This document shows, piece after piece, positions 1 through 64,000 of a stretch of DNA of 64,000 nucleotides (within the stretch, counting starts at the first letter, position 1; each line of letters begins with the position of its first letter). Source of the DNA: Streptacidiphilus melanogenes (GTDB taxonomy: Bacteria > Actinomycetota > Actinomycetes > Streptomycetales > Streptomycetaceae); contig NZ_BBPP01000044.1 of assembly GCF_000787835.1 (NCBI RefSeq), positions 1-64,000 of the forward strand, in the 5' to 3' direction. Both the position numbers and the translations under genes were made by a program. The notes under the pieces are model-generated. The model had not been told where the DNA came from. It made no database searches and was given only the letters and a program-made list of their open reading frames with translations.

Positions 1-2
1 CA

Positions 3-95
3 GGACAGACGGTGACCCTGAAGTTCACCGGCAGCGAGGACTCGAGCCTGCAGACCAGCTTCGTCCTCGACGACACCGCACTGAACGCCTCCTGA
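3..95 (+). CDS. 3' end of a probable secreted protein, C-terminal beta-sandwich tail (partial)
   Basis: Only the last 30 codons are present, reading [15 protein letters not shown] and ending in LDDTALNAS before a TGA. The alternating hydrophobic and polar residues look like the last strands of a beta-sandwich or Ig-like domain, as often found at the C-terminus of secreted actinomycete hydrolases and proteases. The frame has normal high-GC codon use, and a strong hairpin follows the stop. The function of the whole protein cannot be judged from this fragment. Confidence 0.6.
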
Positions 96-113
96 TCCGA
101 CTTCGGGCGGTAT

Positions 114-150
114 GAGGCGGGTCCCGGGAGCTCATCCCGGGGCCCGCCTC
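114..150 (+). terminator. GC-rich hairpin terminator
   Basis: Arms 114-128 and 136-150 are complementary over 15 bases with one G-T pair, around a 7-base loop. It lies 18 bases after the stop of the partial gene. There is no U-run, which is usual for actinomycete terminators. Confidence 0.75.
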
Positions 151-177
151 TCGCGTTGTCATGGCGCCGAAAGCGGA

Positions 178-199
178 TCGAACGGACATTCTCGTTCGA
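178..199. promoter_or_regulatory. 7-bp inverted repeat upstream of the iron transporter
   Basis: TCGAACG and CGTTCGA are perfect arms separated by 8 bases. The repeat lies about 50 bases before the iron box, so it could bind a second regulator or simply be a chance palindrome. Confidence 0.25.
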
Positions 200-250
200 G
201 CTGTCGCATGCGTCACAGGGCCGGTGGGAAGAAGGACTCTGTCCAACCAC

Positions 251-269
251 TAAGGTAAGCCTTGCCTTG
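251..269. promoter_or_regulatory. Iron box (IdeR/DmdR-type operator) for the iron ABC operon
   Basis: The 19-base element TAAGGTAAGCCTTGCCTTG is a near palindrome: 7 of 9 arm positions are symmetric around the central C. It resembles the known actinobacterial consensus TTAGGTTAGGCTAACCTAA. It sits 29 bases before the GTG start of the ferric-iron binding protein, where a bound DmdR/IdeR repressor would cover the promoter. The functional fit between site and gene supports the call; binding itself is inferred. Confidence 0.75.
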
Positions 270-297
270 CCCTCAATGGCCCGTCGGAGGTTGTGCA

Positions 298-1377
298 GTG
301 AACGTCGGTGTTCGGTCGATGAAGCGATCGGTTCTGTCGGCGGCCGGTGCGTCGCTCGCCGGGCTCTGCGTGCTGTCGCTGAGCGCGTGCGGCAGCTCCG
401 GCACCTCGGCGGCGGCGTCGTCCGCGTCCGGCGGATCGCTCGCGGGACAGACCATCACCGTCTACAGCGGCCAGCACGAGCAGACGATGGGCGCGCTGGT
501 GAAGGACTTCACCACGCGCACCGGCATCAAGGTACAGCTGCGGTCGGGCGACGAGGCGGAGCTGGCCAACCAGCTGCTGGTCGAGGGCCCCGCCTCGCCC
601 GCCGACGTCTACGTCTCCGAGAACCCGCAGACGCTGACGACGCTGGAGGAGAAGGGCCGTCTCGCCAAGGTCGACGCGGCCACGCTCGCCGCCGTTCCGG
701 CCGGCGACAGCTCCGCCCAGGGCGACTGGATCGGCGTCTCCGCCCGGGAGGCCGCCTTCGTCTACAACACCGGCAAGATGTCCGCGGCCCAGGCTCCCAC
801 CTCCGTCAAGGACCTCGCCTCGGCCGCGTGGAAGGGCAAGCTCGGCATCGCCCCCTCCGAGACCGACTTCACCCCCATCGTCACCCTCATGATCAAGACC
901 GAGGGCGAGGCCGCCACCAAGACCTGGCTCCAGGGCCTCAAGGACAACGGCAAGGTCTACGACTCGAACGAGGACCTGGTCGCCGCCGTGAACCGCGGCG
1001 AGGTCGAGGCCGGCGTCATCGACCACTACTACTGGTACCGCCTGCGCGACGAGCAGGGCACGTCGAGCATCCACAGCGCGATGTCCTACTTCGCCCAGGG
1101 CGACCCGGGTGCGCTGGTCGACGTCTCGGGCGCCGGCGTGCTCTCCTCCAGCAAGCACCAGGCCGCGGCTCAGGCGTTCCTGACCTACCTGGTGAGCAAG
1201 CCCGCGCAGCAGATCATCGCGACCTCGGAGAGCTACGAGTACCCGCTGCTCGCCGGGGTGACCGACACCCGCCTGACCCGGACCTTCCAACAGGCCGGAC
1301 CGGTTGACTCGGCCGCGTCCCTCGGTGACGGCAAGAAGGCGCTGCAGCTGATGCAGAGCGTGGGCCTGCTGTCGTGA
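298..1377 (+). CDS. Ferric iron ABC transporter, substrate-binding lipoprotein (FbpA/AfuA-like)
   Basis: Extracytoplasmic Fe3+ binding protein of an ABC importer, anchored as a lipoprotein. The start is taken at GTG 298 because GGAGG (286-290) stands 7 bases before it; ATG 319 is a weaker alternative. The N-terminus has a basic segment, a hydrophobic stretch and a lipobox ending in LSAC. The mature part opens with ITVYSGQHEQ, typical of the iron-binding family, and carries the HYYWYR motif whose paired tyrosines bind ferric iron in FbpA proteins. Its stop overlaps the permease start, so the three genes form one operon. An iron box lies just upstream, so iron-replete repression is expected. 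Thiamine or phosphonate binding is less likely given the YY motif and the iron box. Confidence 0.88.
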   Translation: MNVGVRSMKRSVLSAAGASLAGLCVLSLSACGSSGTSAAASSASGGSLAGQTITVYSGQHEQTMGALVKDFTTRTGIKVQLRSGDEAELANQLLVEGPASPADVYVSENPQTLTTLEEKGRLAKVDAATLAAVPAGDSSAQGDWIGVSAREAAFVYNTGKMSAAQAPTSVKDLASAAWKGKLGIAPSETDFTPIVTLMIKTEGEAATKTWLQGLKDNGKVYDSNEDLVAAVNRGEVEAGVIDHYYWYRLRDEQGTSSIHSAMSYFAQGDPGALVDVSGAGVLSSSKHQAAAQAFLTYLVSKPAQQIIATSESYEYPLLAGVTDTRLTRTFQQAGPVDSAASLGDGKKALQLMQSVGLLS

Positions 1378-2987
1378 CGACCACGTCCCCCTCGTCGGCG
1401 CCCGTCGCCGCCCGCCCGCCGCGATCCCCGCGGTGGGCCGGGTGGCGGCCGGGCGCCTCGGCGCTTCCGCTCGTCGCCTGGCTGGTGGCGCTGCTGGTGG
1501 CCTGCCCGCTGGTCTTCGTCGCCCTGGAGGCCGGGCAGTCCGGCTGGGGCTCCGCCCGCACGCTCCTCGGCCGTCCGCTGGTGCTGACCCTGCTCGAGCA
1601 CACGGCCGAGCTGACCGCCGTCGTCACCTCCGCCGCGCTCGTCCTCGGCTTCGGCGCCGCCTGGCTGCTGGAGCGTACCGACCTGCCGCTGCGCCGTACC
1701 TTCACCGTGCTCGCCGCGATGCCGCTGGCCATCCCGGAGTTCGTGCACGGCTACTGCTGGGTCTCGCTGATGCCCTCCGTCCAGGGCCTGTGGGGCGCGG
1801 CCCTGGTGATGACCTCCTCGCTCTACCCGCTGGTCTTCCTGCCCGTCGCCGCCGTGCTGCGGCGCAGCGACGCGAGCGCGGAGGAGGTCGCCCGCAGTCT
1901 CGGTCACGGGCGGCTCTCCGTCCTGTGGCGGGTCACCCTGCCGCAGTGCCGCCCGGCCCTGGCAGGCGGCGCCCTGCTGGTCTCGCTCTACCTGCTGGGC
2001 GAGTACGGCGCGTTCGCGATGCTGCGCTACACGACCTTCGCCACCGCCATCTTCACCGAGTTCGAGACCGCCTTCGACATGGCGTCCGCCTCGGTGCTCG
2101 CCCTGGTCCTGATCGCGCTCGCGTTGCTGGTCGTGCTGCTGCAGGCATGGGTGGCCCGGCAGCCCGGACGCGTCGTGCGTGAGGGCACGCCGAGCCGACC
2201 GGCCGCGCCCGTCCCGCTCGGCCGGGCCAAGCCGCTCGCGGTGCTCGGCATCCTCGCGCTGGTCGGCACCGCCGTCGGCGTTCCCGTCTACGCGCTCGGC
2301 TACTGGCTGGTCAAGGGCAGCTCCACAACGCTGCCCCCGGCCTCCATCTGGTCGCTGACCGCGACGACCCTCGGCTACGCGATCGCGGCCGCGGCCGTCG
2401 CCACCGCCGCCGCGATTCCGGTCGCGCTCTACGCGTGGCGCCGCGAGACGCGGCTGGCCCGCGCCGTGGAGCAGACGGTCTACCTGACCCGCGCGCTGCC
2501 CGGCATCGCCGTCGCGCTCGCGATCGTCTTCTTCGCAATCCGCTACGCGCAGCCGCTCTACCAGCAGGCGCCGCTGCTGGTGGCCGGATACGTGGCCCTG
2601 TTCTTCCCGCTCGCGCTGACGGCCGTGCGCTCCTCGCTCGCGCAGGTCCCGCACTCCGTCGAGGACGTGGCCAGGTCGCTCGGCACCAGGCCGCTGGCCG
2701 TCCTGGTACGGGTCACCGTGCCGCTGATCCTGCCCGGCCTCGGCGCGGCCTTCGCCATGGTCGGCCTGACCGCCAGCACCGAACTGACCGCGACCCTGCT
2801 GCTGCGGCCCACCGGCACGGACACGCTGGCCACCCAGTTCTGGACCTACACCACCGGTCTGGCCTGGGGCGCCGCCGCGCCGTACGCGGCGGTCATGACG
2901 GCGCTGTCCGTCCCCGCCGTCCTGCTGCTCACCCGCCGTACCCTCGGCGGCTCCCGCACCCACACCACCAGAGAGGCTGGGCGATGA
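1374..2987 (+). CDS. Ferric iron ABC transporter, fused permease (FbpB/AfuB-like)
   Basis: Inner-membrane channel of the iron importer. At 537 aa it holds two permease units in one chain, giving about 12 membrane helices. Each half carries an EAA-type loop that contacts the ATPase: [20 protein letters not shown] in the first half and [15 protein letters not shown] in the second. This double-length architecture is normal for FbpB/SfuB/ThiP-type permeases. The GTG start overlaps the stop of the binding protein gene by four bases and the stop overlaps the ATPase start, so translation is probably coupled. Confidence 0.88.
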
Positions 2988-4135
2988 GCGGCCTGACCGT
3001 CACCGACCTGCACGCCCACCACCCCGCGACCGACGGGAAGGGCCGGGCCGAGGTGCTGCGCGGCGTCGACCTGGACGTCAAGGACGGCCGGCTCGCCTGC
3101 GTGCTCGGCCCGTCGGGCTGCGGCAAGAGCACCCTGCTGCGCATCATCGCCGGCTTCCACCACGCCACCACCGGTACCGTCGCCGTCGGCGACCGCGTCC
3201 TCGACGACGGCCGCCGCCGCGAGCGCGCCGAGCGACGCCGCATCGGCTTCGTCCCCCAGGACGGCGCCCTCTTCCCGCATCTGACGGCCGCCGCGAACAT
3301 CGGCTTCGGCCTGCCGCGCGGCGAACGCGCCGCCCGGGTGCCCGAACTGCTGGAGCTGGTCGGCCTCGCCGGGCTCGGGGACCGCCACCCGCACCAGCTC
3401 TCCGGCGGACAGCAGCAGCGCGTAGCCCTGGCCCGCGCCCTCGCGCCCCGTCCCGACCTGCTGCTGCTCGACGAGCCCTTCTCGGCGCTCGACGCGGCCC
3501 TGCGCGTCGAACTGCGCACCGAGGTCGCCGCCGCGCTGCGCCGGGCCGGCGCGACGGCGGTTCTGGTCACCCACGACGTCGATGAGGCGCTGGCCTTCGC
3601 CGACGTGGTCGCGGTGATGCGCGACGGCCGCATCGTCCAGTCCGGCGCCCCGGACGACCTCTTCCACCACCCCGTCGACGCCCACGTCGCCCGCGCCCTG
3701 GGCGAGGCGAACCTGCTGCCGGCGACCCTCGCGGACGGGCGGGCGACGACGCCCCTCGGCGCGCTGCCGGTCAGCGCGTCCGCCGCAGCGAGCGGCCCGG
3801 GCACCGTCCTGCTGCGCCCCCGGCAGCTGCGGGTGACCGACAGCCGCGACGGCGTCGACGCGCCGGGCACGCTCTCCGGCCAGGTCGCGGCGGTGCACTT
3901 CCGCGGCCACGACTTCCGCGTCGAGCTCACCCCGGCCCCCGGCAGCGGCGTCGACACCCTCCTCGTCGCCTACACCGACACCACGCCGCCCCCGGCCGGT
4001 ACGGACGTGCTCATCACCGCCACCGGAACGGCCCACCCGCTCCCCGCCACCGGCGAAGCGCCGGCCCCCGCTGCGGACGCCCCCGTCGCCCGGGACACCC
4101 AGACCCGCGATCACGCGACCGCCGACGGGCGCTGA
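2984..4135 (+). CDS. Ferric iron ABC transporter, ATP-binding protein (FbpC-like)
   Basis: Cytoplasmic ATPase of the iron importer, 383 aa. Visible motifs are Walker [10 protein letters not shown] near residue 40, a Q-loop (VPQDGALFP), the signature LSGGQQQR, Walker [13 protein letters not shown] and the switch histidine in VTHD. The last third, after about residue 240, is a TOBE-like regulatory extension ([10 protein letters not shown]). The ATG start overlaps the permease stop (ATGA). The C-terminal 40 residues are rich in Ala, Pro and Asp and look disordered. The gene converges on the KAP NTPase gene with only 19 bases between stops. Confidence 0.88.
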
Positions 4136-4154
4136 GCGGCGGACGGAGTCCTCG

Positions 4155-5897
4155 TCAGAGGCGCCGCGGAGCGGCGAGCACCAGTTGTCGGAGGGAATCG
4201 AAGTACGCACAGACGCCGAGCGCGCCGAGGGCGGCGGCACTGGCCTCACGAGCAGGCGTGACGCGGCCCGTGTAGAAGACGACGGACCCCGAGAAGCCGG
4301 CTTCCCGGAAGGTTCCGACCTCGCGGAAGCCGGCCTCGGGATCGCTGCCACGGGCGATGTCGGAGATCAGCAGGTCGGGACGGAGCGACGTGAGCGCGTC
4401 GAGGGCGGCCTCGCGGTCGCCCACGACGGCGACGACCGCGCCCGCGTGCCGTAGCGCGTCGGCCTCGTTGCGGACGGAGTCCGGGTGATCGTCGATCCAG
4501 AGGATGGTCCGTCCCCGCATGGACGCCGGGGCGGCCTGCGGTTGCATCAGGACCGGACGTTGGACCAGGGGGAGCTGGCGCAGCCGACGCAGCAGCTCTT
4601 GGGCGTCCGGCAGCGCGGTGAGGTCCGTGACCAGCGAGGTGAACGCGTGGTCGGCGGCGAGGAGCTTGAACTGGGTCGGCGACTGCTGTTCGAGCTGGAC
4701 GAGCGCCCGCTCCCGGGCGTCCTTCGCGCCCGAGAGGGCGGGCTCGTCCACGACGACGTCATGCCGTGAGAACACGCTGCGCAGGACGTCCCAGTCCTTC
4801 GCGGCGAGCTCCTCCGGCTGCCGCAGCAGGCTTCGGGCCCTGCGGTACTCCGAGAACTCCGTCAGGGCGTCCACATCGGTGTCCCGGCCGCCCACCAGGA
4901 CGCGGTAGAAGTCGGGGTAGAGGTACTGCAGCAGGACCGTCCGGATCGCCGCCTCCGGACCGAACTCCTGCCAGAGCGGGTTCAGCCCCGCCTCGATCAC
5001 GAACCCGTTCAGCAGACGCTTGATGTTCCGGGGGTTCCGGCGGGAGTGGTCTGCCAGAAGCCCGACCAACTGGCTGTTCAGCAGGTCCTCGATGCCGCAG
5101 TGCCGGGCACAGCGTCGGACGAAGGCGTCGACGTGCTCACCGGTCGGCGCGTGCAGCTGGAAGTTGGTCTGGAAGATCTTCTCCATGAACGCCGCGCCGG
5201 CCGGTGGCAGGTCCCGCAGGAGCCCTTCGGGACCGAGGACCGATCGGTCGCAGCCCACGACGAACGCCAGCCCCGGAATGTCGAGATAGAGCTTGATCGC
5301 CTCGCAGACGCCGAGCACGGTCTGGGCCGAGCACCGGTCGAGGTCGTCGATGAAGACCACCAGGAGGCGTGAGGCGTCGGACTGCCCGGCGTCGGCCCAG
5401 TCCTTCGCGATCTCCTTGATCGCGTCACGCATCTCGTTGCGCGCCTTGGAGTCCGCCGACAGGGCCTTCCAGAGGTCGTCGACGAGCCCCGACACCCCGA
5501 ACGGTCCCGAGGCGATCAGCAGCAGGGCCCTGAGCAGTTTGAGCGCGGCGCCGTGCTCGGCCGCCCGATGCAGTCCACGCCGGAGCGCGCTGCGGTCGAA
5601 CGTCGTCAGCACCGACTTGATCAGGCCCTCGAGTGAGTCCCCGCCTTTGGCCGTCCAGGCGTTGTACCAGATCGTGTGTACCCCGGGCGCCTTCTCGAGC
5701 CGGTCGCGCATGAGGTGCATGACGCTGCTCTTGCCCATGCCCCAGCCGGCGTCGACGGCCAGGGTGAACGGGGTGGAGGCGCGCGAGGCGAGTATCAGGG
5801 AGGTGAGATGGTCGGCGGCCTGGCGTGAGCCCAATGTGTCGTCGCGGTCCACCGTGACCGGTTCGTCGTTGAGTAACGAGAACTGGCGCGCTGTCAT
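4155..5897 (-). CDS. KAP family P-loop NTPase fused to a C-terminal receiver-like domain
   Basis: A 580-aa two-domain protein. Residues 1 to about 330 are a KAP NTPase: Walker A GWGMGKSS at 51-58, Walker B LLVVFIDDLDRCS at about 178-190, and the RRNPRNIKRLLNGF segment typical of the family. Residues 462-580 form a response-regulator-like fold: paired acids in ILWIDDHPD (469-470), a candidate phosphoacceptor Asp at about 513 (LLISDIARG) and a Thr in VVFYTGR. The conserved Lys-Pro of classical receivers is not seen. KAP proteins are STAND-like NTPases linked to membrane signalling and phage or stress response; the role here is inferred. ATG 5897 is preferred because GAAGGA lies just upstream; an ATG at 5930 is possible. 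Codon 8 is TTA, so bldA control is plausible. Confidence 0.8.
   Translation of the reverse strand: MTARQFSLLNDEPVTVDRDDTLGSRQAADHLTSLILASRASTPFTLAVDAGWGMGKSSVMHLMRDRLEKAPGVHTIWYNAWTAKGGDSLEGLIKSVLTTFDRSALRRGLHRAAEHGAALKLLRALLLIASGPFGVSGLVDDLWKALSADSKARNEMRDAIKEIAKDWADAGQSDASRLLVVFIDDLDRCSAQTVLGVCEAIKLYLDIPGLAFVVGCDRSVLGPEGLLRDLPPAGAAFMEKIFQTNFQLHAPTGEHVDAFVRRCARHCGIEDLLNSQLVGLLADHSRRNPRNIKRLLNGFVIEAGLNPLWQEFGPEAAIRTVLLQYLYPDFYRVLVGGRDTDVDALTEFSEYRRARSLLRQPEELAAKDWDVLRSVFSRHDVVVDEPALSGAKDARERALVQLEQQSPTQFKLLAADHAFTSLVTDLTALPDAQELLRRLRQLPLVQRPVLMQPQAAPASMRGRTILWIDDHPDSVRNEADALRHAGAVVAVVGDREAALDALTSLRPDLLISDIARGSDPEAGFREVGTFREAGFSGSVVFYTGRVTPAREASAAALGALGVCAYFDSLRQLVLAAPRRL
5874..5876 (-). other. 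TTA codon near the start of the KAP NTPase gene
   Basis: Codon 8 of the KAP gene (the first Leu in QFSLLND) reads TTA on the minus strand. In Streptomyces TTA needs the bldA tRNA, so translation may be tied to development. Confidence 0.8.
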
Positions 5898-6026
5898 TGT
5901 TCCTTCGGGTAATCCGGCCACCGAGATCATGATGGCAAGGGTAGCGAAGCCCACCCGGCCTGCCGTCTCAACGGGGCGGGCGGGCACGCCCTTTGGGACG
6001 ACGTGCCCGCCCGTTCGCCCGCCCGC

Positions 6027-8840
6027 TCACCGGGCGGCCAGCAGTACCTCCAGCGCCTGGGCCGTATCCGGGTGGGTCGCGAGCAGCCGGGCCCCGGAGG
6101 ACGTGGCCGGGGCGGTCGACCAGCTGGGCTCGCAGCCCAGCAGCCGGGCGGCGGCATCGCAGGCGGCCGGATGGGCGGGGAGCAGTGCGAGGCCGCCGGG
6201 ACCAACGGATCGGCTCGACGGTTGGTCCGCCGGAGCCGGAGGCGCCTCGCGCCACGGCGGGACCCACCGGTCCAGGTCGGCCAGTCGGCCGGGGAAGACG
6301 CGGCCGGCCTCGCGGACCAGCAGCGGGGCGAGGTCGCTGCTGTCGCCCCGCAGGGCGGTGATCAAGGTCGGCAGCCAGGGCAGCAGGACCGGGTCGGGGA
6401 GCCGACCGAACGCGTGGGAAACGGCCTCCACCACCACGTCGGCCAGACCGGGGACCGGCTCCAGGGCGTGGACCAGGCCGCTGAGGTAGGTCGGGTAGGA
6501 GGGCAGCACCAGCGGGTTGCCCAGCAGTTCGTCGCAGCGACCGCGGAGTTCGGCGCGGCTCAGGCGGCCGAGCTGGACCTGCGCCGCCCACAGCAGCGCC
6601 ACCCGTGACGGCTCCTCGGGGTGCGACTGGGCGACGGCGAGCTCCAACTGGGTCCGGTCGCAGCCCAGTGAGAGGGCCAGGGACTCCATGCTGAACAGGA
6701 AGCCCAGCATCGCCGCGACCTGACGCACCGTCGCATCCTCGTCGGCGAAGGCGCGCGGCAGCAGGGTGCAGTAGTGCGCGTAGCCGGAGGTGACGAACGC
6801 CTCGATCCACGCGGGCAGCACCGGCACGCTGGTGCGGTAGTACGCGAGCAGCCGGCGCACACGGCGCAGCACCTCCGGGGCGCTGTCGACGGTGCGCTCG
6901 GTGGCCAGCACCTTCAGCGCGTGGGCCCCGAGCTCGTCGGCGAGGCGGGCGGCCGAGCGCAGGTAGAGGGTGGCGTCCTCGACGGCCTCCAGCACCGTGG
7001 CGGTGGTGGCCAGCGGGTGGTAGGCCTTGCGGCGCAGCCGCTGCTCGAGGACCTGCTCGATGCTGATGCCCTCGTAGCCGAGCTCGATCAGGGCCCGTTG
7101 GTTGGTGCCGAGCGCGAGGTCCCAGGACTCCTGGATGGGGCGCTGCCCGAGCACCCGCTCGCCCATGATCGGGCGGGCCGTGCCCGAGGGCATGAGGTAG
7201 CGCAGCATCCACAGCAGGTCGGAGCAGCGCTCCAGCTCGGGCCGGGAGGCGATGTCGAGCAGGGCGCGCTTCACGCCGCGCTGCTGGAGGTTCAGCCCGA
7301 GCGGGGCGAGCCGGTCGTGGACGTCGCGGGCGAGCGGCGGAAGCGCGTCGTAGCCGACGCGGCCGATCCGGTCGCCGCCCATCATGATCTCGACGAGGCG
7401 GCGCACGTCCCGGCGGCCGGGAACGGAGTCCTTCTCGATGCAGGTGACCGCGGCGTCCTGGAAGTCGTACGGGGTGGGCTTGGCCCGGTCCCGCATCCCG
7501 GCCAGCAGGACGGACGTCTCGAACACCGCGATCGCGTCCGCCGTGGAGGCGAGGTAGCCCGCGCGGCGGGCGGCGTGGACGATCCCTACGGACCAGCCCA
7601 GCAGCTCCGCCTCGTCGACGGGATCCACGACGCCGGGACGCTGCAGGAAGCCGGAGAGCCGATCCGAGGGGCGGGCGTCCCGCGGCTGTGAGCCTGCCGC
7701 TGACACGGCGGCGCGGGCTGACTCCTTCGCTGCGGCCTTGCCGCCCTGTCCCTCCAGGCGGAACGGGACCACCCGGGTGCGCTTGAGGTTCTTCGTCCAC
7801 TGCGTCGCCGCGATCGACACCGACCCGGGCGCGAGGCCGAACTGCCCCTCGATCGCGGTGTGGCTGGACGGGATCAGGCCGTACTGCCACTTGGTCGCGG
7901 TCCGCGGCGCGATCTCGAAGCCGCCGGTGCCCGCGGATCCGTGGACGCCGAACTCCTCGACGCGGCTGGCGGCGTGGAACGCCCCGCAGACGTACACCGC
8001 TTCGCCCGGGTCGGTGCCGGTCGCGGCGAGGTGCTCGCGCATCCGCGTCCACATGTACCGCTCGCGGTCCTCGTCCACCCGCATCCGCGTGCTCTCGCCG
8101 GGAGCGAGGCGCCGGAACAGCGAGCCGACGAGGAACATGACCTGGCGGTAGGTGTCGTGGTCGGCCTCGCCGAGCGGCAGCTCGACGTACTGGTGCCACC
8201 ACTCGGACCAGTGCCGCACCCGGCCGTTGCGCAGCAGGTGCTCCTCCAACTCCGCGAAGCGCGGCCGCAGGTCGCCGATCTCGACGCCGACCGCGTCGCC
8301 GTGCAGGGCGCCGTCCTCCTCGTCCGGCTCGGCCTGGCCGGGCGGGGCGGCGCGGCGCGGTTCCCACTGGAAGACGTGGTCCGAGGAGCGGTCCACCAGG
8401 ACGAGCTCGACACCCGGGGTGCTGCGGGCGTAGGCGATGGCCTGGTACTCGGCCGACGCCTCGGTGATCGGCGCGACCACCGACAGCGGCGCCCAGTCGG
8501 CGGGGAAGCCGTCGAGCTCGGTCGCGAAGGCCTGGACCGCGACCGGGAGCGTGCAGTTGTGCAGCTCGGACAGGAGCGGCGCCATGTCCTCGCACAGCTC
8601 AAGGTAGACGACCTTGGGCTGCTTCTCGCGCAGCCGCCTGGCCATGGCGAGCGCGGAGGCGGGGGAGTGGTGGCAGACCGGGAAGATCTCCAGCGGCTCG
8701 CGCACGGCGCGGTCGACGTCGTCGACCAGGCCGAGCAGGATGCCCTGCAGGGCGTCCGGGCCGTCGGCGAACGCCGTTGCAGCGTCCTGGAGTTGGGTGC
8801 GCAGGGCGTCGAACACGCCGGCCGGGGCAATCGGGCTCAT
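6027..8840 (-). CDS. DUF5682-like protein, last gene of the SWIM/VWA/MoxR operon
   Basis: A 937-aa cytoplasmic protein. The N-terminal third holds CHHSPASALAMARRL, VVYLELCED and, further on, VCGAFHAASRVEEFG, which I recognise as the DUF5682 pattern. Its histidines and acidic residues recall the TraB/ChaN/erythromycin-esterase fold, so a metal-dependent or hydrolase-like activity is possible but unproven. The long C-terminal part is helical with many Leu-rich repeats. The start ATG at 8840 overlaps the MoxR stop by four bases. DUF5682 proteins are known to travel with MoxR ATPases and VWA proteins, which is the arrangement here. A longer reading in the same frame upstream is out-of-frame overlap with the MoxR gene and was not used. 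Confidence 0.72.
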   Translation of the reverse strand: MSPIAPAGVFDALRTQLQDAATAFADGPDALQGILLGLVDDVDRAVREPLEIFPVCHHSPASALAMARRLREKQPKVVYLELCEDMAPLLSELHNCTLPVAVQAFATELDGFPADWAPLSVVAPITEASAEYQAIAYARSTPGVELVLVDRSSDHVFQWEPRRAAPPGQAEPDEEDGALHGDAVGVEIGDLRPRFAELEEHLLRNGRVRHWSEWWHQYVELPLGEADHDTYRQVMFLVGSLFRRLAPGESTRMRVDEDRERYMWTRMREHLAATGTDPGEAVYVCGAFHAASRVEEFGVHGSAGTGGFEIAPRTATKWQYGLIPSSHTAIEGQFGLAPGSVSIAATQWTKNLKRTRVVPFRLEGQGGKAAAKESARAAVSAAGSQPRDARPSDRLSGFLQRPGVVDPVDEAELLGWSVGIVHAARRAGYLASTADAIAVFETSVLLAGMRDRAKPTPYDFQDAAVTCIEKDSVPGRRDVRRLVEIMMGGDRIGRVGYDALPPLARDVHDRLAPLGLNLQQRGVKRALLDIASRPELERCSDLLWMLRYLMPSGTARPIMGERVLGQRPIQESWDLALGTNQRALIELGYEGISIEQVLEQRLRRKAYHPLATTATVLEAVEDATLYLRSAARLADELGAHALKVLATERTVDSAPEVLRRVRRLLAYYRTSVPVLPAWIEAFVTSGYAHYCTLLPRAFADEDATVRQVAAMLGFLFSMESLALSLGCDRTQLELAVAQSHPEEPSRVALLWAAQVQLGRLSRAELRGRCDELLGNPLVLPSYPTYLSGLVHALEPVPGLADVVVEAVSHAFGRLPDPVLLPWLPTLITALRGDSSDLAPLLVREAGRVFPGRLADLDRWVPPWREAPPAPADQPSSRSVGPGGLALLPAHPAACDAAARLLGCEPSWSTAPATSSGARLLATHPDTAQALEVLLAAR

Positions 8841-9955
8841 GCGAGGGCCTTCAGTGCGGCCTGGCCGCCCTGGAGGAACTGCGTCCACTCCCCGCTGTTC
8901 TCCCCGGCGTTCTCGGTGCGCGGCGCGACCACGCCGTGCAGGTACTTGTTGAGGATGGGCGTGTCCTCGTCCCGCCGGGCCAGGGAGCCGACGAGGGAGG
9001 AGGCGAGCGCGTCCGCCGTGAGGGTCTGCCGGCCGAAGAAGTTGGAGTGCAGGATCGCGTCCTCCAGGACGCCGATCTGCTCGGCGCTGGACAGGGCCGA
9101 CTCCAGCCGCTCGTCGTCGCTCCCAGCGGCGGCGGAGGCCTCGCGCAGGTCGGCGAAGGACTGGAGCAGCACGTCCAGCAGGGTCGGCGGGACGTCCAGG
9201 GTGATCTGGTGACGCCGCAGCAGCTCCTCGGTGCGGAAGCGCACGATCTCCGCCTCGCTCCTGCGGTTGGTGACGACCGGGATGCGGACGAAGTTGAACC
9301 GGCGCTTGAGTGCGGAGGACAGGTCGTTGACGCCGCGGTCGCGGCTGTTGGCGGTGGCGATGACGGAGAAGCCGGGCCGCGCGAAGACGGTGCCGTTCTC
9401 GTCGAGCTCGGGCACGGAGATGTACTTCTCCGAAAGGATCGAGATCAGGGCGTCCTGCACGTCGCTGGTGGCGCGGGTCAGCTCCTCGAAGCGGCCGATC
9501 GCGCCGGCCTCCATCGCGGTCATGATCGGGGAGGGGATCATCGACTCGCGCGACTGGCCCTGCGCGATGACCATCGACACGTTCCACGAGTACTTGATGT
9601 GGTCCTCGGTGGTCCCGGCGGTGCCCTGGACGACGAGCGTCGAGTTGCGGCAGACGGCCGCCGAGAGCAGCTCCGCGAGCCAGGACTTGCCGGTGCCCGG
9701 ATCGCCGATCAGCAGCAGGCCGCGGTCGGAGGCGAGGGTGACGATGGCGCGCTCGACGATGGCGGCGTCGCCGAACCACTTCTGGTCGACCTTGCGGTCC
9801 AGTTGGTCGCCCGGCTGGGAGCCGAGAACGAAGGTGCGGATCATCTTCGGCGACAGCCGCCAGGTGAACGGCTTGGTCCCGGTGTCCACGGACTCCAGCC
9901 AGGCCAGCTCGTCGGCGTACTTGATCTCGGCGGGGGCGCGCAGCAGGTCGGACAT
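8837..9955 (-). CDS. MoxR-type AAA+ ATPase
   Basis: A 372-aa AAA+ ATPase of the MoxR/RavA kind, which act as chaperone-like remodelers working with VWA-domain partners. Walker A is GDPGTGKSW near residue 85, and a Walker B-like GRFEELTRA follows. Sensor and arginine-finger regions appear as VIATANSRDRG and SSALKRRFNF. The gene lies 25 bases after the VWA gene and overlaps the DUF5682-like gene (ATGA), so all belong to one transcript. Substrates are not predictable from sequence. Confidence 0.85.
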   Translation of the reverse strand: MSDLLRAPAEIKYADELAWLESVDTGTKPFTWRLSPKMIRTFVLGSQPGDQLDRKVDQKWFGDAAIVERAIVTLASDRGLLLIGDPGTGKSWLAELLSAAVCRNSTLVVQGTAGTTEDHIKYSWNVSMVIAQGQSRESMIPSPIMTAMEAGAIGRFEELTRATSDVQDALISILSEKYISVPELDENGTVFARPGFSVIATANSRDRGVNDLSSALKRRFNFVRIPVVTNRRSEAEIVRFRTEELLRRHQITLDVPPTLLDVLLQSFADLREASAAAGSDDERLESALSSAEQIGVLEDAILHSNFFGRQTLTADALASSLVGSLARRDEDTPILNKYLHGVVAPRTENAGENSGEWTQFLQGGQAALKALA

Positions 9956-9980
9956 GTGCGGGTGTGGCCTTTCTGGAGGT

Positions 9981-11360
9981 CTAGGCGAGGAAGGTCTTGA
10001 GCTCGTGGACGAGCTTGCGGATGTGACCGGAGAGCACCGGTGTGCCCAGGTCCTTGAAGCGGTCCTTGAACCAGGGGTTGACGCTGCCGCGGCCGGCGCT
10101 GGTGACCGAGCCGACGGGGATGAACTTGGCGCCGGAGCGGTGGATCGCCGTCATGCTCGCGAAGAGCGGCTCGCAGCGGGACTCGTAGAAGTCGCTGATC
10201 CACACCACGACGGTGTTGCGCGGATCGGTGATCATCGGTTGGACCAGGGTCATCGCGACCGTGCCGTCGGTCCCGCCGCCCAGCTTGGTGCGCAGCAGCG
10301 TCTCGAAGGGGTCGTGCACCCACGGGGTCAGGTCGAGCGCCTGGGTGTCGTAGGCGACGAGATGCACCTGCACCCTCGGCAGGCCCGCGAAGATCGAGGC
10401 GAGGATGGTGCAGTTGACCATCGAGTCGACCATCGAACCGGACTGGTCGACGACCACGATCAGGTCCTGCGGCGTGGTCCTGCGGGCGGTGTGGCGGTAG
10501 TAGAGCTGGTCGACGTAGAGGCGTTCCCCGTCCGGGTCCCAGTTGGGCAGGTTCTTCCAGACGGTGCGCTTCAGGTCGAGGTTGCGGAAGGTCCGCTTCG
10601 GTGGCACCGAGCGGTCCAGCTCGCCGACGCTCGCCTTCGCCACCTGGGTGCGCAGCACCTCGGCGACCTCGTCGACGAACCGGCGGATCAGGCGCTTGGC
10701 GTTGGCCAGCGCCACGCCGTCGAGGTTGCCCTTGTCGCGCAGCAGCTGCTCGATCAGCGACATGCTCGGCGTGAGCTGCCCGGCCAGCTTGTTGTCGGCC
10801 AGCAGCTCGCGCAGCCGCATGCGCTTGACGAGGTCGGCCTCGATGTCGGCGAGCTCAGGGCCGAGGCCGGGACCCGTGCCGGGACGGGCGGCACGCAGCT
10901 GCCCGGGATCGCAGCCGAGCGCGCGTTCCAGCCACCCGGCGTCGGACTGCCAGCGCGCCAGCTGACCGGCCGTCACCTCACCGCGGCCGGTGGCGAAGGT
11001 GTTCAGCAGCAGCTTGGAGACCAGCGCCGCGCGCCGTACCTCGGCGGCCCGGTCCCGCACGTCGCCCGGCTCGGGGGCGGGGACCATCACCGAGTCGAAC
11101 TCGGCCGCCAGCTGCGGGTGACGCTGCACGATGGCGTCGATCGACGCCTGCGGATCCAGCAGCGCGGCGGGCAGGCCCAGAGCCTCGGTGACCTCCAGCG
11201 AGGCGGTCTCCAGTGCGGGCTGCTCCTCGGGGTCGAACAGGCGGGCCAGCAGCCGCCAGTACAGGACCTGACGGCGGTTCGCCTCCGGGTCGGGCAGGGC
11301 GACGTCGCATGCGGTGATGTCGGGTGCGGTGACGTCGGGCACGGTGGTGGGGTCGGTCAT
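9981..11360 (-). CDS. VWA-domain protein, MoxR partner
   Basis: A 459-aa protein with a mostly helical N-terminal half and a von Willebrand factor A domain in the C-terminal half. The MIDAS metal site is complete: VVVDQSGSM supplies DxSxS, GGGTDGT supplies the conserved Thr, and VVWISDF supplies the later Asp. Such proteins bind partner proteins through a metal ion and pair with MoxR ATPases. The start ATG 11360 overlaps the preceding stop by four bases. No signal peptide or membrane segment is visible, so it should act in the cytoplasm. Confidence 0.85.
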   Translation of the reverse strand: MTDPTTVPDVTAPDITACDVALPDPEANRRQVLYWRLLARLFDPEEQPALETASLEVTEALGLPAALLDPQASIDAIVQRHPQLAAEFDSVMVPAPEPGDVRDRAAEVRRAALVSKLLLNTFATGRGEVTAGQLARWQSDAGWLERALGCDPGQLRAARPGTGPGLGPELADIEADLVKRMRLRELLADNKLAGQLTPSMSLIEQLLRDKGNLDGVALANAKRLIRRFVDEVAEVLRTQVAKASVGELDRSVPPKRTFRNLDLKRTVWKNLPNWDPDGERLYVDQLYYRHTARRTTPQDLIVVVDQSGSMVDSMVNCTILASIFAGLPRVQVHLVAYDTQALDLTPWVHDPFETLLRTKLGGGTDGTVAMTLVQPMITDPRNTVVVWISDFYESRCEPLFASMTAIHRSGAKFIPVGSVTSAGRGSVNPWFKDRFKDLGTPVLSGHIRKLVHELKTFLA

Positions 11361-12760
11361 GAGCGCAGCAGCCTTCCCGCGCGTTCGCGCAGCACCGTCA
11401 CGGTGTCGGTGGCCGCCTTCTCCGCCTTGGCGCCGCTCTTGTCGGCCGTCCCACCGGCCCAGGCTCCGGCCTGCACCACGGCGGTCCGGCTCTTCGCGGC
11501 GCTCTGAACGGCCAGCGGCTGCAGCAGGAATCGGCCGGCGTCCCAGCGCAGCAGCCCGATGCAGGCACGGGAACCAGCCACCGCCTGGGCCGTGAGGGGT
11601 GAGGCCGCGGGCAGTCGGCCGGTGTCCACCGCGAGCCGCTCGCCGCCGACCACGAAGGCGACCTCGTCGCCGCTGCGGTCGACGGTGTAGCCCTCGACGA
11701 GGACCGGCTCCGCGATCCGGGCCGGATGGCGGTCCAGCGGGGCGGTCGCGCCGGCGCGAACGGTCGGCAGGGCGACGCGCGCGGTGGTGAACACGTCCGC
11801 GCTCTCGTCGACGCGGGTGCGCTCCTCGCTCCAGAGCAGATCCCCCTCGTCGGTGACGGGCATGCCGGTCAGTTCCATCGCGTGGCCCTCCCCGGCCGCG
11901 GCCAGCAGCGACAGATGCGGTCGCAGCAGCTGCCACACCCCCGCGCCGACCACCGTGTCGGGCTTCGGCGCGGACACCGAGGCCCGCACCAGCCGCGCCG
12001 GGCCGCCGTCCGCGGGCTCGAACACCGCGTGGACCTGGGCGTGCACGGCCGTCGCATGCTCGTGCAGATCCACGCCGAGCGGCAGCAGGCGCCCGGTGAG
12101 CGCCGCCGTCTCGGCTCCTGCTCCGGCCCCGGTGACGGCGCCGGGCTGGGTCAGCAGCATCCCGCGCGCCCACAGGTCGGCCCAGCGGCGCAGCGGGATC
12201 CGGCCGAGCGTCCGGCCGGGACAGGACGCGGCGAGCTCGGCGGCGAAGCCGTCGAGCAGCACCGCGAGCCGCCGCAGCTCGGGGGCGGGGAGCAGGGCGG
12301 ACACGACCTGGGCGGCCCCGGCAGCCAGCTCGTGGTCCAGGCCGCGCCAGCCGGCGCGGGCCACGTCGCACAGCCACGCCCGCGCGGAGGCCAGCAGGTT
12401 CGCCGGCAGGGGCGCGCCCGGCTCGAACGGCGGCGTCGCCTCGCGGGGACGCCCCGTCGCCTCGTCGACCCGCGCCACCACGGCGTCGTGGACCGCACCG
12501 AACAGCGCGGTGCGACCGGCGGCGAGCGCGAGGAGGTGCTCCTCGCCCGCCACCCCGGCCGCCGCCTTCTCGGCCGCCTCGGCGACCAGCGCGGCGATCG
12601 GCGAACCGGCGACCGCGTTTGCCAGCGCGGTCAGCCCCGCGGCCTGGGCCGGCTGCGGACGCAGCAACCCGCCCGCGAGGACCTGGTCGAACGCGTCGAC
12701 GGCGGCCAGCGCCTCGTCGAGGCCGGGAAGCTCCCCGGTCAGCAGGTCGGCCCGCATCAT
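11357..12760 (-). CDS. Uncharacterised protein, second gene of the SWIM/VWA/MoxR operon
   Basis: A 467-aa protein that I cannot assign to a family with confidence. It is rich in Ala and Leu and probably helical in the first 230 residues, then has a mixed alpha/beta C-terminal half (for example LVRASVSAPKPDTVVGAGVW). No catalytic motif, signal peptide or membrane helix is evident. The ATG at 12760 overlaps the SWIM stop and the gene's own stop overlaps the VWA start, so its product is probably made in fixed ratio with both. DUF5691-like proteins occupy this slot in related operons of other bacteria; I do not claim homology. Confidence 0.75.
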   Translation of the reverse strand: MMRADLLTGELPGLDEALAAVDAFDQVLAGGLLRPQPAQAAGLTALANAVAGSPIAALVAEAAEKAAAGVAGEEHLLALAAGRTALFGAVHDAVVARVDEATGRPREATPPFEPGAPLPANLLASARAWLCDVARAGWRGLDHELAAGAAQVVSALLPAPELRRLAVLLDGFAAELAASCPGRTLGRIPLRRWADLWARGMLLTQPGAVTGAGAGAETAALTGRLLPLGVDLHEHATAVHAQVHAVFEPADGGPARLVRASVSAPKPDTVVGAGVWQLLRPHLSLLAAAGEGHAMELTGMPVTDEGDLLWSEERTRVDESADVFTTARVALPTVRAGATAPLDRHPARIAEPVLVEGYTVDRSGDEVAFVVGGERLAVDTGRLPAASPLTAQAVAGSRACIGLLRWDAGRFLLQPLAVQSAAKSRTAVVQAGAWAGGTADKSGAKAEKAATDTVTVLRERAGRLLRS

Positions 12761-13272
12761 GCCACCGCCCCGGCCGTGGGGAACCAGTGCATCTCGGGCA
12801 GCGGCGCGGTGGTCGCGGGCAGCTCCAGGTAGGCCAGATGACGCAGGAAGCGCGCGAAGACCTGCCCTGTGACGGCCTGTGCGTCGGCCGCCTGCTGCGG
12901 ACGAGCGGCGCTCATCGCTGCGGCGAGCTGCTGCGCCGTCGGAGCCGCGTCGCCGTCGGCGGTGTCCGTCTGCAGGTAGCGGGCGACACGCGCACCGCCG
13001 TACTGGAGCACCGCCTCGCCGACCATCGCGCCGATGTGGTTGCAGAACCCGCCGCGAGCCCCGCCGCAGGGGCGGTTGTTGTTGGTCCGGCACGCGAAGG
13101 CGAAGTCGCCGGAGGCGACGGACGACACGTACACCCGTGAGACGTCCGAGCCGCTGGACACCACGCCCTGCAACCGGCCGGCGGCGAGTTCGACGAACGG
13201 GACCTTCGCGAGCTTGCGCGGTCGCGCGGTCGGTACCACGCGCACCAGGCTCGACTCCTCCCACATGGGCAA
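12757..13272 (-). CDS. SWIM zinc-finger-like protein, first gene of the MoxR/VWA operon
   Basis: A 171-aa protein. Residues 55-85 contain FAFAC, then NRPCGG, then FCNHIGAM: a Cys...Cys...Cys-x-His arrangement that matches a SWIM zinc finger (CxCxnCxH) with a changed spacing of the first two cysteines. SWIM domains bind DNA or proteins. The start is set at TTG 13272 because GAGGAGG (13280-13286) is exactly 7 bases before it, while ATG 13266 would be 13 bases away. It leads a five-gene operon with overlapping stops and starts. Confidence 0.75.
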   Translation of the reverse strand: MPMWEESSLVRVVPTARPRKLAKVPFVELAAGRLQGVVSSGSDVSRVYVSSVASGDFAFACRTNNNRPCGGARGGFCNHIGAMVGEAVLQYGGARVARYLQTDTADGDAAPTAQQLAAAMSAARPQQAADAQAVTGQVFARFLRHLAYLELPATTAPLPEMHWFPTAGAVA

Positions 13273-13468
13273 GGCGCAGCCTCCTCAAGGCAGATAGGGG
13301 GATCGTCACGCCAGAGCGGCGGAACACGATCAACCTAGCCGGGAGGACTGACAACACCCGGAGCCGCGCCTGCTCCCCGCTCCTGCGGAGTGGCAGCTCT
13401 GTTCTCAACTACTCGATACCGTTGGGCCTATGACGGGCAGTGGCTACCATGACGGCCAGGGGGAAGGT

Positions 13469-14137
13469 ATGCCGGAGAGTAGCGGAGAACCAGGCTCGCC
13501 CTGGTCCGGGTGGAACGAAGGAGACCCGGCCTGGTCCGGGCGGAACGTACCGCAGCAGCAGTACGTGCAAGCGGCCCCCGGTTCCGCCGTGTACCAGGTC
13601 TCGGGTGATCTGCACCTGCAGGGAAGGCCGCCGGCTCCAGGCGGCAGCGAGGCCGACGTCAACCAAATGATCATGTCCCGCTTCATGAACCAGGCGCTGA
13701 GTCAAGCCGAGACGACCTTTCGGCTGAGCGCGATCTTCATGTCGGCCGGGGCGGTCATCCTGCTGGCCGGGGGCGTGCTGGCGTTGTTACGCCACGCCGC
13801 CTCGGCCGGTGATGCCGCTGCTTTGATGACGAGCTTGGCGGGCGTCCTCATCGGCACCTGCGGCGGAGCCTTTGCCGTGCATGCCAACCGTGCACGCAGG
13901 CACCTCACAGAGCAGGTAGCCGCGGTTCGTGACGACATGAAAGCGGAGCGCGCGCACGCCAGGGAGGACACGATGCGTAAGCAGGCACTCAGCCTGATCG
14001 AGAGCATTCCGGATCCTGCTGTGCGGCAGCACCTCACGACCGTGGTCATGATGAATGCCCTGGGCCTGGCTGCTTCGCCAAGCCTGGGCAAGGACAGCAC
14101 GCCGAGCCTCACGGCGGGCGATGGAGCCGACGAATGA
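13469..14137 (+). CDS. Two-helix membrane protein, TRADD-N-associated membrane domain type
   Basis: A 222-aa protein. The first 65 residues are Gly/Pro-rich and include the motif GSAVYQVSGDLHLQ, seen in many actinobacterial signalling and conflict proteins. Two membrane helices follow (IFMSAGAVILLAGGVLALL and SLAGVLIGTCGGAFAVHA), then a charged coiled-coil-like C-terminus. The layout matches proteins with the TRADD-N-associated membrane domain, predicted to work in NTP-dependent conflict systems. ATG 13469 is preferred since AGGGGG stands 5 bases before it; ATG 13430 would be leaderless. It diverges from the SWIM operon, so the two probably share a control region. A TTA codon lies at 13787. 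Confidence 0.72.
   Translation: MPESSGEPGSPWSGWNEGDPAWSGRNVPQQQYVQAAPGSAVYQVSGDLHLQGRPPAPGGSEADVNQMIMSRFMNQALSQAETTFRLSAIFMSAGAVILLAGGVLALLRHAASAGDAAALMTSLAGVLIGTCGGAFAVHANRARRHLTEQVAAVRDDMKAERAHAREDTMRKQALSLIESIPDPAVRQHLTTVVMMNALGLAASPSLGKDSTPSLTAGDGADE
13787..13789 (+). other. TTA codon in the TRADD-N-type membrane protein gene
   Basis: The codon encodes the second Leu of LALLRH, in the frame that starts at 13469. TTA is rare in this genome type and marks possible bldA dependence. Confidence 0.8.
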
Positions 14138-14257
14138 TGTGATGTCGACTCCTGGACGCGCGGAGCGGAACGCGGCCGAGCGGCGGGACCGGAGCCGGTT
14201 GTCGGTCGCGCGGGGCAGAATCGCCTGTGGCTTCGTCTGCCTCGCGCGCTGCGGAGA

Positions 14258-15937
<1,680 letters not shown>

Positions 15938-16195
15938 CTAGACCGCAAGCGGTGGGTGAGCGCCACCTCGCCCGTAGCCGCCCTCGACGGGCACGGAACC
16001 GGCGCCCGACCGTGGGGGTGCAGGCTGGCGGGGGACGGCGGCCGGGTGTGCGTGCGTTGTGCCCGGATCCCGCCGTATCGGGCCCGGTCGGGCCGGGCAT
16101 AGACAGCCTTAGAAAGGCACAGGCTGGAGGGGCCCGGAGACGGCGGAGCCGGACCGGTTGCGTGGTCGGGCCGCGCTGGAGGAGAAGGGGAGACT

Positions 16196-16687
16196 GTGGT
16201 GACGCTCGCGGTGACAGGGCACAGGGATCTGACCGACCAGACCGCCGAGCTCGTCCGCGCGGAGCTGCGCAAGCTCCTCGCCGCGCGCGCGGCCGAGGGC
16301 CCGCTGGTGGGCCTCAGCTGTCTGGCGGCCGGCGCGGACACGATCTTCGCGGAGGAGCTGGTCGACGCGGGCGGCGAGCTCGTGGTCGTGTTCCCCGCGC
16401 GGGGATACCGCGAGAACCGCGGCCACGCCGCGTACGCGCCGAGCTTCGACCGTCTGGTGCTGGCCGCCGTCGAGGTGCAGGAGCTGCAGTTCAGCGAGGT
16501 CTCGCAGGAGGCCTACCAGGCGGCCAACGAGGTGCTGCTGGCCCGCGCGGACGTGGTCGTCGCCGTGTGGGACGGGCGGCCGCCGGCCGGTCCGGGAGGC
16601 ACCGGGGAGCTGGTGCAGCGCAGCCGGGACGCCGGCGTCGAGGTGGTGCGGGTGTGGCCGGACGGCGCGGCCCGCACCGGAGGGTAG
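16196..16687 (+). CDS. SLOG-superfamily-like Rossmann protein
   Basis: A 163-aa single-domain protein. It opens with a beta strand and VTGHRDL, followed by GLSCLAAGADTIFAEE and LVVVFPARGY, the pattern of the SLOG/DprA/LOG-like Rossmann group that binds nucleotides or nucleotide-derived signals. Later strands (ADVVVAVWDGRP, VEVVRVWP) complete the fold. It stands alone with its own upstream region, without an obvious effector partner. GTG 16196 is preceded by AAGGGG; GTG 16199 is an alternative. Family known, ligand unknown. Confidence 0.68.
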   Translation: MVTLAVTGHRDLTDQTAELVRAELRKLLAARAAEGPLVGLSCLAAGADTIFAEELVDAGGELVVVFPARGYRENRGHAAYAPSFDRLVLAAVEVQELQFSEVSQEAYQAANEVLLARADVVVAVWDGRPPAGPGGTGELVQRSRDAGVEVVRVWPDGAARTGG

Positions 16688-16820
16688 CCGGAGGATAGCC
16701 GCCTTTCGGGCGACGCGCCGTCAGTTGCGGACCGACTTCCCACCCCTCCTCGGATCTGGGAGGCTGGCGCGGCACCATCACCCTCACCCGAACGCCTGAA
16801 CGTCCCAAGGAATGACACCC

Positions 16821-17501
16821 GTGCGCCGTCCTGTCCTGGCCCGTCCCGTCCTGGCCCTGGCCACCGTGCTGATCGCCGCTCTCGCGGGCTGCTCCCACGT
16901 CTCCGGGAGCTCCACCGCCTCCGGCGACCACGCCTCCGCGGGGGCCTCTTCCGGCAGCTCGCAGGCGCCCGGTGACGCCGCCGGACCGCTCGCGGAGGGT
17001 CCGGGGCCGCAGTCCCACTACACGGTCGCGTCGCAGCCCGCCCCCGACAGCTGCCACTACGGGGACCAGGACGGTCAGCCGCTGCCCGACGCCAGGTGCA
17101 CGCCGGGCGCCCTGTCGCCCGCGGTGACGCAGGCGGACATCGGGGAGACCATCTGCCGCAAGGGCGGTTACACCGGCGGCATCCGGCCGCCCGCGTCGGT
17201 CACCGACGCGGAGAAGCGCAAGAACGCGGCCTCCTACGACTACACCGGCTCGCTGCACGACGCCGAGTACGACCACCTGATCAGCCTGGAGCTGGGCGGC
17301 GACCCCAACGACCCGCGCAACCTGTGGGTCGAGCCGCCGTCCCCCGGCCACAAGGCGGGCGCGGGCCCGAACAACCCGAAGGACGCCGTCGAGACCCGGC
17401 TGCACACGGCCGTCTGCAGTGGCAAGGTGACGCTGGCCCAGGCCCAGCAGGCCATCGCCTCGGACTGGTTCACAGCCGAGGCACGTCTGGGCCTGAAGTA
17501 G
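16821..17501 (+). CDS. Secreted lipoprotein with HNH-like DHLISLELGG motif
   Basis: A 226-aa exported protein. The start is set at GTG 16821, since AAGGA lies 9 bases upstream and touches ATG 16812 directly. The signal sequence ends in the lipobox LAGC, then a Ser/Gly/Ala-rich linker of about 60 residues. The C-terminal domain has paired cysteines (DSCHYGDQ, ARCTPG, ETICRKGG, AVCSGK) and YDHLISLELGG with NLWVEP, the layout of an HNH-like beta-beta-alpha metal motif. Extracellular nuclease activity is possible but the second catalytic residue is not certain. It converges on the GH47 gene. Confidence 0.7.
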   Translation: MRRPVLARPVLALATVLIAALAGCSHVSGSSTASGDHASAGASSGSSQAPGDAAGPLAEGPGPQSHYTVASQPAPDSCHYGDQDGQPLPDARCTPGALSPAVTQADIGETICRKGGYTGGIRPPASVTDAEKRKNAASYDYTGSLHDAEYDHLISLELGGDPNDPRNLWVEPPSPGHKAGAGPNNPKDAVETRLHTAVCSGKVTLAQAQQAIASDWFTAEARLGLK

Positions 17502-17514
17502 CCCCGTCGCCGGA

Positions 17515-18996
17515 CTACCGGGCCCCGGCGAGGACCTTGCCCTCCGTGGAGAGGATGCCGCCCCGGTAGTCGAAACGCGGGGTGTTGGAGAAGATCAGCC
17601 AGACGTACTTGAAGTTCTCCGCGAACCAGTAGCCCGGGGTCAGGTCCCCGTGCCGGACCGACGACGAGCTGACGTGGTCCGCGACGGTGTAGCCGCCGGA
17701 GACGCGCAGGTGTGTGCGGACGTTGTCGAACCAGCGCCACGCCGCCTGCTTGTAGCTCGCCCCGCCGGTGATGCGCCACAGGTCGAAGGCCGAGTTGGCG
17801 TACTCGGGACGGAGTTGGCTGCCCTGGTCGACGATGCGGAAGTCCGTGTAGTCGACCGTCTCGGGCAGGATCGGGTAGCGGTCCATCACCGCGGACCAGG
17901 AGCGGAAGTAGGCGGCGCCGTGGTCGAGGTCGCCGCCCTTGGCGAGCAGGCCCGCGTAGAACGCGGCCAGTTCGGACTGGTGGGTGGGGCCGGTGCGGCG
18001 GCCGGTGGAGGTGTCGGCGCCGCGGAACCAGAGGCGGCCGCCGCGCACCTCCGCCTGGCGGCTCAGGATCGGTCGGGTGAACTGCTGGTACCAGCTGGTG
18101 AGCTGACTGTCCCCCAGCAGGCGGCCGCCGCCCCACAGGTACTCGTAGAACGAGTCCACCGGCGGGTTGGGGGCGGTCGAGGTGTGGTCGGCCCAGCGGC
18201 CCGTCTCGGCGTCGATGGTGGTGCCGAGCAGGTCGAGGGAGCTGCCGCGGGACAGCACCGCGCGGTAGGCGCGCATCGCGGCGTCGTAGTAGCGGGAGTC
18301 GCCCACCAGTTGTGACAGGGCGCCGAACTCCATCACGTTGGTGCCGGCTTCGGCCAGGGCGACCTGGCTCCCCTGCACCTGGCCGGTGCGCAGGTTGACG
18401 TGCGTGTAGGGGACGCCGGTGGGGGAGGAGGTGAAGGCGGGCAGCAGCCGGTCCGCGAACTCCTGGGCCAGGGAGAGCAGTGCGGCGCTGCCGGTCGTCA
18501 GGTGTCCGGCGATCAGGCCGCCGACGAGGCGGATGATGGCCTCGAACACGTGGATGTCCACGTCCTGCGTCGGGTCCAGGTTGTTCTCGACCCAACTGCG
18601 GGCCTGCGCCAGCTCGTCGTCGCACCCCATCAGGTAGAGGGTGTCCAGGGCCTCGACGATGGACAGGCCGAAGCTGTGGCCGCCGGCGAAGAAGTCGTTG
18701 TGGCCGCCGCTGAGCGGGCGCAGCTCGTCGTAGCCCCAGGCCTTCGCGGTGTAGCCGTACCAGCCGTGCAGGTACTCGTCGCGGATCGCGGCCGCGGCCT
18801 TCGCGTCGCTCGGCATGGCGGCGCCCTCGAGGAGCGGCGCGCCCTGCCTGCGGCGCGCCGTGCGGCTCGCCGCGGCGGCCTGTTGGACTCCTGGCACGGC
18901 CGCCGCCGTCGTCAGCAGCGCCGAGCCTGCGGCGGAGCCGAGTACGAGGCGGCGGGAGGGGCGGGGCAGCCGAGGCGACGCGGAGTGATCTGGCAT
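17515..18996 (-). CDS. Tat-exported GH47 family alpha-mannosidase
   Basis: A 493-aa secreted enzyme. The N-terminus has the twin-arginine signal SRRLVLGSAAGSALL and an Ala-rich cleavage region. The mature protein shows the GH47 (alpha/alpha)7-barrel markers in order: ALDTLYLMG, VFEAIIRLVGGLIAGH, EAGTNVMEFGALSQL, VDSFYEYLWGGGRL and LRPEYANSAFDLWRITGG. GH47 enzymes are inverting alpha-1,2-mannosidases with catalytic acids in these helices. They are common in eukaryotic N-glycan trimming and uncommon in bacteria. A role in using fungal or plant mannans or glycoproteins is inferred. The gene stands alone with its own promoter region (18997-19107). Confidence 0.85.
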   Translation of the reverse strand: MPDHSASPRLPRPSRRLVLGSAAGSALLTTAAAVPGVQQAAAASRTARRRQGAPLLEGAAMPSDAKAAAAIRDEYLHGWYGYTAKAWGYDELRPLSGGHNDFFAGGHSFGLSIVEALDTLYLMGCDDELAQARSWVENNLDPTQDVDIHVFEAIIRLVGGLIAGHLTTGSAALLSLAQEFADRLLPAFTSSPTGVPYTHVNLRTGQVQGSQVALAEAGTNVMEFGALSQLVGDSRYYDAAMRAYRAVLSRGSSLDLLGTTIDAETGRWADHTSTAPNPPVDSFYEYLWGGGRLLGDSQLTSWYQQFTRPILSRQAEVRGGRLWFRGADTSTGRRTGPTHQSELAAFYAGLLAKGGDLDHGAAYFRSWSAVMDRYPILPETVDYTDFRIVDQGSQLRPEYANSAFDLWRITGGASYKQAAWRWFDNVRTHLRVSGGYTVADHVSSSSVRHGDLTPGYWFAENFKYVWLIFSNTPRFDYRGGILSTEGKVLAGAR

Positions 18997-19107
18997 GCAC
19001 GCAAAGGTATGACCGCTGGCTTTGCGTCAATCCGCCACATCATCGTGTCGTCGTGAATACCGCACGGACGGGTGACATCGTGGCGCGTTCATGCCAGAAT
19101 CGTCGGG

Positions 19108-19143
19108 CCCTGGACGGCGCAGGTCGCAACCCGCCGCCCAGGG
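19108..19143 (-). terminator. Possible terminator of the NDH-2 gene
   Basis: CCCTGG (19108-19113) pairs with CCAGGG (19138-19143), with partly paired GC-rich sequence inside. It lies 20 bases after the NDH-2 stop. The stem is imperfect, so the call is tentative. Confidence 0.35.
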
Positions 19144-19162
19144 CGTCGGCCCGCCCCTGGTG

Positions 19163-20524
19163 CTACTGGTGCCGTGCGTGCAACGCGGCCGTGTGCTGCT
19201 TGATCTGTTCCTTCGTCAGGTACGAGTCGGTGTACTCGAAGTCGCGCAGCCGTGCCGGGCGCCGGGCCTGGAAGCCGGTGCGCACGTAGTCGTCGCCGGC
19301 CACCGCGTTCAGCAGCCAGTTGGTCATCACCCGGACCTTGGCGACGTTGGTGCGCAGCGCCATCAGGTGGTAGCCGCGGGCCACGCCCTGCGCCGCGATG
19401 CCGTGCAGCTCCACGCCGAGCGGCTTGGAGACGGCGTCCGCGCCGCCCAGGTCCACCACCAGGCCGAGGTCCTTGTGGAAGTACGGCTTCGTCTCCTGGC
19501 CTCGGAGCAGGGCGACGACGTTGTCCGCGACGACCTTGCCCTGACGCTGTGCGTGCTGCGCCGTCGGCGGGCAGACCGCGCCGTCGCCGCTGGCGAGGTC
19601 CGGGACGGCGGCGGCGTCGCCGAGGGCGAAGACGCCGTCGCACTGCGGCACGCGCATCTCGGCGGTCACCGCGAGACGCCCGCGCACCGTCTCCGCGTCC
19701 AGCGTGCCGACCAGCGGACTCGCGGCCACACCCGCGGTCCAGATCAGCGTGCGCGCGGGGACCACCCGGCCGTCGGTGAACTTGACCGACTCCTCGCCGG
19801 CCTCCGCGACCGAGACGCCGAGCGAGATCTCGATGCCGCGCTTGCGCAGCAGGTCCATCGCCTCGGTGCCGAGCATGTCGCCCAGCTCGGGCATCAGCTT
19901 CGGGGCGATGTCGACCAGGTGCCACTTGATCAGGTTGGGGTTCAGCCGCGGGTAGCGCTTGACGGCGTTCGCGGTGACGCGCTGCAGACACGCCGCCGTC
20001 TCCGTGCCGGCGTAGCCGCCGCCGACCACGACGAAGCCGAGGCGGGAGATCCGCTCCTGCTGGGTCGTGGCCGCGTCCGCCAGGTCGAGCTGCGACAGCA
20101 CGTGGTCGCGCACGTAGGCGGCCTCAGCCAGCGTCTTCATCCCGCGCCCGTACTCGGCCAGCCCGGGGATGTCGAAGGTCCGGGTCACGCTGCCCGGGGC
20201 GAGCACCAGGTAGTCGTACGGCTCGGCGACCAGTTCGTCGGTGATCTTCCGGGCGATCACCATCTTCGCCCTCGCGTCGATGCCGATCGCGCCGCCCGGG
20301 ACGATCCGGGTCCGGCGCAGCATCCGGCGCAGCGAGACCGCGACCGACTGCGGCGTCAGCACGCCGGCCGCGACCTGCGGCAGCAGCGGGAGGTAGAGCT
20401 CGTAGCTGAACGGCGCGATCATCGCGATCTCTGCCTCGCTCGGTGCGAGCTGGCGCTCCAGCCGCCGCGCGCACTCGACGCCGGCGAAGCCGCCGCCGAC
20501 CACCAGGATCCGGGGTCGTTCCAT
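19163..20524 (-). CDS. Type II NADH dehydrogenase (NDH-2), FAD-dependent
   Basis: A 453-aa peripheral membrane flavoprotein that passes electrons from NADH to quinone without pumping protons. The FAD-binding Rossmann motif ILVVGGGFAGVECA is at the N-terminus and the NAD-binding motif FVVVGGGYAGTETAA near residue 170. FALGDAAAVPD near 310 is the second FAD contact. The C-terminal region (NWLLNAVAGDDYVRTGF) is the amphipathic membrane anchor area of the family. ATG 20524 is preferred because GTGAGGG lies 9 bases before it; ATG 20533 touches that sequence directly. It is monocistronic. Confidence 0.87.
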   Translation of the reverse strand: MERPRILVVGGGFAGVECARRLERQLAPSEAEIAMIAPFSYELYLPLLPQVAAGVLTPQSVAVSLRRMLRRTRIVPGGAIGIDARAKMVIARKITDELVAEPYDYLVLAPGSVTRTFDIPGLAEYGRGMKTLAEAAYVRDHVLSQLDLADAATTQQERISRLGFVVVGGGYAGTETAACLQRVTANAVKRYPRLNPNLIKWHLVDIAPKLMPELGDMLGTEAMDLLRKRGIEISLGVSVAEAGEESVKFTDGRVVPARTLIWTAGVAASPLVGTLDAETVRGRLAVTAEMRVPQCDGVFALGDAAAVPDLASGDGAVCPPTAQHAQRQGKVVADNVVALLRGQETKPYFHKDLGLVVDLGGADAVSKPLGVELHGIAAQGVARGYHLMALRTNVAKVRVMTNWLLNAVAGDDYVRTGFQARRPARLRDFEYTDSYLTKEQIKQHTAALHARHQ

Positions 20525-20700
20525 CGTGCCCATCCCTCACGGTCGTGGTCACTGTCCTGCGGGCAAGCCTGGTCCCCCTGGCCACAGGGAACCGGCGGGC
20601 ACCCGGGGCCACCGGGTGTCACCGCTCCCCGCCACACTGGCACGCTCCCGGATCGCTCGCCACCGCGCAAGACCGTCCGACGGAGCGGGCCCTCGGGGGC

Positions 20701-20964
20701 TCAGTCGGCCCGGTCGTCCCCGGTTCCGTTCCCCAAGGACAGGGCGACGGCGGCGCGGCCGCAGCGCAGGAACGCCCGGGTGCGGGCCCCGCTCCCTTCG
20801 GCCCCGAGCAGTGACCGGTGTTCGGCCAGCACCTCGGCGAGGCTCCGGTCCGCATCGGCGGGCGAGAGGGACGCCACCCGCTGCCCGCCCTCCTCGTCCT
20901 CCGCGACCAGGCGCAGACCGCCCGCCTCGGCGACGCGGCGGACCTGCTTCCGTCCGGCCACCAC
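20701..20964 (-). CDS. Possible small protein or 3' gene remnant
   Basis: This minus-strand frame has about 90% G/C at third codon positions, which supports real coding. It reads GGLRLVAEDEEGG, then DADRSLAEVLAEHRSLLG, and ends in NGTGDDRAD. The same quality extends upstream to about 21000, but no ATG, GTG or TTG with a Shine-Dalgarno sequence is found there; the first usable GTG is at 20964. It may be a small protein with an unusual start or the remnant of a longer gene. I do not recognise a family. Confidence 0.35.
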   Translation of the reverse strand: MVAGRKQVRRVAEAGGLRLVAEDEEGGQRVASLSPADADRSLAEVLAEHRSLLGAEGSGARTRAFLRCGRAAVALSLGNGTGDDRAD

Positions 20965-21171
20965 GCCGGCGACCCCGGCCAGCAGCTCGCCGACCGTCGC
21001 CTCCCGGCCACGCCGGGCTCGGCCGGGACACCGAATTAGCGCTGGCGGAGCCCGCTGCCCGCCGCCACGGCGCGAGACCGCCTTCCGAGGTCCCACATGG
21101 CGGCCGGTGCCGCTCCCGCAGGGCGTCGCCGCAGGACAGACGCGTGCGGGCGGGGCACTAGGGTGGTGCGC
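20965..21171. other. Gene-poor stretch between the NDH-2 region and the HipA-like gene
   Basis: Between the NDH-2 start (20524) and the HipA-like start (21172) only the possible small ORF at 20701-20964 has coding character. The rest holds a short AT-richer spot (GAATTAGC at 21033-21040) and the promoter of the HipA-like gene; I see no RNA gene or clear repeat. Confidence 0.4.
21159..21164 (+). promoter_or_regulatory. -10 box of a leaderless promoter (HipA-like gene)
   Basis: TAGGGT ends 7 bases before the ATG at 21172, and no Shine-Dalgarno sequence is present. This spacing places the transcription start at or beside the start codon. Confidence 0.6.
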
Positions 21172-21921
21172 ATGTTGCGAGAGGTGACGGCGGACCGGTA
21201 CGTGACGCCGCTGCGGGAGGGCGGCTCGCTGCCCGGGCTGGTCGAGGCCGGGGCGGGCGGTCTTTGGGTCGCCAAGTTCGTCGGCGCCGCGCAGGGCCGT
21301 AAGGCGCTGGTGGCGGAGGTGGTGAGCGGGGAGCTGGCCCGACGCCTCGGCTTCCGGGTGCCGGAGCTGACGCGGATGGAGGTCGACCCGCGCGTCGCCG
21401 TCGGCGAGCCCGACCAGCAGGTGCAGGACCTGGTGAAGGCGTCCGGCGGCAGCAACCTCGGCATGGCCTATCTCAGCGGCGCGCTCGGCTTCGACCCGCT
21501 CGCCTTCCCGGTGGACCCGCAGCTCGCCGGACGCGTCGTCTGGTTCGACGCCCTGATCGGCAACGTCGACCGCTCCTGGCGCAACCCCAACCTGCTGGTC
21601 CACGGCGGCGAGCTGTGGCTGATCGACCACGGCGCCAGCCTGATCTTCCATCACAACTGGCCGCGGGCCGCCGCGTCCGCGCGCAAGGGCTTCGACGCCT
21701 CCGACCACGTGCTGCTGCCGTTCGGGCCCGACGTCGCGGCGGCGGACGCGGAGCTCGGCCCGCAGGTGACCGAGGAGCTGCTGCACGAGGTCCTCGCGCT
21801 GGTACCCGACGTCTGGCTCGCGGACGAGCCGGGCTTCGACGATCCGGACGCGGTCCGCGCCGCGTACGTGGCCCAGTTGACGGCACGGGCCGCCGGCCCG
21901 AGGGAGTGGGTGTCGCTGTGA
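21172..21921 (+). CDS. HipA-like kinase-domain protein
   Basis: A 249-aa protein similar to the kinase core of HipA. WVAKFVGAAQGRKALVAEVV supplies the nucleotide-contact Lys and helix. FDALIGNVDRSWRNPNLLV and LWLIDHGASLIFHH correspond to the catalytic Asp/Asn loop and the metal-binding Asp. It is shorter than toxin HipA and lacks its N-terminal HipA_N region, as in the stand-alone HipA-like group. The stop overlaps the DUF3037 gene start, a known pairing. A kinase role is inferred; whether it is a toxin is unknown. Confidence 0.75.
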   Translation: MLREVTADRYVTPLREGGSLPGLVEAGAGGLWVAKFVGAAQGRKALVAEVVSGELARRLGFRVPELTRMEVDPRVAVGEPDQQVQDLVKASGGSNLGMAYLSGALGFDPLAFPVDPQLAGRVVWFDALIGNVDRSWRNPNLLVHGGELWLIDHGASLIFHHNWPRAAASARKGFDASDHVLLPFGPDVAAADAELGPQVTEELLHEVLALVPDVWLADEPGFDDPDAVRAAYVAQLTARAAGPREWVSL

Positions 21922-22328
21922 GCGCCGTTCCGGCTGCGGCGGGGGCCGCGGAGAAGTTGGTTTACGAGTACGCGCTGGTGCGTGTCGTGCCCCGGGTGGA
22001 GCGTGGCGAGCAGATCAACGCGGGCGTACTGGTCTACAGCCGCCAGGCGGGCGTGCTGCGCGCGGCGATCCACCTCGACGAGGACCGGCTGCTGGCGCTC
22101 GACCCGGCGGTGGACCTCGAGGGCGTGCGCGCGGCGCTCGCCGCGGTCGCCCATGTCTGCGACGGCGGTGACGCTGCGGGCCAGGCCCGCCACGAGGAAC
22201 CGGGCCGCCGGTTCCGCTGGCTGACAGCCCCGCGCAGCACCGTCGTCCAACCGGGCCCCGTCCACTGCGGCCTCTCCACCGACCCGGCTGCCGAGACCGA
22301 GCGGCTGCTGGACCTGCTGGTCCGCTGA
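21918..22328 (+). CDS. DUF3037 family protein
   Basis: A 136-aa protein with the DUF3037 opening YEYALVRVVPRVERGEQINAGVLVY and conserved tail LTAPRSTVVQPGPVHCGLS. GTG 21918 overlaps the HipA-like stop (GTGA), so the two are co-translated. The function is unknown. The constant pairing with HipA-like proteins suggests a partner, substrate or antitoxin-like role. Confidence 0.78.
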   Translation: MSAVPAAAGAAEKLVYEYALVRVVPRVERGEQINAGVLVYSRQAGVLRAAIHLDEDRLLALDPAVDLEGVRAALAAVAHVCDGGDAAGQARHEEPGRRFRWLTAPRSTVVQPGPVHCGLSTDPAAETERLLDLLVR

Positions 22329-22543
22329 CACCCGGCACGGCGCGTGGCGCTGACCCGGACGGCGTGCCGCCTGCGGCCTTCGGCGATCCCGGCTCCCGCT
22401 CCGGCTCCGGGGGGTGAGGCGCGCTGAGCCCGCGGGCGGACGGTCCCCGACGCGCGGGCCGACCGTCCACCTCGCGGTGCGGCCTCGCGGCCGCCCGGCA
22501 CCTGACGTCCCGCAACTTCTCGCGTGGTGGGGCGCGTCCGCGC

Positions 22544-22549
22544 TACGGT
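22544..22549 (+). promoter_or_regulatory. -10 box of a leaderless promoter (DUF2332 gene)
   Basis: TACGGT ends 6 bases before ATG 22556 with no Shine-Dalgarno sequence. It is the same layout as several other genes in the window. Confidence 0.55.
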
Positions 22550-22555
22550 CGGCGC

Positions 22556-23641
22556 ATGACGACCAAGATCACCGAGAGTCCGCGTGAGCGCGTGCGGCGG
22601 GCGTTCACCGAGCCGGGGGAGTTCCGGACCTCGCCGTTGTACCGGGCGCTGAGCCGGACCGTCGCCGGGGACGACGCGCTGCTGGACCTCGCCGCGGGGG
22701 GACGGCCGGGCCAGTACCCGACGTTCCTGTTCTTCGGCGCCGTGCACCACCTGCTGCTGACCGCCGCCGACGCCGAGAACGAGCCGCTCGCCGCGTACTA
22801 CCCGTCGCTGCTGCCGTCCGGCGCGACCGCCCGGCCCGCGGAGGAGGCCGGGCCGGCGCTCGTGGACTTCTGCGCGCGCCACGCCGACGCGCTGCGCGCG
22901 GTCATCGGCACCCGGCTGGTGCAGACGAACCAGGTCCAGCGCGCGTTGGGGCTGCGTTTCGGGCTGGCGGCGATCGCCGCCGAGATCGGGGCCGAGCCGG
23001 TCCACCTGATCGAGGTGGGCACCAGCGCGGGCCTGAACCTGCGCTTCGACCGGTACGGCTACCGGCTCGGCGGGCGTCGCTACGGGAACCCGGACTCGCC
23101 GGTCCAACTCGTCGCCGAGCTCCACGGGGACGGGGAGGTGCCGGACCTCGACGCGCTGCCCCGGCTGGCGAGCGTGCTGGGGGTGGACCTGAACCCCGTC
23201 GACGTCCTCGACCCCGACGACCGGCAGTGGCTGCGGGCCCTGGTCTGGCCGGAGAACCAGGACCAGCGGTTGCTGCTGACGGCGGCTCTGGACCTCGTCG
23301 CCGGCGATCCGCCGCCGATCCTGGCCGGGGACGCGATCGACGTGCTGCCGGGCCTGGCGGCCTCCCTCCCCGCGGGCGAACCGCGCGTGGTCTACCACTC
23401 TGCGACGCGGATGCACGTGCCCGCCGAGCGGCTCGCGGCGTTCGACGCGGCGATCGCCGCGCTCGGCGACACCGGTCCGCTGTGGTGGCTCTCGGTCGAG
23501 GAGGCCCCGGACCCGGATCCGCGCCCGGACCCCTCGCGTGGCGGTGCGTCACTGCGCCTGCGCGGTCCGGACGGCGCGTGCCGTGACCTGGCCGTCGTCG
23601 AGGGGCACCTGCGCTGGGTGGAGACCCTGCCGACGGGCTGA
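22556..23641 (+). CDS. DUF2332 family protein
   Basis: A 361-aa protein of the DUF2332 family, recognisable by CARHADALRAVIGTRLVQTNQVQR, IEVGTSAGLNLRFDRYGY and the late PLWWLSVE segment. The central EVGTSAGLNL resembles the glycine-rich S-adenosylmethionine loop of methyltransferases, but the reaction is unknown. It is monocistronic and apparently leaderless. No export signal is seen. Confidence 0.78.
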   Translation: MTTKITESPRERVRRAFTEPGEFRTSPLYRALSRTVAGDDALLDLAAGGRPGQYPTFLFFGAVHHLLLTAADAENEPLAAYYPSLLPSGATARPAEEAGPALVDFCARHADALRAVIGTRLVQTNQVQRALGLRFGLAAIAAEIGAEPVHLIEVGTSAGLNLRFDRYGYRLGGRRYGNPDSPVQLVAELHGDGEVPDLDALPRLASVLGVDLNPVDVLDPDDRQWLRALVWPENQDQRLLLTAALDLVAGDPPPILAGDAIDVLPGLAASLPAGEPRVVYHSATRMHVPAERLAAFDAAIAALGDTGPLWWLSVEEAPDPDPRPDPSRGGASLRLRGPDGACRDLAVVEGHLRWVETLPTG

Positions 23642-23705
23642 CGTCGGGAGCTGACACCGGGTCTGAGGACCGGCTGTGAAAAAGCGGTGGCGGTCGGCCC
23701 GCCGT

Positions 23706-23742
23706 ACTTCTACGGTGTAGAAGTCTTATACGCCGTACAAGG
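23706..23742. promoter_or_regulatory. Two tandem TetR-type operators
   Basis: The 19-mer at 23706-23724 (ACTTCTACGGTGTAGAAGT) is a palindrome with perfect 8-bp arms and a 3-bp centre. The next 19-mer (23724-23742) has the same plan with one arm mismatch. Both fit CTTnTACGnnGTAnAAG and their centres are 18 bp apart. They stand directly before the MFS gene and its Shine-Dalgarno AAGGAG, with the TetR gene just downstream of that exporter. Binding by that TetR is inferred. Confidence 0.7.
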
Positions 23743-23751
23743 AGACGTTCC

Positions 23752-25296
23752 GTGACCGCCGCCGTGCCCGCGCCAGCCGAGCGGAGAGCCGACCGCTGGC
23801 TGATCCTCGCCGTGATCTGCCTGGTGCAGCTCGTCGTGATCCTCGACAACACCGTGCTCAACGTCGCCGTGCCCTCGCTCACCAAGGAGCTCGGCGCCAC
23901 CACCGCGCAGACGCAGTGGGTCGTCGGGGCCTACTCCCTCGCGCAGGCGGGCATGCTGATCGCCGCGGGCGGCCTCGCCGACCGCTACGGGCGCAAGCTC
24001 GTGCAGATGATCGGCCTGGGCCTGTTCGGCCTCGGATCCCTGGGCGGCGCGCTCTCGTCCACGCCCGGTCAGCTCATCGCCGCGCGCGTCGGCATGGGCG
24101 TCGGCGGCAGCCTGCTGCTCGCGACCACCATCGCGCTGGTCGTGCGGACCTTCGACGCGGAGGAGCAGCCGAAGGCGCTCGCCGCCGCCATGGGCGTCGG
24201 CTCGCTCGGCTTCGCCCTCGGACCGATCATCGGCGGCGCGCTGCTGGCGCATTTCTGGTGGGGCTCGGTCTTCGTCGTCAACCTGCCCGTCTGCGTGCTG
24301 GGCCTGCTCGCCGTGGCCCGGTACGTCCCCGAGTCCAAGGACCCGCAGGGCGAGCGCCCCGACCTGCTCGGCGCGCTGCTGTCCATCGTGGGCCTGGTCG
24401 CCGTCGTCTACGCGATCATCCAGGGCCCCGGCTACGGTTGGACCTCCGGCCGCACCCTGGTGCCGGGCGCGATCGGCGTCGTCTTCGTCGCCCTGTTCGT
24501 GCTCTGGGAGCGCCGCACCCCGCATCCGCTGCTGGACATGTCCTTCTTCCGCAACGCCCGGTTCCGCGGCGCGGTCTCCGGCGGCGTGCTGGTCTCCTTC
24601 GGCATGGGCGGCTCGCTGTTCCTGCTGACCCAGCACCTGCAGTTCGTCCTCGGCTACGGTCCGCTGGAGGCCGGTCTGCGCACCGCGCCGATGGCGCTGA
24701 CGATCGTGCTGCTGAACCTCACCGGAACCGGTATGCGGATCACCGCCAAGCTGCCCGGTCCGGTCGCCATCGCGGGCGGGCTCAGCCTGATGGCGGGCGG
24801 CCTCGCCGCGATCGCCGTGCTCGGCCGCCACGGGGACTACCTCGGCATCCTCCTCGGCCTGGTGCTGATGGGCGCGGGCGTCGCCTGCGCGCAGCCGGCC
24901 ATGGCCGGCGCGGTCATGAGCTCGATCCCGCCGGAGAAGGCCGGCGTCGGCTCTGGTCTCATGGGCACCCTGAGCGAGCTCGGCAACTCCCTCGGCGTCG
25001 CCGTCCTCGGCGCGGTGCTGACCGCGGGCTTCGCGGCCTCGCTGCCTCACGGGGTGCCGAAGGACGCGGCGCGCTCCCTGCCCAAGGCGCTGGCCGCGGC
25101 CGGACCGGCCCGGGCGCAGGAGGTCACCGGCGGGTTCGCGGACAGTCTGACCAGCGCTCAGCTGATCGGCGCGGTCGCGGTCCTGCTCGGCGGCCTGCTG
25201 GCCGCCTGGCTGATCGGCCGTGCTGTCGCGGGCACGCCCGCGGGCGGCGGCCCGGTCGCCGGTCCCGCCGAGACCGCACCGGCCGCGGCCGGCTGA
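23752..25296 (+). CDS. MFS multidrug exporter, DHA2 family, TetR-regulated
   Basis: A 514-aa, 14-helix drug:proton antiporter. Helix 1 has VVILDNTVLNVAVPSLTKEL, the DHA2 signature; GGLADRYGRKL is the A-motif. The GTG start follows AAGGAG by 7 bases. The gene is preceded by two TetR-like operators and followed by a TetR regulator gene, the usual arrangement for a drug-inducible efflux pump. The substrate is not predictable. It is a different subgroup from the exporter at 14258-15922. Confidence 0.87.
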   Translation: MTAAVPAPAERRADRWLILAVICLVQLVVILDNTVLNVAVPSLTKELGATTAQTQWVVGAYSLAQAGMLIAAGGLADRYGRKLVQMIGLGLFGLGSLGGALSSTPGQLIAARVGMGVGGSLLLATTIALVVRTFDAEEQPKALAAAMGVGSLGFALGPIIGGALLAHFWWGSVFVVNLPVCVLGLLAVARYVPESKDPQGERPDLLGALLSIVGLVAVVYAIIQGPGYGWTSGRTLVPGAIGVVFVALFVLWERRTPHPLLDMSFFRNARFRGAVSGGVLVSFGMGGSLFLLTQHLQFVLGYGPLEAGLRTAPMALTIVLLNLTGTGMRITAKLPGPVAIAGGLSLMAGGLAAIAVLGRHGDYLGILLGLVLMGAGVACAQPAMAGAVMSSIPPEKAGVGSGLMGTLSELGNSLGVAVLGAVLTAGFAASLPHGVPKDAARSLPKALAAAGPARAQEVTGGFADSLTSAQLIGAVAVLLGGLLAAWLIGRAVAGTPAGGGPVAGPAETAPAAAG

Positions 25297-25332
25297 CCGG
25301 CGGCGCGCGCCGTGAGCGCCTCCCTGCGGCAC

Positions 25333-25338
25333 TACGAT
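25333..25338 (+). promoter_or_regulatory. -10 box of a leaderless promoter (TetR gene)
   Basis: TACGAT ends 6 bases before ATG 25345, and no Shine-Dalgarno sequence precedes the start. It suggests the regulator can be made separately from the exporter. Confidence 0.5.
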
Positions 25339-25344
25339 CGCCGC

Positions 25345-26121
25345 ATGGCTCCGCAGAAGTCCACGTCGCCGAACCCGGCCGCCGCACCGCAGGTCAGCGT
25401 CTGGGTCAGGCCCCCACGGGAACGGAAGCGGGGCACCGCGCCCAGTGGGCTCTCCCGCCAGCGGATCGTCCGGGCCGCGATCGAGCTGCTCGACGCCGAG
25501 GGCGAGCAGGGGTTCTCCATGCGACGCCTGGCGGCGGAACTCGGAGTCACGCCGATGTCGGTGTACTGGTATGTCGACAACAAGGGCGAGCTGCTGGAGC
25601 TCGCCCTCGACGAGGCCCTCGGTGAGATGCGCATCCCGCCGCTCGGCGAGGACGGCGACTGGCGCGAGCACCTGCGCGTCCTGGCCAACGAGTACCGCGA
25701 CTTCTACCGCCGCCATCTGTGGGCCACCCGCGTCGCGGGCGAGGTGCTGCCGCTCGGCCCGCACGCGCTCTTCTTCTCGACCAGCGCGATCGCCGCGGCG
25801 GAGCGCACCGGTCTGCCGCGCGAGCAGTACGCGGGCGCGCTGGGCCTGCTCTTCCAGTTCGTCTACGGCTTCGCCACCTCGGAGGCCCAGCAGTTGATCC
25901 GCGTCCGCGAGTCCGGCCTGAGCGAGGAGGAGTACCACGAGGCGGTGATCGGCCTGGCGGCCGAGGTCGACCGGCGCCACCTCGACAACGCCGACCGCAT
26001 CATGCCCCCGAAGGCGGGCGAGACGATGGCCGCGAAGCGGGACCACAACTTCGCGGAGAGCCTGGAGCTGGCCCTCGACGGCATCGAGTCCCGGATCCGC
26101 AGCAACGCGGACCGCGCCTAG
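25345..26121 (+). CDS. TetR family regulator (TetR_C_1 type), probable repressor of the MFS exporter
   Basis: A 258-aa regulator. After a disordered, basic N-terminus of about 30 residues, the helix-turn-helix is RIVRAAIELLDAEGEQGFSMRRLAAELGVTPMSVYWYVDNK. The C-terminal part has the features of the TetR_C_1 ligand-binding domain (YRDFYRRHLWATRV and the TGLPREQYAGALGLLFQFVYGF helix). It follows the exporter by 48 bases on the same strand. By family precedent it should bind the two palindromes at 23706-23742 and release on drug binding. ATG 25345 is chosen over an upstream GTG because of its leaderless promoter. Confidence 0.82.
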   Translation: MAPQKSTSPNPAAAPQVSVWVRPPRERKRGTAPSGLSRQRIVRAAIELLDAEGEQGFSMRRLAAELGVTPMSVYWYVDNKGELLELALDEALGEMRIPPLGEDGDWREHLRVLANEYRDFYRRHLWATRVAGEVLPLGPHALFFSTSAIAAAERTGLPREQYAGALGLLFQFVYGFATSEAQQLIRVRESGLSEEEYHEAVIGLAAEVDRRHLDNADRIMPPKAGETMAAKRDHNFAESLELALDGIESRIRSNADRA

Positions 26122-26134
26122 GGGCGCCCCGCGC

Positions 26135-27682
26135 TCAGGGCCGGGCGCGGCCGGTGGAGCGGCGGTGGCTGTCGGCGTAGCTGAGCAGTTCGCTGCGGGA
26201 CGGGTCGGCCGCGAGGTCGGTGGCGCGCCCCTTGGGGAGGTAGCGGACCCCCTCGATCTCGCAGACCAGCGGACCGAGGCCGGTGTCGTGCACCAGCGCC
26301 TCGCCCACCGGAGCCGGGCCGCCGACGGTGCGTCGCTCGCTGCCCCGGCACGACGAGATCGGCTGGAGGTAGCGCGGGGCCGCGATCTCGCCGCCGTCGG
26401 ACCGGAACAGCACCAGCGCCATGTCACCCGGCCCCCGGCGCAGCCGGACGTAGCGCATGGGCTGCCAGTCGGCCTGGGCGGCGTCCTGGCGTGCGGCCCG
26501 CAGCACCGGGCCGCACAGCGCGGAGCGGTCGACCGCGTACCAGCCGATCCGGGCGAGCGCGACGATGGCGACGGCGCCGAACACCAAGAAGCGCCAGTGG
26601 CCCAGCTGGAAGCGGTCGTCGAGGACGCCGCCGACGGAGACCGTCAGGAACCACCAGCCACCCGTGCCGAGGACGGTGGCCGTGGCCCAGCGACGTGGCG
26701 ACACCGAGGTCGCCCCGGGGCCGCGGCGCGGCGCGGAGACGTGCGCTCCCGGCCAGTGACGGTCGGCGTGACGGGCGGCGGCCGCGAGGCCCGCATAGGT
26801 CAGCTCGGTGGGTTCGCCCGCCGTCGCGCCGTCGAAGCCTTCCTCCGACTCCTCGTCAGGTTCCGTGGCCGATCCCTGCGGGGCGGTCGGCCCGGCCGCC
26901 CGGGCCTGCCGGACCCGGCGCGCGCAGGCCGCCGACGTGCCTGCGACGCCGAGCAGGCCCAGCACTCCGAACCCGCCTCCGGCGACGAGGGCCACGGTCG
27001 GGACGGTGAGGGTGTCGACGGCCTTGCCGAGGAAGGGCCAGGGCAGCGACACGACCGGCATCGCCTGGCCGACGCGGGCGTGCGCCGTGTCGCAGTCCAC
27101 GGTCGCGTGCTGCGCGCCGCCGGACCAGCCGACCTCGCACACGTCCGCCCTCCGGTCCACGCGCAGCACCGTCGCTGCGGTGTGCCTCCCGAGCAACGCC
27201 ACGTCCGCGGCGGCCAGGCCGATCAGCACGGACGCCGCCAGGGCCAGCACCGCCCAGAGCGGCGCCGTCGGCAGGCGGAAGCGGTGGGAGGCGGCGGCCG
27301 GGTCCGGCGCCTCGGACAGCCAGGCGCCGACGCTCCGTGCGTCGGAGGTCGACAGACGGAGGCTGACTGTCACCCCGTCAGGCGTGCGGTAGCGCAGCCC
27401 GACCCTTTCGAGGGCGGGTTGGCCCGTGCTGTTGGGGAGCGCCGTCGCGTCGAGGGCGGTGCCGCCGCGTGAAAGGGCCGTGGCCGTTCCGGCGCGGTCG
27501 AGGAAGACCGGATCGTCGAGACGCGGGTCGGCCAGCAGCCGTCCCCTGCGGCCGTCGAGCCGGCCCCGGAAGTGCACCGCCCGCCCCGCCGCCAGCCCGC
27601 GTCGCCTGCGGGCCGCCGCCCACCGCGCGAGCCCGGCGATGACCAGGGGAAACACCACCATCCCCAGAAAGCTGTCGATCAT
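26135..27682 (-). CDS. Integral membrane protein of unknown function
   Basis: A 515-aa protein with an N-terminal membrane helix (SFLGMVVFPLVIAGLARWAA), a soluble segment of about 110 residues, then further helices at LWAVLALAASVLIGLAAADV, VPTVALVAGGGFGVLGLLGV, ATVLGTGGWWFLTVSVGG and FLVFGAVAIVALARIGWY. The C-terminus is a soluble mixed domain ending near SYADSHRRSTG. I recognise no family. It converges on the TetR gene (13-bp gap) and diverges from purB. ATG 27682 follows GGAGGGG by 12 bases, a long spacing, so the start is uncertain. Confidence 0.75.
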   Translation of the reverse strand: MIDSFLGMVVFPLVIAGLARWAAARRRRGLAAGRAVHFRGRLDGRRGRLLADPRLDDPVFLDRAGTATALSRGGTALDATALPNSTGQPALERVGLRYRTPDGVTVSLRLSTSDARSVGAWLSEAPDPAAASHRFRLPTAPLWAVLALAASVLIGLAAADVALLGRHTAATVLRVDRRADVCEVGWSGGAQHATVDCDTAHARVGQAMPVVSLPWPFLGKAVDTLTVPTVALVAGGGFGVLGLLGVAGTSAACARRVRQARAAGPTAPQGSATEPDEESEEGFDGATAGEPTELTYAGLAAAARHADRHWPGAHVSAPRRGPGATSVSPRRWATATVLGTGGWWFLTVSVGGVLDDRFQLGHWRFLVFGAVAIVALARIGWYAVDRSALCGPVLRAARQDAAQADWQPMRYVRLRRGPGDMALVLFRSDGGEIAAPRYLQPISSCRGSERRTVGGPAPVGEALVHDTGLGPLVCEIEGVRYLPKGRATDLAADPSRSELLSYADSHRRSTGRARP

Positions 27683-27860
27683 CGATGCTGCTGTCCCCTC
27701 CGCTGTGTCGGAGCAGCGTATGGGCAACGGTCCGCGACAGGCGGACCGGGGTGTCCGCAGCCGTCGTCCTCACCCCGGAGGGCCCATCCCGAAGGCCCGC
27801 GCGCCGGGGCCGTGGCAGCGCGGCGCGCGGGCAGGTGCGCCGCTGCGCTGAGCTGCACGT

Positions 27861-27866
27861 TAGAAT
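27861..27866 (+). promoter_or_regulatory. -10 box of the purB promoter
   Basis: TAGAAT ends 8 bases before the GTG start at 27875, with no Shine-Dalgarno sequence. It implies a leaderless purB transcript. No clear -35 box is visible. Confidence 0.6.
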
Positions 27867-27874
27867 TGCCCAGC

Positions 27875-29305
27875 GTGAGCGCCAAGCCCTTCATCCCCGA
27901 TGTCCTGGCCGCCCGCTACGCCTCCGGCGAGCTGGCGCGGCTGTGGTCCCCCGAACACAAGGTCGTCCTCGAACGGCAGCTGTGGCTGGCCGTGCTGAAG
28001 GCCCAGGCCGACCTGGGGATCGAGGTGCCCGCGGGCGCCGTCACCGACTACGAGCGCGTGGTCGACCAGGTCGACCTCGCCTCCATCGCCGAACGCGAGC
28101 GCGTCACCCGGCACGACGTCAAGGCGCGGATCGAGGAGTTCAACGCCCTCGCCGGCCACGAGCAGGTCCACAAGGGCATGACCTCCCGGGACCTGACCGA
28201 GAACGTCGAGCAGCTGCAGATCAAGCAGTCGCTGGAGCACGTCCGGGACCGCACGGTCGCGCTGCTGGCGCGCCTGGCCCAGCTCGCCGCCGAGCACGGC
28301 GAGCTCGTGATGGCCGGGCGCTCCCACAACGTCGCCGCCCAGGCCACCACCCTCGGCAAGCGCTTCGCGACCGCCGCCGACGAGCTGCTGGTCGCCTTCA
28401 CCCGGCTCGAGGAGCTGATCGCCCGTTACCCGCTGCGCGGGATCAAGGGCCCGGTCGGCACCAGCCAGGACATGCTGGACCTGCTCGGCGGCGACGCCGC
28501 CAAGCTCGCGGACCTGGAGCGGCGGGTCGCCGGCCACCTCGGCTTCGACCACGGCTTCACCAGCGTCGGCCAGGTCTACCCGCGCTCGCTCGACTACGAC
28601 GTGCTCTCCGCCCTCGTGCAGCTGGCCGGCGCGCCGGGCTCGCTGGCCAAGACGATCCGGCTGATGGCCGGCATCGAGCTGGTCACCGAGGGCTTCAAGG
28701 AGGGCCAGGTCGGCTCCTCCGCGATGCCGCACAAGATGAACACCCGCTCCTGCGAGCGCGTCAACGGCCTGGCCGTGATCCTGCGTGGCTACGCCTCCAT
28801 GGTCTCCGAGCTCTCCGGCGACCAGTGGAACGAGGGCGACGTCTCCTGCTCGGTCGTGCGCCGTGTCGCGCTGCCGGACGCCTTCTTCGCCTTCGACGGC
28901 CTGGTCGAGACCTTCCTGACCGTGCTCGACGAGTTCGGCGCCTTCCCGGCCGTCATCGCCGCCGAGCTGGACCGCTACCTGCCCTTCCTCGGCACCACCA
29001 AGGTGCTGATGGCCTCGGTGCGGGCCGGTGTCGGCCGCGAGACCGCGCACGAGGCGATCAAGGAGCACGCCGTCGGCTCGGCGCTGGCCATGCGTCAGGG
29101 CGTCCGCGAGAACCAGCTGCTGGACCGCCTCGCCGCGGACGAGCGGATCCCGCTGGACCGCGAGGGGCTGGACGCGCTGCTGGCGGACAAGCTCTCCTTC
29201 ACCGGTGCGGCCGCCGCGCAGGTCGGCGAGGTCGTCGCCCGCGTCGAGCAGGTCACCGCCCGCCACCCGGAGGCGGCGAAGTACCGTCCCGGCGCGATCC
29301 TCTGA
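27875..29305 (+). CDS. purB: Adenylosuccinate lyase
   Basis: A 476-aa cytoplasmic enzyme that cleaves SAICAR and adenylosuccinate, releasing fumarate, in purine synthesis. The fumarase/aspartase superfamily signature is complete: GSSAMPHKMNTRSCE near residue 285 holds the flexible catalytic loop. Further markers are TSRDLTENVEQLQ and the histidine segment MAGRSHNVAAQATTLGKRF. Length and layout match actinobacterial PurB. The GTG start is leaderless. A perfect 21-bp hairpin follows the stop. Confidence 0.95.
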   Translation: MSAKPFIPDVLAARYASGELARLWSPEHKVVLERQLWLAVLKAQADLGIEVPAGAVTDYERVVDQVDLASIAERERVTRHDVKARIEEFNALAGHEQVHKGMTSRDLTENVEQLQIKQSLEHVRDRTVALLARLAQLAAEHGELVMAGRSHNVAAQATTLGKRFATAADELLVAFTRLEELIARYPLRGIKGPVGTSQDMLDLLGGDAAKLADLERRVAGHLGFDHGFTSVGQVYPRSLDYDVLSALVQLAGAPGSLAKTIRLMAGIELVTEGFKEGQVGSSAMPHKMNTRSCERVNGLAVILRGYASMVSELSGDQWNEGDVSCSVVRRVALPDAFFAFDGLVETFLTVLDEFGAFPAVIAAELDRYLPFLGTTKVLMASVRAGVGRETAHEAIKEHAVGSALAMRQGVRENQLLDRLAADERIPLDREGLDALLADKLSFTGAAAAQVGEVVARVEQVTARHPEAAKYRPGAIL

Positions 29306-29323
29306 CCCTGGCCGGTCCCGCAG

Positions 29324-29371
29324 GCAGGGCGAAGGCCGCCGACCCCCTCCGGTCGGCGGCCTTCGCCCTGC
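29324..29371. terminator. Bidirectional terminator between purB and the aldehyde dehydrogenase gene
   Basis: Arms 29324-29344 and 29351-29371 are perfectly complementary over 21 bases around a 6-base loop. It lies 18 bases after purB and 16 bases after the stop of the converging aldehyde dehydrogenase gene, so it can serve both. Confidence 0.9.
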
Positions 29372-29387
29372 GCGGCCTCGCGTGCCG

Positions 29388-30821
29388 TCACACCATGACG
29401 TGCTTGGCCTGCGTGTACTCCAGCAGCCCCGTCATCGACAGGTCGCTGCCGTAGCCGGACTGGCCGCGGCCGCCGTGCGGCATCTCGGAGACGGTGGTGC
29501 CGTGCGTGTTGACCCAGACGATGCCGGTCCGCAGCGCGCGCGTCGCCCGCATGGCCCGGTCGACGTCGCGGGTCCACACGCTCGCGGCGAGGCCGAAGCG
29601 GACGCCGTTGGCCAGCCGCAGGGCCTCCGCCTCGTCCGCGAACGGCTGGACGGTGACGACCGGCCCGAACACCTCCTCCTGCACGATCTCGTCGTCCTGC
29701 CGGACCGAGGCGACCACGGTCGGCTCGTGGAAGAAGCCGTCCCGAGCCACCACCCCGCCGCCCGTGACGATCTCCGCGTGGTCCGGCAGGCGTTCCAGCA
29801 GGCCCTGGACCCGGGCCAGTTGGGCGGCGCTGTTCAGCGGGCCGAAAGCGGCGTCGGGTTCGTCGGGCGAGCCCGTGCGGAGCTTGGCGGCGTGTTCGGC
29901 GAACGCGGCGACGAAGGCGTCATGGACGCTCCGGTGCACCAGCAGGCGGGTGGCCGCGGTGCAGTCCTGACCGGCGTTGTAGAAGGCCACGTCCGCCAGT
30001 GCCGCCGCGGTCGCCTCGACGTCCACGTCGGCGTGGACCAGGACCGGTGCGTTGCCGCCGAGTTCGAGGTGCAGGCGCTTGAGGTCGGCGGCGCAGGCCG
30101 CCGCGATCTCCCGTCCGGCGCGAACGCTGCCGGTCACCGCGACCATGGCGGGCGTCGGGTGGGCGACCAGCGCCGCGCCCGTCGTGCGGTCGCCGCAGAC
30201 GACGTTGAGCACGCCCGGCGGCAGGTGCTCGGCGGCGAGACGGGCCAGCAGCGCCGTGGACGACGGGGTGGTGTCGGCGGGCTTGAGGACCACCGTGTTG
30301 CCCGCCGCCAGAGCCGGGGCGAGCTTCCAGACCGCCATCATCAGCGGGTAGTTCCACGGCGTGATCTGCGCGCACACGCCGAGCGGCTCGCGCCGCAGCA
30401 GCGAGGTGCGGTCCTCGGCGTACTCGGCCGCCACGCTCCCGGGCAGGGCCCGGGCCGCACCCGCGAAGAACCTCAACGTGTCGATGACGGCGAGAAGTTC
30501 GTCGGCCAGGAAGGCCAGCCGCGGTTTGCCGGTGTCGGCGGTCTCGGCTTCGGCGAACTCCTCGGCGTGCCACTCCAGGGAGTCGGCCAGGCGCAGCAGC
30601 GCGCGTTGGCGCTCCGCCGGCGTCGTCCGCGACCAGCGCTCGAAGGCCGCTTCGGCGGCGCCGCAGGCCGCGTCGACGTCGGCCGCGCCCGAACACGCGG
30701 CGCGGGCGTGGGGCCGTCCGGTGGACGGATCGACCAGGACGGTCTCCGCGCCGTCGGCCGCCGGGCGGTCACGCCCGCCGATGTGGTTCTGCACCAGACG
30801 AAGTGATGAAGTGTCAGCCAC
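29388..30821 (-). CDS. Aldehyde dehydrogenase, aminoaldehyde/betaine-aldehyde type
   Basis: A 477-aa NAD(P)-dependent aldehyde dehydrogenase. The Rossmann segment [23 protein letters not shown] is followed by the general base in LELGGNAP and the catalytic Cys in YNAGQDCTAATRLLV. EEVFGPVV is also intact. The GQDC form and close coupling to an amine oxidase point to oxidation of an aminoaldehyde, such as 4-aminobutyraldehyde or a trimethylammonio-aldehyde, to the acid. GTG 30821 overlaps the end of the amine oxidase gene by 8 bases. The gene closes the transporter/oxidase operon. Confidence 0.85.
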   Translation of the reverse strand: MADTSSLRLVQNHIGGRDRPAADGAETVLVDPSTGRPHARAACSGAADVDAACGAAEAAFERWSRTTPAERQRALLRLADSLEWHAEEFAEAETADTGKPRLAFLADELLAVIDTLRFFAGAARALPGSVAAEYAEDRTSLLRREPLGVCAQITPWNYPLMMAVWKLAPALAAGNTVVLKPADTTPSSTALLARLAAEHLPPGVLNVVCGDRTTGAALVAHPTPAMVAVTGSVRAGREIAAACAADLKRLHLELGGNAPVLVHADVDVEATAAALADVAFYNAGQDCTAATRLLVHRSVHDAFVAAFAEHAAKLRTGSPDEPDAAFGPLNSAAQLARVQGLLERLPDHAEIVTGGGVVARDGFFHEPTVVASVRQDDEIVQEEVFGPVVTVQPFADEAEALRLANGVRFGLAASVWTRDVDRAMRATRALRTGIVWVNTHGTTVSEMPHGGRGQSGYGSDLSMTGLLEYTQAKHVMV

Positions 30822-32127
30822 GGCGCAGCGCCTCCTCGGCGGCGGCGCGGCCGGTGCGCACCGCGCCCTCCATGTAGCCGGCCACCCACTGGTCGGAGCC
30901 ACAGACGTAGAACGGCGGCTCGTGCGTGCCGTGGAGCGGACCGACGCGTCGCACGTCGCCCGGCACCCACTGGGTCACATAGCCCTGCGTCCACGGGTCC
31001 GTGCCCCAACAGCGCAACCAGGTGGCGAGCGGCGCCTCGGCCTCCGGACCGTACAACTCGGCTACTTCAGCGAGCAGTTCGCTCTCCCGCAGGTGTGCCG
31101 GCATGCCGAGCAGCACGCCGAGGCGCTCCGGCGGGACCAGGGCCGACAGCACGGCCGTGCTCTGCGGCCAGGTGCTGCCCAGCACGCCCTCGCACTCCGA
31201 CAGGCCGCTCAGGCCACGCTGCTGCCAGAAGGGCCCGCCGTAGGCGGCGACGAACTTCGCGGCGAGAGCCTGGCGTTGCGCGTGCAGGGAGGCCAGCCGC
31301 TCCTCGGACACGCCCGTGACCGCGACGTCCCGCAGCGGCCCGACGGGCAGCGCGCTGACCACCGCCGACGCCGTCAGCGTCTCGCCGCCGAGCAGGCGCA
31401 CCGTGCAGCGGCCGGGCCGGACGTCGAGTGAGGCCACCGGCGCGCCCAGCCGGACGCGCGGACCGAGCTCCTCGGCCATGCGCAGGGCGACCGTCGCCGA
31501 GCCCTCGGCGACGCGCAAGCCCTCCCAGTCCTCGTAGTCGTAGTGGCCCGAGCTCGGCACGGCGGCCTGCTTGCGCAGCGCCGCGAGCAGCGAGGTGCGC
31601 TCGATCGAGCCGTCGGCGAGCCCGAGCGCGCCGATCTCCCACAGCCGCACCACGGCGTCCGGCGCCTTGCGCGAGCGCAGCCACGCCCCGACCGAGAGCG
31701 TGTCCAGGGCCGCCGCGTCGGGGTGCGACCAGGGGTCGTCCGGGTCCACCGTCGCCGCCAGGGAGACGAACTCGTCGGTGACCGTGCGGTGTTCGGCCTC
31801 GTCGTCCGGGCCGAACCAGTGCGGGGGATCGCCCGCCGACACCCCCTCGGGCGTGGCGCGGGCGATGAGGCCCGGTTCGGCGACGTAGCTGGGAATCAGG
31901 GTCAGGCCGAGCTCGGCGACCAGGCCCAGATAGGCGGTGTGGGCGCGCCCGACGACCTCGCCGCCGAGCTGGACCAGGCGTCCGTCGGGCAGTTGCTGTT
32001 GCTCGACCCGCCCGCCGACCCGGTCCCGGGCCTCGACGACGAGGACGTCGACCCCGGCGGCGGCCAGATCGCGGGCCGCGCTCAGCCCGGCCAGGCCGGC
32101 GCCGAGCACGATGACGTCGTGGTTCAT
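30814..32127 (-). CDS. Flavin monoamine oxidase family protein
   Basis: A 437-aa FAD enzyme. The N-terminal dinucleotide motif is VIVLGAGLAGLSAARDL followed by VVEARDRVGGRV; the C-terminus carries the FAD-binding stretch PFYVCGSDQWVAGYMEGAVRTGRAAAEE. This matches bacterial flavin amine oxidases such as putrescine oxidase, which turn a primary amine into an aldehyde with H2O2 release. Substrate is not fixed by sequence. A GAGAGG stands 6 bases before the start. Position between a PotABCD-like importer and an aldehyde dehydrogenase supports a catabolic role. Confidence 0.83.
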   Translation of the reverse strand: MNHDVIVLGAGLAGLSAARDLAAAGVDVLVVEARDRVGGRVEQQQLPDGRLVQLGGEVVGRAHTAYLGLVAELGLTLIPSYVAEPGLIARATPEGVSAGDPPHWFGPDDEAEHRTVTDEFVSLAATVDPDDPWSHPDAAALDTLSVGAWLRSRKAPDAVVRLWEIGALGLADGSIERTSLLAALRKQAAVPSSGHYDYEDWEGLRVAEGSATVALRMAEELGPRVRLGAPVASLDVRPGRCTVRLLGGETLTASAVVSALPVGPLRDVAVTGVSEERLASLHAQRQALAAKFVAAYGGPFWQQRGLSGLSECEGVLGSTWPQSTAVLSALVPPERLGVLLGMPAHLRESELLAEVAELYGPEAEAPLATWLRCWGTDPWTQGYVTQWVPGDVRRVGPLHGTHEPPFYVCGSDQWVAGYMEGAVRTGRAAAEEALRRG

Positions 32128-32239
32128 TGGTTTCCTCTCTCAGCTCTCAGCAGCCGAGGGCTCGTTCGGGGGCGTCACCCGGCCCGGGGCCGGCGAAGCA
32201 CCCGCACGGGCCGGCCGACGGCGCGGGAGTCCGCAGGAC

Positions 32240-33358
32240 TCAGTGGCCCAGCACCAGGCAGTGGTCGGGGTCGTAGCCGAGTTCGACGGTCTCGCCGCCC
32301 TCCCAGCGGTCCTCCATCCGCGCGCGGGCGGTGTTCTGCTCCAGCGCCGCGACGGTGACGCCCGGGGCGAGCTCGATCAGGTACGTCGTGGTGGGCCCGG
32401 AGTAGACCGTCTCGCGGATGACGCCGTTGACGACGGGCATGCCGGGTTCGAAGTCGGAGAGCCAGATCTTCTCCGGCCGGATCGACAGGTCCACGACGCT
32501 GCCCTCGCCGATCCCGGGCCGGGGTCCGACGGGCAGGGACGGGCCGCCCTCGATCCGGACCGCGCCGTCCCGGTAGACGCCGCTGACGAGGTTGGACGTC
32601 CCCATGAACGCGGCCACGAACCGGCTCTCGGGCCGCTCGTAGACGTCCTCGGGCGTGCCGCACTGCTCGACCCGCCCGCCGTTCATCACCGCGACGCGGT
32701 CGGACATGGTGAGCGCCTCGTCCTGGTCGTGGGTGACGAAGACGAACGTGATGCCGACCTCGCGCTGGATCTGCTTGAGCTCCACCTGCATCTGCCGCCG
32801 CAGCTTCAGGTCGAGCGCGGCCAGCGGCTCGTCGAGCAGCAGCACGGCCGGCCGGTTGACCAGCGCCCGGGCCAGCGCCACGCGCTGACGCTGCCCGCCC
32901 GAGAGCGTGCGCGGCTTGCGCTCGGCCATGCCGCCCAGCTGCACCAGGTCGATCATCGCGCCGACCCGCTCGCGGATCTCCGGCTTCGGCACGCCCTTGC
33001 GCTTGAGGCCGAAGCCGATGTTGTCGGCGACGCTGAGGTGGTCGAAGAGCGCGTAGCTCTGGAAGACGGTGTTGACGTTGCGCTTGTTCGGCGGCAGCGC
33101 GGTCACGTCTTCGCCGGAGAGCAGCACCGCGCCGTCGGTCGGGTCGGCGAAGCCGCCGATCATGCGAAGGGTGGTGGTCTTGCCGCAGCCCGAGGGGCCG
33201 AGCAGGGAGAAGAACTCGCCGGGCGCGATGTCCAGGTCGAGGTCGCGCACCGCGTGGGAGCCGTTGAACTCCTTGCTGACGTGGTCGAGCCTGACGGCGG
33301 GAACGGTCGGGTCGGTGGCGCTCGCGGCGGTCGTCGTGGTCGCGGTGGTCGGCGTCAT
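32240..33358 (-). CDS. Polyamine/quaternary-amine type ABC transporter ATPase (PotA-like)
   Basis: A 372-aa ATPase. Motifs in order are Walker A GPSGCGKTT, the Q-loop VFQSYALF, the signature LSGGQRQR, Walker B LLLDEPLAALD and the H-switch VTHDQDEAL. The C-terminal third is a TOBE-like domain (SIRPEKIWL ... GPTTTYLIEL). It lies five bases after the second permease gene in a four-gene importer operon with PotB/PotC/PotD order, so it powers that importer. The first 20 residues are a Thr-rich extension before the ATPase core. Confidence 0.87.
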   Translation of the reverse strand: MTPTTATTTTAASATDPTVPAVRLDHVSKEFNGSHAVRDLDLDIAPGEFFSLLGPSGCGKTTTLRMIGGFADPTDGAVLLSGEDVTALPPNKRNVNTVFQSYALFDHLSVADNIGFGLKRKGVPKPEIRERVGAMIDLVQLGGMAERKPRTLSGGQRQRVALARALVNRPAVLLLDEPLAALDLKLRRQMQVELKQIQREVGITFVFVTHDQDEALTMSDRVAVMNGGRVEQCGTPEDVYERPESRFVAAFMGTSNLVSGVYRDGAVRIEGGPSLPVGPRPGIGEGSVVDLSIRPEKIWLSDFEPGMPVVNGVIRETVYSGPTTTYLIELAPGVTVAALEQNTARARMEDRWEGGETVELGYDPDHCLVLGH

Positions 33359-33363
33359 GGGTG

Positions 33364-34218
33364 TCACTCCCCGGAGATGAGGTCGAGGCCGCCGCGGCGA
33401 CCGAAGAGGCGCGGGATGGCCAGGGCGAGGCCGATGAGGGTGATCGAGCCGGCCAGCATCATCGTCCCCACCGCGTTGATGGTGGGCTCGACGCCGAAGC
33501 GGATCGCGGAGTAGATGCGGACGGCGAGCGGCTGCGGGTCGACGCCGGTGGTGAAGTAGGCGAGCACGAAGTCGTCGAAGACCAAGGCGAAGATCAGCAC
33601 CGCGCTGGCCAGGATGGCCGGCAGCAGCGCGGGGAGGGTGACCAGGCGCAGCGCCTGCCAGCGTGTGGCGCCGAGGTCCATCGCCGCCTCCTCGACCTCC
33701 GGGTTCAGCGCGGCGACGCGGGAGCGCAGGATGACGGTGACGTAGGAGATGGAGAAGGTGATCTCGGCGATCATCACGGTGCCGCTGTTCAGGGTGATGC
33801 CGAGGCCCTTGAAGAGCAGCAGTGAGGCGACGCCGGTGACGATCTCCGGGGTGATCAGCGGCACCATCATGATCAGCCCGGCGTAGGTCCCGAGCCTGCC
33901 CTTGTTGCGGACCAGGCCCAGCGCGAGCGCCACGCCCAGCACGACCGAGCCGACCATGGCGACCAGGGAGACCTCGAGGCTCATCCCGAGCGAGCCGAGC
34001 AGCACGTTGTCGTGGAAGAACGCCTCGTACCAGCGCAGCGAGAAGCCCTTGAAGACGGTCAGCGACTTCTGCGCGTTGAAGGAGAAGAGCACGACCATGG
34101 CGATCGGCAGGTAGAGCAGGACGAAGAAGACGACGGTGACGGCGATCGCGAAGACCGGCCTGCGGCGCTGGTCTCGACGTCTGCGCGCACGCAGGGGAGC
34201 GGGGGCTGTGGGGTTCAT
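33364..34218 (-). CDS. ABC transporter permease, PotC-like
   Basis: A 284-aa inner-membrane permease with about six helices and the EAA-type loop EEAAMDLGATRWQALRLVTLP. Family markers also include SFNAQKSLTVFKGFSLRWYEAFF, typical of PotC proteins. ATG 34218 overlaps the stop of the PotB-like gene (ATGA). It forms the channel together with that protein. Confidence 0.87.
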   Translation of the reverse strand: MNPTAPAPLRARRRRDQRRRPVFAIAVTVVFFVLLYLPIAMVVLFSFNAQKSLTVFKGFSLRWYEAFFHDNVLLGSLGMSLEVSLVAMVGSVVLGVALALGLVRNKGRLGTYAGLIMMVPLITPEIVTGVASLLLFKGLGITLNSGTVMIAEITFSISYVTVILRSRVAALNPEVEEAAMDLGATRWQALRLVTLPALLPAILASAVLIFALVFDDFVLAYFTTGVDPQPLAVRIYSAIRFGVEPTINAVGTMMLAGSITLIGLALAIPRLFGRRGGLDLISGE

Positions 34219-35147
34219 CGGGTGGCCTCCGCCTCGTCCTTGCGGGCGCGCCGCAGGTAGCCGAACATCGCAATCAGCAGCACGGCCATCAGCGCCATCG
34301 TCAGCGCCGAGCCGAGGGGCCAGTCCTGGCCCTCGAAGAACTTGTCCTGGATCAGGTTGCCGATCATGATCTGGTTCGGTCCGCCCATGAACTGCGCGCT
34401 GACGAAGTCGCCCATCGCCGGGAGGAAGACCAGCACCACCCCGGCCCCCGCGCCCTGCCGGGTGGCGGGGACGGTGACGAACAGGAAGGTGCGCAGCGGT
34501 CCGCCGTACAGGTCGCGTCCGGCCTCGATCAGCGAGGTGTCCATGCGTTCCATGGCGGCGTAGAGCGGGATGATCATGAAGACCACGAAGCCGTAGACCA
34601 GGCCGGCGATGACGCCGAAGCCGGTGTTGAGGATCTTCGTATGGGCGCCCGCCAGTCCGACGGCGCGCAGCATGCGCAGCACCGGCCCGTCGTCGGAGAG
34701 CAGCACCGACCACCCGTACATCCGCACCAGGTAGTTGGCGAAGAAGGGCACCACGATCGCGGCGATCAGCGCGTTCTTGAAGCGGCCCGCGTGCAGCGCC
34801 ACGGCGTAGGCGACCGGGTAGGCGATCAGCAGGCAGATCACCGAGGTCAGCAGCGCGTAGCCGAGCGAGCGGAGCATGACGTCGCGGTAGGCCGGGTCGG
34901 CGAGCGCCTTGAGGTTGCCCAGGTTGGTGCCGAACCGCGGGTCGCCGAGCTCGTCCGTGGTCCCGAAGGAGATCGCGGCGACCAGCAGCAGGGAGGCGAT
35001 GAAGAAGACCGACATCCAGACGGTGCCCGGCAACGTGAGCCAGGTCCAGATCCGCGCGCCGGCGGCGGAGGGGCGGGGCCGTCGGTCCCGCCGGACGGTT
35101 CTGCTGTCCGACGGTCCGTCGGTGCGGACGGGAGTGCGCAGTGCCAT
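34215..35147 (-). CDS. ABC transporter permease, PotB-like
   Basis: A 310-aa inner-membrane permease with about six helices after a 35-residue basic N-terminus. The EAA-type loop reads EAGRDLYGGPLRTFLFVTVP, and VVPFFANYLVRMYGW is typical of PotB. Start is ATG 35147, one base from the stop of the binding protein gene. It partners the PotC-like permease. Confidence 0.87.
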   Translation of the reverse strand: MALRTPVRTDGPSDSRTVRRDRRPRPSAAGARIWTWLTLPGTVWMSVFFIASLLLVAAISFGTTDELGDPRFGTNLGNLKALADPAYRDVMLRSLGYALLTSVICLLIAYPVAYAVALHAGRFKNALIAAIVVPFFANYLVRMYGWSVLLSDDGPVLRMLRAVGLAGAHTKILNTGFGVIAGLVYGFVVFMIIPLYAAMERMDTSLIEAGRDLYGGPLRTFLFVTVPATRQGAGAGVVLVFLPAMGDFVSAQFMGGPNQIMIGNLIQDKFFEGQDWPLGSALTMALMAVLLIAMFGYLRRARKDEAEATR

Positions 35148-35148
35148 C

Positions 35149-36312
35149 TCAGCCCGCCTTCACGTCGGTCCAGGCCGTGTCGCGCGCCTGGGCGCCGGCG
35201 CCGCTCGGATTGCGGAAGTAGAGGGAGGGCTTGAGGTCGCCCGGCTCGATCATGCACTGCGGCAGCTGCTTGACCAGCCCCGCATAGGTGGACTCGGTGC
35301 CGTGGACCGGCATCGGGTAGCCGAGGTACTGGATGGTCTTGATCGCGTTCTGGGGTCGCAGCAGATAGTCGATGAAGAGCATCGCCGTGCCCGGATGCTC
35401 GGCGTTCGCCGGTATCGCGAAGCAGTCGGAGTTGATCGGCGAACCCTCCTTGGCCACCTCGAAGCCGTAGAGCGTCGCGTCCTTGGCCTGGTTGAGCACG
35501 CTGACCATGTCCCCGCTCCAGGCCTGCGTCATGGTGGCGGTCCCGTCGAGCAGGTTGTTGTAGTCGTCGCTGGAGAAACCGCGCAGGTGCGGACGGAGCG
35601 TCTTCAGCAGCGAGGTCATCCGGTCCAGGTCGCCCTGCGCGGTGGTGTTCGGGTCCAGGCCGAGCTTGAGCGCCGCCATGCCGAGCACCTCGTCCTCGTC
35701 GTCGAGGAGGAAGGTGGTGCCGCTGGACTGCGCGTCCCACAGGTCCTGCCAGGAGCCGGTCAGCGCACCGAGCTTGTCGCGGCGCCAGCCGATGCCGGTC
35801 TTGTACATCGTGAACGGCACCGTGTGCGCGGACTTCGGGTCGTACCAGGGGTCCTCGAAGTACGGGTAGCTGCCGAAGACCAGCTCGGCGTTGCGGAGCT
35901 TGGTGTGGTCGATGGCGCGCAGGCGTCCCGCCTGGGCCAGCCGCTGCGCGTACTTGGCGGACGGGAAGATGATGTCGTACTTGTTCCCGGCGTCCAGCTT
36001 GGCGACCATGCCCGGCATCGAGTCGAAGTTGGACTGGACGATCTTGACGCCGTACTCCTTCTGGAACCCGGCGAAGACGGAGGGGTCGATGTAGTCGGCC
36101 CAGTTGAAGTAGACGAGCGGGCCGTCGACCTTCATGTCGATGGGCTTGTCGGTCTGCGCGGGAGTGGCGGTCGCGGGCTGGCTGAAGCCGCAACCGGCGA
36201 GGCCCAGGCCGAGCACGCCGAGCCCGCCGGCGCGGAGCAGCGACCTGCGGGAGAGCTGGGATCCGTGCGAGGGCCGGGTTCTGTGCGGGAACTGGGGGAG
36301 GTGGTCGGACAT
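35149..36312 (-). CDS. ABC transporter substrate-binding lipoprotein, PotD/PotF-like
   Basis: A 387-aa exported binding protein. The signal combines a twin-arginine-like SRRSLLRAGGLGVLGLG with the lipobox LAGC, so it may be a Tat-exported lipoprotein. The mature part has YFNWADYIDPSVFAGFQKEYG, the classic PotD/PotF opening, and DIIFPSAKYAQRLAQAG. GGAGAGG lies 6 bases before ATG 36312. Ligand is a small cation such as a polyamine or betaine by family; sequence alone does not decide. First gene of the importer/oxidase operon. Confidence 0.86.
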   Translation of the reverse strand: MSDHLPQFPHRTRPSHGSQLSRRSLLRAGGLGVLGLGLAGCGFSQPATATPAQTDKPIDMKVDGPLVYFNWADYIDPSVFAGFQKEYGVKIVQSNFDSMPGMVAKLDAGNKYDIIFPSAKYAQRLAQAGRLRAIDHTKLRNAELVFGSYPYFEDPWYDPKSAHTVPFTMYKTGIGWRRDKLGALTGSWQDLWDAQSSGTTFLLDDEDEVLGMAALKLGLDPNTTAQGDLDRMTSLLKTLRPHLRGFSSDDYNNLLDGTATMTQAWSGDMVSVLNQAKDATLYGFEVAKEGSPINSDCFAIPANAEHPGTAMLFIDYLLRPQNAIKTIQYLGYPMPVHGTESTYAGLVKQLPQCMIEPGDLKPSLYFRNPSGAGAQARDTAWTDVKAG

Positions 36313-36472
36313 CTGTGTCCTCTCCAGGTGGGTGGACCGGCGGGGGCGAGCCGGTTGGAGGTGACCGAGGGGGTGAGGGTGTGCGGGATCCCTGGCTCTG
36401 TTCGAGGGAGGCTGCACCGGGGGCGTCCACGCCGCTGCCGGGTGAACGGTGCCTGTGTGAGGGGGACGGCCG

Positions 36473-37171
36473 TCAGCCGTGGTGGTGGTTCGGGCTGCCG
36501 GTGTGGGTCGCGAGCGGGAACGGGGCGGTGACGCCCAGCTGCGGGGTGACCAGGGACCAGATCTGGTCGCGGGCGTCGGCGACGTCCGTCGCCGAGGAAC
36601 CGATCAGGATCCGCGTGCCGTAGCCGTTGGTCAGCGCGATCACCAGGTCCGCGAGCCGGCCGACGTCGCAGGGCCCGAACTCGCCGGCCGCCTGGCCGTC
36701 ACGGACCACGCCGGCGATCCAGTCGCGCAGGTTGCCGTACAGGTCCCGGGCGACGACGAGCGAGTCGGCGTCCCGGACGGCGCGCAGGTGCAGCTCCTGC
36801 CAGAGCAGGAAGTCGCGGCGCAGCTCGGTGTCGATCGGCAGACAGGCGTCGATGACGCGGCCGAGCCGCCAGGTGTGCGGCAGCTCGTTCGGCGGTTCGG
36901 CGGCGTAGCCCTCGACGCCCGCGTGCTCGTAGGAGAAGGTCAGCGCTTCGAGGAAGAGCTTCTCGCGGTTCTCGAAGTGGTAGTGCAGCAGTGCCGAGGA
37001 GACCCCGGCGCGCTCCGCCACCATGCGCATCCGGACCTTCTCGAAGCCGACCTCGGCGATGGTCTCGCACGCCGCCAGCAGGATGACGCGGCGGGTCTGC
37101 TCGGTGCGCTCCTCGTGGCTGGCGCGGCGGCCGGCGGTCGCCGCGGGCACCGGCCGGGTCGTGGCGCTCAC
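36473..37171 (-). CDS. TetR family regulator, BetI-like
   Basis: A 232-aa regulator. Helix-turn-helix: ILLAACETIAEVGFEKVRMRMVAERAGVSSALLHYHFENREKL, spread over residues 30-72. The C-terminal domain (FLLWQELHLRAVRD and the late LVIALTNGYGTRILIG) resembles BetI-type ligand domains. GTG 37171 overlaps the Rieske stop by four bases, so it is co-transcribed with the oxygenase. The palindrome at 38498-38517 is its most likely site. Ligand is unknown; a catabolic amine or its CoA ester would fit. Confidence 0.82.
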   Translation of the reverse strand: MSATTRPVPAATAGRRASHEERTEQTRRVILLAACETIAEVGFEKVRMRMVAERAGVSSALLHYHFENREKLFLEALTFSYEHAGVEGYAAEPPNELPHTWRLGRVIDACLPIDTELRRDFLLWQELHLRAVRDADSLVVARDLYGNLRDWIAGVVRDGQAAGEFGPCDVGRLADLVIALTNGYGTRILIGSSATDVADARDQIWSLVTPQLGVTAPFPLATHTGSPNHHHG

Positions 37172-38391
37172 GCGGACTCCTGAGGGTCGGTGTTCGGGGC
37201 GGCCGGGCCGACGACGCCGTCCAGGTCGGCGCGGATCCGCTCGGCGAACCAACCTACCGCCGATTCCCGTCGCGAGAGCGGGCCCGGCTGGAACCCCGGC
37301 GTGCCGAGGCCCTGCTGGACACGCGCCACCAGCTCGGCGTCCTCGTCGTTGGTGATCCAGCCGATGTGGATGTTGAGCCGCCGGGCGAGGGCGGTGCGGA
37401 CTCCCGCACCGGGCTTGGTGTACCAGGCCCCGCCCAGGGCCACGCGGTCGGGCGCGGTGGGGATGGCGGTCCAGGCGAGCACATGGTCAGGGTAGAAGTC
37501 GAGAAGGGTGTTGGGGTAGATCACCGCGTAGCGCCAGACCCGCCGGTCGGCTTCGGTCAGACCCGGCATGGGGGACGTCACCCGCTGGTAGAGCCGTTCG
37601 ACGAAGTTCGACGAAGGCTTGTCCCGGAGCGGCACCTGGAACAGAGCGTAGGACTCGCGCAGCTCACTGGCCACGTAGTTCTGATAGTCGAACAGCCGCA
37701 TCAGGCCCGGGTGGGCGACCGGGACGTGGTAGCCCTCGAGGTAGTTGTCGACGGCTACCTTCCAGTTGGCCTCCTGCACCTCGAAGCTGTCTCGGTCGTG
37801 GATCCGGTACTTGCCGACCGGGACCAGGTCCGGGCCGAGGTAGCGGCCGACGGCGTCGCTCAGACCGGCGCACTGCTCTGCCAGCGGCTTGGCACGGCCG
37901 TCGACGTTGACGAAGACGAAGCCGAGGAAGGACTCGACCGCAACGGGGAAAAGCCCCAGATTCGGCTTGTCGAGGCAGGGGATCTGCCGGGCCTCGGGCG
38001 CGCCGACCAGGCTTCCGTCGAGGCGGTAGGTCCAGCCGTGGTACGGGCAGCGGATCGCCTTGCCGGAGGGCTCCGGGGCGGAGACCAGTCGGGTGCCGCG
38101 GTGGCGGCAGACGTTGAGGTGGGCCTTGAGGCCGCCGTCCTCGGTGCGGACCACCAGGACCTCACGGCCGGCGGCCCAGGCGCTGAGCCGGGCGCCCGGG
38201 CCCGGCAGGTCCGTCTCATGGCAGACCAGCTGCCAGGAGCGGGCGAAGACGTGGTCGTTCTCGGCCGTGGCGACGGCGGGATCGGTGTAGTAGCGGGCCG
38301 CGAGGCCCGCCGCGGGGGCGGTGCCCCCGTCGGGAGCCGACGGGGCCGGCTCTGCTTGCGGGGGACCGGATCGGGTCAGTTCGGACTGCAT
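37168..38391 (-). CDS. Rieske non-heme iron oxygenase, alpha subunit
   Basis: A 407-aa oxygenase. The Rieske [2Fe-2S] site is complete: CRHRGTRL supplies Cys-x-His and CPYHGWTY supplies Cys-x2-His. The catalytic domain has NWKVAVDNYLEGYHVPVAHPGL, giving the bridging Asp and two His of the mononuclear iron site. The family includes choline/carnitine and glycine-betaine monooxygenases as well as aromatic dioxygenases; no beta subunit gene is adjacent. It would need a ferredoxin and reductase, and candidates lie divergently at 39178-40721. ATG 38391 is preferred because AGGAG is close upstream. Confidence 0.84.
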   Translation of the reverse strand: MQSELTRSGPPQAEPAPSAPDGGTAPAAGLAARYYTDPAVATAENDHVFARSWQLVCHETDLPGPGARLSAWAAGREVLVVRTEDGGLKAHLNVCRHRGTRLVSAPEPSGKAIRCPYHGWTYRLDGSLVGAPEARQIPCLDKPNLGLFPVAVESFLGFVFVNVDGRAKPLAEQCAGLSDAVGRYLGPDLVPVGKYRIHDRDSFEVQEANWKVAVDNYLEGYHVPVAHPGLMRLFDYQNYVASELRESYALFQVPLRDKPSSNFVERLYQRVTSPMPGLTEADRRVWRYAVIYPNTLLDFYPDHVLAWTAIPTAPDRVALGGAWYTKPGAGVRTALARRLNIHIGWITNDEDAELVARVQQGLGTPGFQPGPLSRRESAVGWFAERIRADLDGVVGPAAPNTDPQESA

Positions 38392-38497
38392 GGCGCTCCT
38401 GCTCATCGCGCGGGGCCTGGGTGGGGCAGAGACTGACTGGCTGCTCAGCGAGCGGTGCGGCAAGGTTGCGCCTTCACGTCCTCGGTGTCAATACTTG

Positions 38498-38517
38498 CTG
38501 ACTAACTGGTTGATCAG
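38498..38517. promoter_or_regulatory. Palindromic operator candidate between the two arms of the amine cluster
   Basis: CTGACTAAC (38498-38506) and GTTGATCAG (38509-38517) match as inverted repeats at 7 of 9 positions, around TG. The surrounding sequence (38489-38520) is the most AT-rich part of the intergenic region and holds likely promoters for both strands. The form is typical of TetR-family operators. Confidence 0.6.
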
Positions 38518-38677
38518 TACCGTGGCGACCACGCCGCCCGGCCGACCCGGCGCTCCTGATGTCCCATCCCAGGAGCGGCCCCTTCTCCCGGACGCCGATC
38601 TCTCCCCACCCCACTCACGCGGTCCGGCCGTTGCCGGACCCCTCGGCATCGCACCCCGTCCCACCGCGGAGGCAGGC

Positions 38678-39181
38678 ATGCACGGATCCCGCAGGAACGC
38701 CTGGCTCGGACTCACCCCCGAGCCCGAGCGCGAGCTGCCCCACGCAGTGGCCCGGCTGCGCGCCCGGCTCCCCGACGGAGCGGCGGCGAGCACGGAGGCC
38801 GCCGAGCGCCGCCGCGTGGAGCGCCTGGTCCTGCACGGCAACCGGCGCAGCTGGCTCGGCTACCTGCGGGAGGTCGCCGAGCTGGTGGCCGACGTCGCGG
38901 CCGGCGGCTCGGGCGGAAGGGCCGGGGGAGCCGCGCGCGCAGCCGCGGGGGGAGCCGCCGGTGGGGAGGGCCCACCGGGCCCGGGGACCGTCGAGGCGGC
39001 ACTCGTCGCCGGCGAGGTCGTCCTCGCCCACCACCAGATGCTGATCGGCCTGCCCGGCCCGGACTACGACCGGGTCGCCGCCGACCGGGCGCTGCTCACC
39101 CGAGCCGTCGACCGGCTGCGGCGCCTGTCGCTGTCGGCGCGGGCGTCGGCCGGACACCACCCAGAGGCAGGTTTGCGATGA
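38678..39181 (+). CDS. Uncharacterised helical protein, first gene of the NuoF-like operon
   Basis: A 167-aa protein that I do not recognise. Residues 20-75 are charged and probably helical (REVAELVADVA), then comes a Gly/Ala linker (about 86-115) and a second helical part (VAGEVVLAHHQMLIGLPGPDYDRV, then LLTRAVDRLRRLSL). No cofactor motif or membrane segment is evident. GGAGG stands 5 bases before ATG 38678. The stop overlaps the NuoF-like start, so it is probably a partner or stability factor of that protein. Confidence 0.7.
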   Translation: MHGSRRNAWLGLTPEPERELPHAVARLRARLPDGAAASTEAAERRRVERLVLHGNRRSWLGYLREVAELVADVAAGGSGGRAGGAARAAAGGAAGGEGPPGPGTVEAALVAGEVVLAHHQMLIGLPGPDYDRVAADRALLTRAVDRLRRLSLSARASAGHHPEAGLR

Positions 39182-40476
39182 CCGCGACAGTGATCCACAT
39201 CCCGGGGCACGGCCCGGCGCCCGTGCTGGGACCGAGCCCGGACCGGGTCGAGAGCCTGGCCGCCTACCTGGCCCGCGGCGGATACCGCTCGGAGCTCCGG
39301 CCCGAGGAGCTGCTCGCCCGGATCGAGGCCGCGGACCTGCGCGGCCACGGCGGGGCGGGCTTCCCCACCGCCGTCAAGCTGCGCGCCGTGCGCGACGGCG
39401 AGGGCGCGCCCGTCGTCGTCGCCAACGGCGAGGAGGGCGAGCCGGGCTCGGTCAAGGACCGCTGGCTGTTGCGGGCCCGTCCGCACCTGGTCCTGGACGG
39501 CCTCGTCCGGGCGGCCCGGATCACCGGGGCCGACCGCGCGTTCGTCTACCTCTCCGACGAGGGAGCCGAGCGCCGCGTCCGCCAGGCCCTGGCCGAGCGC
39601 GACCCCGGGCTGCCCGTGGAGGTCGTGCGCACCGAACCCGCCTATGTCGCGGGGGAGGAGAGCGCCGTGGTCCGCCGCATCGACGGCGGGCCGGCCCTGC
39701 CGACGGCCAAGCCGCCGCGCGTGTTCGAACACGGCGTCGGCGGCGCGCCGACCCTGGTGGCCAACGTCGAGACGCTGGCGCGACTGGCCCTGCTGACCGG
39801 TGGGAGCGACGGTGCGGACACGGCTCTGCTCACCCTGTCGGGGGGCCGCAGCGCACCGGTGCTGACCGAGCAGCGCTACGGTGTGACTCTTCGTCAACTC
39901 GCCGTGCTGCAGGGTACAGCCGAACCGTCCGCCGTGCTGATGGGCGGCCTCTTCGGCGGACTGCTTCCGCCGAGTGCCCTCGATCTTCCGCTGGACCGGG
40001 CCCGGCTGGCCCAGGCGGGCACGGGGCTCGGCTGTGGCGCGATCCGCTTCCTGGCGCCCGACGAGTGCCCGGTCTCCGTCGCTGCCGACGCCGTGGACCA
40101 CCTGACCGCCGAGAGCAGCCGCCAGTGCGGCGTCTGCGTCTCCGGGACCCGGGCCCTGCGCGACACCCTCGTCGCCCTGGCCGAGGGCCGCTGTGACGCC
40201 GACGGCCAGGCCAACCTGGCCCGTTGGGCGCAGGGCCTGCCCGGACGCGGCGCGTGCGGCCTGCTCGACGCCGCCGCCCGGCTGGCCGGTTCGCTGGTCG
40301 CCGGCTTCGCGGACCTGGTCGAGGCCCATCGGCGCACGCCCTGTCCGGCCTGCGCCGCCACTCCGCCGGACGCCGGTCGCCGCCTGCGTGTTCCCGTGCC
40401 GTTGCCCATGACCACCGCGACGGTCCTCCGCGCGGCGGTCCCGCCGCCGCCGTGCACGGCTGCCCGGGTCGGCTGA
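39178..40476 (+). CDS. NuoF-like NADH:ferredoxin-type flavoprotein subunit
   Basis: A 432-aa protein of the complex I 51-kDa family. The FMN/NADH region is visible in GHGGAGFPTAVKLRAV and VANGEEGEPGSVKDRW. The [4Fe-4S] segment reads QCGVCVSGTR, so the third cysteine of the usual C-x2-C-x2-C is replaced by Gly; a later Cys (GRGACGLL) and CPACAA near the C-terminus remain. No NuoE or NuoG genes are near. The downstream ferredoxin suggests NADH-to-ferredoxin electron transfer for the Rieske oxygenase, or electron uptake from the acyl-CoA dehydrogenases. The direction is not decided by sequence. Confidence 0.75.
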   Translation: MTATVIHIPGHGPAPVLGPSPDRVESLAAYLARGGYRSELRPEELLARIEAADLRGHGGAGFPTAVKLRAVRDGEGAPVVVANGEEGEPGSVKDRWLLRARPHLVLDGLVRAARITGADRAFVYLSDEGAERRVRQALAERDPGLPVEVVRTEPAYVAGEESAVVRRIDGGPALPTAKPPRVFEHGVGGAPTLVANVETLARLALLTGGSDGADTALLTLSGGRSAPVLTEQRYGVTLRQLAVLQGTAEPSAVLMGGLFGGLLPPSALDLPLDRARLAQAGTGLGCGAIRFLAPDECPVSVAADAVDHLTAESSRQCGVCVSGTRALRDTLVALAEGRCDADGQANLARWAQGLPGRGACGLLDAAARLAGSLVAGFADLVEAHRRTPCPACAATPPDAGRRLRVPVPLPMTTATVLRAAVPPPPCTAARVG

Positions 40477-40529
40477 CGCCCCGCCCCCTTCCTCCTCCCG
40501 TTCCACCGCACACCGAAGAGGGAACCCCC

Positions 40530-40721
40530 ATGAAACTCCGCATCGACTCCACCCGCTGCCAGGGGTACGGAGAATGCCTGCCGCCCGCCCCCGGCGTGAT
40601 CGACCTCGACGAGTGGGGCTACGCCCGGCTCCTGGTCGTCGACCTGACCGACGACCAGGAGGCGGCCGCCCGTGCCGCCGTCGACGCCTGCCCCAACAAC
40701 GCCCTGCGACTGGAGCGGTGA
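40530..40721 (+). CDS. 3Fe-4S ferredoxin
   Basis: A 63-aa small iron-sulfur protein. It has exactly three cysteines, C10 and C16 in CQGYGEC and C54 in DACPNNAL, the pattern of actinobacterial single-cluster [3Fe-4S] ferredoxins that serve P450s and other oxygenases. GAGGG lies a few bases before ATG 40530. It sits between the NuoF-like and acyl-CoA synthetase genes, only three bases from the latter. It is the likely electron carrier of the cluster. Confidence 0.88.
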   Translation: MKLRIDSTRCQGYGECLPPAPGVIDLDEWGYARLLVVDLTDDQEAAARAAVDACPNNALRLER

Positions 40722-40724
40722 CCG

Positions 40725-42845
40725 ATGCGACGTGACCTGACCGCCCTGTTCTCCCCGGACTCGGTCGCGGTGCTCGGCGCCAGCGACGACCCGGCAAAGT
40801 ACGGTCACGCCATCGCCGTCCAGGCCCTGCGCGCCAACGGACGGCGCCCGCTGCACCTGGTCAACCGGCGCGGCGGCACGGTGCTCGGCCGGAAGGCAGC
40901 CACCAGCCTGGGCGCGATCGGCGAGCCGGTGGAGCTGGTCGTGGTGAGCGTCCCGCTGACCGGCTTCGAGGAGGCCGTGGACGAGGCGCTCGCCTGCGGG
41001 GCCCGCGCCATCGTGGCCATCACGGCGGGCTTCGCCGAGATGGGCGCGGAGGGCCTGGCCCGGCAGCGCGCCGTCGCCGAGAAGGTCCAGGCCGCCGGTG
41101 CGCTGCTGGTCGGCCCCAACTGCCTCGGCATCGCCGACAACACCACCGAGCTCTACCTCGCCTCCGACCGGTTCGCCCCCGGCGGCGTCGCCCTGCTCAG
41201 CCAGAGCGGCAACCTGGCGCTGGAGCTCCAGTTGCGGCTCGAACCCCAGGGACTGGGCTTCTCCCGCTTCGTCTCCCTGGGCAACCAGTCCGACGTGACG
41301 CTGGTCGACCTGGTCGCGGACTGCGCCCGCCACGAGGGCACCCGCGCCATCGCCGTCTATGCCGAGGACTTCGGCGACGGCCGCGCCTTCGCCGAGGCCG
41401 CCGCCCACGCGGGCAAGCCCGTCGTGCTGCTGACCGCAGGCCGCGGCGACGCCGCCGCCCGCAGCGCCAAGTCCCACACCGGCGCCCTCACCACCTCCAG
41501 CGACGTGGTGCTCGCCGCGTGCCGGGACGCGGGCATCGAACTGACCCGCACGCCCCGCGAACTCGCCTGCGTGCTGGGCGCTCTGGACGCCGGGCGGCGC
41601 GCCCGCGGCCGCCGCGTGGCGGTCTTCACGGACGGCGGCGGCCACGGCGCCATCGCCGCCGACACGGTCGAGGCGGCCGGGCTGTCGGTGCCCGAGCTGT
41701 CCGCGCCGCTGCAAGGAGAGTTGACGGACGTGCTCTGGGAGCAGTCCGCCGTCGGCAACCCCGTCGACCTGGCCGGCATGGGGGAACGGGATCCGCTGTC
41801 CTACGCGCACACCGTGCAGGCCCTGTTGGCGTCCGACGAGGTCGACGCGGTGCTGCTGACGGGCTACTTCGGCGGCTACGCGTCCGGGGAGGGCGGTCTC
41901 GGCGGCGACGGCGGCGATGGCGACATCGGGGTCGGTGGTGAGGCCGTCGACGGCGAGGTCGGCGGGTTGGGGGTGGCCGAGCTTGCGGCGGCCGAGGCGA
42001 TCGCGGCGGTGGTGCCCGAGTCCGGCAAGCCGCTCGTGGTGCAGTCGATGTATCCGGGATCCCCCAGTTGCCGAGTCCTGGCGGCCGCCGGCGTCCCGGT
42101 CCACGAGGCGGTCGAGGACGCCGCCCGCGCCCTCGTCGCGCTCGCCCCGACGGCGGCCGACGGCGGGGCCGGCGACGGAGTCCGGGTCCTCCCCCTGCCA
42201 CCTGCGGCCGAGCCGCTCGCCGACCCCGACTACCACGCCACCCGACGCCTGCTCGCGGCGGCCGGGGTCCCCTTCCCGTCCGCCCGCGAGATCTCCACCG
42301 AGGCTGAACTGGTCGCCGCGGCACGGGAGTTCCCCGGTCCGCACGTGCTCAAGGCGCTGCACCTGCTGCACAAGTCCGATGCCGGAGGCGTCGCGCTCCG
42401 CCTGGCCGACGAGGAGGCCCTGGTCGCCGCGCACCGCGAGATGCACGCCCGTCTCGGCGCGCCCTCCTACTCGATGGAGGCCATGGCCGATCTGAGCGAC
42501 GGCGTGGAGCTCATCGTCGGAGTCAACCGCGATCCGCGCTTCGGCCCGGTCGCGATGGTCGGCCTGGGCGGGGTGCTCACCGAGGCGCTCGGAGACGTCG
42601 CCTTCGCGCTCGCCCCGGTCACCGCCGAGCATGCCGAGCGGCTGCTGCGCAGTCTGCGCAGCGCCGTGCTGCTCGACGGCGTCCGCGGCCGCCCCGCCGT
42701 CGACGTCGCGGCGGCCGCACGGGCGGTCGCCGCGATCACCGCCGTGGCCGCCGCGCATCCCGAGATCGCCGAACTGGAGGTCAACCCGCTCCTGGCAACC
42801 CCGCGGGGCGCCCTCGCCCTCGACTCCCGCGCTGTTCTCGGCTGA
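40725..42845 (+). CDS. Acyl-CoA synthetase, NDP-forming (fused alpha/beta)
   Basis: A 706-aa enzyme of the ADP-forming acetate-CoA ligase group, which makes acyl-CoA from an acid, CoA and ATP through a phosphohistidine. Order of domains: CoA-binding (SVAVLGASDDPAKYG), ligase-CoA with LLSQSGNLALE, then the KSHTGAL segment with the phosphorylated His, and an ATP-grasp C-terminal part (YHATRRLLAAAGVPFPSA ... VLKALHLLHKSDAGGV). Unusual is a Gly/Asp-rich low-complexity insertion at about residues 386-415. The acid substrate is probably the product of the aldehyde dehydrogenase across the cluster. Confidence 0.86.
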   Translation: MRRDLTALFSPDSVAVLGASDDPAKYGHAIAVQALRANGRRPLHLVNRRGGTVLGRKAATSLGAIGEPVELVVVSVPLTGFEEAVDEALACGARAIVAITAGFAEMGAEGLARQRAVAEKVQAAGALLVGPNCLGIADNTTELYLASDRFAPGGVALLSQSGNLALELQLRLEPQGLGFSRFVSLGNQSDVTLVDLVADCARHEGTRAIAVYAEDFGDGRAFAEAAAHAGKPVVLLTAGRGDAAARSAKSHTGALTTSSDVVLAACRDAGIELTRTPRELACVLGALDAGRRARGRRVAVFTDGGGHGAIAADTVEAAGLSVPELSAPLQGELTDVLWEQSAVGNPVDLAGMGERDPLSYAHTVQALLASDEVDAVLLTGYFGGYASGEGGLGGDGGDGDIGVGGEAVDGEVGGLGVAELAAAEAIAAVVPESGKPLVVQSMYPGSPSCRVLAAAGVPVHEAVEDAARALVALAPTAADGGAGDGVRVLPLPPAAEPLADPDYHATRRLLAAAGVPFPSAREISTEAELVAAAREFPGPHVLKALHLLHKSDAGGVALRLADEEALVAAHREMHARLGAPSYSMEAMADLSDGVELIVGVNRDPRFGPVAMVGLGGVLTEALGDVAFALAPVTAEHAERLLRSLRSAVLLDGVRGRPAVDVAAAARAVAAITAVAAAHPEIAELEVNPLLATPRGALALDSRAVLG

Positions 42846-43025
42846 ACCGCGCCGGCCGGGCGGCGATCGTCGCAGCCGCGCCCGTGCGGACCTCACCCGC
42901 CGGAGCGGCGCCGGTCGGGGCCCGCGCCTCCGAGCCCCCGCTTCCCTCGTGGCTCGCCCCTCGGGCCGCCCGTCCGGGCCGTGCCCCGTCTCTCCGACCG
43001 GCCCCGCCCTTCCTACTCGCCTTCG

Positions 43026-43070
43026 CCCGACCCACCTTGACCCGACCCACCTTGACCCGACCCACCTTGA
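43026..43070. repeat. Three perfect tandem 15-bp repeats
   Basis: The unit CCCGACCCACCTTGA occurs at 43026-43040, 43041-43055 and 43056-43070 without change. Read in frame the unit would encode a five-residue repeat, but the flanking frame is not coding-like. Confidence 0.9.
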
Positions 43071-43119
43071 CCGTGCCCGCCCTCTCGGCCTCGATCGAAC
43101 CACCCTCGTGGACCGTTCA

Positions 43120-43131
43120 CCCCCCCCCCCC
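43120..43131 (+). repeat. Homopolymer of 12 C
   Basis: Twelve C in a row end 8 bases before the AGGAG of the acyl-CoA dehydrogenase gene. The length is prone to slippage and to sequencing error. A length change would alter only the leader, not the protein. Confidence 0.85.
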
Positions 43132-43152
43132 GCTCACGCAGGAGAACCGCCC

Positions 43153-44325
43153 ATGGACTTCCGCTACACCCCCGAGCAGGCTGACCTGAAGCGTCGCGCC
43201 GCCGACTACGCGCGGCTGCTGATGACGTACGAGGACCAGTCCGAGCAGGCCGGCGGCCCGCTGCCCGCCGAGACGGTACGGGAGCTGACCCGCGCCGCCA
43301 TGGACGCGGGCGTCTACGCCATCAACATGCCGGTCGAGTTCGGCGGCCCCGGCCTCTCCCTGCTCGACCAGGTGATCGTCGAGGAGGAGTTCGGCAAGGT
43401 CACCAACTGCCTGTGGGACATCCCCTGGCGGCCCGCCAACGTGCTCGTCTACGGCACCGAGGCGCAGCGCGAGAAGTACCTGCTGCCGATCATCCGCGCG
43501 GAGAAGTTCGACGCCTTCGCGGTCACCGAGCCCGGCGCCGGGTCCGATCCGTCCTCGGGGACCGCCACCGCCACCCGCACCGAGGGGGGCTGGCTGCTCA
43601 ACGGCGAGAAGTGGTTCGTCACCTGCGGCGACATCGCCGACTTCCTCGTCGTCCAGGCCGACGCCGGCCCGGAGCGCGCCGCCACGCTCTTCTTCGTCGA
43701 CAAGCACGCGCCGGGCCTGACGATGTCCCGCGTCCCGCACTTCATGCACACCGCCGTCAACGGGCACCCGGAGTTCACCCTCGCCGACGTCTTCGTCGCG
43801 GACGAGGACGTGCTCGGGGAGGTCGGCCAGGGTTACGAGCTGACCAAGGAGTGGTTCACCGACGAGCGGCTGATGATCGCGGCCCGGACGGTCGGCGCGG
43901 CCGAGCGCGCCCTGGAGCTGGCCCGGGACTGGGCGGTGCGGCGGGAGCAGTTCGGGCAGCCGATCGCGTCCTTCCAGCTGGTCCAGGGCATGCTCGCGGA
44001 CTGCGCCGCCGAGATCGCGGTGCACCGCGCCTACACCCACCAGGTGGCCTGGGAGGCCGACCAGCCCGACACCGACCGCAAGACCCTGCACGCCAAGGCG
44101 TCCACGGCCAAGCTCGCCGCCAGCGAGGCCGCCGGACGCGTCGTCGACCGCTGTGTGCAGATCTTCGGCGGGCGCGGCTACGACCGCAGTTACCCCGTCG
44201 AGCGCATGTACCGCGAGCTGCGCGTCGACCGGATCTGGGAGGGCACCTCCGAGATCCAGCGCCTGATCATCGCCAACGAGCTGATCAAGCGCGGCACGCG
44301 CGCCCTCCAACTCCCCACGCACTGA
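43153..44325 (+). CDS. Acyl-CoA dehydrogenase, first of a tandem pair
   Basis: A 390-aa FAD enzyme that introduces an alpha,beta double bond into acyl-CoA. Markers are AFAVTEPGAGSDPSSGTATA and WFVTCGDIADF for FAD/substrate binding, ERMYRELRVDRIWEGTSEIQ near the C-terminus with a Glu at the place of the catalytic base, and FGGRGYDRSYP. AGGAG lies 8 bases before ATG 43153. It closely resembles the next gene. Electrons would go to ETF, or to the cluster's own carriers if these replace it. Crotonobetainyl-CoA-type dehydrogenases are a possible comparison. Confidence 0.88.
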   Translation: MDFRYTPEQADLKRRAADYARLLMTYEDQSEQAGGPLPAETVRELTRAAMDAGVYAINMPVEFGGPGLSLLDQVIVEEEFGKVTNCLWDIPWRPANVLVYGTEAQREKYLLPIIRAEKFDAFAVTEPGAGSDPSSGTATATRTEGGWLLNGEKWFVTCGDIADFLVVQADAGPERAATLFFVDKHAPGLTMSRVPHFMHTAVNGHPEFTLADVFVADEDVLGEVGQGYELTKEWFTDERLMIAARTVGAAERALELARDWAVRREQFGQPIASFQLVQGMLADCAAEIAVHRAYTHQVAWEADQPDTDRKTLHAKASTAKLAASEAAGRVVDRCVQIFGGRGYDRSYPVERMYRELRVDRIWEGTSEIQRLIIANELIKRGTRALQLPTH

Positions 44326-44365
44326 CGCCCGCCATCCACCACCGTTCGTTTCGCCGAGGAGCATC

Positions 44366-45538
44366 ATGGACTTCCGCCTCACCCCCCGTCAGGTCGGCCT
44401 CAAGGCCAAGGCCCGGGAGCTGACGGACTTCGTCGCCAAGTACGAGCAGGACTGCGAGGAGAACAACGGCCTCCCGCGCGAGGCCCACGAGGCCGTGCGC
44501 GACGCCGTCCTCGAGTCCGGTCTGCAGGCCGTCAACATGCCCGCCGAGTGGGGCGGCGCGGGACTGACGATCCTGGAGCAGGCCGTCGTCCAGGAGGAGC
44601 TGGGCCGGCTCACCGGCGCGCTGTGGGACATGGTCTGGCGCCCCGCCAACGCCCTGCGCTTCTGCACCGAGGAGCAGCGCGAGCGCTACCTGGTCCCGGT
44701 CATCAAGGGGCAGCGGCGTGACTGCTACGCCGTCACCGAGCCCGGCGCCGGCTCCGACCCGCAGAACCTCGCCACCACCGCGACCCGCACCGACGGCGGC
44801 TGGCTCATCAACGGCGAGAAGTGGTTCGTCACGGTGGGCGACCACGCCGACTTCATGATCCTGCTGGCCGCCGCGGGCGAGGAGAAGGCTCCGACGCTGT
44901 TCCTGGTCGACAAGGACACCCCGGGCATCGAGATGACCCGCGTGCCGCGCTTCATGCACACCTTCGTGTACGAGCACCCCGAGTTCACCTTCACCGACGT
45001 CTTCGTCCCCGAGGACGCCGTGCTCGGCGGCCTCGGCAACGGCTACGACATCACCCGGTCGTGGTTCACCGAGGAGCGTCTGATGATCGCGGCCCGGACC
45101 ATCGGCGCGGCCGAGCGCGGTCTGGAGCTGGCCCGGGACTGGGCCGTGCGCCGTGAGCAGTTCGGGCAGCCGATCTCCTCGTTCCAGCTGGTCCAGGGCA
45201 TGCTGGCAGACAGCGCCGCCGACATCGCGGTGCACCGCGCGTACACCCACCAGGTGGCGTGGGAGGCCGACCAGCCCGACACCGACCGCAAGACCCTGCA
45301 CGCCAAGGCCGCCATCGCGAAGCTCTCGGCCAGCGAGGCCTCCGGACGGGTCATCGACCGCTGCGTGCAGATCTTCGGCGGGCGCGGCTACGACCGCAGC
45401 TACGCGGTCGAGCGTCTCTACCGGGAGCTGCGCGTCGACCGGATCTGGGAGGGCACCTCCGAGATCCAGCGCCTGATCATCGCAGGTGAGCTGGTCAAGC
45501 GCGGGACGGGAGTGCTGCAGCTGCCGGTCGAGAGCTGA
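44366..45538 (+). CDS. Acyl-CoA dehydrogenase, second of a tandem pair
   Basis: A 390-aa paralogue of the preceding gene with identical length and nearly identical central and C-terminal blocks (AYTHQVAWEADQPDTDRKTLHAKA, IFGGRGYDRSYAVERLYREL). The N-terminal 60 residues differ more, for instance EQDCEENNGLPREAHEAV. The two may form a heteromer or act on successive intermediates. ATG 44366 follows GAGGAG closely, 40 bases after the first gene, so both are in one transcript. The catalytic Glu in WEGTSEIQ is retained. Confidence 0.88.
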   Translation: MDFRLTPRQVGLKAKARELTDFVAKYEQDCEENNGLPREAHEAVRDAVLESGLQAVNMPAEWGGAGLTILEQAVVQEELGRLTGALWDMVWRPANALRFCTEEQRERYLVPVIKGQRRDCYAVTEPGAGSDPQNLATTATRTDGGWLINGEKWFVTVGDHADFMILLAAAGEEKAPTLFLVDKDTPGIEMTRVPRFMHTFVYEHPEFTFTDVFVPEDAVLGGLGNGYDITRSWFTEERLMIAARTIGAAERGLELARDWAVRREQFGQPISSFQLVQGMLADSAADIAVHRAYTHQVAWEADQPDTDRKTLHAKAAIAKLSASEASGRVIDRCVQIFGGRGYDRSYAVERLYRELRVDRIWEGTSEIQRLIIAGELVKRGTGVLQLPVES

Positions 45539-45611
45539 CCGCAGGTCCGCGTGGCCCGCCTCGGCATCGCGGGCGACCCCGGGGAACGCTTCGGGAGCGC
45601 CCGGCAGCGCC

Positions 45612-45653
45612 CCGGGAAGCTTCGGGAGCGCTCCGGGAAGCTTCGGGAGCGCT
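45612..45653. repeat. Two perfect 21-bp tandem repeats
   Basis: The unit is 21 bp long, at 45612-45632 and 45633-45653, begins CCGGGAAGCTTCGGGAGC and is followed by CCGG. A degenerate copy precedes it at about 45577-45601. Each unit contains the palindromes GAAGCTTC and AGCGCT, so the block can fold into hairpins. It follows the dehydrogenase operon and could end its transcript. Confidence 0.8.
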
Positions 45654-45764
45654 CCGGATGCCGAGGCGGGCGATCGGCGTTAGCTTCTGCAGTAGTCGGT
45701 CGGCAACGCAGAGTGACCGGCTGCTGCAGGGTCAGACGACAGAGACGGACGAAGGAGTGCGGGC

Positions 45765-45956
45765 ATGCCCGGCAAGTTCGAGGTCCACATGGACAGGCCG
45801 CAGGAGTACCGGTTCACCCTGAAGGCGGCGACGGGCGAGGTCATCGCTCTGAGCGAGGTCTTCGAATCGCGTGAGGCCTGTGAGAAGAGCATCGAGGCCG
45901 TGCGCAAGCACGCCCCCTACGCCAAGCTGGTCGAGGCCGGCGCGTCCGTCGGCTGA
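45765..45956 (+). CDS. YegP/DUF1508 family protein
   Basis: A 63-aa protein with one DUF1508 unit: KFEVHMDRPQEYRFTLKAATGEVIALSEVF, then YTSKA-like ESREACEKSIEAVRKHA. Single-unit forms of YegP are common in actinobacteria. Function is unknown. GAAGGAG stands 8 bases before the ATG. Confidence 0.8.
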   Translation: MPGKFEVHMDRPQEYRFTLKAATGEVIALSEVFESREACEKSIEAVRKHAPYAKLVEAGASVG

Positions 45957-45986
45957 GCCGCGGGGTTCGCTGTCAGTCGGGCTGGC

Positions 45987-45992
45987 TAGATT
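45987..45992 (+). promoter_or_regulatory. -10 box of a leaderless promoter (alpha/beta hydrolase gene)
   Basis: TAGATT ends 6 bases before ATG 45999. No Shine-Dalgarno sequence is present. Confidence 0.55.
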
Positions 45993-45998
45993 CGCCCC

Positions 45999-46877
45999 AT
46001 GACGACAGTGACCGAAAGGGACGTCGCCCTCGGCGACGGCCGCACTCTGCACGTCTACGACACCGGCGAGGCCGCCGACGGCGCGCCTCGCCCGGTGGTG
46101 TTCTGGCACCACGGCACGCCCAACACGGGGGAGCCGCCGGTGCCGCTCTTCGCGGCCGCCGAGCGGTTGGGCCTGCGCTGGATCGCCTACGACCGCCCCG
46201 GCTACGGCGGTTCGACACGTCACCAGGGGCGTGACATCGCGTCCGTCGCGGCGGAGGCGGCCACCGTCGCGGACGCGCTCGACGTCGGCCGCTTCGCCGT
46301 GCTGGGCCATTCCGGCGGCGGCCCGCACGCCCTGGCCTGCGGCGCGCTGCTCCCCGACCGTGTCAGTGCGGTGGTGAGCATCTCGGGGGTCGCCCCGTTC
46401 GGCGCCTTCGAGAAGGAGGGCGGGGATTGGTTCGCGGGCATGCACCCCAACGGCGCGGCGGAGCTGCGCGCCGCCCTCGCGGGCCCGGAGGAGCTGGAGA
46501 GCGTGCTCGCCGCGGGCGACTTCGATCCCGAGATCTTCACCCCGGAGGACCACACCGCCTTGAGTGCCGGTCCGTGGTCCTGGTTCATGGGCGTCGTCCA
46601 GCGGGCGACGGCCGGCGGCCTCGGTGGCATGGTCGACGACGACCTCGCCTATGTCCGCCCCTGGGGCTGCGATTCGGGGCAGATCGGCGTTCCGACGCTG
46701 GTGGTCCACGGTGCGGCCGACCGGATGGTCCCCGCCGCCCACGGCGCCTGGCTGGCCGGGCGCTGTCCCGGCGCGGAGTGGTGGGAGCGACCAGGGCAGG
46801 GTCACGTCTCCGTCCTCTCGGACGCCGCCGAGGAGGCACTGGCATGGATGGCCGCACGGATCGGAGGGCTCTGTTGA
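45999..46877 (+). CDS. Alpha/beta hydrolase fold protein
   Basis: A 292-aa hydrolase. Oxyanion-hole region FWHHGTPNTGEPP, the nucleophile elbow GHSGGGPHA (Ser near residue 107), an acid in VVHGAADRMVP and the catalytic His in GQGHVSVL complete the triad. No signal peptide, so it is cytoplasmic. Substrate unknown; such enzymes range from esterases to C-C hydrolases. It is monocistronic with a leaderless start. Confidence 0.82.
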   Translation: MTTVTERDVALGDGRTLHVYDTGEAADGAPRPVVFWHHGTPNTGEPPVPLFAAAERLGLRWIAYDRPGYGGSTRHQGRDIASVAAEAATVADALDVGRFAVLGHSGGGPHALACGALLPDRVSAVVSISGVAPFGAFEKEGGDWFAGMHPNGAAELRAALAGPEELESVLAAGDFDPEIFTPEDHTALSAGPWSWFMGVVQRATAGGLGGMVDDDLAYVRPWGCDSGQIGVPTLVVHGAADRMVPAAHGAWLAGRCPGAEWWERPGQGHVSVLSDAAEEALAWMAARIGGLC

Positions 46878-46926
46878 GCGCTCGACTACTGCGCGTGTCG
46901 GGCTGGCGCTTCCGTGTGTGCGGACG

Positions 46927-46932
46927 GATAAT
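46927..46932 (+). promoter_or_regulatory. -10 box of a leaderless promoter (79-aa protein gene)
   Basis: GATAAT ends 6 bases before ATG 46939, inside an AT-rich spot unusual for this sequence. No Shine-Dalgarno sequence is seen. Confidence 0.55.
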
Positions 46933-46938
46933 TGGATC

Positions 46939-47178
46939 ATGACGGGACAATCCGGGACATCGGTTCGGGTCTGGGTCAAGACCGAGATCGGGCCCCGCCA
47001 CGTCGTCGCCCAGGCCCACGACGCGCTGAACAACCCGATCGGCGAGGAGGTCGTGGTGACGGAGTCCCACGACCTCTACGAGATGGCGAGACGCTACGGA
47101 GTCACCCTGGATCACTTCGACTTCGAGGGCGACAGCGCCGACATCATCGAGTCCATCACACCGCAGGCGGACGCGTAG
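46939..47178 (+). CDS. Small protein of unknown function
   Basis: A 79-aa acidic protein. It has two beta-strand-like segments (SVRVWVKTEIG, EEVVVTES) and a helical part (DLYEMARRYGVTLDHFDFEG). I recognise no family. Codon use is typical of the genome and the promoter is good, so it is probably real. Confidence 0.6.
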   Translation: MTGQSGTSVRVWVKTEIGPRHVVAQAHDALNNPIGEEVVVTESHDLYEMARRYGVTLDHFDFEGDSADIIESITPQADA

Positions 47179-47311
47179 TGCGCCTGTTCGGTTCGCGGAC
47201 CGGCCGGGCCGTCCCGCGCCGCTCGGTGCCGCCACAAGCGGACGATGGGCCGTCAAATCGTTATCTCGTGGGGCATTGTGGGGGTCGGACGTCCAGCACC
47301 ATGGTTGACGC

Positions 47312-48031
47312 ATGTTCGTCGACCTGGTGTCCAAACCCCGTACTCTCGCCCGAGCTGCGCTGACCGTCGCCTATCTGGGGCTGATGGTCATCATGACGAT
47401 CGTCGCCTGGCAGGGCGCCAAGGTCGACCTCTCCTCGGTCGGCCAGGTCTCCAGCGCGCTCGCGGCGGCTCTGCTCGGCGCCGCCATCAACCCGGGCGGT
47501 TCGAGGAAGTCCGCGCAGGCTGCGCCCACCGCGCCTACTGCGCCCACTCGGCCCAGTTCGCCGGTTGCGCCAACGGAGCCGGTCGCACAGGTCGCAGCGG
47601 TCGGCGCGGGGCGGGGCACGGCCGGGGCGGACGCGTCCTGGGGGATCCAGGCGGTCGTCGGCTGCGCCGCGCTGCTGGTCACGGCGCTCGCCCTGGTCGT
47701 CGACGGCAGCGGTCACACCAACGCCCCCGCCGCCTTCGTGGCCGTCGCGGCGGCGTTCAGCGCACTCTTCCTCGACACCAGCAGCGTCACCCACCCCCTG
47801 AACGACACCCCGCCTGCGGTCGGCGCCGTGGCTTCGGCAGGAGCCGCCGCGACGAAGCCCGCGCCCGCCGGAACGGCCGTGAGCGAACCCGTCGCCGTCG
47901 AAAGCGCAGCGGCTGAACCCCCGGCGAGCAGTGGACCTGCTGCGGCTGCGGGCGGGGCACCGTCCCCTAAGGCGCAGATCCCCGCTCAGTCCACCGGCAG
48001 CGCCGACGACGCCGAATCCCCGAACGGCTGA
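47312..48031 (+). CDS. Membrane protein with long Ala/Pro/Thr-rich tail
   Basis: A 239-aa protein. Helices at LARAALTVAYLGLMVIMTIV, a second at GIQAVVGCAALLVTALALVV and a third at APAAFVAVAAAFSALFL flank a Pro/Thr/Ala-rich linker. The C-terminal 75 residues are Ala/Pro-rich and probably disordered. I recognise no family and no partner gene is evident. No Shine-Dalgarno is close to ATG 47312, so the start is uncertain. Confidence 0.6.
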   Translation: MFVDLVSKPRTLARAALTVAYLGLMVIMTIVAWQGAKVDLSSVGQVSSALAAALLGAAINPGGSRKSAQAAPTAPTAPTRPSSPVAPTEPVAQVAAVGAGRGTAGADASWGIQAVVGCAALLVTALALVVDGSGHTNAPAAFVAVAAAFSALFLDTSSVTHPLNDTPPAVGAVASAGAAATKPAPAGTAVSEPVAVESAAAEPPASSGPAAAAGGAPSPKAQIPAQSTGSADDAESPNG

Positions 48032-48104
48032 TCTCGCAGCCGAATCAGCCCACGCAGTCGAGCCGGGGTTCGATCTCCGTCTGCCGAACCGTCAGCTCCC
48101 CCTG

Positions 48105-48701
48105 TCAGTCGCCGAAGGCGGGCGCGTAGCGGATCGCGCCGCCGGGGACGGGACGGCCCGGGTCGAGGGCCAGGGCGAGCATCGCCTCGTCCGGCACCTC
48201 GAACGGCGGCTTGATGCCGTAGCCGGACGCGGGGACGAAGCCGAAGCGCGGGTAGTAGGCCGGGTGGCCCAGGACCAGCACCAGCTGCTCGCCGGCCGCG
48301 TGGGCGGCGTCCAGCAGCGCGTGGATCATCGCGGTCCCCGCGCCGCGCCGCTGCCAGGGCGGGAGGACCGCGACGGGGGCGAGGGCCAGCGCGGGGGTGC
48401 CCGACACATGGCACCGCGTCAGCAGCGCGTGGCCGACGACCTCGCCGTCCGGTGCGGTGGCCACCACCGAGAAGCCCGGCGCCCACGCCCCCGGATCCAG
48501 CCGGAGCGCGTCGACGAGATCAGCCTCGTTCGGGGTGGGGAAGGCCGTCAGGTTGACGCGGCGGACCGCCGTGATCTCGGAGCCGTCCGTCGCCTCGGGC
48601 CGGACGGACCACGCGTACGCGGCGGAGCCGCTCATGGCTCCGGCGGGGTCGCTCGGACGGTACGGCTGGTCAGGGCCCTGCGTGGAGATCATTTCTGCCA
48701 T
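48105..48701 (-). CDS. GNAT family N-acetyltransferase
   Basis: A 198-aa GNAT enzyme. The acetyl-CoA pocket is ALAPVAVLPPWQRRGAGTAMIHALL, the classic Q/R-x-x-G-x-G/A motif, followed by LVLVLGHPAYYPRFGF, a signature of the YhbS-like subgroup. Acceptor substrate unknown. The TAGGGT at 48707-48712 lies just before ATG 48701, overlapping the stop of the upstream phosphatase gene, so it may be made from its own leaderless promoter. Confidence 0.84.
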   Translation of the reverse strand: MAEMISTQGPDQPYRPSDPAGAMSGSAAYAWSVRPEATDGSEITAVRRVNLTAFPTPNEADLVDALRLDPGAWAPGFSVVATAPDGEVVGHALLTRCHVSGTPALALAPVAVLPPWQRRGAGTAMIHALLDAAHAAGEQLVLVLGHPAYYPRFGFVPASGYGIKPPFEVPDEAMLALALDPGRPVPGGAIRYAPAFGD

Positions 48702-48706
48702 GCCTC

Positions 48707-48712
48707 ACCCTA
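48707..48712 (-). promoter_or_regulatory. -10 box of a leaderless promoter (GNAT gene)
   Basis: On the minus strand TAGGGT ends 5 bases before ATG 48701. Its first three bases are the stop codon of the upstream phosphatase gene. Confidence 0.5.
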
Positions 48713-51700
48713 TACACCCTGTTCGCCCAGCGTGACGCCCAGCGGTACCCCGGCCGCCTGCGGACGTGGCTCGGCCCGCTTGGCCAGCCCGGCACGGGTC
48801 TTGAGCTCGGCCCAGATCACCTTGCCGCCGCCGCTGGTGAAGCGGGTGCCCCAGCGCTCGGCAAGCTGGGCGACCAGGAAGAGGCCGCGCCCGCCCTCGT
48901 CCTCGGAGCGTGCGCGGCGCATCCGCGGCGAGACGCTGCTGCCGTCGGCGACCTCGCAGATCAGACCGCGATCGCGCAGCAGTCGGAGCTCCACGGGGCC
49001 GGTGGCGTGCCGGATCGCGTTCGTCACCAGTTCGCTGACCATCAGTTCGACCGTTCCCGCGACCTCGGCCAGCCCCCAGGCGCGCAGCCGCGCGCGTACC
49101 TGTGCCCGCAGCCCGGCGACGGCCGCGGGTTCCAGCGGCACCGGCCAGCGCGCCACCAGCGCGCCGCTCACGCCCCGCGTCCGGGCGATCAGCAGCGCTA
49201 CGTCGTCGCGCGGCCGCTCGGGTAAGAGCGCCGACACGACAGCCGTGCAGAGTGCCTCCGGCGTGCGGTCCCGACCGGCTCGTGCGGTCGCGAGCACGTC
49301 GGCGAGCCGGGCGAGACCCACGTCGATGTCCCGGTCGCGGTCCTCGATGAGGCCGTCCGTGTAGAGGACGATCTCGCTGTCCTCGGGCAGCGCGAACTCC
49401 ACGGCCTCGAACGGCGTGCTGCCGAGGCCGAGCGGCGGGCCCGACGGCACCTCGGGGAAGCCGACCGAGCCGTCCGGAAGCAGCAACGCGGGGGACGGGT
49501 GACCAGCGCTGGCCAGTGTGCAGCTGTGGCTGACGGGATCGTAGATGACGTAGAGACAGGTCGCCCCGATGATCCCGATGCCGCCCAGCTCGCCCTCCTC
49601 CTGGTCCATCGCGTCGACGAGCGCGTCCAGATGGCCGAGCAGCTCCTCCGGCGGGAGGTCGAGGGCCGAGAAGTTGCGGACGGCGGTGCGCAGCCGACCC
49701 ATCGTCGCGGCGGCGTGGATGCCGTGCCCGACCACATCGCCGACGACCAGCGCGACGCGCGCCCCGGAGAGCGGGATCACGTCGAACCAGTCCCCGCCCA
49801 CGCCCTCCTGGGCCGGCAGGTAGCGGTGCGCGACCTCGATCGCGGGCAGTTCGGGGAGCGCCCGGGGCAGCAGGCTGCGCTGCAGCGTGAGGGCGAGAGC
49901 GTGCTCACGCGTGTAGCGGCGGGCGTTGTCGAGGCAGACGGCGGCTCGGTGCGCCAGCTCCTCGGCGAGCGTCAGATCGTCCCCGTGGAACGGCCCGGCG
50001 TCGACGGACCGGTAGAACGACGCCACGCCGAGCACCGTGCCCCGGGCGGAGAGCGGGACCGCGATCACCGCGCCCACGCGGTAGTCCTCCAGCCCCGACT
50101 CGGTCCGGACGACGCTCGTCGACTCCTCGTCCAGCACGGCCCGCCCAGAGGTGAGGGCCCGCGCCTGCGCGGAGCCCACGGGGTAGCCGACCGGCGCCCC
50201 GACCGGGAGCAGCGCCCCGCGGGCACGTATCGTCCGCGTGGCCGCACGCCGCAGGGGCCCCACATCCGCACCGGCGGGCGCCTCGGCGCCCTCGGGCACC
50301 CAGTCGGCCAGGTCGACGGCGGCGTACTGGGCGAACTCCGGCAGCGCCACCTCGGCCAACTCGTGGGCGGTCTGGCCGACGTCGAGGGTGGTGCCGATCC
50401 GGACCCCGGCCTCCCACAGCAGCGTGAGACGATGCCGCGCCGCGACGGCGATCCGCCCGACGCCGACGCCGACGCCCGCGCTGAGCGAACCGGGCGCGCC
50501 GCTCGTGACCGCCGAGCCCCCGGCTGAGGGCGCGGCTGAGGGCGAGCCCGAGTGCACGGGCGCCCATGGACGCGAGCCCCCGTGGGCGGGCGTGTGGTCC
50601 TCGGGCTCGCGGTCGACCGTGCGACGGCTGACCGACCCCTCCCGACCCGAATCGCCGCCGCGGACGGACACCACGGCCCGTGCGGTGACCTCGTCGGCCG
50701 CGCCGCCCAGCGGCGGCCTCCCCGGGCGCGGCCTCTCCGGGCACGTGCCCCGGCCCGACGGCACCACGGGGGACGGCACCCAGAGGTGCGGCCCGCGCAG
50801 GGGCGGCGCTTCCCGGGACAGCGGCTCCCGGGACACTGCTTCCCGGGTCGGCGTCCCCAGTTCTGTCCCGCCGTGGGACGGTTCTCCGCCGCACCGCGTT
50901 CCGGTGCACGGCGCTCCCGGGCGCTGCGCCCCCGGCGATGGCAGCTCGGAGCCTTGCCCCCTCGGGGGCACCACCGCCAGGGCCGGGTGGGCGGGGTGGC
51001 GTGCCGTCAGCGCGCGGAGGGGGAGAGCCGCCTCCCAGGATGTGCGGCGGCCGCGGGTCGGCCTGTGCTGGACGGCCCCGCGCCGGGCCGCCGTGCGCAG
51101 CGCCCGGTCGTGGTGGGCGCGTTCGCGGAGCGTGTACTGCTCGAGAAGGCGGTGCTCGACCGCCGTTGCGGCCTCGCGGGCGAGCGCGGCCATGAGCGGG
51201 TGCGCGTCCCGGCGCCAGGTCGTCAGGTCGACGACGCCGCGGATCGCGCCCGTCAGCGGGTCGCGGATCGGTGCGCCCGTGCAGGCGAAGGCGCGGTGTG
51301 CCTCGGAGAAGTGTTCACTGCCGAGGACGACGCCGGGGCGGCCCTCGACCAGGGCTGTGCCGATTCCGTTCGTCCCCGCGTCGTGCTCCGCCCAGCTGAA
51401 CCCGGGCGCGAGCTGCACCGCGTCCAGATGCCGGTCGAGGGCCGGCTCGCCCGCCCGGCGGTCCATCACCCGGGCGTGGGCGTCGGCCAGCAGTACGCTG
51501 ACCCGCGTTCCGAGCAGCTGCTCGTGCAGCCGCTCGAGGACGGGCAGTGAGGCCAGCAGCAGGCGCTCCTCCCCGTCCGGATCCGGGTCGTAGCGGAGCT
51601 GCGTCCGCTCCGCCGACAGTCCGGTGGCACGGCAGCGTTCCCAGGACGCCAGGACCCCGGCTCGGACGACGCCCCGCACCTCGTCGCCGCCCAGAAACCG

Positions 51701-51844
51701 CTCGCGCGCCTGCGCCGAGCCCCGATCGCCCCACGATGCGCCCTCCCGTGATGTGCCTTCCCGCACGCCCGCCCACGGTGTCCGCGGCGCTCCCGCCGCG
51801 CCCGGAGCACCCGTGCGGGCCCATGCGTCGGCCGAACTCCCCAT
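48710..51844 (-). CDS. Multidomain SpoIIE-type PP2C phosphatase with GAF and ATPase domains
   Basis: A 1044-aa cytoplasmic signalling protein. Order: an AcoR/DhaR-like GAF domain (about 45-240, with SWERCRATGLS and the FSEAHRAFACTGAPIRDPL block), a Pro/Arg/Ser-rich linker (about 245-460) that looks disordered, a second GAF (about 470-640), a SpoIIE PP2C domain with VGGDWFDVI and LVVGDVVGHGIHAA (metal-binding Asp), and a GHKL anti-sigma-factor kinase-type ATPase with MVSELVTNAIRHA and GGRGLFLV. Such proteins phosphorylate or dephosphorylate anti-anti-sigma factors. GGGGAGG lies 8 bases before ATG 51844. It diverges from another GAF regulator gene. Confidence 0.85.
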   Translation of the reverse strand: MGSSADAWARTGAPGAAGAPRTPWAGVREGTSREGASWGDRGSAQARERFLGGDEVRGVVRAGVLASWERCRATGLSAERTQLRYDPDPDGEERLLLASLPVLERLHEQLLGTRVSVLLADAHARVMDRRAGEPALDRHLDAVQLAPGFSWAEHDAGTNGIGTALVEGRPGVVLGSEHFSEAHRAFACTGAPIRDPLTGAIRGVVDLTTWRRDAHPLMAALAREAATAVEHRLLEQYTLRERAHHDRALRTAARRGAVQHRPTRGRRTSWEAALPLRALTARHPAHPALAVVPPRGQGSELPSPGAQRPGAPCTGTRCGGEPSHGGTELGTPTREAVSREPLSREAPPLRGPHLWVPSPVVPSGRGTCPERPRPGRPPLGGAADEVTARAVVSVRGGDSGREGSVSRRTVDREPEDHTPAHGGSRPWAPVHSGSPSAAPSAGGSAVTSGAPGSLSAGVGVGVGRIAVAARHRLTLLWEAGVRIGTTLDVGQTAHELAEVALPEFAQYAAVDLADWVPEGAEAPAGADVGPLRRAATRTIRARGALLPVGAPVGYPVGSAQARALTSGRAVLDEESTSVVRTESGLEDYRVGAVIAVPLSARGTVLGVASFYRSVDAGPFHGDDLTLAEELAHRAAVCLDNARRYTREHALALTLQRSLLPRALPELPAIEVAHRYLPAQEGVGGDWFDVIPLSGARVALVVGDVVGHGIHAAATMGRLRTAVRNFSALDLPPEELLGHLDALVDAMDQEEGELGGIGIIGATCLYVIYDPVSHSCTLASAGHPSPALLLPDGSVGFPEVPSGPPLGLGSTPFEAVEFALPEDSEIVLYTDGLIEDRDRDIDVGLARLADVLATARAGRDRTPEALCTAVVSALLPERPRDDVALLIARTRGVSGALVARWPVPLEPAAVAGLRAQVRARLRAWGLAEVAGTVELMVSELVTNAIRHATGPVELRLLRDRGLICEVADGSSVSPRMRRARSEDEGGRGLFLVAQLAERWGTRFTSGGGKVIWAELKTRAGLAKRAEPRPQAAGVPLGVTLGEQGV

Positions 51845-52092
51845 GACGGCAACCTCCCCGCCCGGTCCCACCCGGGCCGGGCCCCTCCTGCCCTGCTGGT
51901 GAGCCGTGGCCGACTCCAGTTGCCGACGCTAGTCCCGTAGCCCCGGAGCGGAAGGATTTCGCCAGCCGTCCACTCGAAGGAGTGAGAACCGATCGATTGG
52001 GCGCGCGGGACCGGGCGGCGGCGAATACTGGCAACCGTCTCGTCGGGGCGTCGCTGCGGGGGCTCTTGTCGGCGGCGGCCGAGGCGAGGTAA

Positions 52093-53553
52093 ATGGGAGA
52101 CGTGAGGACGGACACGGGAGCCCAGCCCGCCGGTGCGGAGCCCGGTGGATCGGGCGGGGTGCCCGACGCGTCGCAACTGCGACGGCTCCGGCAGGAGTTG
52201 GAGCGGGCATGGGTGCGCTGGGGCGAGGCTGTCGGCGCGGGCGGCGCTACGGGTGACGGCGACCCGGGCGCCGCCGTAGGGAACGATGCGCTCGGCGGTG
52301 CTCCGGCCTTCGGACTCCCGGCCGTGGGATACCCGGCTGCAGGATCCCCGGCCGTCGGAGCGCGGGGCGTCGGCGGCAGGCGGGGGCGATCCGGCCCATG
52401 GCGCCCGAAGACGGGCAGCGGGGCGCTGCGCTCCGAGGTGGTGGAATCCTGGGCCCGTAGCGGCGCAAGCGTGGACCGGGCCTGTGTCGAGGCACCGGTG
52501 ACGGACGCGGACGCGGCGCGCTCCCGCTGGGCCGACTCCCAACTGCGTCGCCCGGTCGGCGCGGTGGCGGACGAGCTGCGCCGCATCACCGAGGACGCGG
52601 GTTTCGTGGCGGCCGTGACGGACGAGACCGGCACGATCCTGTGGACGTGCGGCGGCCCGCACATGCGTCGTGCGGCCGAGCGGATCAACTTCGCCCCGGG
52701 CGGTCGCTGGGACGAGCAGGCGATGGGGACGAACGCCCTCTCGCTGGCCCTGCTGCGCGGGCAGGCGGCGACGGTGTTCTCGGCCGAGCACTACGTCTCG
52801 GCGCTGCACGGCTGGGTCTGCTACTGCGCGCCGATCCGGCACCCCGACGGGCGGGTGCTCGGCGTGCTGGACCTGTCGACGACCTGGGACCGCTCACATC
52901 CGCTCGCCCTCTCCACGGTTCGCCTGCTCGCGGCCGGCATCGAGGAGCGGATCCGGGAGCAGGGCGTGGCCGCGTCGCCGCCGGTGGACGCCGAGTTGTG
53001 CCTCAGCGTGCTCGGCGAGAGCCCCCGCCTGGAACGCCAGGCGAGGGAGATCCCGCTCCGGCCACGGCAGTTGGAGATCCTTGCGCTGCTGGCCCTGGAA
53101 CCGGAGGGGTTCACCCCCGAGCGCCTGCGCGATGCTCTCTACGGCGAGCGCCCCGTCTCGGCCTCGACGTTCAAGGCCGAGGTCTCCCACCTGCGCAGCG
53201 CACTGGGCGGCGGCATCGCCACCCGTCGCTACGCCCTGACGCGCCCGTTGGCCTGCGACGCGGCGCTGGTCGCGACGGCCGTCGAACGCGGTGACACGCA
53301 GACGGCGCTGGCCGTCTACGCCGGGCCGCTGCTCGCCCGCTCGGAGGCCCCGGGCGTCGTCGAGTGGCGTGAGCACCTCCATGTCGCCCTCCGCGAGGCC
53401 GTCCTGGCGTCCGGGGACCCCTCCCTGGCCCTCGCCTTCGGCCACCATGCCCGCTACGACATCGCCCTCCACCGCCACGCCCTCTCCCTCCTCGCCCCTG
53501 ACGACGCCCGCCGCGGCCTCGCGGCGGCGCGGCTCCGCGCGGCGCTGGGATGA
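52093..53553 (+). CDS. GAF-domain transcription factor with winged helix and activator-like C-terminus
   Basis: A 486-aa regulator. The first 110 residues are Gly/Ala/Pro-rich. A GAF domain of the AcoR/DhaR type follows (SWARSGASVDRAC to about residue 290, including FVAAVTDETGTILWTCGG and GWVCYCAPIRHPDGRVLGVLDLS). Then RPRQLEILALLALEPEGFTPERLRDALYG gives a winged-helix region (about 315-385) and the end resembles a bacterial activator (BTAD-like) helical part. Similar factors often control aldehyde dehydrogenase/DUF779 genes; such a pair lies at 60609-62536. No sigma-54 domain is present. The start ATG has a weak GAGG close by. Confidence 0.78.
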   Translation: MGDVRTDTGAQPAGAEPGGSGGVPDASQLRRLRQELERAWVRWGEAVGAGGATGDGDPGAAVGNDALGGAPAFGLPAVGYPAAGSPAVGARGVGGRRGRSGPWRPKTGSGALRSEVVESWARSGASVDRACVEAPVTDADAARSRWADSQLRRPVGAVADELRRITEDAGFVAAVTDETGTILWTCGGPHMRRAAERINFAPGGRWDEQAMGTNALSLALLRGQAATVFSAEHYVSALHGWVCYCAPIRHPDGRVLGVLDLSTTWDRSHPLALSTVRLLAAGIEERIREQGVAASPPVDAELCLSVLGESPRLERQAREIPLRPRQLEILALLALEPEGFTPERLRDALYGERPVSASTFKAEVSHLRSALGGGIATRRYALTRPLACDAALVATAVERGDTQTALAVYAGPLLARSEAPGVVEWREHLHVALREAVLASGDPSLALAFGHHARYDIALHRHALSLLAPDDARRGLAAARLRAALG

Positions 53554-53580
53554 GCGTCGCTGGGGTGAACGTCGCGCGTG

Positions 53581-53586
53581 TACGGT
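53581..53586 (+). promoter_or_regulatory. -10 box of a leaderless promoter (HIT-like gene)
   Basis: TACGGT ends 8 bases before ATG 53595, as in other leaderless genes of the window. Confidence 0.5.
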
Positions 53587-53594
53587 GCGATCTC

Positions 53595-54095
53595 ATGGTG
53601 GGCGACTGGCGGGACGACAGGATCGGCACGGCACTGAACGGGACGAACCCCACCGTGCTCCGGCGGCTTGACGCGGGTTTCGCAGTGATCGGTGACGTGC
53701 AGTTCCTGCCGGGCTATTCGGTTCTGCTGGTGGACGAGCCCGAGGTGCAGCGTCTGTCCGAGCTGCCGCGGAGCAAGCGGCTGGCCTTCCTCGCCGACAT
53801 GGACCGGTTGGGTGAGGCCGTGGAGCGGGCCTGCCGGCGGCTGGATCCGGAGTTCCGGCGGGTGAACCTGGAGATCCTCGGCAACACCGACGGTTTCCTG
53901 CACGCGCACGTGTGGCCTCGGTTCGAATGGGAGCGCCCGGATCTCGTGAGCCGCCCGGTGTGGTGGTATCCCGTGGAGAACTGGCGCGATCCTGCCTGCG
54001 CACTCGGACCGAAGCACGACGCCTTGCGCGAGGCGATCGGCCGGGAGCTCGATGCCTTGGGCGAGTTGACCGCCGGTCCGGCCGACGCGGGATGA
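53595..54095 (+). CDS. HIT-like family hydrolase
   Basis: A 166-aa protein of the HIT superfamily of nucleotide hydrolases and transferases. FAVIGDVQFLPGYSVLLVDEPEVQRLSEL is the HIT N-terminal core, and NLEILGNTDGFLHAHVWPRFEWE holds the HxH catalytic pair. ATG 53595 is preferred for its leaderless promoter; an ATG at 53550 overlaps the previous stop and would add 15 residues. Substrate unknown, dinucleoside polyphosphate hydrolysis is possible. Confidence 0.75.
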   Translation: MVGDWRDDRIGTALNGTNPTVLRRLDAGFAVIGDVQFLPGYSVLLVDEPEVQRLSELPRSKRLAFLADMDRLGEAVERACRRLDPEFRRVNLEILGNTDGFLHAHVWPRFEWERPDLVSRPVWWYPVENWRDPACALGPKHDALREAIGRELDALGELTAGPADAG

Positions 54096-54104
54096 CACGC
54101 CTGC

Positions 54105-54315
54105 GGGTTGCAGGTTGTGAGGCGTCTGCCTTCAGTGCCTCGGCCCATTCGCTCGTCGACAGCACCTCTCCGCGCCGGGCGAGGACCGTGGTGAGCAGGG
54201 TGTGGTGCAGCTCGGGGTCGGGGTCGGCGCAGGCGTCGGACAGGACGGTGACGCGGAAGTCGAGGTCGGCCGCTGCAGGGCGGTGTTCCTGGTGTCGCCG
54301 CGCGAGGCGGTGGTC
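54105..54315 (-). pseudogene. Remnant of an isochorismatase-family hydrolase
   Basis: The minus strand reads ADLDFRVTVLSDACADPDPEL and then HHTLLTTVLARRGEVLSTSEWAEAL, the C-terminal part of isochorismatase-like hydrolases. Just upstream ASRGDTRNTALQ continues it in another frame, so one base is missing near 54272-54277. The N-terminal half is absent and no clean stop follows. It is a decayed gene; function is lost. Confidence 0.7.
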
Positions 54316-54318
54316 TGG

Positions 54319-54564
54319 TCATTCCTGGACGAGTCGTTCCAGTACGGACATGGCCGCGATCACGGTCTGCCGTTCGTCTTCGGTGCACTTGCTCTGCAGC
54401 TGGGCGGCGAGCCACTCGCCGCGGGCCTGTCGACTCTCCTCGGCTCGTCGGCGTCCCTCGGCGGTCAGCGCGATCACCCGACGCCGACCGTCGGCGGGGT
54501 CCGGGCGCCGTTCCACGAGTCCCGCCTCGGCGAGGGAGGAGACCGTGGCCGCCATCGACTGGTG
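54319..54564 (-). pseudogene. Truncated MarR family regulator
   Basis: HQSMAATVSSLAEAGLVERRPDPADGRRRVIALTAEG is the second half of a MarR winged helix, with the wing, and the usual C-terminal helix follows (MSVLERLVQE). The first 55-60 residues with the dimerisation and first recognition parts are missing; the frame begins after the stop of the neighbouring gene. The regulator is therefore almost certainly inactive. Confidence 0.7.
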
Positions 54565-55056
54565 TCACACTCCCGTGGTGGAGCCGGGGCGGAGGATCAT
54601 CAGCACGGTGACCGTCGCCCAGAGCAGGTTGAAGGAGCCGGTCAGCATGGCCAGGCGCGCGGTCCGCGCGCGCGTGACTTTTGCCGGGACGGCCGTGGCC
54701 GGGATGGCGTCCGGCTCGACGAGTTCCGTCAGCAGGCGTTCCTGGGTCGGCAGGACCAACAGCGCCAGCACCAGCGCGGCCGCGCCGGTCAGGGTGATCG
54801 AGGCGATCACCCAGGGACTGCCCAGCACGTGCAGCTCACCGGCGGTGGCGAAGCCGAACACGGGCACGGCCAGACCGAGCACGGCGTAGACCCGGCAGAT
54901 GCGGTGCAGCACCCGGAGCGTGGCGACGGCCTCGGGGCGGTCGGGCGCGCTCGCGGCCCGGCGGGTCGCGGCGGGGAACATGCTGGCTGCCACGGTCACC
55001 GGCCCGACGGCGATGATCGCCGCGACGACGTGCAGGACGAGCAGGAGCTTGGTCAT
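54565..55056 (-). CDS. DUF2269-like integral membrane protein
   Basis: A 163-aa membrane protein with four helices: LLLVLHVVAAIIAVGPVTVAAS, VYAVLGLAVPVFGFATAG, WVIASITLTGAAALVLALLV and LTGSFNLLWATVTVLMIL. The layout and KLLLVLHVVAA start fit the DUF2269 group. ATG 55056 overlaps the DJ-1/PfpI stop by four bases, so both are co-expressed. Function unknown. Confidence 0.75.
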   Translation of the reverse strand: MTKLLLVLHVVAAIIAVGPVTVAASMFPAATRRAASAPDRPEAVATLRVLHRICRVYAVLGLAVPVFGFATAGELHVLGSPWVIASITLTGAAALVLALLVLPTQERLLTELVEPDAIPATAVPAKVTRARTARLAMLTGSFNLLWATVTVLMILRPGSTTGV

Positions 55057-55847
55057 CGCGGCTGCACCGCGTCGCTCGCGTGGCCGGCCGCACGCGTGTG
55101 GCTCGCGGCGGACACCCGCGCCGGGGCCTGGTCGCGCCAGACCACGCCGCGGCGCTCGTAGGCGAACAGCTGCTCCACCGCGATGGCGATCTGCGGGCCG
55201 ACCGCCCGCTCCAGCAGGTACAGGCCCAGGTCGAGACCGGAGGTGACGCCCCCGGCGGTGACCAGGTCGCCGTCGTCGACGACCCGGCCTGGTACGACGC
55301 GCGCACCGGCGGCCGCGAGGACGTCCAGGCCCTGGTGATGGGTGGTGGCATGGCGGCCGTGCAGGAGTCCGGCCATCGCCAGCAGCAGGGAGCCGCCGCA
55401 GACGGTCGCCACCGTGGTGGCCGGTGCGGCCAGCGCCTGGGCCAGCAGCTTCGACAGCTCGGTGGTCAGCGCGCGGGCGAGGATCGCGGGGATCTCGTCG
55501 GCGGTATCGGCATCCGCGCCCACACCGACACCGACACCGGCACTGGCTCCGGCACCGGCGTCCGCGCAGACGGCCTCGGCGCCCGGCTGGTCCTCGCCGT
55601 GTCCGGGGAGCCTGCCCGCCGCGCCGGGCACCACGACCAGGTCGGCGCGGTCCGGGTCCAGGCGCGCCACGGCTCGCAGCGAGACGCCGTGGACTCCGCT
55701 CGGCACCTCCCGGTCGCCTTCCGCGCAGACCAGTTCCACGGTGATGGTCACCTCGTCGGTGAAGGCCCTCGCTGCGCTGAGGACCTCGAGCGGTCCGATG
55801 ACGTCCATCGGGTCGAAGCCGTCGAAGAGTACGAACTGGACCAGCAT
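55053..55847 (-). CDS. DJ-1/PfpI family protein
   Basis: A 264-aa protein with the DJ-1/PfpI fold. It opens with VQFVLFDGFDPMDVIGPLEVL, and TVATVCGGSLLLAMAGLLHGRHATTHH carries the nucleophilic-elbow Cys. Unlike close relatives it has an inserted low-complexity segment AGAGASAGVGVGVGADADTADE near residues 95-120. It is coupled to the DUF2269-like gene. Isonitrile hydratase-like or other hydrolase activity is possible; unproven. Confidence 0.78.
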   Translation of the reverse strand: MLVQFVLFDGFDPMDVIGPLEVLSAARAFTDEVTITVELVCAEGDREVPSGVHGVSLRAVARLDPDRADLVVVPGAAGRLPGHGEDQPGAEAVCADAGAGASAGVGVGVGADADTADEIPAILARALTTELSKLLAQALAAPATTVATVCGGSLLLAMAGLLHGRHATTHHQGLDVLAAAGARVVPGRVVDDGDLVTAGGVTSGLDLGLYLLERAVGPQIAIAVEQLFAYERRGVVWRDQAPARVSAASHTRAAGHASDAVQPR

Positions 55848-56035
55848 CAGTGCCCCTCACATGTCCGGTCGGTTGACTGCCGCGCTCACGCTAGGCGGGT
55901 CGCCGGCCCGCAACCATGGGCTGGAATGACACGTTCCAACGGGTTCCGGCCAAGCCCCTGACCAGCACCATCGGCACCTCATGCCTGATGACCTGCGAAC
56001 TGTGGTGCGGCTGAAACCAGGCATAAGCTGCACTC
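55848..56035. promoter_or_regulatory. Divergent promoter region between two DJ-1/PfpI genes
   Basis: 188 bases separate the DJ-1/PfpI gene (minus) from the GlxA-like regulator gene (plus). TAAGCT (56024-56029) ends 6 bases before GTG 56036 and fits a leaderless promoter. Regulation of the neighbour by the AraC-type regulator is plausible because the genes diverge. Confidence 0.45.
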
Positions 56036-56983
56036 GTGCACACGGTGGCGATTCTCGCGCTGGACCAGACGGTGCCCTTCGACATGGCCATCCCGGTCGA
56101 GGTGTTCGGGCGGGTCCGCTTGCCGGACGGGCGCCGTCCCTACCGTCTACGGGTTTGCGGCACCCGGCCGCAGGTGGAGACCGAGACGTTCACGATCAAC
56201 GCCCCGTGGGGGCTGGACGGCCTCGCCGGAGCCGACACGATCATCGTTCCCGGCCGGGCCGAGCACGCGGGGCCGCCACCCGCCGAGGCTCTCCGGGCGC
56301 TGCGGGACGCCGCCGCTCGCGGCACGCGCATCGCGTCGATCTGCGGCGGCGCGTTCACCCTCGCCGCCACCGGCCTGCTGGACGGCCTGGCCGCGACCAC
56401 CCACTGGATCGCCGCGGACGAACTCGCCCGGCAGTACCCGGCGGTCGAGGTGCGCCCGGAGGTCCTCTATGTGGACAACGGCCTGCTGCTCACGTCCGCG
56501 GGCGCGTCCGCCGGGCTGGACCTGTGCCTTCACCTGGTGCGGCGCGACCTGGGCTCGGCGGTGGCGGCGGACGCCGCCCGGCTGGCCGTCACCCCCTTGG
56601 AGCGCGAGGGAGGCCAGGCCCAGTACATCGTCCACGAGCGCCCGCCCCTGCCGACCGGCTCGCTGCTGGAACCCACCCTGACGTGGATCCAGGACCACCT
56701 CGGCGAGGAGCTCACCTTGCAGGACCTGGCCGACCGCTGCGGCATGAGCACCCGCACGTTCAGCCGACGCTTCCGCGAGCAGACCGGCACGACACCCCTC
56801 CAGTGGCTGCTGCGCGCACGCGTCCGCCACGCCCAGTACCTGCTGGAGAACACCGATCACCCCGTCGAACGCATTGCCGTCCAGGCCGGATTCGGTTCCG
56901 CAACCGCCTTCCGCGAACGCTTCAAGCGCATCGCCGGCACCACTCCGCAGGCCTACCGGACCACTTTCCGCAGCGCGTCCTGA
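56036..56983 (+). CDS. GlxA-type regulator: DJ-1/PfpI domain plus AraC helix-turn-helix
   Basis: A 315-aa transcription factor. Residues 1-180 are an amidotransferase-like DJ-1/PfpI domain (VAILALDQTVPFDMAIPVEVF, RIASICGGAFTLAATGLLDG with its Cys). From about 210 there is an AraC double helix-turn-helix, LQDLADRCGMSTRTFSRRFREQTG and VERIAVQAGFGSATAFRERFKRI. GTG 56036 appears leaderless. This architecture is common in GlxA/CdhR/ArgR-like regulators that sense amine metabolites. Confidence 0.85.
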   Translation: MHTVAILALDQTVPFDMAIPVEVFGRVRLPDGRRPYRLRVCGTRPQVETETFTINAPWGLDGLAGADTIIVPGRAEHAGPPPAEALRALRDAAARGTRIASICGGAFTLAATGLLDGLAATTHWIAADELARQYPAVEVRPEVLYVDNGLLLTSAGASAGLDLCLHLVRRDLGSAVAADAARLAVTPLEREGGQAQYIVHERPPLPTGSLLEPTLTWIQDHLGEELTLQDLADRCGMSTRTFSRRFREQTGTTPLQWLLRARVRHAQYLLENTDHPVERIAVQAGFGSATAFRERFKRIAGTTPQAYRTTFRSAS

Positions 56984-57143
56984 CTCGCGACGCGAGCGCG
57001 CATGCGAGGCGTCCACGAACACCCTGCCGTAGCGTGATCTCAGAGACTCGCTGTCCGCTGTTCCGCTTCATCCGCTGTTCGTGGACGCGACCGACCCATG
57101 GTCAGCAGATGTTGCTGGCCCCGCCCCGACAGGGAGCAGCGCA

Positions 57144-57347
57144 ATGGCAACTGGCACCGTCAAGTGGTTCAACGCCGAGAAGGGCTTCGGCTTCATCGAG
57201 CAGGACGGCGGCGGCCCGGACGTGTTCGTGCACTTCCGTGCGATCACCGGCAGCGGCTTCAAGGAGCTCCAGGAGGGAGAGCACGTGACGTTCGACGTCA
57301 CCCAGGGTCCCAAGGGTCCGCAGGCCGAGAACGTCGTCCGCGGCTGA
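57144..57347 (+). CDS. Cold-shock protein (CspA family)
   Basis: A 67-aa single cold-shock domain. The RNA-binding motifs are [15 protein letters not shown] (RNP1) and VFVHFRAI (RNP2), with [10 protein letters not shown] at the end. AGGGAG stands 8 bases before ATG 57144; a longer reading from 57081 lacks a binding site. The 160-base upstream region is likely the leader found in many csp genes. A strong hairpin follows. Confidence 0.93.
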
Positions 57348-57366
57348 CGTCGAACAGAGCGTGAGG

Positions 57367-57411
57367 CAGCCCGAGGCCCTGGCGGCCGGGGGACGGCGGG
57401 GTCTCGGGCTG
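57367..57411. terminator. Bidirectional terminator after the cold-shock gene
   Basis: CAGCCCGAGGCCC (57367-57379) pairs with the sequence ending CTCGGGCTG (57403-57411), nine perfect base pairs plus G-T extensions. It stands between the convergent cold-shock and esterase genes. Confidence 0.75.
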
Positions 57412-57441
57412 GATCAGGGCGGGCGGGATCGCCCGTTCCGC

Positions 57442-58431
57442 TCAGGCGGTGTGCAGGGCCTCGCGGAGGTATGCCGTCGCCTGGGCGATGGCGGCCTCGG
57501 CGGCGTGGGTGCCGCGCAGGGCGTTGAGCATCACGAAGTCGTGGATGATGCCCTGGTAGCGGACGGCGGTGACGGGGACGCCGGCCTGGCGGAGCTTGTT
57601 CGCGTAGGCCTCGCCCTCGTCGCGCAGCACGTCGGCCTCGCCGGTGATGACCAGGGCCGGCGGCAGGCCCGTGAGCTGTTCGGTGGTGGCGCGCAGCGGC
57701 GAGGCGGTGATCTCGGCGCGCTGGGCCGGGTCGGTCGTGTACTGGTCCCAGAACCACTGCATGGCGTCACGGCGCAGGAAGTAGCCCCCGGCGAACTGGT
57801 GGTAGGAGCCGGTGTCGAAGGACGCGTCGGTGACGGGATAGAACAGCACCTGCGCGAGCAGCGGCAGGCCGCCGCGCTCCTTGGCCATGAGGGTGAGCGC
57901 CGCGCTCATGTTGCCGCCGACGCTGTCCCCCGCGACGGCGATCCGCGAGGCGTCGAGCCCCTTGGCTGCGCCGTCGGTGACGACCCACCGGGCGACGGCG
58001 AAGTTCTGCTCGATGGCGACGGGGTAGCGGGCCTCGGGCGAGAGGTCGTACTCGGGGAAGACCACCGCGGCGTTCGCGCCGACCGCGAGCTCGCGCACCA
58101 GCCGGTCGTGCGTGTGGGCGTTGCCGAACACCCAGCCCGCGCCGTGGATGTAGACGATCACCGGCAGCGTGCCGGCGGCACCGGCCGGCTTCACGAGCCG
58201 TGCACGGACCGAGCCGGTGGGACCGCCGGGGACGGTGATCCACTCCTCGTCGACGGCCGGCTTGGTGATCTCGCCGGACTGGACCTCGTCGACCGCCTTG
58301 CGTCCCTCGACGGGGCCCAGGTCGAACAGGAACGGCGGCTTCGCCGTCGCTGCGGCGAACTCGGCCGCGGCCTGCTCGAGGACGGGGGCGGCGGGTGTGG
58401 CGGTGGTGGGAGTGGAGGCGTGCTCGGTCAT
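57442..58431 (-). CDS. Alpha/beta hydrolase, hormone-sensitive-lipase-like esterase
   Basis: A 329-aa esterase. YIHGAGWVFGN is a variant of the HGGG oxyanion motif, and VAGDSVGGNMSAAL holds the nucleophile Ser of the GDSxGG elbow. The later acid and His are in ITGEADVLRDEG and GIIHDFVM. This is the HSL family (class IV), acting on short acyl esters. It diverges from an OhrR-type regulator gene; co-regulation is likely. Start is ATG 58431. Confidence 0.85.
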   Translation of the reverse strand: MTEHASTPTTATPAAPVLEQAAAEFAAATAKPPFLFDLGPVEGRKAVDEVQSGEITKPAVDEEWITVPGGPTGSVRARLVKPAGAAGTLPVIVYIHGAGWVFGNAHTHDRLVRELAVGANAAVVFPEYDLSPEARYPVAIEQNFAVARWVVTDGAAKGLDASRIAVAGDSVGGNMSAALTLMAKERGGLPLLAQVLFYPVTDASFDTGSYHQFAGGYFLRRDAMQWFWDQYTTDPAQRAEITASPLRATTEQLTGLPPALVITGEADVLRDEGEAYANKLRQAGVPVTAVRYQGIIHDFVMLNALRGTHAAEAAIAQATAYLREALHTA

Positions 58432-58476
58432 GGCGGACTCCTCGAAAGGGGAGCCGGGAGGGCTCCGTCTGGCGAA

Positions 58477-58510
58477 TAACCTAGGGCACGATTACCTCGT
58501 GCACAAGTTA
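58477..58510. promoter_or_regulatory. Palindromic operator candidate for the OhrR-type regulator
   Basis: GCACGA (58486-58491) and TCGTGC (58497-58502) form perfect arms around five bases. Flanking TAAC (58477-58480) and GTTA (58507-58510) extend the symmetry to one base off-centre. It lies between the divergent esterase and regulator genes, about 46 bases from the former start. Confidence 0.55.
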
Positions 58511-58590
58511 AACGTGGACGTTGCCATCGCGGGCGTTGCCATCGCCCCGTTGGTAACCTGGTCGGGTCACATCCGGATCGGAGAAGCCTG

Positions 58591-59055
58591 ATGACCGCCG
58601 CCGACCACCCCCGCGCCGCCCAGCCGGGCGGGTTCTCGACGCTGCTCGACGACCAGCTCTGCTTCGCCCTCTACGCGGCCTCGCGTGCGGTGACGCAGCG
58701 CTATCGGCCGCTGCTGGAGGAGCTCGGGCTGACCTACCCGCAGTACCTGGTCCTGCTGGTGCTGTGGGAGCACGACAGCGTCCCGGTCAAGGACATCGGC
58801 GTGGCGCTGCAGCTCGACTACGGCACCCTCACCCCGCTGATCAAGCGACTCGAGACCAGCGGTCTGGTCCGGCGTGAGCGCTCCCCGCAGGACGAGCGCA
58901 CCGTCCAGGTCAGCCTCACCGAGCAGGGCGAGGAGCTGCGCGTGCGCGCCCGGACGGTGCCCCAGGCCATCGGCGAAGCGATGGCCCTCCCGCCGCAGGA
59001 CTTCGACGACGTCCGACGGATCCTGCGGCAGCTGACGGAGAACGTCTCCCGTTAG
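58591..59055 (+). CDS. MarR family regulator, OhrR type
   Basis: A 154-aa winged-helix regulator. LLDDQLCFALYAASRAVTQRYRPLL is the OhrR N-terminal signature, with the peroxide-reactive Cys in QLCFALY. The recognition region is VKDIGVALQLDYGTLTPLIKRLE and the wing SPQDERTVQVSLTEQG. OhrR proteins release DNA when this Cys is oxidised by organic peroxides. No ohr gene is adjacent; the divergent esterase is the likely target. Confidence 0.84.
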   Translation: MTAADHPRAAQPGGFSTLLDDQLCFALYAASRAVTQRYRPLLEELGLTYPQYLVLLVLWEHDSVPVKDIGVALQLDYGTLTPLIKRLETSGLVRRERSPQDERTVQVSLTEQGEELRVRARTVPQAIGEAMALPPQDFDDVRRILRQLTENVSR

Positions 59056-59584
59056 GGCTGTACGACGTCACAGCGCCCCGGTGGGAGGGAACGCCGCGAC
59101 GCGCGGCGCGTCAGAGATGATGCGACGCCGGGTGCGGGCCGCAGCCAGGTGCTCGGCGACCAGACGGCGCGAGCCTTAGTGCCTGGGCGGTCCGTTCGAC
59201 CAGGGCGTGGTTCCCCGCCGTAGCCCCCTCCGCGCCCAGGAGCCGCTGCAGGTCGGCGAGTGCATGGGCCAGCGGCCGGGTCGCGCCGGCCGCACCGGCG
59301 AACTGCTTGCGGATCGGCAGCAGGTGCCTCACCAGCGTGGCGCTGCTTGATCATCCGACCCGGACAATGACCTACCTGCCCGCCTCCGCATTCCGTGCGC
59401 GTTCCGTGCGCTTCAGGTTCTCCCAGGTCAGAGTGGGTGGAACGTTCCAGCGTTCCATCGAGGGCGGCGAACGCGGCCCCGGCGACGACATCGACTGCAA
59501 GGTGGTGGCACCGCAGCCCCGGACGATCACCGTCCGAGCTGCGGGAACCGGTCGAGTCGAGCTGATGGTGAGTGGAGCAGGTAC
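59056..59584. other. Gene-poor stretch between the OhrR-type gene and the L,D-transpeptidase
   Basis: Within these 529 bases only the minus frame at 59111-59332 has coding character. The rest includes a direct repeat GTTCCGTGCGC (about 59390-59412) and GGAACGTTCCAGCGTTCC (59437-59454), a palindromic spot. I see no RNA gene. Confidence 0.4.
59111..59332 (-). CDS. Possible small helical protein or gene remnant
   Basis: A 73-aa frame with high third-position GC in its first two-thirds, GTG at 59332. It reads RHLLPIRKQFAGAAGATRPL, then LADLQRLLGAEGATAGNHAL. The last 20 codons lose the codon bias. It has no binding site at the GTG, and an in-frame stop lies just upstream, so it could be an N-terminally truncated remnant. 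No family recognised. It weakly resembles the small frame at 20701-20964 (LLGAEG). Confidence 0.3.
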   Translation of the reverse strand: MRHLLPIRKQFAGAAGATRPLAHALADLQRLLGAEGATAGNHALVERTAQALRLAPSGRRAPGCGPHPASHHL

Positions 59585-60601
59585 GTGGGGCGGATCAAGG
59601 GCTGCATCGGGATAGCGCTGCTGGCGGGGGCGGTGGTGGCCGGCGCGAGCGGTTGCGGGGGGAGCGTGTCCGCCGGGGCGGGCGCTGCATCAGGCCCGCA
59701 GGCAGGCGCGAGTGCGAGCACGGGGGCGGGTTCGGGTGGGGGTGGCAGCGTGAGCGCCTCGCCGACGCGCCCGGCCGGTCCGCCGATGCTGTTGAACACC
59801 ATCGCCCCGGCCGACGGCAGCACGGTCGGCGTCGCGATGCCGATCTCCATCGCGTTCACCAAGCCGGTCGCGCCCTCCGCGCGTAAGACGGTCGAACAGC
59901 ACCTCAAGGTCACCACCTCGGCGCCGGTCACCGGCGCCTGGCACTGGTTCGGCGACGCCCGTGTCGACTGGCGGCCGCAGACCTACTGGAAGCCCGGCAC
60001 CAAGGTCACCGTCACGGCGGCCCTGCAGGGTGTGGCGGACGGCAACGGCCGGTACGGCACCCACGCCTACACGCACAGCTTCACCATCGGTCCCGACATC
60101 GAGACCACCGTCAGCGTTCCCGGGCACACCATGGTGGTCAAGCGCGACGGCGCGGTCGTCAGGACGATGCCCATCGACGCCGGCAGCCCCTCGTTCCCGT
60201 CCTGGGACGGCACGATGGCCGTGATGGACAAGCAGCCCGAAGTGCACATGACCTCCTGCAGCGTCCACATCACCTGCGACCCGAAGAACCCCAACTTCTA
60301 CGACCTGACCCTGCCCTGGGACGTCCACCTGACCGGCTCCGGCACGTACGTCCACTACTCCGACGGCGACAAGCACCCCGGGCACAGCGTCGGCTCGCAC
60401 GGCTGCGTTCACCTGTCCATGACCGACGCGACATGGTTCTACGACTACGTCCACGTGGGGGACCCCGTCACCATCACCGGCTCCCCGCGCGGCGCCGCGC
60501 TGGCGGACAACGGCTACGCGTCCTTCGATCTCACCTGGCCGCAGTGGCTCGCGGGCAGCGCGAACGGCCCGGAGACCACCACGGCCGGCGCCTCCGCCTG
60601 A
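59585..60601 (+). CDS. L,D-transpeptidase (YkuD family) lipoprotein
   Basis: A 338-aa cell-wall enzyme that makes 3-3 peptidoglycan cross-links. The signal peptide ends in the lipobox ASGC, then a Ser/Gly linker. An Ig-like domain (about 70-160, from LNTIAPADGSTVGVAMPI) precedes the YkuD domain, whose catalytic motif is SVGSHGCVHLSMTDATWFYD. GGAG lies 7 bases before GTG 59585. Two further cysteines in TSCSVHITC may bind each other. The architecture matches actinobacterial Ldt proteins, anchored to the outer face of the membrane. Confidence 0.88.
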   Translation: MGRIKGCIGIALLAGAVVAGASGCGGSVSAGAGAASGPQAGASASTGAGSGGGGSVSASPTRPAGPPMLLNTIAPADGSTVGVAMPISIAFTKPVAPSARKTVEQHLKVTTSAPVTGAWHWFGDARVDWRPQTYWKPGTKVTVTAALQGVADGNGRYGTHAYTHSFTIGPDIETTVSVPGHTMVVKRDGAVVRTMPIDAGSPSFPSWDGTMAVMDKQPEVHMTSCSVHITCDPKNPNFYDLTLPWDVHLTGSGTYVHYSDGDKHPGHSVGSHGCVHLSMTDATWFYDYVHVGDPVTITGSPRGAALADNGYASFDLTWPQWLAGSANGPETTTAGASA

Positions 60602-60608
60602 CCTGCGG

Positions 60609-61019
60609 TCACGGCTCCTGGTCGGCCCCGGTCGGGGGTGGGGGTTCGGCGTCGATGCGGGCGAGTTCCGCGTCCGTGAGCAGCCGGGAGCGGATGAGGA
60701 AGCGGACGCCTTCCGGTGCTTCGATCGAGAAGCCGCTGCCGCGGCCGGGGACGACGTCGACGGTGAGGTGGGTGTGCTGCCAGTAGGCGAACTGGTCGGC
60801 GCTCATCCAGAACGGCGTGTCGTCGTCGAGGACGCCCAGCAGCACGTCCCGCGCGCCGACGCGGAACTCGCCGCGTGGGTAGCACATGGGCGCGCTGCCG
60901 TCGCAGCATCCGCCGGACTGGTGGAACATCAGCGGGCCGTGCTGACCGGCCAGCCGCCGCAGGAGCGCGGCGGCCGGCTCGGTCAGCTCCACCCGCGCGG
61001 TGCGCGGGGCGGCGCCCAT
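60609..61019 (-). CDS. DUF779 family protein, aldehyde dehydrogenase partner
   Basis: A 136-aa protein. FHQSGGCCDGSAPMCYPRGEF holds the cysteine cluster of DUF779, which may bind metal. ADQFAYWQHTHLTVDVVPGRGSGFSIE is also typical. ATG 61019 shares one base with the stop of the aldehyde dehydrogenase gene (TGATG), so translation is coupled. The family nearly always accompanies this type of dehydrogenase; its job is unknown. Confidence 0.85.
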   Translation of the reverse strand: MGAAPRTARVELTEPAAALLRRLAGQHGPLMFHQSGGCCDGSAPMCYPRGEFRVGARDVLLGVLDDDTPFWMSADQFAYWQHTHLTVDVVPGRGSGFSIEAPEGVRFLIRSRLLTDAELARIDAEPPPPTGADQEP

Positions 61020-62536
61020 CAGAAGAAGCCGAGCTTCTTGTCGGAGTAGCTCACCAGCAGGTTCTTGGTCTGCTGGTAGTGGTCCAGCATCATCTTGTGG
61101 TTCTCGCGCCCGATCCCGGACTTCTTGAAGCCACCGAACGCTGCATGAGCAGGGTACAAATGGTACGAATTGGTCCAGACGCGGCCGGCCTTGATGGCGC
61201 GTCCGAAGCGGTAGGCGGTGTTGCCGTCGCGGGTCCAGACGCCGGCGCCGAGGCCGTAGAGGGTGTCGTTGGCGATGGCCAGGGCCTGGTCCTGGGTGTC
61301 GAAGGTGGTGACGGAGACGACGGGGCCGAAGATCTCCTCCTGGAAGATCCGCATGTCGTTGCGGCCCTTGAAGATGGTGGGTTCGATGTAGTAGCCGCCT
61401 TCGAGGCCGGTGACCTTGCGGGGGCCGCCGCCGGTGAGGATCTGGGCGCCTTCCTTGGTGCCGATGTCGATGTAGGAGAGGATCTTCTCGTACTGGTCGT
61501 TGCTGGCCTGTGCGCCGATCATGGTGGCGGGGTCGAGGGGGTCGCCGCCGACGATGGCTTCGGTGCGGGCGATGCAGCGGGCCATGAACTCGTCGTAGAT
61601 GGAGGAGTGGACCAGGGCGCGGGAGGGGCAGGTGCAGACCTCGCCCTGGTTGAGGGCGAACATGACGAACCCTTCGACGGCCTTGTCGAGGTAGTCGTCG
61701 TCGTGGGCGGTGACGTCGGGCAGGAAGATGTTGGGGCTCTTGCCGCCGAGTTCGAGGGTGACGGGGATGATGTTCTCGGAGGCGTACTGCATGATCAGGC
61801 GTCCGGTGGTGGTCTCACCGGTGAACGCGACCTTGGCGACGCGGGGGCTGGAGGCGAGGGGCTTGCCTGCTTCGACGCCGTAGCCGTTGACGATGTTGAC
61901 GACGCCGGGCGGGAGCAGGTCGGCGATGAGTTCCATCACGACCAGGATGCTGACGGGGGTCTGCTCGGCCGGCTTGATGACGACGCAGTTGCCGGCGGCC
62001 AGCGCCGGTGCGAGCTTCCACGCGGCCATGAGGATGGGGAAGTTCCAGGGGATGATCTGGCCGACGACGCCGAGGGGCTCGTGGAAGTGGTAGGCGACGG
62101 TGTCCTCGTCGATCTGCGAGATGCTGCCTTCCTGGGCCCGCACCATGCCGGCGAAGTAGCGGAAGTGGTCCACCGTCAGCGGGAGGTCCGCCGCCAGGGT
62201 CTCGCGGACGGGTTTGCCGTTCTCCCAGGTCTCGGTGAGGGCGAGGACTTCGAGGTGCTGTTCGATGCGGTCGGCGATGCGGTTGAGGGTGTTGGCGCGT
62301 TCGGTGGGTGAGGTCTTGCCCCAGGCGTCGGCGGCGCGGTGGGCTGCGTCGAGGGCGCGTTCGATGTCGGGTGCGGTGGAGCGGGCGACCTGGCAGAACG
62401 TCTCGCCGGTGACGGGGCTGGGGTTGTCGAAGTACTGGCCCTCGGCGGGCGCGGCCCAGTCGCCGCCGATGAAGTTGTCGTAGCGGGGCTTGAAGTTGAA
62501 GATGCTGCCCTCGGTCCCGGGCTGGGCGTAGACCAT
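61019..62536 (-). CDS. NAD+-dependent aldehyde dehydrogenase, ExaC/AldA-like
   Basis: A 505-aa enzyme that oxidises aldehydes, probably acetaldehyde, to acids. [34 protein letters not shown] with the general base, and [17 protein letters not shown] with the catalytic Cys are all intact, as is [18 protein letters not shown] is characteristic of the ExaC/AcoD type. GAGGAG lies 6 bases before ATG 62536. It is followed directly by DUF779. A GAF-domain regulator of the usual controlling type lies at 52093-53553. Confidence 0.9.
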
Positions 62537-63114
62537 GTCGAGCTCCTCATCGAGCGTCGGGTGGGTTCCCGGGACACTCTTGCCGCCCAAGGTTGGCGAA
62601 AGGTTGGCGCGGATCGCGGGCAGCCGACCCACCGCCGCGCAGGGGGAGCAAACCGAGCCGACCCCAGTGGCCCGCCGCGTCGACGGCACGATCCGGACGT
62701 CGGCCGAGTGGGAGCGAGCGTGACAGCAATCAGCGGCGGGGTGGCATCACACGTTGGGCGTAGGCCTGGATGGTTCGACGGCCCGCAGGCGCACCCTCGG
62801 GAAGCTGGCATTCTGGCCGAGTTTGGTCGTGTTCGGCCGGCTCGATCTCGAGCGAGCAGAGGACCGGGTCGGATAGAGGCCAGACGGCCCATCAGGGGTG
62901 CACGCCGAATTGACGATCCGTCAGGAGAGTCAAGCCCGTGCTGCGGTGCTCGAAGACTCCCAGTCCTGGCGCGGCGGCCAGGCGAAATCGGAGACGGACG
63001 TCCGGCCTGGGGCCGAGGTCGGCTGTGGCGCGGCCTTGAGGTCCGCGGGTGCCTCATCCGCGGCGGGGGCGAATTCGAGCGCGGCGTCCTGGTCAAACGT
63101 GACACCGTGGCCGC
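62537..63114. other. 578-bp region without a clear gene, upstream of the aldehyde dehydrogenase and acyltransferase genes
   Basis: The GC content is lower than in the neighbouring genes, and no frame has consistent third-position GC on either strand. It contains the palindrome TTGACGATCCGTCAG near 62912 and GCTCGATCTCGAGC near 62840. It should hold divergent promoters for 62536 (minus) and 63115 (plus). Confidence 0.5.
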
Positions 63115-64000
63115 ATGGGCATCAAAGACCGGGTCATCGGGTGCGGCTATGGAGCCGCCTGGTCACTGATCGGGGTCATGCCGGAGGGCATGGCCTACCG
63201 TATGTTCGACCGTATCGCCGACGGTCTCTGGAAGCGGCGCGGCACGCAGGTCCTGCAGTTGGAGGCGAACCTCCTCAGGGTCCTGGGAAAGGACACGACG
63301 CCGGAGCTTCTCGCCGCGACGTCCCGCAAGGGTATGCGATCGGCCCTGCGGTACTACAGCGAGGCGTTCCGGATGAACGGGTGGGACCAGAAGCGCATCG
63401 TGGACAGTGTCGACATCGCGGACGAAGATCGTGCACGTATCGCCGAGGTGGTCCACTCAGACCGCGGCGCCGTGCTGGCGCTCGGCCACACCGGCAACTA
63501 CGACCACGCCGGAGCATGGCTCATCGTGACGCACTCCATCGAGTTCACCACGGTCGCCGAGAACCTCAAGCCCGAGGCGGTCGCTGAACGATTCTGGAAC
63601 TACCGCCGCAAGCTCGGGATGGAAGTGCTGCCGCACGACGGCGGACCATCAGTCTTCGGGACCCTGGCGCGGCGGCTTCGGGAGGGCCGCACCGTCTGCC
63701 TCGTCGCAGATCGCGACCTCGGCGCCTCCGGGATCGCAGTGAACCTCTTCGGCGAGACCACGCGGATGGCCGCCGGACCGGCGGCGCTCGCAGTACGGAC
63801 CAACTGCGGGCTGTATCCGGTGAACCTCTGGTACTCGGGTCCGGGCCGGATGGGTATCAGAGTCCATCCGGAGATCCCGGTGCCTTCCGAAGGCACTCGG
63901 CAGGAGAAAATCGCCCGGATGACTCAAGCGCTTGCAGACGCCTACGCGGAGGGGATCGCCGCCCATCCCGAGGACTGGCACATGTTGCAGAAGTACTTCC
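63115..64000 (+). CDS. Lysophospholipid/PIM acyltransferase (PatA/LpxL family), cut by the window end
   Basis: The first 295 codons of a membrane-associated acyltransferase. LALGHTGNYDHAGAW holds the HX4D catalytic motif (His-Thr-Gly-Asn-Tyr-Asp), and GRTVCLVADRDLG and LALAVR-like segments follow as in LpxL/HtrB enzymes. GIAAHPEDWHMLQKYF matches the C-terminal region. The actinobacterial relative acylates phosphatidylinositol mannosides. ATG 63115 is the only sensible start. The PIM mannosyltransferase and pgsA genes that usually adjoin are not upstream, so this may be an extra copy. Confidence 0.85.
   Translation, partial: MGIKDRVIGCGYGAAWSLIGVMPEGMAYRMFDRIADGLWKRRGTQVLQLEANLLRVLGKDTTPELLAATSRKGMRSALRYYSEAFRMNGWDQKRIVDSVDIADEDRARIAEVVHSDRGAVLALGHTGNYDHAGAWLIVTHSIEFTTVAENLKPEAVAERFWNYRRKLGMEVLPHDGGPSVFGTLARRLREGRTVCLVADRDLGASGIAVNLFGETTRMAAGPAALAVRTNCGLYPVNLWYSGPGRMGIRVHPEIPVPSEGTRQEKIARMTQALADAYAEGIAAHPEDWHMLQKYF

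What the first reader, a model, noticed from the sequence alone, without database searches (positions are those of the whole stretch)
6027..13272. Five-gene SWIM, unknown, VWA, MoxR, DUF5682-like operon with tight coupling
Four-base stop/start overlaps join three of the four junctions, implying a fixed stoichiometry. The pair MoxR and VWA is a known remodelling machine; the SWIM zinc finger could supply nucleic-acid or protein recognition and the DUF5682-like protein an effector activity. Second gene unassigned.
Basis: partly seen in the sequence, partly recalled or inferred. Interest (0 to 1): 0.68.

Follow-up and report, generated by a model that had tools for sequence, protein, structure and literature searches.

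The report
Conserved ATP-driven module with split SWIM protein
A fixed block of five neighbouring genes, found across many soil actinobacteria, probably builds one ATP-powered protein machine, a distant cousin of an unstudied E. coli gene set (yehLMPQ), in which one partner protein comes split into two genes.

Summary
The five genes are real and tightly coupled: three 4-base ATGA overlaps and one 25-base gap before MoxR. The module is conserved. In 99 further distinct loci all five genes stand in the same order wherever the record is long enough (19 of 20 and 79 of 80; both misses end at a record edge). Among 296 actinomycete genomes, all 21 with the DUF5682-like gene also have gene 2. Its modelled C-terminal half resembles paired OB folds. 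MoxR, VWA and DUF5682-like are homologues of E. coli YehL, YehP and YehM. So this is a divergent variant of the YehL-type MoxR system with a split, non-standard SWIM protein and its own gene order. DUF5682 keeps invariant His-His, Glu, Asp and Gly-x-x-His residues and may be a TIKI-like hydrolase (weak evidence). Function is untested; flanking genes show no clear defence island.

The parts
12757..13272 (-). SWIM-like zinc-finger protein, 169 aa from ATG 13266 (171 aa from TTG 13272); N-terminal half of the split SWIM protein
   Evidence: motif C-x7-C-x7-C-x-H in 78 of 79 loci, five residues in the second gap in 1; fused to gene 2 in 18 of 79 and 3 of 20 loci
11357..12760 (-). gene 2, 467 aa: helical N-terminal region and beta C-terminal region resembling tandem OB folds; C-terminal part of the split SWIM protein
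   Evidence: no Pfam, PADLOC or NCBIfam match
9981..11360 (-). VWA (CoxE-like) protein, 459 aa, homologue of YehP
   Evidence: Pfam PF05762 102 bits; hhalign to YehP family 100%; MIDAS D-x-S-G-S
9956..9980 (-). 25-base gap before MoxR, the only junction without overlap
   Evidence: gap of 0-200 bases in 78 of 80 loci
8837..9955 (-). MoxR AAA+ ATPase of the YehL subfamily, 372 aa
   Evidence: AAA_5 129 bits; alignment with YehL and three other types; Walker A, sensor 1 and Arg-finger motifs 80 of 80 (motif names recalled)
6027..8840 (-). DUF5682-like protein (YehM homologue), 937 aa: N-terminal domain with H57, H58, E81, D150, H289; C-terminal helical repeat
   Evidence: PF18934 89.5 bits; hhalign 98.7-99.7% to YehM/DUF5682 families; invariant residues across types; model

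Best explanation
SHOWN: the five genes are one conserved operon-like module of the YehL kind. It encodes a YehL-subfamily MoxR ATPase, its VWA partner, a divergent DUF5682/YehM protein, and a SWIM-like protein split into two overlapping genes (finger part; helical plus probable tandem-OB part). INFERRED: the products act together. The split SWIM-OB protein binds the trigger, most likely nucleic acid. The VWA protein links it to the MoxR hexamer. ATP hydrolysis then remodels DUF5682, whose conserved His/Glu/Asp site (TIKI-like) performs a hydrolytic or metal-dependent reaction, kept off until the signal arrives. The most likely role is an accessory stress or conflict response, not housekeeping. 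Identity of the module as a YehL-type variant: about 0.9. The mechanism as a whole: 0.45 or less.
For: Order kept in all loci with room for it: 19 of 20 and 79 of 80, the two misses being record ends. Genomes with gene 2 and with the DUF5682-like gene coincide: 21 of 21, plus one cut by a contig end, among 296. SWIM-gene 2 fused in 21 of 100 distinct loci, at least 11 state changes on a tree. DUF5682-VWA fusion in the related type B, 6 of 6 loci. MoxR, VWA and DUF5682 homology to YehL/P/M. H, H, E, D and GxxH invariant in 19 N-terminal domains of three types and in 79-80 of 80 loci. In the model of a natural fusion all 36 VIA rows that start at residues 390-395 are OB-fold proteins (fold names recalled), most of them DNA binders, Z 4.7-5.8. 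TIKI families ChaN and TraB are weak Pfam hits. Presence is patchy (22 of 296 genomes) and neighbours differ from locus to locus (234 clusters among 312 flanking proteins).
Against: No interaction or function data. The OB assignment rests on Z below 6, which the tool calls middling, and on a model with mean pLDDT 73. The TIKI assignment is weak: a PDB profile search found none, hhalign against two TraB proteins found nothing, and the DUF5682 model is poor in that domain (pLDDT mostly under 50). Gene 2 has no significant profile match to canonical SWIM proteins. Flanking genes are not visibly rich in defence genes, and the five proteins have only weak, generic PADLOC matches.
Confidence: 0.45

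Rival explanations
1. Cofactor-insertion chaperone: MoxR and VWA work like NorQ-NorD and load a metal into the His/Glu/Asp site of DUF5682, which is then a constitutive metalloenzyme; the SWIM-OB protein is a scaffold.
For: Known MoxR-VWA pairs do this (NorQD abstract PMC13036017, seen in the listing); DUF5682 has an invariant polar site.
Against: Does not explain a separate zinc finger plus OB-like protein in every locus; no metal site was modelled with confidence.
Confidence: 0.27
2. Anti-phage or conflict system of the MoxR-vWA ternary kind, with DUF5682 as the third component and effector.
For: Same core pair as the ternary systems of PMC7159879 (passages); patchy accessory distribution; neighbouring KAP ATPase and TRADD-associated TM protein in this window.
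Against: SWIM and DUF5682 are not mentioned in that paper; no clear run of defence genes among 136 flanking proteins; no match of the DUF5682-like protein in phages or of gene 2 in viral contigs; KAP and TM genes are absent beside the 20 and 80 other loci tested.
Confidence: 0.25
3. Gene 2 is the counterpart of DUF5691 (the second gene of the canonical SWIM-DUF5691-MoxR-DUF5682-VWA set), not a part of the SWIM protein.
For: Same position after SWIM; SWIM and DUF5691 also share one frame in L099 and, by length only, perhaps in L096.
Against: No profile similarity (hhalign probability 0.1%; best domain score 5.3 bits); a weak collinear block ties gene 2 to the C-terminus of YehQ instead, but that too is not significant.
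Confidence: 0.25
4. Genes merely co-transcribed, no common machine.
For: No biochemical data.
Against: Order unbroken over about 100 loci with changing neighbours, recurrent fusions.
Confidence: 0.04

Closest known systems
E. coli yehL-yehM-yehP-yehQ (with yehI, DUF4132, upstream)
   Same: MoxR of the YehL subfamily, DUF5682, VWA and SWIM protein in one cluster; hhalign 99.7% and 100% to the families of YehM and YehP
   Different: Order MoxR-DUF5682-VWA-SWIM and one intact SWIM protein of 614 aa with a CxC...CxH finger; here SWIM-gene 2-VWA-MoxR-DUF5682, SWIM split and finger spacing changed, no DUF4132 gene next to it
Canonical SWIM-DUF5691-MoxR-DUF5682-VWA set (own genome contig C91; Deinococcus taeanensis plasmid)
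   Same: MoxR 42% and VWA 29% identical to the C91 copy, DUF5682 by profile; gene set in Deinococcus
   Different: Has DUF5691; its DUF5682 scores about 780-1005 bits against about 40-124 for the window type. All 28 genomes of the window's family in the sample have a DUF5682 match above 660 bits, only 9 of 28 have the window type
MoxR-VWA-centric ternary conflict systems (VMAP, iSTAND, FtsH)
   Same: MoxR plus VWA core with a third component (PMC7159879, passages)
   Different: DUF5682 and SWIM are not named there
RavA-ViaA and NorQ-NorD
   Same: MoxR ATPase with VWA partner (PMC3893208 passages; listing)
   Different: Other MoxR subfamilies; no SWIM or DUF5682 partner that I know of (recalled)

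Membership tests
YehL subfamily of MoxR ATPases | Sequence relationship of the ATPase to YehL | tested here: met
   Full-length alignment with YehL and three related types; shared R-x-E-E-(L/I/V)-T-R in 21 of 21 relatives and R-F-E-E-L-T-R in 79 of 80 variant loci. Other MoxR subfamilies were not put in the alignment
YehL subfamily of MoxR ATPases | VWA gene next to the ATPase gene | tested here: met
   Adjacent in the window and in the loci
DUF5682 (PF18934) | Score above the curated cut-off of 26 bits | tested here: inconclusive
   89.5 bits in the genome search, yet no match by hmmscan at E 1; hhalign 98.7-99.7%; NCBI names a 77% relative 'DUF5682 family protein'
SWIM zinc finger | CxCx(n)CxH motif and Pfam match | tested here: not met
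   C-x7-C-x7-C-x-H in 78 of 79 loci, five residues in the second gap in 1; strict motif in 0 of 79; no Pfam match. First Cys and the CxH align with canonical SWIM, so it is SWIM-like only
MoxR-VWA ternary conflict system | VMAP, iSTAND or FtsH third component | tested here: not met
   No such Pfam match among the five proteins
MoxR-VWA ternary conflict system | Defence or conflict phenotype | not testable with these tools
   Needs a plaque or survival assay
TIKI superfamily hydrolases | Catalytic 2His/2Glu in a parallel beta core | tested here: inconclusive
   H57/H58, E81, E131/E260, H289 invariant; Pfam ChaN in 3 and TraB in 2 of 19 members, best E 0.0089 and 0.2; no PDB profile match, no hhalign match, fold model poor. 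Definition from PMC6254334 passages
OB-fold nucleic-acid-binding proteins | Tandem OB barrels in gene 2 | tested here: inconclusive
   Coherent but middling VIA matches (Z 4.7-5.8); Foldseek best E 0.059

The most novel reading that the evidence does not exclude
A nucleic-acid-triggered, ATP-gated TIKI-type hydrolase: the split SWIM/tandem-OB protein senses (single-stranded) nucleic acid, MoxR-VWA turns the signal into a shape change, and DUF5682 cleaves or modifies a cellular target. It would be a distinct branch of the YehL-type systems and a class of MoxR-VWA response system not described under these names in the papers found here.
Probability: 0.25. Interest if true: 0.72.

Novelty: new variant of a known kind. 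Interest (0 to 1): 0.45.

Why it matters
YehL-type MoxR systems are widespread, including in E. coli K-12, yet in my searches their genes appear almost only in gene lists and overviews. This variant shows which parts are obligatory, that the SWIM-like protein and gene 2 behave as one unit, and which residues of DUF5682 to mutate. That makes the function of yehLMPQ directly testable in a laboratory strain.

Tried and rejected
Gene 2 as DUF5691: not favoured, for lack of profile similarity. Gene 2 as a clear homologue of the canonical SWIM C-terminus by sequence: not shown; only a weak collinear block to YehQ (53 columns, hhalign probability 0.8%; domain scores 4.1-7.4 bits). The two accepted SWIM families barely match each other either (probability 3.8%).

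Defence island: 136 flanking proteins (of 312 called) against PADLOC gave scattered hits, most of them methyltransferases; Pfam gave ordinary regulators and enzymes. No control set of random genes was scanned, so this is no measured depletion. Gene calls in flanks used a simple GC3 rule and include some wrong frames.

KAP ATPase (4155-5897) and TM protein (13430-14137) as parts of the system: rejected, absent from the 20 and 80 loci. Foreign composition: GC3 of the five genes is 0.905-0.976 against a mean of 0.942 for 19 window genes, so no sign of recent import; direct repeats and tRNA genes gave no element borders.

Phages and viral contigs: no match. TraB/ChaN members for a profile comparison are almost absent from the phylum and one was found on plasmids; a comparison with two TraB proteins was negative. 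PDB profile searches with gene 2 and DUF5682 found nothing meaningful. Fold search with the DUF5682 model gave only helical-repeat look-alikes. In one search no other fold family stood out for the beta part; absence there excludes nothing.

Rows dropped: three gene-2 matches (G013, G137, G280; E 3e-4 to 5e-4) and two DUF5682-like matches (G079, G251; E 4e-4 and 1e-5) were treated as chance or as canonical homologues. L119 and L032 are the same locus and counted once. The start of L100's DUF5682 was picked too late by my script, which is why it lacks the HH motif. Fused frames of the SWIM gene were left out of some SWIM-only alignments.
Full report
What is there. Five genes run on the minus strand from 13272 to 6027: a 169-aa SWIM-like protein, gene 2 (467 aa), VWA (459 aa), MoxR (372 aa), DUF5682-like (937 aa). 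Three junctions are ATGA overlaps, one (before MoxR) is a 25-base gap. Pfam recognises VWA_CoxE and AAA_5; the other three proteins have no meaningful hmmscan match, though the DUF5682 model scores 89.5 bits on the last gene in a more permissive search.

Is it a unit? Gene 2 was sought in 296 genomes of the class: 25 match, 22 of them strongly. The DUF5682-like protein matches strongly in 21 of the same 296, all among those 22; the remaining one, G260, has a contig that ends 155 bases after MoxR. I fetched 20 of the 21 strong loci other than the window and the last one: 19 of 20 have all five in order, as has L111. Of these, 79 of 80 are complete and in order; the exception, L123, starts inside gene 2. 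One locus occurs in both sets. An alignment of gene 2 against 296 genomes of the phylum matched 5, all in the window's own class. Neighbouring genes vary: 312 flanking proteins fall into 234 clusters, and the window's own neighbours (KAP ATPase, TM protein) are absent elsewhere. So the five genes stay together as one module.

Junctions. In the 80 loci VWA overlaps gene 2 by 4 bases in 77, DUF5682 overlaps MoxR by 4 in 78, SWIM and gene 2 overlap by 1 base in 60 and are fused in 18, and MoxR stands after a gap of 0-200 bases in 78. Coupling is thus selected, but the one free junction is before MoxR, which would fit an ATPase made in a different amount (inference; MoxR proteins are hexamers, recalled). 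'Fixed stoichiometry' is therefore not shown.

Gene 2 belongs to the SWIM-like protein. The two are one reading frame in 3 of 20 loci (L034, L036, L037) and 18 of 79, 21 distinct loci of 100, joined by linkers of differing length and sequence. On a tree of MoxR+VWA+DUF5682 with 100 tips the state changes at least 11 times, against 19.4 on average for shuffled labels: split and fused forms have interconverted repeatedly. A natural fusion protein was modelled (mean pLDDT 72.9). Gene 2 has a helical part (about 183-382 of that model) and a beta part (392-605). Foldseek finds nothing significant (best E 0.059). In the VIA second look all 36 rows that begin at 390-395 are proteins I know as OB-fold proteins: HIN-200 domains, RPA, CST, PriB, LEF-3, telomere end-binding protein and a few others (Z 4.7-5.8). 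Middling scores, but coherent, and most of these proteins bind DNA (recalled). The finger itself is C-x7-C-x7-C-x-H in 78 of 79 loci, with five instead of seven residues in the second gap in 1, and never the standard CxC form.

What the other parts are. MoxR aligns end to end with YehL and with further actinobacterial types; all carry R-x-E-E-(L/I/V)-T-R at the place where I expect the Walker B D-E (Walker B rule recalled). YehL is one of seven named MoxR subfamilies (PMC3893208, passages). VWA matches the YehP family (hhalign 100%) and DUF5682-like the YehM family (99.7%) and canonical DUF5682 (98.9%). In 19 N-terminal domains of three types H57, H58, E81, E131, D150, E260 and H289 (window numbering) are among 20 invariant columns. 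Single members hit ChaN (3 of 19, best E 0.0089) and TraB (2 of 19, best E 0.2, the window protein over residues 56-85) of the TIKI superfamily, whose active members use 2 His and 2 Glu (PMC6254334, abstract and passages). This is a lead only: PDB profile search, hhalign to two TraB proteins and the fold model did not confirm it.

Family picture. DUF5682 occurs in 75 of 296 class genomes. Fetched loci fall into four types. A: SWIM, MoxR, DUF5682 and VWA, with DUF5691 seen in 4 of 9 actinobacterial loci (L003 by Pfam; L092, L093, L099 by tblastn; remote copies may be missed) and in Deinococcus. B: MoxR with a DUF5682-VWA fusion (6 of 6 loci). C: DUF4132-MoxR-DUF5682-VWA with SWIM found in 4 of 5, as in E. 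coli yeh. Fourth, the window type. Type B supports that DUF5682 and VWA act together. Seven of the 22 genomes with the window type (G100, G111, G206, G242, G196, G198, G260) show no other DUF5682 match, so it appears to work without a canonical copy. On the 12 contigs of 7 Mb or more that carry it (G018, G095, G100, G111, G133, G261, L118, L120, L126, L130, L144, L165) it lies in the outer quarter in 11, while type A lies centrally in all five genomes of the window's family that I could place (G018, G057, G133, G261, G277). Some of the 12 may be circular, so this only suggests an accessory gene set.

Mechanism. MoxR-VWA pairs are chaperone-like machines that remodel dedicated complexes (PMC3893208 passages; PMC13036017 abstract in the listing). 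I infer that DUF5682 is the client or effector and the split SWIM-OB protein the sensor. The most likely reading is a signal-gated hydrolase; metal loading of DUF5682 is the main rival, a defence role a third. The flanks give no support for a defence island, and the ternary-system paper names neither SWIM nor DUF5682.

Print. DUF5682 had no occurrence in the rows listed by searches, and DUF5691 none in 55; yehL-Q appear in a genome announcement and in MoxR papers. The library lacks most subscription journals, so this says little about print as a whole.

Noticed in passing
window 4155-5897 (-): KAP-family P-loop ATPase fused to a C-terminal response-regulator receiver domain, with QatA/PifA-type matches. 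A nearly full-length relative (51%) exists in 1 other of 148 genomes (G101), which lacks the five-gene module.
   Followed up: partly
window 13430-14137 (+): Divergent gene with a 'Cyanobacterial TRADD-N associated 2-TM' domain (57 bits) and low GC3 (0.787), next to the operon start.
   Followed up: no
L100-L104, L110: A type of DUF5682 system in which DUF5682 and VWA are one protein of 1169-1312 aa.
   Followed up: partly
L099 4929-7748; L096 12451-15702: SWIM and DUF5691 share one frame in L099 (939 aa); a 1083-aa SWIM frame in L096 suggests the same, by length only.
   Followed up: no
window 6030-8840: Tool disagreement: PF18934 scores 89.5 bits in the genome search but hmmscan lists no match at E 1; annotation pipelines may miss this branch.
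   Followed up: partly
L112 (NZ_CP023408.1 29830-37222): The same five genes sit on the 927-kb plasmid p1 of Streptomyces fungicidicus, the first two annotated as hypothetical proteins.
   Followed up: no
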